16,786 nucleotides of DNA, from the NCBI GenBank assembly GCA_026692885.1, contig JAPLNJ010001007.1:1-16786 (forward strand), given 5' to 3'. Position numbers and translations under genes: made by a program. Positions within the stretch are counted from its first letter, which is position 1; the number at the start of each line of letters is the position of its first letter. Source of the DNA: Planctomycetota bacterium (GTDB taxonomy: Bacteria > Planctomycetota > Planctomycetia > Pirellulales > Pirellulaceae). Positions 1-16,786 of the stretch are shown piece after piece. The notes under the pieces are model-generated. The model saw only the letters and a program-made list of their open reading frames with translations. It was not told the DNA's origin and searched no databases.

Positions 1-27
1 AACGGATGGTCCTGTTTTTGTTCCGCC

Positions 28-50
28 CCCATCCGGGCTTGCCCCGGTGG
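28..50. repeat. REP-like imperfect palindrome, copy 1
   Basis: Short imperfect palindrome with the core GGGCTTGCCC and outer arms CCA/TGG. Bases 29-38 pair with 41-50, with one mismatch and one G-T pair. It is the reverse orientation of the elements at 193 and 255, which share the GGGGCAAGCCC core. No gene is visible around it. Function is unknown; such elements are usually intergenic hairpins. Confidence 0.6.
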
Positions 51-96
51 ACAAGAGGTTTGAAAACCAAGGCCGCGTACCGCAACCACATCCCGT

Positions 97-149
97 CCCC
101 TTCGCCGCATTCACCGCCGCCTGCGGCGGCGGTGAATGCGGCGAAGGGG
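97..149. repeat. 24-bp perfect hairpin
   Basis: Bases 97-120 are the exact reverse complement of 126-149, leaving a five-base loop CTGCG. The arm reads CCCCTTCGCCGCATTCACCG and then CCGC. There is no T-run after the stem, so it does not look like a classic intrinsic terminator. No gene runs into it within the window. It could be a mobile palindromic repeat or a structured RNA; the sequence alone does not decide. Confidence 0.75.
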
Positions 150-192
150 TATAGAGGGGGTGGGGGCCGCTGGTAGTGACCAAACCCTTTTT

Positions 193-213
193 CCACTGGG
201 GCAAGCCCAGTGG
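193..213. repeat. REP-like palindrome, copy 2
   Basis: CCACTGGG / CCCAGTGG form an 8-bp perfect stem around the loop GCAAG. The stem extends outward through CTTTTT / GGAAAG with two G-T pairs. It shares core and ends with the copy at 255-277, but the middle of the stem differs on both arms in a compensating way. Confidence 0.7.
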
Positions 214-254
214 GGAAAGTGGCCGAATAGCAACGACTTAGGCTTAACCTCGTG

Positions 255-277
255 CCATTCGGGGCAAGCCCGAATGG
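255..277. repeat. REP-like palindrome, copy 3
   Basis: CCATTCGGG / CCCGAATGG form a 9-bp perfect stem around the loop GCAAG. Compared with copy 2, the stem middle changes from CT/AG to TTC/GAA while the ends (CCA, TGG) and the GGGGCAAGCCC core are kept. This compensated change points to selection on, or spread of, the folded structure. Confidence 0.7.
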
Positions 278-284
278 GGACCCG

Positions 285-745
285 ACATGCCAAGCTGGAA
301 CAAAAGCCGGACCAGATCTCACCATTGCAAGGACTCTCTGGGATACGCGGAAGCTCAGGAGGTGGCCGAGCGTGCCCGGCGTCTGTCCCCCGCCAAGGCG
401 GAACACAGCGGCAGTAGCCTCGTCGATATGGAAATCGTGGACGAAGACACCGGCCTCGGTGGGCGTTTCCTGGTGCAGTTGATGAAACACAGACGAGCTC
501 CGCTGCCGTGGACCAGGTTGGGCGTCGGCAGTCCGGTGATCCTGTCACCCGACGAGTTCGGAGGGCGAGCTGCACCTCGATCGGAACTGCGGGCTCGATT
601 CCGTGCTCCGCACAAGGAGGCAGCCGGCTACCGCGACGAAGCCTGTCAAAGTGTCGAGCCGGGCTGCTGGATTCCGCTGCTGCGCTGCGATCGTGTCGTG
701 CTCGCCGGCGACTACTGCCAGTTGCCGCCGACCGTGGTCTTTGAA
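285..745 (+). pseudogene. SF1 (IGHMBP2/UPF1-like) helicase remnant
   Basis: The plus-strand frame starting near 287 reads as pieces of a superfamily 1 helicase of the IGHMBP2/UPF1 type. The first piece (to about 560) has EIVDEDTGLGGRFLVQL and PLPWTRLGVGSPVILSP, which resemble the N-terminal part of such proteins. The second piece (about 630-745) has motif II (DEACQSVEPGCWIPLLRCD, Walker B) and motif III (LAGDYCQLPPTV). The P-loop stretch that should separate them is missing, so a large internal deletion has occurred. All helicase motifs after III are also missing; the frame runs straight into the inverted repeat at 751. The fragment cannot be an active ATPase. The family call rests on motif II/III and flanking residues and is an inference from memory. 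No start codon or RBS is persuasive. Confidence 0.75.
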
Positions 746-750
746 GTTGC

Positions 751-836
751 GAGTAGCCGAATTCGTGAGAATTCGGGGTGTTTCGCCGAGGCCAACGACC
801 ACCGCAGCCTCCGAATTCTCACGAATTCGGCTACTC
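751..836. repeat. 26-bp perfect inverted repeat, MITE-like
   Basis: Bases 751-776 (core CCGAATTCGTGAGAATTCGG) are repeated exactly in reverse complement at 811-836, with a 34-base spacer. Each arm is itself partly palindromic (GAATTCGTGAGAATTC). The element sits exactly where the helicase remnant loses homology, so insertion or associated rearrangement probably truncated that gene. No transposase is encoded within it. Confidence 0.8.
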
Positions 837-1150
837 CCCGCCGAAATGCGCAACTTGGTGGACAGTGGCACGGTCTTCCCTCCCTCTCCCCCAAAAGTCC
901 AAACTGAGCGGCCCGCCGCCACTCAGCGTCACCACGTAATTCCGATTGGATCGGCGTCACGGATCGAGCGCCTTGAATCTCAAGATTCGAGTGCGACGCT
1001 AGAAATGAGTACCTGCATTGAGCTATCATTCTGCGTGCTCGGGGGATCGGAAAGAGCAAAAACCTTCCGGGCCACGCTTGACGAGAACCTGACCGCGACG
1101 AAGTCCCTGTTCACGCGATGAAATTTGTTAACGCTTGGGGAGGTGTAAAG
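837..1150. other. Intergenic stretch without a recognisable gene
   Basis: I see no coding region I can support on either strand here. Frames passing through (for example plus 603-1121 and minus 712-1059) have no recognisable motifs and look like chance openings in GC-rich DNA. The only signal is a good Shine-Dalgarno-like GGGGAGGTG just before the ATG at 1151. Confidence 0.5.
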
Positions 1151-1303
1151 ATGGGAAGCATCATCGGGCTCGTGGTAGGCTGCATCTACTTTGGCTCAAA
1201 ACTGAGTAAGATCGGTTACAACGGAGTTCTGTGGTTCATTGCTCATGCGCCTCCTGCGGTTCCAAGCACTCGACAAGATTGGATCCGAAAAACCCTTGAC
1301 TGA
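1151..1303 (+). CDS. Small hydrophobic ORF, probably a truncated membrane protein
   Basis: A 50-codon frame starts at ATG 1151, six bases after a strong Shine-Dalgarno-like GGGGAGGTG. The first 28 residues are hydrophobic (MGSIIGLVVGCIYFGSKLSK then IGYNGVLW) and could form one membrane segment. From about residue 29 the frame runs antisense to the ParA-like fragment at 1236-1391, and the composition turns into proline and charged residues. The likely reading is that only the N-terminal part is original and the rest is a fusion into unrelated DNA. The family is not recognised; the pattern vaguely recalls small planctomycete membrane proteins. It may not be translated at all. Confidence 0.35.
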   Translation: MGSIIGLVVGCIYFGSKLSKIGYNGVLWFIAHAPPAVPSTRQDWIRKTLD

Positions 1304-1391
1304 GCGAACCCTGCGGGTCGGCATCCACCAGCAGCACGCGCTCGCCCGCGTGAGCAAAGGCGCCGGCCAAGTGGAAGCAGATGGAACTGGG
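1236..1391 (-). pseudogene. ParA/Soj-type ATPase fragment
   Basis: On the minus strand, bases 1391 to 1236 read SSICFHLAGAFAHAGERVLL then VDADPQGSLSQGFFGSNLVE, ending in a stop. This is the classic ParA/Soj start: the end of the deviant Walker A (K-S/T-S/T), the following helix, and the V-D-A-D-P-Q-G-S motif. The glycine-rich KGGxGK part upstream is missing; the sequence before 1391 belongs to the space after the helicase gene. The later ATPase motifs are missing too. About 50 of the roughly 250 residues of the family remain, so it is a relic. Plasmid or chromosome partition genes are common neighbours on mobile DNA, so this may be debris of a former element. It is not FlhG: the DADPQGS motif is of the Soj type. 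Confidence 0.8.
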
Positions 1392-1409
1392 GGTTATTGG
1401 CACTGGCTC

Positions 1410-4118
1410 TTACCACGCTTCCGACAGTCTCTCGACGATGTCCTTTCTGGCCAGCACGCGTGAGCAGAGTTCCCACCGATTCTGGTCAGGATCAATGGTC
1501 TCCTTGTACCGGAGTTCGAAGACGTCACGGGCCTTCTGCCGCAGGTGGATGTACTGGTCCAGGGTGGCCTCAAGTTGTTCCACACTCTCGATCCAATCGT
1601 CCTCGATGGTGTCCGGCAGGCCGCCGAAGATGTCAAACTTGTCTTTCAGGCGGCGCGAGAGCACCCGGTAAACCTGTTCGTCCTGCGTGTCGTGGTACAC
1701 GAGGTTCAGCATATCGACGGTCCGCCTGGCTTGACCGAACCGCTTGATGCGCCCCAGACGTTGCTCCAACCGCGACGGGTTCCAGGGCAAGTCGACGTTG
1801 ATTAGGGTCCCCAGCGTCTGTAGGTTCAGGCCCTCGCACGCGGCATCGGTGGCCACCACCAGTCGGATTTCGCGTTTCTTTACAGCCGTCTTGATATCCT
1901 CCCGCTCGACAGCTGCGAAGTCCTGCCCGCGGAACAGCCCGCTCTTGCCCAACCCGGCATACACGGCAATCGGCTCGCCTGGAATCGCCTGCGCCAGCTC
2001 CGAGCCCATCCAGTACGCGGTGTCGTAGTACTGACTGAAAATGATGCACCCGTGTTCCAGCCACGTCTTTCCCTCCGAGCGATGCTCGGCGAGAAAGTAC
2101 TGAACAGCAGCCAGTTTCGGGTCGCGTGCTTCCGGACGGGACAGCTCTTCCACGATGGTCCGAAGGTGGCTGGCCTCGTCGGGCGTAATGGCGTTGAGCA
2201 GAGTCTCGATGGTCTTGGTGTCGTCTTCCTCTTCACCGGGACTTTCACGCCGCAGCATCCTTTCGGCCGTGGCGCGGCCCGAGGCGAAGCTGGAGCAGAT
2301 GCGTTGCAGGAGTAGGGTCTTCATAAACCCGGCAGCCTTGGTGCGCTGTTGCAGTAGCGTGGTAAATGCTTCGGCTGCTTGATAAGCGAGATCGAAAGGA
2401 TGATTCGTCAGCAGCCCCAAACCGCTGAAACCGATGCCGGGATACGTGGTGAGCGGCGCGTCGGGGTCGGGGTGGATCTCCACGCCCACTTTTTCCAGTA
2501 GCCCGGCCTCTTCCAGCGTCTGCCGCCGGCGTAAGACGGTGTGGCGGACCAGCGGGTTGTGTTCTTGGAAGAAGCCGGGGGCAAGGGTTTGCCCGATCGC
2601 TTGTTGCTCGAGGAAACCCAGGGAGCCGTAGCCCCGGTCCGTGAAGAAGACCTGATCCGGCAGCCCCAACTGCAGACGCAGCGCAGAGAACAACGCGTCT
2701 TCGCAGCCGGCGGGCAACGGATTGCGCAGCCACTCCCAGGCCTCCCGGTCGTCCGCCGGTAGCTCTTCGCCCTTCACCAGGGGCAAAGCCTGCTCCCAGT
2801 CCGTCCAGCGCCCAAACCACTCCCGGCCCAAAACGAAATCAGCGCCTGCGTTGAGGATCCGCAGGAGATCCCACAACTCGTGGACCTCGGTCTGGATAGG
2901 CGTCGCGGTGCCCAGTAACAGGTTCTTCGTGCGTGGACCGATCCTGAGCATGAAGTCGAGCAGGTGATTGGGCTCGTGTCGTTTCTCACCGAGGCCACCG
3001 CGCCGTCGGGCCTTGTGGGCTTCGTCCAGGACCACGGTCCCGAACTTGCGATCCAGCAAGTGCTGCCGCTCCTCGGAGTCGTGAACGATGAGGCCCGTGG
3101 AGACAATTGCGATACGGAAGGGACAGCGGACGATGTCTTCGGGCCAGCGGGTCTTGATGATGTGACCATGGGGATCGATCCACACCTTCCGTGCCGACGA
3201 CCAGACAGCGCTCGGGATCCCCAGCCGGTCATTCAATTCCACCTGCCATTGCAGGGTCAGCGTAGACGGGCAGAGGATCAGCACCGGCCCATCGTCCAAG
3301 AGCACCGCGAGCATGGCGCTGGCGGCCAGCGACAGCGTTTTGCCCACGCCGACCTCGTCGGCCAGCAGCAAACGCGCCCGACCGTAGGTCTCCCGATGCT
3401 GCAGGAACATGGTCACAAACGACCGCTGCCAGGGCTGGAGCTGCTCCCCGCCGCGGTAGATGGGACTCTCCGCCAGCGCGGCGGCCGGAAGTTCGTGCGG
3501 CTGGGCCTCCGCGAAACGAATCTCGACACGTTCCGCGACGCGGTGGATCTCTTCGATAATCGCGTCGGGCAGCGGAAAGGCATCCTTCCAGAGAGCGTCG
3601 AACTCGTCTTCAACCCAGGCCACGCCCTCGGGCGAAGTGTCCTCCCAGAGGATCTCGTAGTTCTCGGCGAAGGCACTCTTGGTCTCGTTGATCGAGCCGA
3701 GAAAGCAGGTCTTCGTGCCATCCGCAGCTTCGATGACGCCGGCCTTGCCGTGAATGAACACCCGGTCCTTGGGTACGACGCGAATTTCGACCCGACCGCT
3801 GGTCAGCAGATCGTGGAGCCGCCGGTAGCGTTCGCGATGCAACAGCGCCTCGACTTCGGGGGTCGCTTCGTTCCAGCGGTCCTTGAGGGCCGTCTCGCGG
3901 ACATGTTTCGAGACGGCCACATCCGCCGCATCCAACTCGCTGTTGCAGACCACCTGCACCTTGGGAATCCCCGCAATCTCCTCGCCCACGAGTTCGAAAA
4001 TCGAACTACGGAAGTAACCCGCGATGCGCCGGTAGGACTTGGCGCCTTGCAGCTTGGTGCTCAGGAAAGCGTGGTCCAGCCGCTGACGGCGGGAGGAGAA
4101 GCGGTTGAGGTTGTCGGA
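1410..4118 (-). CDS. PLD-nuclease/SNF2-family helicase of the defence cassette (5' end lost)
   Basis: Protein of about 900 residues, counted from the first family-like residues (DNLNRFSSRRQRLDHAFL, from 4115). Residues ~20-200 form a phospholipase-D-like nuclease domain with an HKD-type motif: HGKAGVIE at 122-129, then GSINETK at 140-146. An SNF2/SF2 helicase follows, with Walker A DEVGVGKT at 253-260, VVLDEAHKAR at 361-370 and LGTATPIQ near 401-408. The C-terminal lobe has FSQYYDTAYW, ATDAACEGLNLQ, and motif VI as RLEQRLGRIKRFGQ. The C-terminus is complete (stop at 1410-1412). The N-terminus is abnormal. Upstream of 4118 the open frame continues only as the out-of-frame shadow of the methylase remnant, and no ATG, GTG or TTG lies near the first homologous codon. 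The first in-frame ATG lies within the helicase domain (residue ~235). The gene therefore lost its start in the deletion that removed the methylase C-terminus. Role by family: nuclease/translocase effector of a methylase-linked DNA-defence system. Confidence 0.9.
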   Translation of the reverse strand, partial: SDNLNRFSSRRQRLDHAFLSTKLQGAKSYRRIAGYFRSSIFELVGEEIAGIPKVQVVCNSELDAADVAVSKHVRETALKDRWNEATPEVEALLHRERYRRLHDLLTSGRVEIRVVPKDRVFIHGKAGVIEAADGTKTCFLGSINETKSAFAENYEILWEDTSPEGVAWVEDEFDALWKDAFPLPDAIIEEIHRVAERVEIRFAEAQPHELPAAALAESPIYRGGEQLQPWQRSFVTMFLQHRETYGRARLLLADEVGVGKTLSLAASAMLAVLLDDGPVLILCPSTLTLQWQVELNDRLGIPSAVWSSARKVWIDPHGHIIKTRWPEDIVRCPFRIAIVSTGLIVHDSEERQHLLDRKFGTVVLDEAHKARRRGGLGEKRHEPNHLLDFMLRIGPRTKNLLLGTATPIQTEVHELWDLLRILNAGADFVLGREWFGRWTDWEQALPLVKGEELPADDREAWEWLRNPLPAGCEDALFSALRLQLGLPDQVFFTDRGYGSLGFLEQQAIGQTLAPGFFQEHNPLVRHTVLRRRQTLEEAGLLEKVGVEIHPDPDAPLTTYPGIGFSGLGLLTNHPFDLAYQAAEAFTTLLQQRTKAAGFMKTLLLQRICSSFASGRATAERMLRRESPGEEEDDTKTIETLLNAITPDEASHLRTIVEELSRPEARDPKLAAVQYFLAEHRSEGKTWLEHGCIIFSQYYDTAYWMGSELAQAIPGEPIAVYAGLGKSGLFRGQDFAAVEREDIKTAVKKREIRLVVATDAACEGLNLQTLGTLINVDLPWNPSRLEQRLGRIKRFGQARRTVDMLNLVYHDTQDEQVYRVLSRRLKDKFDIFGGLPDTIEDDWIESVEQLEATLDQYIHLRQKARDVFELRYKETIDPDQNRWELCSRVLARKDIVERLSEAW

Positions 4119-5137
4119 TCCGGTACGAGTTCTGCCACCACGCGATAACCCTTGCTCACAATTAGGGTCGGCAATAACGGCACCATCCAGCCCGTCTGCG
4201 GGCAGCATGTTTCCACGCAATAGAGAAACACTTTGGCCCGCCAGCCCGCGCCGTCCGTCTCGACGCCGAGTCGATCTATCTCTGACTGCACACGACGAAC
4301 CAGTTCCTGCTGATCCCTCGCCAGCCTCTCGCGGCTCTCCATGGAGCCACCGATGATGTTGAAGGCGCCCCAGGTGAGCATGCAGGCTACCGGATTCAGA
4401 TCGGAGGCATAGACGTCGCAGCCGAGTCGGGCGGCCTCGAAGGCAATCTGCCCAGAGCCACAAAACGTATCGCCGAGCCGCGGGCGGTGGCCGAATCGCA
4501 TGATGCCCAACTGCTCGACCAACTCCGGAAACGAGTGGGCACTCGTGCCCAGATGGGTGTTGGCCTCATCCCAGACGTGGTCATGGACGGTGGCGGCGAC
4601 CTCTTCGGCTCGCTTGGCATTGTCCACTCGTTCACGGTAGGGGATCTCCGGAAGCAACCTCGCTTCCAGCCGGCGGCGCTCCAGTTCCGAAACGTCCTCA
4701 CGCCAGGCCAACTTCACGTCCTCGTACTCCGGCTGCGACCAGTCCCAAGGGGAAGGGGGAGGAATAAAGGATGAAGGCTGAACGGTGAAGTAGTCAGCGG
4801 GGCGGGCGATCGCGAGCCTGGCGAGAATCTCCTTCGGTTTGGAACGTCGCGGCCAACGAGCGACAAATGACTCGGCATCCATCGCCATCAACTTCTCGAA
4901 GATTTCCAGGTCACGCTTGGGGTCGTTCGTGGCCGGGAGTAGGCAGCCGAGAATGCAGGCTTTGTTCAAGATCAGCGGTTTACGCCCCTTCCAGTAGCTG
5001 CCCAAAGCCGTGAGCGTCTTGCCATGCACCGCCATCTGCTCCTTATACGCCTCGGCCGAGAGCTTCTGCACGGGCAACAGGCGTTCGATGAGGGCGGGCG
5101 CATCCCTGAGGGAAAACGGTGTAACGGCGTTGCTCAT
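4061..5137 (-). pseudogene. DUF1156/COG1743-type DNA methylase, C-terminally truncated
   Basis: Starts at ATG 5137 (MSNAVTPFSLRDAPALIERL); a TTG twelve bases upstream is the only alternative. Residues 1-340 read as the N-terminal part of an adenine-specific methylase of the DUF1156 (COG1743, Zn-ribbon) kind. AdoMet-binding motif I is FCGSGQIAFEAA at 225-236, followed by the acidic DLNP at 246-249. The first half of a zinc ribbon is seen (YCVETCCP, 307-313), then TGWMVPLLPTLIVSKG. Homology ends at ELVPDP (~341), and 17 frame-shifted residues follow to a stop at 4061. Full-length relatives are, from memory, about 900-1000 residues, so roughly two thirds is gone, including where the (D/N)PPY catalytic motif IV should be. 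Methylation activity is not credible. The remnant overlaps the helicase sequence by about 55 bases in another frame, placing the deletion joint at about 4113-4123. Confidence 0.85.
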
Positions 5138-5201
5138 GACTGATACCAACCCATTCCTGGTTATGCCACGCCACTTCGCGGCGACTTTGCGGTGGATTCT
5201 C

Positions 5202-5393
5202 GCCCCAAAGGGGCCAAATTCGATAGCCCAGGGCGCAGCCCTGGGTTGTCAGTCGCCGTTGGAACCGCAGCCCTGAAAGGGCGAAACAACGGCACCGAGC
5301 ACTTCGTGTCTCGCCCTTTCAGGGCTACTGCGGTTTTCGGTTTCCGCAACCCAGGGCTACGCCCTGGGCTATCGAATTTGGCCCCTTTGGGGC
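5202..5393. repeat. 192-bp nested palindromic element
   Basis: Bases 5202-5248 are the reverse complement of 5347-5393 at 46 of 47 positions. Each arm contains smaller palindromes: GCCCCAAAGGGGC at the tip and AGCCCAGGGC-GCAGCCCTGGG further in. A second inverted pair lies inside (5264-5284 against 5311-5334, core CCCTGAAAGGGCGA), differing by a two-base insertion. The whole unit can fold into one long branched hairpin. It sits 64 bases upstream of the methylase start. Chance ORFs through it give glycine/proline-rich peptides that should not be annotated. No transposase is present, so it fits a non-autonomous repeat of the MITE/REP class. Confidence 0.85.
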
Positions 5394-5552
5394 AAGGATT
5401 TCATGACGTAGCTCACCTTGATCGTCCAAACCCGAACGGGGTTTCACAAGGGGTGGTGCTGGCCGCGAGCCGGATGTGGAATCCCGCCGGGACCGCCCCG
5501 CGACTTCCTAACGCATTCTGCAGCAACCGCTTGCATCTTTCGTGGACGCGGG

Positions 5553-5581
5553 TTGACGTTTCCGTGCCCAAGTCCGATAAT
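5553..5581 (+). promoter_or_regulatory. Sigma-70-type promoter-like sequence for the small gene at 5609
   Basis: TTGACG at 5553-5558 and GATAAT at 5576-5581 are separated by exactly 17 bases. They match five of six consensus positions at each hexamer. Transcription would start near 5588 and give a leader of about 20 bases containing the RBS AAGGAAGG (5598-5605). Confidence 0.6.
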
Positions 5582-5608
5582 CCGAGACGTAACCAGAAAG
5601 GAAGGCCG

Positions 5609-5863
5609 GTGGCGAAGCATCCCTTGAAGACGTATGACTTCACGCTTGTCTTGGCGAATCTCGCCGAACTGACCGACATTCAGGCCAATGCCCTCTTCCG
5701 CGCCGGTTGCGATGATGCTACGCCAGTCAGCCGAGACAGTCGCGTCTTGCTGCATTTCGCACGGGAAGCGGATTCCCTGGAACACGCCATCCGTTCGGCC
5801 ATTGCGGACGTAGCTCGCAGCGGCTTGCGCGCCGCCCACGTCGAAATGGAATGCCCGGTCTGA
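5609..5863 (+). CDS. Small acidic 'AGCDD' protein, antitoxin/regulator-like
   Basis: An 84-residue protein from GTG 5609, chosen because AAGGAAGG lies just upstream and a promoter-like sequence with ideal spacing lies before that. The larger open frame upstream only reads through the palindromic element. Key features are YDFTLVLANLAELTD, ANALFRAGCDDATP, HFAREADSLEHAIRSAIADV and a short end HVEMECPV. I recognise this pattern from small planctomycete proteins in which an N-terminal (AL)(F/Y)xAGCDD domain often precedes a C-terminal HTH; that link is from memory. No HTH follows here. The frame stops 22 bases before the palindromic element at 5886, so the C-terminus may have been lost. It is the only intact-looking plus-strand gene inside the minus-strand cassette, lying between DUF3780 and the methylase, and looks like an insertion into the operon. 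Function unknown. Confidence 0.6.
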   Translation: MAKHPLKTYDFTLVLANLAELTDIQANALFRAGCDDATPVSRDSRVLLHFAREADSLEHAIRSAIADVARSGLRAAHVEMECPV

Positions 5864-5885
5864 TCGCGTTCCCAACCTCTGGGTG

Positions 5886-6135
5886 CTAGCACCAAACGGT
5901 TTTTTGCGGTGGGAGTGGCAAGAATGAGGTTTAGTGTTGTCGCATGGACGGGGCTTGCCGCTAGGGCTCAGACGTACAGAATTCAAAATTGGCGGTTTGG
6001 CGACTTTGCCAAGTCAGTGTGGTTTGTCCGCTAATTTTGAATTCTGTACGTCTGAGCCCTGCTTGGGGCCCGGCACTGCGGAACAGTAAAATCTCATTCC
6101 TTACGCGTCAGGACCAAGAAACCGTTTGGTGCTAG
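5886..6135. repeat. 250-bp MITE-like element with terminal inverted repeats
   Basis: The ends are 21-base inverted repeats matching at 20 positions (CTAGCACCAAACGGTTT at 5886-5902, reverse complement at 6119-6135). Inside is a second, perfect 28-bp inverted repeat (5963-5990 against 6033-6060, core CAGACGTACAGAATTC). The sequence between outer and inner repeats is also similar on both sides (AGAATGAGGTTT against GGAATGAGATTT), so the whole unit is one long imperfect palindrome. CTAG occurs at both tips and again at the edge of the inner repeat (5961), which may mean two nested elements or CTAG/TA target use. No protein is encoded. The right tip supplies the stop codon of the DUF3780 gene. Confidence 0.85.
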
Positions 6136-6698
6136 TCATTGAACAAAGGAAGCGCGATGAAGTCGGCCTGACGCGGCCTTCGTTTTCGCTTGGTTGCCGG
6201 TTTCTCACCATCGGACAGCGCAAGAAACAAGGCCCGCCGCCAGCCGCGCTGCGTGTCCTCGGGCAAGCCGGCTTCGGCTACCGTCATCGCGAACAGCCAC
6301 CAGCGTTCCTCGGGCCGGAGGGCCGCCCACTTGCTGCAGATCACGGGGAGTTGCTCCTCGTTGGCCGTCTCGGCCGCCCAGGCGAGCACGCACAATTCCT
6401 TGCCCAGCAACCGATCGACCAGATTGGTGCCGGTATGCCAGCGGCCGGTCGTAACCTTGGCCGCCTTCAGCCGATCATTGAACTCGCGCCGCGCGATGTC
6501 GGCGATTGCGGACCAGTTCGGACGTTTCAGCAGTGCCCGCTCCTCGTCGCGTGGGACACCGCCCTCCTGGCCGCGGTAACCGTAGTCCTCGACGATCACG
6601 ACCGACGCAGCCCGTGAGGCCGAGATCTCGACGCGGAAGACATGGGCACCGAACTTGTCCGGTGCGCCGAAGTCCACGGTCTGTGGCTTGTCGCTCAT
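6132..6698 (-). CDS. DUF3780-family protein of the defence cassette
   Basis: A 188-residue soluble protein. Its ATG (6698-6696) overlaps the stop of the DUF499 gene as ATGA, so the two are translationally coupled. Recognisable family stretches are FGAPDKFGAHVFRVEI, VIVEDYGYRGQEGGVPRDEE, REFNDRLKAAKVTTGRWHTG and LVDRLLGKELCVLAWAAE. The C-terminus is basic (KRKRRPRQADFIALPLFND), which would suit nucleic-acid contact. The family has no known enzymatic activity that I can name; its constant pairing with DUF499 suggests a complex partner. The stop codon TAG (6132-6134) lies inside the terminal repeat of the MITE-like element at 5886-6135, so the last codons may differ from the ancestral gene. The family call is from recognised pattern, without a profile search. 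Confidence 0.85.
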   Translation of the reverse strand: MSDKPQTVDFGAPDKFGAHVFRVEISASRAASVVIVEDYGYRGQEGGVPRDEERALLKRPNWSAIADIARREFNDRLKAAKVTTGRWHTGTNLVDRLLGKELCVLAWAAETANEEQLPVICSKWAALRPEERWWLFAMTVAEAGLPEDTQRGWRRALFLALSDGEKPATKRKRRPRQADFIALPLFND

Positions 6699-9600
6699 TG
6701 CTCCACTTCCCCCGCCGCCAACTCGATGCCAAGCTTCTCGGCAAAGTCCTTCAGATCGTGACCGGAGGCGAAGTGGGCCTTGCGGAACGTCATCGTGATC
6801 GGAGTGTCCGGGTGGAATTTTTCCAGCACCTTGGCCAACAGGGCCTGAATGAATGCCGCGTCGACCGCGATGTCACCGACGTTGATACCGATCATCTGGT
6901 TGCCTTGGCCCACCATCAGCACGAGGCCCTCGAACGTGGCCGACTTCTCGGCGGCCTGCTGCAACCCCTCAAAGGTTTTGGCGCGCGAGTCGAGCTTGCG
7001 GCCCGAACGGGAGACCAGGCGGCCAGGCTTCACGTCATCGATTTGAACGCCTTTTTTCCCTTTGGCTGGGAAGCGAAACTCCGCCTTGCCCTCCAGGCAC
7101 TCGGCTTCGCTGAAGACCCGCAACACCACATCTTCGTTGCCGATGGCGAACGGCTTCTCGTACGGCGTTCCCTCGCGTGGCTCGCTGCCGTCCAGCGTGT
7201 AGCGCAGGATGCCTTGGGGCGCGACGAACAACTCGATGGTCCGTTTGCCGCCTTTCTCGGTCAGCTTATTGCGCAGGACCAACTTATTGGACCAGGTCAC
7301 TGGCTCGCCCGTTTCGTATTGGCCGGACGGGTCCATGACCAGGAAATTCACCCGCAAAGCGGAGGTGGTGAGCACTTGGTCCTTGAGCTGCACACTGGAT
7401 TCGGACACCGGACCATCCTCGGTGTAGTACACCCGAGGCGCAGGACCGGCGTTCTGCGGGTTGACATGCAGACGCACGGTTCCGGCATCGTCCGGTTCGC
7501 TGTCGGGGGTGACCTGGGCTGAGGTTTTCTTCTTCTTGGGCTTCTTGGTGACGTAACCATTGCCAAGGTCCTCCCAAAGCCCCCGATTGCAGGCAATCGA
7601 CTTCAGCGTGTCCAGCCCCTTGGGCGGAAGCCAAGGCATACCGGCCTGTTCGGCGTACCGGTCGGCCGCGTCGGACCAGCGCGTCTCGTCCTGGTTCTCC
7701 GGCCAGAGCAGATCCTGGGCCTTGTCGCGAACGGGATCGAAGTCCTTGTCGATGTCCAGATACAGCTTCAGCGGATTGGAGGTCAGCGTTTTTTGGACCT
7801 GTTCCTCGCCGTTGAAGGGCTGGGTGGCCTCGCGGGTCATATCCAGCGGCTTGGGGACCAGTTGGGCGGACCGGCCGGAGCGTTGAATGGGAAAGAGGAC
7901 CTTGTCGAACAGGTTGAGGATCGTGGAGGTGAAGTCATGTTCGTAGGTCTGTTGCTTCTGTTCGAGTTCCTCGCGCTGGGGGTGGCCTTGCGGGATGCGA
8001 CCGTCGGCCTTTTGTGCTGCGTAGAGTTGGCGGGCGGCTCTTTCGACGCTGCCCATCGCGGTCTTGTCACCGGTGAGGACGCACAGGTTGTTCTTCTGGC
8101 TGAGGCCGTCGAAGAACTTCTGGACTTCCTCGGGGGGAATTTTGGAATCGGGACTGACGATCAGCAGCACTCGTCCTTTGCGCACGCGATCTGCCACGTC
8201 CTCTAATTTAGGGAGCGGAAGAACGTCTTCGTAGCAGGTCTTGCGCGTGGGCTTGAACATCTTGCGCATGCGGTCGCGGATCAGGTCGTCGACTTGGTTT
8301 TCGGGGGCATCGTGGGCGAGGCTGCGCAGAAGCTTGGTCAGATTCTCCTGGCGATCGAAGTAGTAACGCCCCTCCGGCGTATGGTGGAGATACCAGGCGA
8401 CCTTTTCCAATTCCTCGAAGGCCGCGAGGAACTCCGACGGTTCGCGCAGGGGGGAGGTGAGGCACTCGACCAGTTCCTCCCGCGTCAGGCCCTTCACCGC
8501 GTTGACGGCCGTCGAGAGGCTGGCGGTGAGCAGTAACGAGCCGACCTGGGTGGCGGCCTCCTTGCCGGTCTGCAGGTCGATGACCTGGGCGTGTGCGGAC
8601 GCCTGGGCATCCCAGAGATCCTTGGCGATGACATCGCGCATGCCGGAAATCTCGGTCAGCTTGTCACGCACCTCGGGAATCGCCAGGTCAAAATGCTGCG
8701 GCCCCATCAGGAACACGTCATTGGCCGGCCGCTCCCAGACGGACTTGAGCAAGCGGGACACAAGCTCGATCAAACCGCGAGTCTGCTTGAACTGCTCGTT
8801 CTCCTTGAACAGCGCGATGACGTTCTTGAGCCGCGGGTGGAAGGGGTAGGCAGCGGCGACTTCATCGGCAATCGCCTCGGCGCCACGGTTGGCCGTCTTG
8901 GACTTGGCCGCCTCTTCCAACTTACGGCCGAACGCCTCGGCAATGTCCTCGATCTCCGCCTTGTCGGGCAGACTCTTGAAGAGCCGCTTGCGCAAGATGT
9001 CGTAGATCTCGTTGGCGGCCAGGTCGACCGGTGTGATGTTGCGCTCCTGCCGCCCGAGTTCAGCACGGGCATCTTCCAGCGCGCGGTTGATAAGCTTGGT
9101 GCCGGTGTCGTAGGTTGCGGCCAGGTCGGAGACGACCACGCAGACGTTCGATTTCTTGCCGGCGGCCGTCAGCATGTTCGCGAACGCACGGGTGGCGATG
9201 TCGGCCACCGTGCCGTTGCCGACTTTTTGCGTGTCCAAGTAGTGGAAATACGGCGGCATTTCATCCAACAGGATGAGGATGGGCCGGTCGCCGTCGAACA
9301 ACTTGAGCCAGTCCCTTTCGTCCGGTGCCTTGGGGCCGCTGGTCCAGAACGCTTTGAACTGGTCACCCTTGCCGAGTTGACTGGCAATTTCGCCCCAGAA
9401 GAAGTGATCCGGGTTGTTTCGCCCGTTGAAGGCCACAATCTCGGCGGTCTTGAACGACGAGGCATGCAGCATGCCGCCGCAGTACTTCTTGCGCAGTCCG
9501 GCGTCCTTAGCCAGCAGGCCGAATCCGACCAGCAGATGGGTCTTGCCTCCACCCATGGACTGTTTGAGGTGAAACACGGCCTGGCTGGAGAATCCGGCGA

Positions 9601-9736
9601 GCCGTGCGAGGCCCTCCGAGATCAACTGCTGCATGCCCTGGGTGATGTGCGTCTTGTCGAAGAAGGCGGCACCATCGCCCTCGCTGGTAATCAATTCATC
9701 AAGCTGTTCAATCTGGTCGCTGAGTTTGATGGTCAG
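6695..9736 (-). CDS. DUF499-family P-loop ATPase (BrxC/PglY-like role)
   Basis: A ~1000-residue AAA-type ATPase and the largest gene of the cassette. Numbering from TTG 9694: Walker A is SMGGGKTHLL (46-55), preceded by GDGAAFFDKTHITQGM, and Walker B is PILILLDEMPPYF (138-150). VCVVVSDLAATYDTGTK follows. A later VLLIVSPDSKIPP segment is followed by a low-complexity KKPKKKKTS linker. Near residues 825-860 the stretch RYTLDGSEPREGTPYEKPF resembles the chitobiase-C-terminal/FN3-like fold. Start choice: TTG 9694 is the only standard start, but the upstream in-frame residues TIKLSDQIEQLDEL look like part of the family. A CTG at 9736 overlaps the TGA of the upstream regulator as CTGA, so I extend to 9736 (1013 residues). 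The 3' end overlaps DUF3780. Role by family: NTP-driven core of methylase-linked phage exclusion. Confidence 0.88.
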   Translation of the reverse strand: MTIKLSDQIEQLDELITSEGDGAAFFDKTHITQGMQQLISEGLARLAGFSSQAVFHLKQSMGGGKTHLLVGFGLLAKDAGLRKKYCGGMLHASSFKTAEIVAFNGRNNPDHFFWGEIASQLGKGDQFKAFWTSGPKAPDERDWLKLFDGDRPILILLDEMPPYFHYLDTQKVGNGTVADIATRAFANMLTAAGKKSNVCVVVSDLAATYDTGTKLINRALEDARAELGRQERNITPVDLAANEIYDILRKRLFKSLPDKAEIEDIAEAFGRKLEEAAKSKTANRGAEAIADEVAAAYPFHPRLKNVIALFKENEQFKQTRGLIELVSRLLKSVWERPANDVFLMGPQHFDLAIPEVRDKLTEISGMRDVIAKDLWDAQASAHAQVIDLQTGKEAATQVGSLLLTASLSTAVNAVKGLTREELVECLTSPLREPSEFLAAFEELEKVAWYLHHTPEGRYYFDRQENLTKLLRSLAHDAPENQVDDLIRDRMRKMFKPTRKTCYEDVLPLPKLEDVADRVRKGRVLLIVSPDSKIPPEEVQKFFDGLSQKNNLCVLTGDKTAMGSVERAARQLYAAQKADGRIPQGHPQREELEQKQQTYEHDFTSTILNLFDKVLFPIQRSGRSAQLVPKPLDMTREATQPFNGEEQVQKTLTSNPLKLYLDIDKDFDPVRDKAQDLLWPENQDETRWSDAADRYAEQAGMPWLPPKGLDTLKSIACNRGLWEDLGNGYVTKKPKKKKTSAQVTPDSEPDDAGTVRLHVNPQNAGPAPRVYYTEDGPVSESSVQLKDQVLTTSALRVNFLVMDPSGQYETGEPVTWSNKLVLRNKLTEKGGKRTIELFVAPQGILRYTLDGSEPREGTPYEKPFAIGNEDVVLRVFSEAECLEGKAEFRFPAKGKKGVQIDDVKPGRLVSRSGRKLDSRAKTFEGLQQAAEKSATFEGLVLMVGQGNQMIGINVGDIAVDAAFIQALLAKVLEKFHPDTPITMTFRKAHFASGHDLKDFAEKLGIELAAGEVEQ

Positions 9737-10384
9737 GCTTCCGGCCAGCGGACCAGCAGGACGCCAGGCGCTCGTAGGGTTTGTTGGCGGATTCTGCCTG
9801 ACGTGAGGTGGAAGGCGTCCCCAATCTGCGCGAACGACTGGATGTTAGCGGTGCAGTTGGTGCGCCCGGATCCGTTCCCCCGCTGCTCGCCAGCACAGCT
9901 CCCAGTACACTGGATCGTCGGACTCTGCACCGTACCCATGCGCGCGTTCGCGAACGGCCTGCCACGGGCCGTCCTCGACTGACTCGTCGGCAGACGCCGA
10001 CGGCGGAGGTACTGGGGACAGCGACGAGTCCTGGAGGCGATGTTCCGGGCGGACCGAGGACGCGGCGTTTGTTGGCCGAGAGTCAAACTCAGAGCTGAGT
10101 TGATCGGAGGCCGACGCCGGGCGATGGTGAGGCGAATCTCGAACAGTTTGGACGGCTCGTTCCAAAACCGTTAGAAGCCCGCGCAGCCGTGTCGGCCCCA
10201 CGCTCCTGGCGTTGACCAACTCCGCCAGGGAACCGTCCAGGATTGTACGCAAGCTCTTGCCAAGCAACCTTGAGGGAAGCTGCCGGTCGGTCGGCAGTGT
10301 CCAGGTCATCAGGGAGGCGTCCACGAGCGGGTTCTGTCGGCAGCTCTCGAAGAGTGTCTGGATGGTCGCGAACTTGCCAGACAC
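9733..10384 (-). pseudogene. Regulator with alpha-CTD-like and sigma-4-like HTH domains, one-base frameshift
   Basis: The first frame (GTG 10384 to TAA at 9845-9847) gives 179 residues. Residues ~40-78 (RLLGKSLRTILDGSLAEL, then SVGPTRLRGLLTVLERA) look like a helix-hairpin-helix of the RNA-polymerase alpha C-terminal type. The middle is a low-complexity serine/proline linker. Directly past the stop, another frame continues with IQSFAQIGDAFHLTSGRIRQ, a good match to the sigma-70 region 4 HTH (xxxIGxxxxLTxxRIRQ). It ends at TGA 9733-9735, which overlaps the CTG start of the ATPase as CTGA. Removing one base near 9847 joins both halves into a 216-residue protein. As written, the HTH is cut off. 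This may be a true mutation, a sequencing or assembly error, or frameshifting. Promoter-proximal placement suggests it controls the cassette. Confidence 0.65.
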
Positions 10385-10407
10385 ATGGGTGTAGCAGATG
10401 GCCGAGG

Positions 10408-10436
10408 ATTATCTTCTCGCATCCGGGAGTGTGCAA
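10408..10436 (-). promoter_or_regulatory. Promoter-like sequence for the regulator/defence operon
   Basis: Reading the minus strand, TTGCAC (10436-10431) and GATAAT (10413-10408) are 17 bases apart. The -10 box is identical to that at 5576-5581. The start point would be near 10401, about 17 bases before the GTG at 10384, leaving a short leader without a clear Shine-Dalgarno site. The -35 box is weak. Confidence 0.45.
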
Positions 10437-10517
10437 GCAGATTCGATGGTGATGGCGGACAACTGCACACGCCTGAGGACGTCTGTCACCTGATGGCGGG
10501 CTTGTCCTACGGCGGCA

Positions 10518-10895
10518 TCAATGCCAGATCGAAATCCGTTCGACGATATTCCGTGTTACCCGGCGTTGACGACGGTCGTAGAGCCGCGTGGTACGCGGGT
10601 CCGAGTGGCCGGCCAAGTGCTGCACGTCCTCCAGCGGTACACCTTGGGCGAGGCCATGGGCATTGTCCAGCTGGCACGCGAGTTCCGCCCGCTTCGATCT
10701 TCCCGACGCGACCATGCGCCGTACCGCCGCGGCAGCGGTGAATAGGGGCGAGATGTTCACGGTTTCCGAGAGAGCTTGGAGCTGGCCGGTCTCCAGCTGA
10801 CTGGTGAAGCTGAGCAGATGACCGAAGAGGTGAGGACCAGGGCTGTCTTCGGCGAGCGGATGCCAAGGGCCGTGGCGGTGCCTGGTTCCCGACAC
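10518..10895 (-). pseudogene. Tyrosine recombinase (phage-type integrase) C-terminal fragment
   Basis: The end of this frame (10643 to 10518) reads GVPLEDVQHLAGHSDPRTTR then LYDRRQRRVTRNIVERISI. This is the C-terminal catalytic part of a tyrosine recombinase: LAGHxxxxTTxxY with the box II histidine and the nucleophilic tyrosine, then DRR. The conserved HxxR region before it and the first catalytic arginine are absent. The upstream part of the frame (to 10895) has no recognisable recombinase motifs and may be unrelated DNA. It is therefore a relic, unable to catalyse integration. It lies directly between the last backbone gene (stop at 10899) and the accessory cassette, where the integrase of a genomic island would be expected. 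No attachment-site repeat could be identified by eye. Confidence 0.75.
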
Positions 10896-10896
10896 C
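10877..10896. repeat. Imperfect hairpin GGTGCCTGGTTCCCGACACC
   Basis: A 20-base imperfect palindrome (GGTG/CACC ends, GG/CC near the centre, two mismatches) two bases after the stop of the nucleotidyltransferase gene. It may be a weak terminator or a REP-type repeat. It marks the border between the backbone and the island. There is no T-run on either side. Confidence 0.35.
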
Positions 10897-10898
10897 TC

Positions 10899-12194
10899 TC
10901 AATCGATCGCCGGGAGCTGGGCACCGAGTCGCAAGGCCAGCTCCAGGGCTTCCTGGGAGGTGTGGATGCGTTGCTCCAACTGGGCATCGCGGACCCCACG
11001 CAGCAAATCTTGGTAGATCGGCCCCGGACGGATCCCGTGCGCCTGCAGGTCGTGGCCGGTCAGCAGCGGAGGCGGATCGAGCTCCGCGCGGGGCAGCGAC
11101 AACTTCTGGCAACAGTAGTCGATTTCCGCCGCCTGACCAGCACTGACTTCGGCGACGGCGCGGGCGTAACACAATAGCTCGTCGATTCGCGGGTGTGTGA
11201 GTAGTCGCTGGAGTTGCGGCCAGGGAAGATGGCTGGCGCGGCGCAGTTCCGACTCGTGCAACAACAGCCACTCGGCACCGACGCGTTCCGTGTTGGACAG
11301 TCGCAAGCGGTCGCAGATGCGTTCGACTTCCGGGACCAGCTCGCCCGTGGGATGTACGAACTCGCGCACCAGGGCGGCCAAGGCGACCGAGAAAGTTGGC
11401 TCGTGAAGACGGCCCAGCACCGCCAGCGTTCTGGGCCACGGCGTATCGTCCAGACAGCTGCCGCCGTTGGGCGCCAGCCCACGAAACTCGGGCAGCATGA
11501 CTTCCAGTAGTCCTGCTTCATGCAGCAGCTCCAACGCGCGCCGCCGGCTCCGATGCACCAGCATCCGACGGAGTTCTGCGGAGATCCGTTCGGCGCTGAC
11601 AATCACGATTTCGTGGGCCTGCCGCTGCACGGCGGCCAAGGTGTCCGGGTCCAGGGCGAACTCGAAGGTCGCCGCAATCCGCACGGCCCGCAGCATCCGC
11701 AGTTTGTCCTCGGCAATCCGCTCCAAGGGATCGCCGATAGCCCGCACCAGCCGGGCCTGCAAATCCGCCTGCCCCCCCACATAGTCGAACACGCGCTCTT
11801 CCAGCGGATCGAAGAACAAGCCGTTGATCGTAAAGTCGCGGCGGCGCGCGTCCTCTTCCGCCGTGCTGAACGTCACGTGGTCCGGATGCCGGCCGTCGCT
11901 GTACGGAGCGTCCCGACGAAACGTGGCCACTTCCACATGACCGGACTGCCGGGAACCCAGCACCGTAATCACGCCAAACGCCTGGCCCACGGCCAACGTG
12001 CGGCGGTGGCGAAACACTTCGCGAATCTGGTCGGGGGTGGCCCCGGTCGCGACATCGTAGTCCTTGGGGCAGAGGTGCAACAGAGCATCCCGCACGCAAC
12101 CGCCCGCCCAGAGAGCGGGGAAACCGGCATGACGCAGTTGCCGCACGACGTGGACCGCGAATTGGCGCGCTTGTTCGGGATCGATCGCGTTCAT
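10899..12194 (-). CDS. CCA-adding tRNA nucleotidyltransferase / poly(A) polymerase family protein
   Basis: A 431-residue class II nucleotidyltransferase. It shows GGCVRD at 31-36, the metal-binding DYD at 45-47 (KDYDVATGATPDQI), the R-R-D-F-T-I-N-G-L motif at 118-126 and the RNA-binding helix region RMLRAVRIAA at 166-175. The head and neck domains are complete, and the body runs to a normal end. By family it adds CCA to tRNA 3' ends or poly(A) tails to RNA in the cytoplasm. The two activities cannot be told apart from sequence at this level, so no symbol is given. Its ATG lies 29 bases after the stop of fliA, so it is probably cotranscribed with the flagellar genes. No separate RBS is strong. 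It is the last backbone gene before the accessory island. Confidence 0.92.
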   Translation of the reverse strand: MNAIDPEQARQFAVHVVRQLRHAGFPALWAGGCVRDALLHLCPKDYDVATGATPDQIREVFRHRRTLAVGQAFGVITVLGSRQSGHVEVATFRRDAPYSDGRHPDHVTFSTAEEDARRRDFTINGLFFDPLEERVFDYVGGQADLQARLVRAIGDPLERIAEDKLRMLRAVRIAATFEFALDPDTLAAVQRQAHEIVIVSAERISAELRRMLVHRSRRRALELLHEAGLLEVMLPEFRGLAPNGGSCLDDTPWPRTLAVLGRLHEPTFSVALAALVREFVHPTGELVPEVERICDRLRLSNTERVGAEWLLLHESELRRASHLPWPQLQRLLTHPRIDELLCYARAVAEVSAGQAAEIDYCCQKLSLPRAELDPPPLLTGHDLQAHGIRPGPIYQDLLRGVRDAQLEQRIHTSQEALELALRLGAQLPAID

Positions 12195-12223
12195 GAGTGG
12201 CGGTCCAGCTGCCCGAACTCGGC

Positions 12224-13057
12224 TCAGGTGCCGAACTCGGGACGGCGGCGGCCAAGTTGCGTTTGCAGGCGTTGTACAATGCTGCTGTGCATTTGGCTGA
12301 CCCGGCTCTCGCTGAGGTCCAACGTGGCGCCGATCTCTTTCATGGTCAGCTCTTCGTAGTAGTACAGAATGATGATCAGCCGTTCGTTGCGATTCAGGCC
12401 CTTGGTCACCAACCGCATCAAATCATTCTTCTGAATGCGGCGCGTGGGGTCTTCGCCTTTCTTATCTTCCAGGATGTCGATCTCTCGCACATCCTTGTAG
12501 CTGTCGGTTTCGTACCATTTCTTGTTCAGGCTGATCAGGTTGACGGCGTTGGCTTCGAGCAGCATCTTTTCCAGATCCTGGATCTTCAACTGCATGTGCG
12601 CAGCCAACTCCTGATCCGTCGGATGCCGTCCGAACCTGGCCACCAGTTCCTTAGTCGCTTCCTGGAGCTTGCTGGCTTTGGAGCGGACCAACCGGGGCAC
12701 CCAATCAATGGTCCGCAGTTCGTCCAGCATGGCGCCGCGAATCCGGGGCACACAGTACGTTTCGAATTTGACTCCACGGGTCAGGTCGAAGGCATCAATG
12801 GCGTCCATCAGGCCGAATACGCCCGCGGAAATCAGATCGTCCAGTTCCACACCTTCGGGCAGACGCGCCCAGATACGTTCGCCGTTGTACTTGACCAACG
12901 GCAGGTATTCCTCCACCAACCGATTGCGTAACGCGGTGCTGTTAGGGTCGGCCTTAAAGGCTTTCCAAACTTCGTGGATGTCTTCCCTGACGGACGCTTC
13001 CCTGACCGAAGCTTCTCTGACCGCTACTTCTGTCGCTGGTGCCGTTGCTGTGGCCAT
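12224..13057 (-). CDS. fliA: RNA polymerase sigma factor for flagellar operons (sigma-28/FliA-WhiG type)
   Basis: A 277-residue sigma factor directing RNA polymerase to late flagellar and motility promoters. Region 2 spans ~46-115 (LVKYNGERIWARLP, DDLISAGVFGLMDAIDAFD, FETYCVPRIRGAMLDELR), region 3 ~119-170 and region 4 ~215-268 with the HTH MKEIGATLDLSESRVSQMHS. The start ATG 13057 is chosen because GGAGGA stands five bases upstream. A longer frame to 13150 adds only unconserved residues. The N-terminal ~25 residues are a 15-bp tandem repeat and not part of the sigma fold. It follows flhF after a ~300-base leader and is followed by the nucleotidyltransferase after 29 bases. Its target would include flagellin and filament genes elsewhere; anti-sigma control by FlgM is known for the family but no flgM is seen here. 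Confidence 0.96.
   Translation of the reverse strand: MATATAPATEVAVREASVREASVREDIHEVWKAFKADPNSTALRNRLVEEYLPLVKYNGERIWARLPEGVELDDLISAGVFGLMDAIDAFDLTRGVKFETYCVPRIRGAMLDELRTIDWVPRLVRSKASKLQEATKELVARFGRHPTDQELAAHMQLKIQDLEKMLLEANAVNLISLNKKWYETDSYKDVREIDILEDKKGEDPTRRIQKNDLMRLVTKGLNRNERLIIILYYYEELTMKEIGATLDLSESRVSQMHSSIVQRLQTQLGRRRPEFGT
12987..13031 (-). repeat. Three 15-bp tandem repeats within the fliA 5' coding region
   Basis: Three imperfect 15-base units (plus-strand reading CTGACGGACGCTTCC, CTGACCGAAGCTTCT, CTGACCGCTACTTCT) encode the pentapeptide series EVAVR-EASVR-EASVR at residues 10-24. Being a multiple of three, gain or loss of units keeps the frame. The segment precedes region 2 and is probably a flexible tail. 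Confidence 0.7.
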
Positions 13058-13363
13058 ACAATCCTCCGTGATTGGCATGCCGACGAGAGGCCACCCGGGT
13101 GGGTCGTACTCTCGATAGCCCGCTTCCTGCTGGGCTATGGCCTGGTACATATTCTGTTTCTGTGCGCTGACTTCCGCCTCTCCGCCTACCCGCTAAACGT
13201 TCTGGCTTTCCCTCGATTCCAAGTCAGGGCTGTCACCCCAAGGTCTGACACCCCCGGAATCACCCCGTCAAACTTCCTGTAGTTACTCCAGTTTAACTTG
13301 ACTAGGCATACAGGCGCTCTGTGACTTTATCGGCGACCGGACGGGGCCGGGTTTAGTAAAAAT
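13058..13363 (-). other. Long leader between flhF and fliA
   Basis: Between the flhF stop (13364) and the fliA start lie 306 bases with no gene I can support. They contain a 12-bp perfect palindrome CCACCCGGGTGG (13091-13102) about 35 bases upstream of fliA. A direct-repeat pair resembling GGTGTCAGACC / GGTGACAGCCC lies near 13225-13255, and a sigma-28-like promoter near the flhF end. In many flagellar operons flhG (a MinD-like ATPase) sits at this position; no trace of it is visible. Confidence 0.5.
13327..13355 (-). promoter_or_regulatory. Sigma-28-like promoter upstream of fliA
   Basis: On the minus strand, TAAA (13355-13352) is followed after 17 bases by GCCGATAA (13334-13327). The second box is identical to the consensus FliA -10 element. 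The usual spacing from TAAA is about 15, so this is two bases too long, and the rest of the -35 box (GTTT) is absent. If used, FliA would act on its own gene through a leader of about 260 bases. Confidence 0.35.
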
Positions 13364-14602
13364 CTAGCAAGCTTTGACTCCCAGGAGCAAACGCGTCAAC
13401 TTGCGGTGGTCCGCAGGTTCGATGTCCTCCGGTACATTCTGGCCCGTGGTGACGTAACTGAGCGGCCACCGAGTACTCCGTGCCAAGGCTAGGAGCTGAC
13501 CGAGAGTGGTCGCCTCGTCCAGCTTGGTCAGCAGTAGCGCGGTGACCCCCGCCGGGGCGAATTGAGCGGCCGTGTTCCGCAGGTACGCGGCACTGGCGAC
13601 CACGCTGAGCACGAGCTGGACTTCGTCGGCCTGAGCTTCGGCCAGCGTGGACTTAAGTTCCTGGATCTTCATGGCGTCTTGCGGGCTACGCCCGGCCGTA
13701 TCCACCAGGATCAGCTCCAGGCCGGAGAGCCGCTCCACGGCAGCCCGCACTTCCCGAGGGGTCGAGACGACCTCCAGCGGCACCTCGAGGATGTCCGCGT
13801 AGCTGCGCAGTTGTTCGACGGCGGCCAGGCGGTAGGTGTCCGTCGTAATCAAGCCCACACGACGTTGTTCCCGGAGCCGGTAGTAGGCCGCCAGTTTAGC
13901 GACCGTGGTCGTCTTGCCGACGCCGGTCGGCCCCACGAGCGCGACGATCCGTGTCTGGGCAGGCCGGACTTGCAGGGGACCGCTGACCCGCAGCTCCCGC
14001 TCGATCAAGCGGGCCACGCGGGCCTTCAGGAGCACCGGATCGAGCAGGTCACGCGGGGAGGCCGCCTGGCGGACCTGGTCGACCAACTCCCAGGCCAGCT
14101 CCTCCTCAACTTCCGCTTGCAGCAATTCCCTGTACACCGGTTGCAGGATCTCGGGCAAGTCGTGACGCCGCGGACGCGCGGCCTCGCAGGACAGGTCTTC
14201 GACCCACGAATGGGGCGTGCCAGGTTCTTGTTTCAGGGACTCGCGAAGCTGCCTGCGATAATCCGTCGCATGGGCAGGTGGCAGATCGGTCGCCTCGTCC
14301 GCCTCGCCACGCCCGCTCAGCCGGGGCTGCAGCGGGGCTCCAGCGCCGGGCTCCGGGGCCGCAGCGGCCCATTGCGGAAAGCGGCTGGGAACTTGGATTT
14401 CCGACGAGGCCACGACTTCGATCTGCCGCGCGCCGGTCAGCCACTGGAACAGCCCTCGGCGGACCTCGCGCGTCTGCAGGACGGCGGCGTCGGGGCCGAG
14501 CGTGCGGCGAATCTCCTGCAACGCCTCAGGCATCGAACTGGCGCGAAACGTGCGGATGTGCAGATCCTCCACCGTGGGGCTTAAGGAAGTCGATATCGTC
14601 AT
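13364..14602 (-). CDS. flhF: Flagellar biosynthesis SRP-type GTPase FlhF
   Basis: A 412-residue SRP-family GTPase that helps place and number flagella at the membrane. The N-terminal DLHIRTFRASSMPEALQEIR and LGPDAAVLQTREVRRG (13-50) are the typical FlhF start. A variable linker (70-145) precedes the NG domain, with P-loop GPTGVGKTTTVAKLA at 224-238, TTDTYRLAAVEQLRSY at 253-268, DTAGRS at 301-306 and TKLDE at 359-363. The C-terminal G5-like segment is YVTTGQNVPEDI. Start choice: ATG 14602 gives the conserved N-terminus with a ten-residue extension. A TTG at 14659 overlaps the flhA stop as TTGA and is possible but adds unconserved residues. Stop TAG at 13364-13366. It is next to flhA as in most flagellated bacteria. 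Confidence 0.94.
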   Translation of the reverse strand: MTISTSLSPTVEDLHIRTFRASSMPEALQEIRRTLGPDAAVLQTREVRRGLFQWLTGARQIEVVASSEIQVPSRFPQWAAAAPEPGAGAPLQPRLSGRGEADEATDLPPAHATDYRRQLRESLKQEPGTPHSWVEDLSCEAARPRRHDLPEILQPVYRELLQAEVEEELAWELVDQVRQAASPRDLLDPVLLKARVARLIERELRVSGPLQVRPAQTRIVALVGPTGVGKTTTVAKLAAYYRLREQRRVGLITTDTYRLAAVEQLRSYADILEVPLEVVSTPREVRAAVERLSGLELILVDTAGRSPQDAMKIQELKSTLAEAQADEVQLVLSVVASAAYLRNTAAQFAPAGVTALLLTKLDEATTLGQLLALARSTRWPLSYVTTGQNVPEDIEPADHRKLTRLLLGVKAC

Positions 14603-14655
14603 GTATCTGGGATCCCTGGTGTGCGCGCGGTCCGCCGCCTCGCAACGGTGTTGGT

Positions 14656-16737
14656 TCAAGCCGCGACAGGCAGCCCGTCATTCACGATGCGTACGGATTC
14701 GACTCGGGTGTCCGGGGTAATTTCGTCGTAGCTGAGCACCACCAGGTCCGGCAGCCTGGTCCTCGTCAGCTGTTTCAGACCAGCGCGAATCTCCGGACTA
14801 ACCAGCACCACTCGGGGACGGCCGGCGCGGGACAGACGCTCCGTGTCCCGGCCGAGCGAGTCGCAGAGCTGCTGCACGGCCTGGGGCGACAGTCGCACCC
14901 GCAGCCCGCGATCGTCCTGGTGCAATCCGCCTCGGATCCGTTCCTCCCACGCCGGGTCGATGGTCGCGACGCGCAGCCGGCGGTCGGTGTCTCGGTAACG
15001 CGTACAGATCGTGCGCGCCAGACGCTGACGCACGAATTCGGTCAACTCAACCGCATCCTTGGTGTGCGGGACGTGATCCCCGAGCGCCTCCAGCACGCTG
15101 CCCAGGGGGCGGATGGGCACGCCCTCGCGGAGCAGCACTTGTAGCACTTGTTGGACTTCGCCCAGTTTCATGAAGCCGGGAATCAATTCATCCACCACGG
15201 CCGGCGACGTCTTCCGTAGCTCGTCCAGCAGGTGCTTGGTGGCATCTCGCGTCATCAGGTCAGGCGCGTACTCGCGCACCACCTGCCGCAGCTGGTTCGC
15301 CAGCACCCCGCTGGGCTCGACAAGTTGGTAGCCTTGCCGCTTTGCCTCGGGCACGTGCTCCGGCTCAATCCAGACCGCGGCGTGCTGGCTGGCCGGGTCC
15401 ACGGCCCGTTCGCCGGTCAGACTCCCGCTCGCGCCGTCGCGTGCCACCGCCAGCACGCGATCAGGATAGACGCAACCCTCGGCCACCGGGTTGCCGGCAA
15501 TCTTGATCCGGTACTGGTGTTTGCCCAACCGGAGGTTGTCGCGGATGCGAACCCGGGGCAGGACGATCCCCAGGTCCACCGCCACTCGCCGGCGGACTTC
15601 GGTAATCTGGGCGAGCAAATCGCCACCCCGATTCGGGTCGGCCAGACGAATTAAGCCGACGCCGATTTCGATCTCCAGCGGATCCACCGCCAAGTAGTCC
15701 TCGATGCGTTTTTCCACGGCCGCCTGGGGCCGCTCGTCCGCACGGGACGGTGGGCAGGCGGGCCGTGCTGCCGAACGAATCGCAGCGCGCCGCAACAGGT
15801 AAGCGCCGCCGCCGAAACCGCAGGCCAAGGCCAACAGCGGGACCGCCGGCAAATGCACGAACACCAGCACCACTAGAAAGCTGGCCGCCACGGCCAGGAC
15901 CAGGGGGCGCGAGAAGAGCTGCTTCAGGAACTCCCGGGGCAGGTCCACGGACTGAGAACCACGAGTCACCAGCAGGCCCGCACCCAGGGAGATCAGCAAA
16001 GCCGGGAGCTGCGCCACTAAGCCGTCCCCGATGGTCAGTTTGCTGTAGAGGCCGGCCGCCTCGCGCAGCCCCAAACCGGCGTCGAACACGCCGATGCATA
16101 AACCTCCGACCAGATTGATCAGGATGATAATCATCGCCGCCACGGCGTCGCCACGCACAAATTTGCTGGCCCCGTCCATCGCGCCGTAGAAATCCGCTTG
16201 GTCGGTGAGCTCTCGACGACGACGCTGGGACTCCTGAGCATCGATCAGCCCCGCGTGCAGGTCGGCATCAATCGCCATTTGACGTCCCGGTAGGCCATCC
16301 AATGCGAACCGTGCCGCCACTTCGCTGATCCGCGTCGCTCCCTGGGTGATCACCACGAACTGGATCACGGCGATGATGGCGAACAGGACCAAGCCCACCA
16401 GCGTATGGTCGCCGGAGACAAATTCACCGAAGGCCCGAATCACTTGGCCCGCCGCATCCAGATGCTCCGTCCCGGCTTGCGTCAGGATCAGCCGCGTCGA
16501 AGCCACATTCAGGACCAGGCGGCTCAGTGTCGTGACGAGCAGCAGGGAAGGGAACACCCCGAACTCCAGCGGCGTCTTGACGGACAAGGTCGTCAGCAAC
16601 ACCACCAACGCGACGGCCAAATTCGCGGCCAGCAGGATATCCAGCAGGCCGGCTGGCAGCGGCGCAAGCATCACCAGGACGCAGGCAATGATGCCAACCG
16701 GCACGACCAAATTTTGCCAACGAGCCAATCGTGACAT
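14656..16737 (-). CDS. flhA: Flagellar type III export gate protein FlhA
   Basis: A 693-residue inner-membrane protein forming the export gate of the flagellar type III secretion apparatus. The N-terminal ~315 residues hold the membrane segments (for example 9-29, 32-50, 113-131, 201-219, 240-258, 278-296, 297-315). The FHIPEP signature is at 136-159 (RISEVAARFALDGLPGRQMA then IDAD), with arginine in place of the usual lysine in PGKQ. ADFYGAMDGASKFVRGDAVA (181-200) is the strongly conserved loop. The cytoplasmic domain (from ~330) includes LEIEIGVGLIRLAD and ends in DTRVESVRIVNDGLPVAA. Length is normal for the family. The start is ATG 16737. The 49 bases upstream contain no complete gene; a GATAAT at the window edge (16786-16781) could be a -10 box but its -35 is outside. 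The gene overlaps or abuts flhF. Confidence 0.97.
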   Translation of the reverse strand: MSRLARWQNLVVPVGIIACVLVMLAPLPAGLLDILLAANLAVALVVLLTTLSVKTPLEFGVFPSLLLVTTLSRLVLNVASTRLILTQAGTEHLDAAGQVIRAFGEFVSGDHTLVGLVLFAIIAVIQFVVITQGATRISEVAARFALDGLPGRQMAIDADLHAGLIDAQESQRRRRELTDQADFYGAMDGASKFVRGDAVAAMIIILINLVGGLCIGVFDAGLGLREAAGLYSKLTIGDGLVAQLPALLISLGAGLLVTRGSQSVDLPREFLKQLFSRPLVLAVAASFLVVLVFVHLPAVPLLALACGFGGGAYLLRRAAIRSAARPACPPSRADERPQAAVEKRIEDYLAVDPLEIEIGVGLIRLADPNRGGDLLAQITEVRRRVAVDLGIVLPRVRIRDNLRLGKHQYRIKIAGNPVAEGCVYPDRVLAVARDGASGSLTGERAVDPASQHAAVWIEPEHVPEAKRQGYQLVEPSGVLANQLRQVVREYAPDLMTRDATKHLLDELRKTSPAVVDELIPGFMKLGEVQQVLQVLLREGVPIRPLGSVLEALGDHVPHTKDAVELTEFVRQRLARTICTRYRDTDRRLRVATIDPAWEERIRGGLHQDDRGLRVRLSPQAVQQLCDSLGRDTERLSRAGRPRVVLVSPEIRAGLKQLTRTRLPDLVVLSYDEITPDTRVESVRIVNDGLPVAA

Positions 16738-16786
16738 GATGCTACGAAGAGTGTTTTTCGGTTCGAGACGAGCGGCGGAGATTATC

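Follow-up and report, generated by a model that had tools for sequence, protein, structure and literature searches.

The locus described here is very likely a copy of a Type-2 BREX-related (BR) anti-phage system that reached a planctomycete by horizontal transfer and has been inactivated. It occupies the minus strand of the window, i.e., the whole analysed stretch of 16,786 nucleotides, as an array of genes for a DUF499 ATPase, a DUF3780 protein, the N-terminal part of a DUF1156 methylase and a PLD-SNF2 helicase (Table 1). Three of the four genes (DUF499, methylase and PLD-helicase) are damaged, and the copy is probably a remnant.

Table 1. Features of the locus (window positions; scores in bits).
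Feature	Position	Strand	Remark
ParA-like N-terminal fragment (GERVLLVDADPQGSLSQGFF)	1239..1409	-	family assigned by eye
PLD-SNF2 helicase coding sequence from codon 2	1410..4118	-	own ATG missing
PLD-SNF2 helicase, tool ORF	1410-4463	-	NF042964 1241.6 vs. cut-off 1100
PLD catalytic motif HGKAGVIE...GSIN	3687..3752	-	
DUF1156 methylase, tool ORF	4061-5149	-	
Putative deletion junction	4110..4118	-	TCCGACAAC would fit methylase side (..DPT) and PLD-helicase codons 2-4
DUF1156 methylase fragment, about residues 1-340	4118..5137	-	relatives about 1000 aa
982-bp stretch with repeats, between DUF3780 and methylase ORF	5150..6131	.	read as insertion
Hairpin element in 982-bp stretch	arms 5196-5248/5347-5399		
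Second hairpin element in 982-bp stretch	terminal repeats 5886-5906/6115-6135; inner arms 5963-5995/6028-6060		
DUF3780 gene, intact	6132..6698	-	NF042961 236.1 vs. cut-off 200
DUF499 (BrxC-like AAA+) ATPase gene	6695..9741	-	homology starts near 9736-9741
DUF499, tool ORF	6695-9694	-	starts at TTG 9694
ORF named "regulator" in the earlier note	9845-10384	-	not part of the system
C-terminal tyrosine-recombinase fragment, XerC-like debris	10518..10895	-	PF00589 17.5, below cut-off 27.1

Gene content and relatives

The array was identified by profile scans of the window ORFs, eight with PADLOC and ten with Pfam and NCBIfam. All four proteins match NF042961-NF042964, families that NCBIfam names anti-phage, as well as the PADLOC models PDLC02189-PDLC02193, which bears out an earlier note that had read the same parts as collinear on one strand. 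Three of them exceed the curated NCBIfam cut-offs; the methylase scores lower (453.0 vs. 1000 bits, profile positions 1-309 of 960) because it is truncated. The ATPase reaches 1456.3 bits with NF042962 (cut-off 1200, profile 29-1025) and 76.8 with Pfam PF04465 (cut-off 23). The fourth protein carries an N-terminal HKD/PLD nuclease on a Swi2/Snf2 helicase (PLDc_2 49.6 vs. 27, SNF2-rel_dom 51.6 vs. 24.9 in Pfam), its start codon being lost. DUF3780 matches PF12635 with 243.3 bits against a cut-off of 27. Its predicted structure (pLDDT 87.1) consists of four main strands and five helices, and the fold comparison returned no recognisable fold relative for this model.

Rakesh and Krishnan published the Type-2 BR system in NAR in January 2026 (PMC12839542). 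The four-gene set of the window is such a system, and the combination is not new. The fold that they describe for DUF3780 has the same strand and helix make-up as our model. Their survey covers 1120 Type-2 BR taxa; 1090 of these have DUF3780, 921 the HKD-helicase fusion, and 590 a DUF499 protein with two tandem FnIII-like domains (PMC12839542). The DUF3780 count agrees with the proposal of the earlier note that DUF3780 is a fixed component. An operon of DUF499, methylase and SWI2/SNF2 genes with a PLDc or PD-(D/E)XK nuclease had been noted already in 2020 (PMC7641849).

A scan of genome contigs for DUF3780 confirmed 324 loci, the best 80 of which were combined with two viral loci, one plasmid and one phage record into a set of 84 related loci. 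DUF499 is found in 81 of the 84 (the phage record having a C-terminal piece only), the methylase in 77 and the PLD-helicase in 55. Most loci without a match to a gene have little sequence past the last match. Four of them (L045, L051, L072 and L077) extend for more than 5 kb past it without a PLD-helicase, which speaks against strict conservation, and in L059 the methylase lies on the opposite strand. The same gene order is nevertheless found again in related loci, so the co-occurrence on which the earlier note had staked its distinct module with a nuclease-helicase fusion does recur; the module itself is the one already described (PMC12839542).

Annotated four-gene copies occur on a plasmid of the environmental Halomonas sp. 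KO116 and on one E. coli chromosome. A query running from the end of DUF499 into DUF3780 matched 17 of 5426 E. coli genomes, and DUF3780 matched 20 of 72,556 plasmid records and 1 of 50,697 phage records.

Damage to the operon

The window methylase retains motif I (DTFCGSG), and only about 117 residues remain after the start of this motif. Aligned to seven relatives with full frames of 1006-1169 aa, it loses similarity at window residue 343-348 in six cases and at 359 in L018. The [DNS]PP[YFW] motif is absent from the fragment. It is present in all 55 relatives with a methylase frame of at least 900 aa; motif I was also located in 54 of these, and the distance from it to the [DNS]PP[YFW] motif is 298-404 residues. 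A complete DUF1156 N6-adenine methylase is thus not encoded in the window.

Methylase homology ends approximately where PLD-helicase homology begins, in a different frame. The latter starts at residue 112-119 of the window ORF in six of seven relatives and at 102 in the betaproteobacterial locus L001, and the part of the ORF that precedes codon ~116 is methylase DNA read out of frame. Codon 2 of the PLD-helicase (TCC) is retained and its ATG is gone. The element TCCGACAAC appears to fit both sides of the junction, as would be expected of a deletion between short repeats. Judged from these alignments, one deletion probably joined the methylase out of frame to the PLD-helicase gene and left the latter without its ATG.

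The DUF499 gene lacks its first ~15 codons and its start codon. Among the 68 relatives that could be read as far as the DUF499 start, 66 carry a TVRDAC-type N-terminus, recognised by motif in 65 and by eye in L051; L019 and L071 are the exceptions. The window sequence is unrelated to this N-terminus up to SLTIKLSDQ, and its frame holds no ATG, GTG or TTG between the stop at 9847 and TTG 9694. This start would have been lost in an event separate from the methylase/PLD deletion. A further change lies between DUF3780 and the methylase, where the gap is shorter than 200 bp in 41 of 55 relatives vs. 982 bp in the window; here repeat-bearing DNA would have split the operon. No stop codon interrupts the DUF499, DUF3780 or PLD frame, and all three show GC of the coding type by codon position, which suggests that the damage is recent or local.

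Several observations argue against a remnant. Frames open over ~2,090 codons are equally expected of working proteins. The loss of the usual DUF499 N-terminus is not unique, since L019 likewise lacks it, and junctions on a 16.8-kb contig could be assembly errors. It is in fact conceivable, if unlikely, that the organism has an undamaged operon and that the breaks reflect misassembly of a metagenomic contig. The frames flanking each junction are open and well conserved, which would fit such an origin, as would the GATC at 4117 at the main junction (one of 106 GATC sites in the window). Misassembly would, however, have to account for three separate lesions together with the 982-bp repeat-bearing stretch, all as artefacts, while the flanks carry further gene debris and another decayed copy is known from a Pseudanabaena genome (L045).

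For the intact system, published work proposes a mode of action resembling restriction-modification (RM). The DUF1156 N6-adenine methylase would mark self DNA, the BrxC-like DUF499 ATPase would assemble a scanning complex, DUF3780 would help to read the marks as an accessory subunit of the reader type, and the PLD nuclease fused to the SNF2 translocase would cut unmarked DNA. In the window copy, a single deletion would have taken away the methylase's catalytic portion together with any intervening cargo and the start codon of the nuclease gene. Since it would run across both genes, modification and restriction would be crippled together, and the joint loss of marking and cutting would spare the host, as an RM-like system requires.

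It is very improbable that the locus is a reduced but working system, in which the PLD-helicase is translated from ATG 4208 with a 30-residue foreign leader and cooperates with DUF499 and DUF3780 in the absence of methylation. This ATG is in frame, being the only one upstream in the open PLD frame, and lies within methylase DNA; the PLD motif (of 55 relatives, 53 have HxKx4E and two HxKx4D) and the helicase domains are retained. Against this, with a methylase devoid of the DPPY-type motif an active nuclease would, under the RM-like model, threaten the host, the DUF499 frame has no start codon ahead of TTG 9694, and the operon is split by 982 bp.

Flanking genes, origin and boundary cargo

The earlier note had counted the "regulator" ORF as a member of the cassette. 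It was rejected as such: no match was found in the Pfam, PADLOC, NCBIfam or PHROGs libraries, and tblastn found it in none of the 84 related loci. A protein database search returned one homologue among 222 candidates, with 76% identity over 58% of the length. The recombinase and ParA debris reported at the flanks is confirmed. The XerC-like fragment scores below the Pfam cut-off, and the GERVLLVDADPQGSLSQGFF fragment at 1239..1409 is one that we take to be ParA-like by eye.

Beside the "regulator" lie the tyrosine-recombinase fragment, a tRNA nucleotidyltransferase/poly(A) polymerase gene and a sigma factor gene, followed by FlhF and FlhA. The window FlhA is 59-60% identical to that of three genomes from the phylum of the planctomycete locus L035 and 55% identical to that of a fourth; in this phylum an FlhA match was obtained in 175 of 294 genomes. 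On these identities the host is taken to be a planctomycete. FlhF and FliA follow FlhA in all four of those genomes, and neither the polymerase gene nor the "regulator" was found in their FlhA stretches. DUF3780 matched five of the 294 genomes, the search centre included, two of the matches being strong. In a PLD-helicase tree the window protein groups apart from the planctomycete copies L035, L061 and L070, its own position being weakly supported. This separation from three planctomycete copies suggests that the Type-2 BR copy was acquired horizontally.

The methylase and PLD-helicase genes occur in order in 55 related loci. The interval between them is shorter than 200 bp in 28 loci; it holds a DUF4062-HATPase gene in eight, DarT and DarG in six, and something else or spacer in 13. 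Pfam confirmed one DarT, one DarG-type macro domain and one DUF4062 protein, the remaining cargo being assigned by BLAST clustering. By the same clustering, L025 has a DarG-like ORF downstream of the operon.

The PLD-helicase tree comprises 52 rows, four loci with frames of at most 850 aa, all of class "other", being left out. On this tree DarTG has one origin with 97/96 support. DUF4062 requires six changes, at least four of them forced by well supported branches, and is weakly clustered (35 of 500 shuffles were as low). A tentative and rather doubtful reading is that the boundary serves as a fixed docking site for guard modules that react to the uncoupling of modification and restriction, with DarT-DarG confined to one clade and DUF4062-HATPase scattered by repeated gain and loss. 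A deletion across this site, such as the one proposed for the window, might then be the safe way to lose the system, because marker, guard and the start of the cutter would go together. An E. coli type I RM island with DarTG2 between hsdS and hsdR offers a parallel to this boundary cargo (PMC12255303). In its main text, the 2026 BR survey (PMC12839542) has no words starting with DarT or DarG, and cargo of this kind is a useful addition to what that text covers.

Comparison with known systems

It is scarcely credible that the locus represents BREX type 3 or DISARM with some components lost: the helicase domain does match the BrxHI/BrxHII and DrmD models of PADLOC, but the matches are partial and much weaker than that to PLD_Helicase (94.9 and 147.1 vs. 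1491.7 bits), the same scans gave no BrxC, PglZ or BrxA for the seven other ORFs or among the best 25 of the helicase's 52 families, and PglZ lies on the DUF3780 contig in none of 42 genomes.

The likeness to DISARM noted earlier stands at the level of the helicase domain only. DISARM includes a PLD nuclease, and the SNF2 helicase domain is shared. DrmD scores 177.5 bits on the window helicase against an NCBIfam cut-off of 610, and Pfam found no DrmB (DUF1998) in ten ORFs, in agreement with the earlier note. With BREX type 3 the locus shares homologous types of ATPase, methylase and helicase (PMC12839542). The ATPase differs, being DUF499, whereas BrxC is assigned to DUF6079 in the 2026 survey (PMC12839542); the window ATPase has no Pfam match to DUF6079, and in PADLOC only DUF499 and HmaC models match it. 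The PLD fusion and DUF3780 set the window apart as well. The absence of BrxA and PglZ, neither of which the earlier note had seen, is consistent across the eight ORFs scanned with PADLOC (for the helicase, its best 25 of 52 families), and for PglZ also across the ten scanned with Pfam and NCBIfam.

PglZ (PF08665) is encoded in 16 of 42 genomes carrying DUF3780, 14 of the matches being above the cut-off, and it never shares a contig with DUF3780, these contigs being partial, so that distant linkage is possible. This is useful as independent support for the view that PglZ does not belong to Type-2 BR.

Hma, described by Payne in 2021 (PMC8565338) and counted among the BR systems in the 2026 survey (PMC12839542), follows the same logic of a helicase, a methylase and a DUF499-type ATPase. 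It is described as a three-gene system, and hence has no DUF3780 (PMC8565338). The window proteins match its models at a distance rather than at family level (HmaC 170.8, HmaA 111.7 and HmaB 42.1 bits in PADLOC), and these scores fall short of those with the Type-2 models by more than 1000 bits for the ATPase and the helicase and by more than 400 for the methylase fragment.

The closest counterpart is Type-2 BR itself. As described, it shares with the window a DUF499 ATPase, a standalone DUF3780, a DUF1156 N6-methylase, a Swi2/Snf2 helicase with an HKD (PLD) nuclease domain at its N-terminus, an Fn3-type segment in DUF499 and the lack of PglZ, all four protein types being represented. The published FnIII feature consists of two tandem domains, whereas the window DUF499 shows one stretch at residues 818-861 (CHB_HEX_C_1 28 vs. 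22, Fn3_assoc 23.5 vs. 23 in Pfam). An RRM fold at the C-terminus of DUF499 is another feature of Type-2 BR. Little is gained from the locus as a defence module, since the system with its components and BREX kinship is published and NCBIfam already names the families anti-phage. Its truncated methylase, lost start codons and split operon, set against intact relatives, illustrate clearly how an operon of this kind decays.

Cargo genes within the Type-2 BREX-related operon

The interval between the methylase gene and the PLD-helicase gene is occupied by a protein with DUF4062 and HATPase_c_4 domains in 8 of the 55 related loci that carry both flanking genes in order. When mapped on the PLD-helicase tree, this boundary protein requires at least four forced changes. 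The same interval harbors DarT-DarG toxin-antitoxin genes in other copies of the operon, and the tree indicates one origin for them at this position. The gap between DUF3780 and the methylase is also filled in some loci, by a DUF1016/YhcG PDDEXK nuclease (assignment checked with Pfam on L019 only) or by a PIN-like gene, which was called by eye.

Features of the related loci and of the window
Feature	Location	Strand	Position or evidence
DUF4062 + HATPase_c_4 protein	L001:8868-10589		methylase/PLD-helicase interval
Same, other loci	L005, L006, L010, L014, L019, L038, L060		methylase/PLD-helicase interval
DarT-DarG	L002:13485-14228		methylase/PLD-helicase interval
DarT-DarG	L003:9437-10519		methylase/PLD-helicase interval
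DarT-DarG, other loci	L015, L018, L020, L079		methylase/PLD-helicase interval
DUF1016/YhcG PDDEXK nuclease	L014, L019, L024		DUF3780-methylase gap
PIN-like gene	L015, L029, L037		DUF3780-methylase gap
Phage gp5 + gp4	L084:7389-8474
Reduced Pseudanabaena operon	L045:9965-13001
Solitary Nitrospira DUF3780	L072:9989-10513
MITE-like elements (hairpin or terminal inverted repeat)	window 5196-5399, 5886-6135, 751-836
IGHMBP2/AAA_11 helicase fragment	window 287-907	+	AAA_11, 52.4 bits across 35 residues
FlhF-FliA interval	window 13150-13364

Reduced and phage-borne copies

In the Pseudanabaena copy the operon has shrunk to a methylase remnant and a DUF3780 joined with a DUF499 scrap, the latter recognised by eye. 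A Nitrospira genome carries a fuller copy (L046) together with the second, solitary DUF3780. DUF499 and DUF3780 are represented by gp5 and gp4 in Proteus phage vB_PvuS_Pm34, the former by its final ~175 residues and the latter by a short version. This piece adjoins phage lysis genes, shares 92% DNA identity with operon-bearing E. coli chromosomes, and is considered to be a captured fragment or a decoy.

Surroundings of the window copy

One of the MITE-like elements sits within helicase debris, and the surroundings of the IGHMBP2/AAA_11 fragment are scrambled. In the window and in L112, FlhF and FliA are separated by just about 0.2 kb, compared with about 1.5–1.8 kb in three of the four planctomycete relatives (L109-L112). 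Given this difference in spacing, the interval in the window and L112 may lack one gene, perhaps FlhG.
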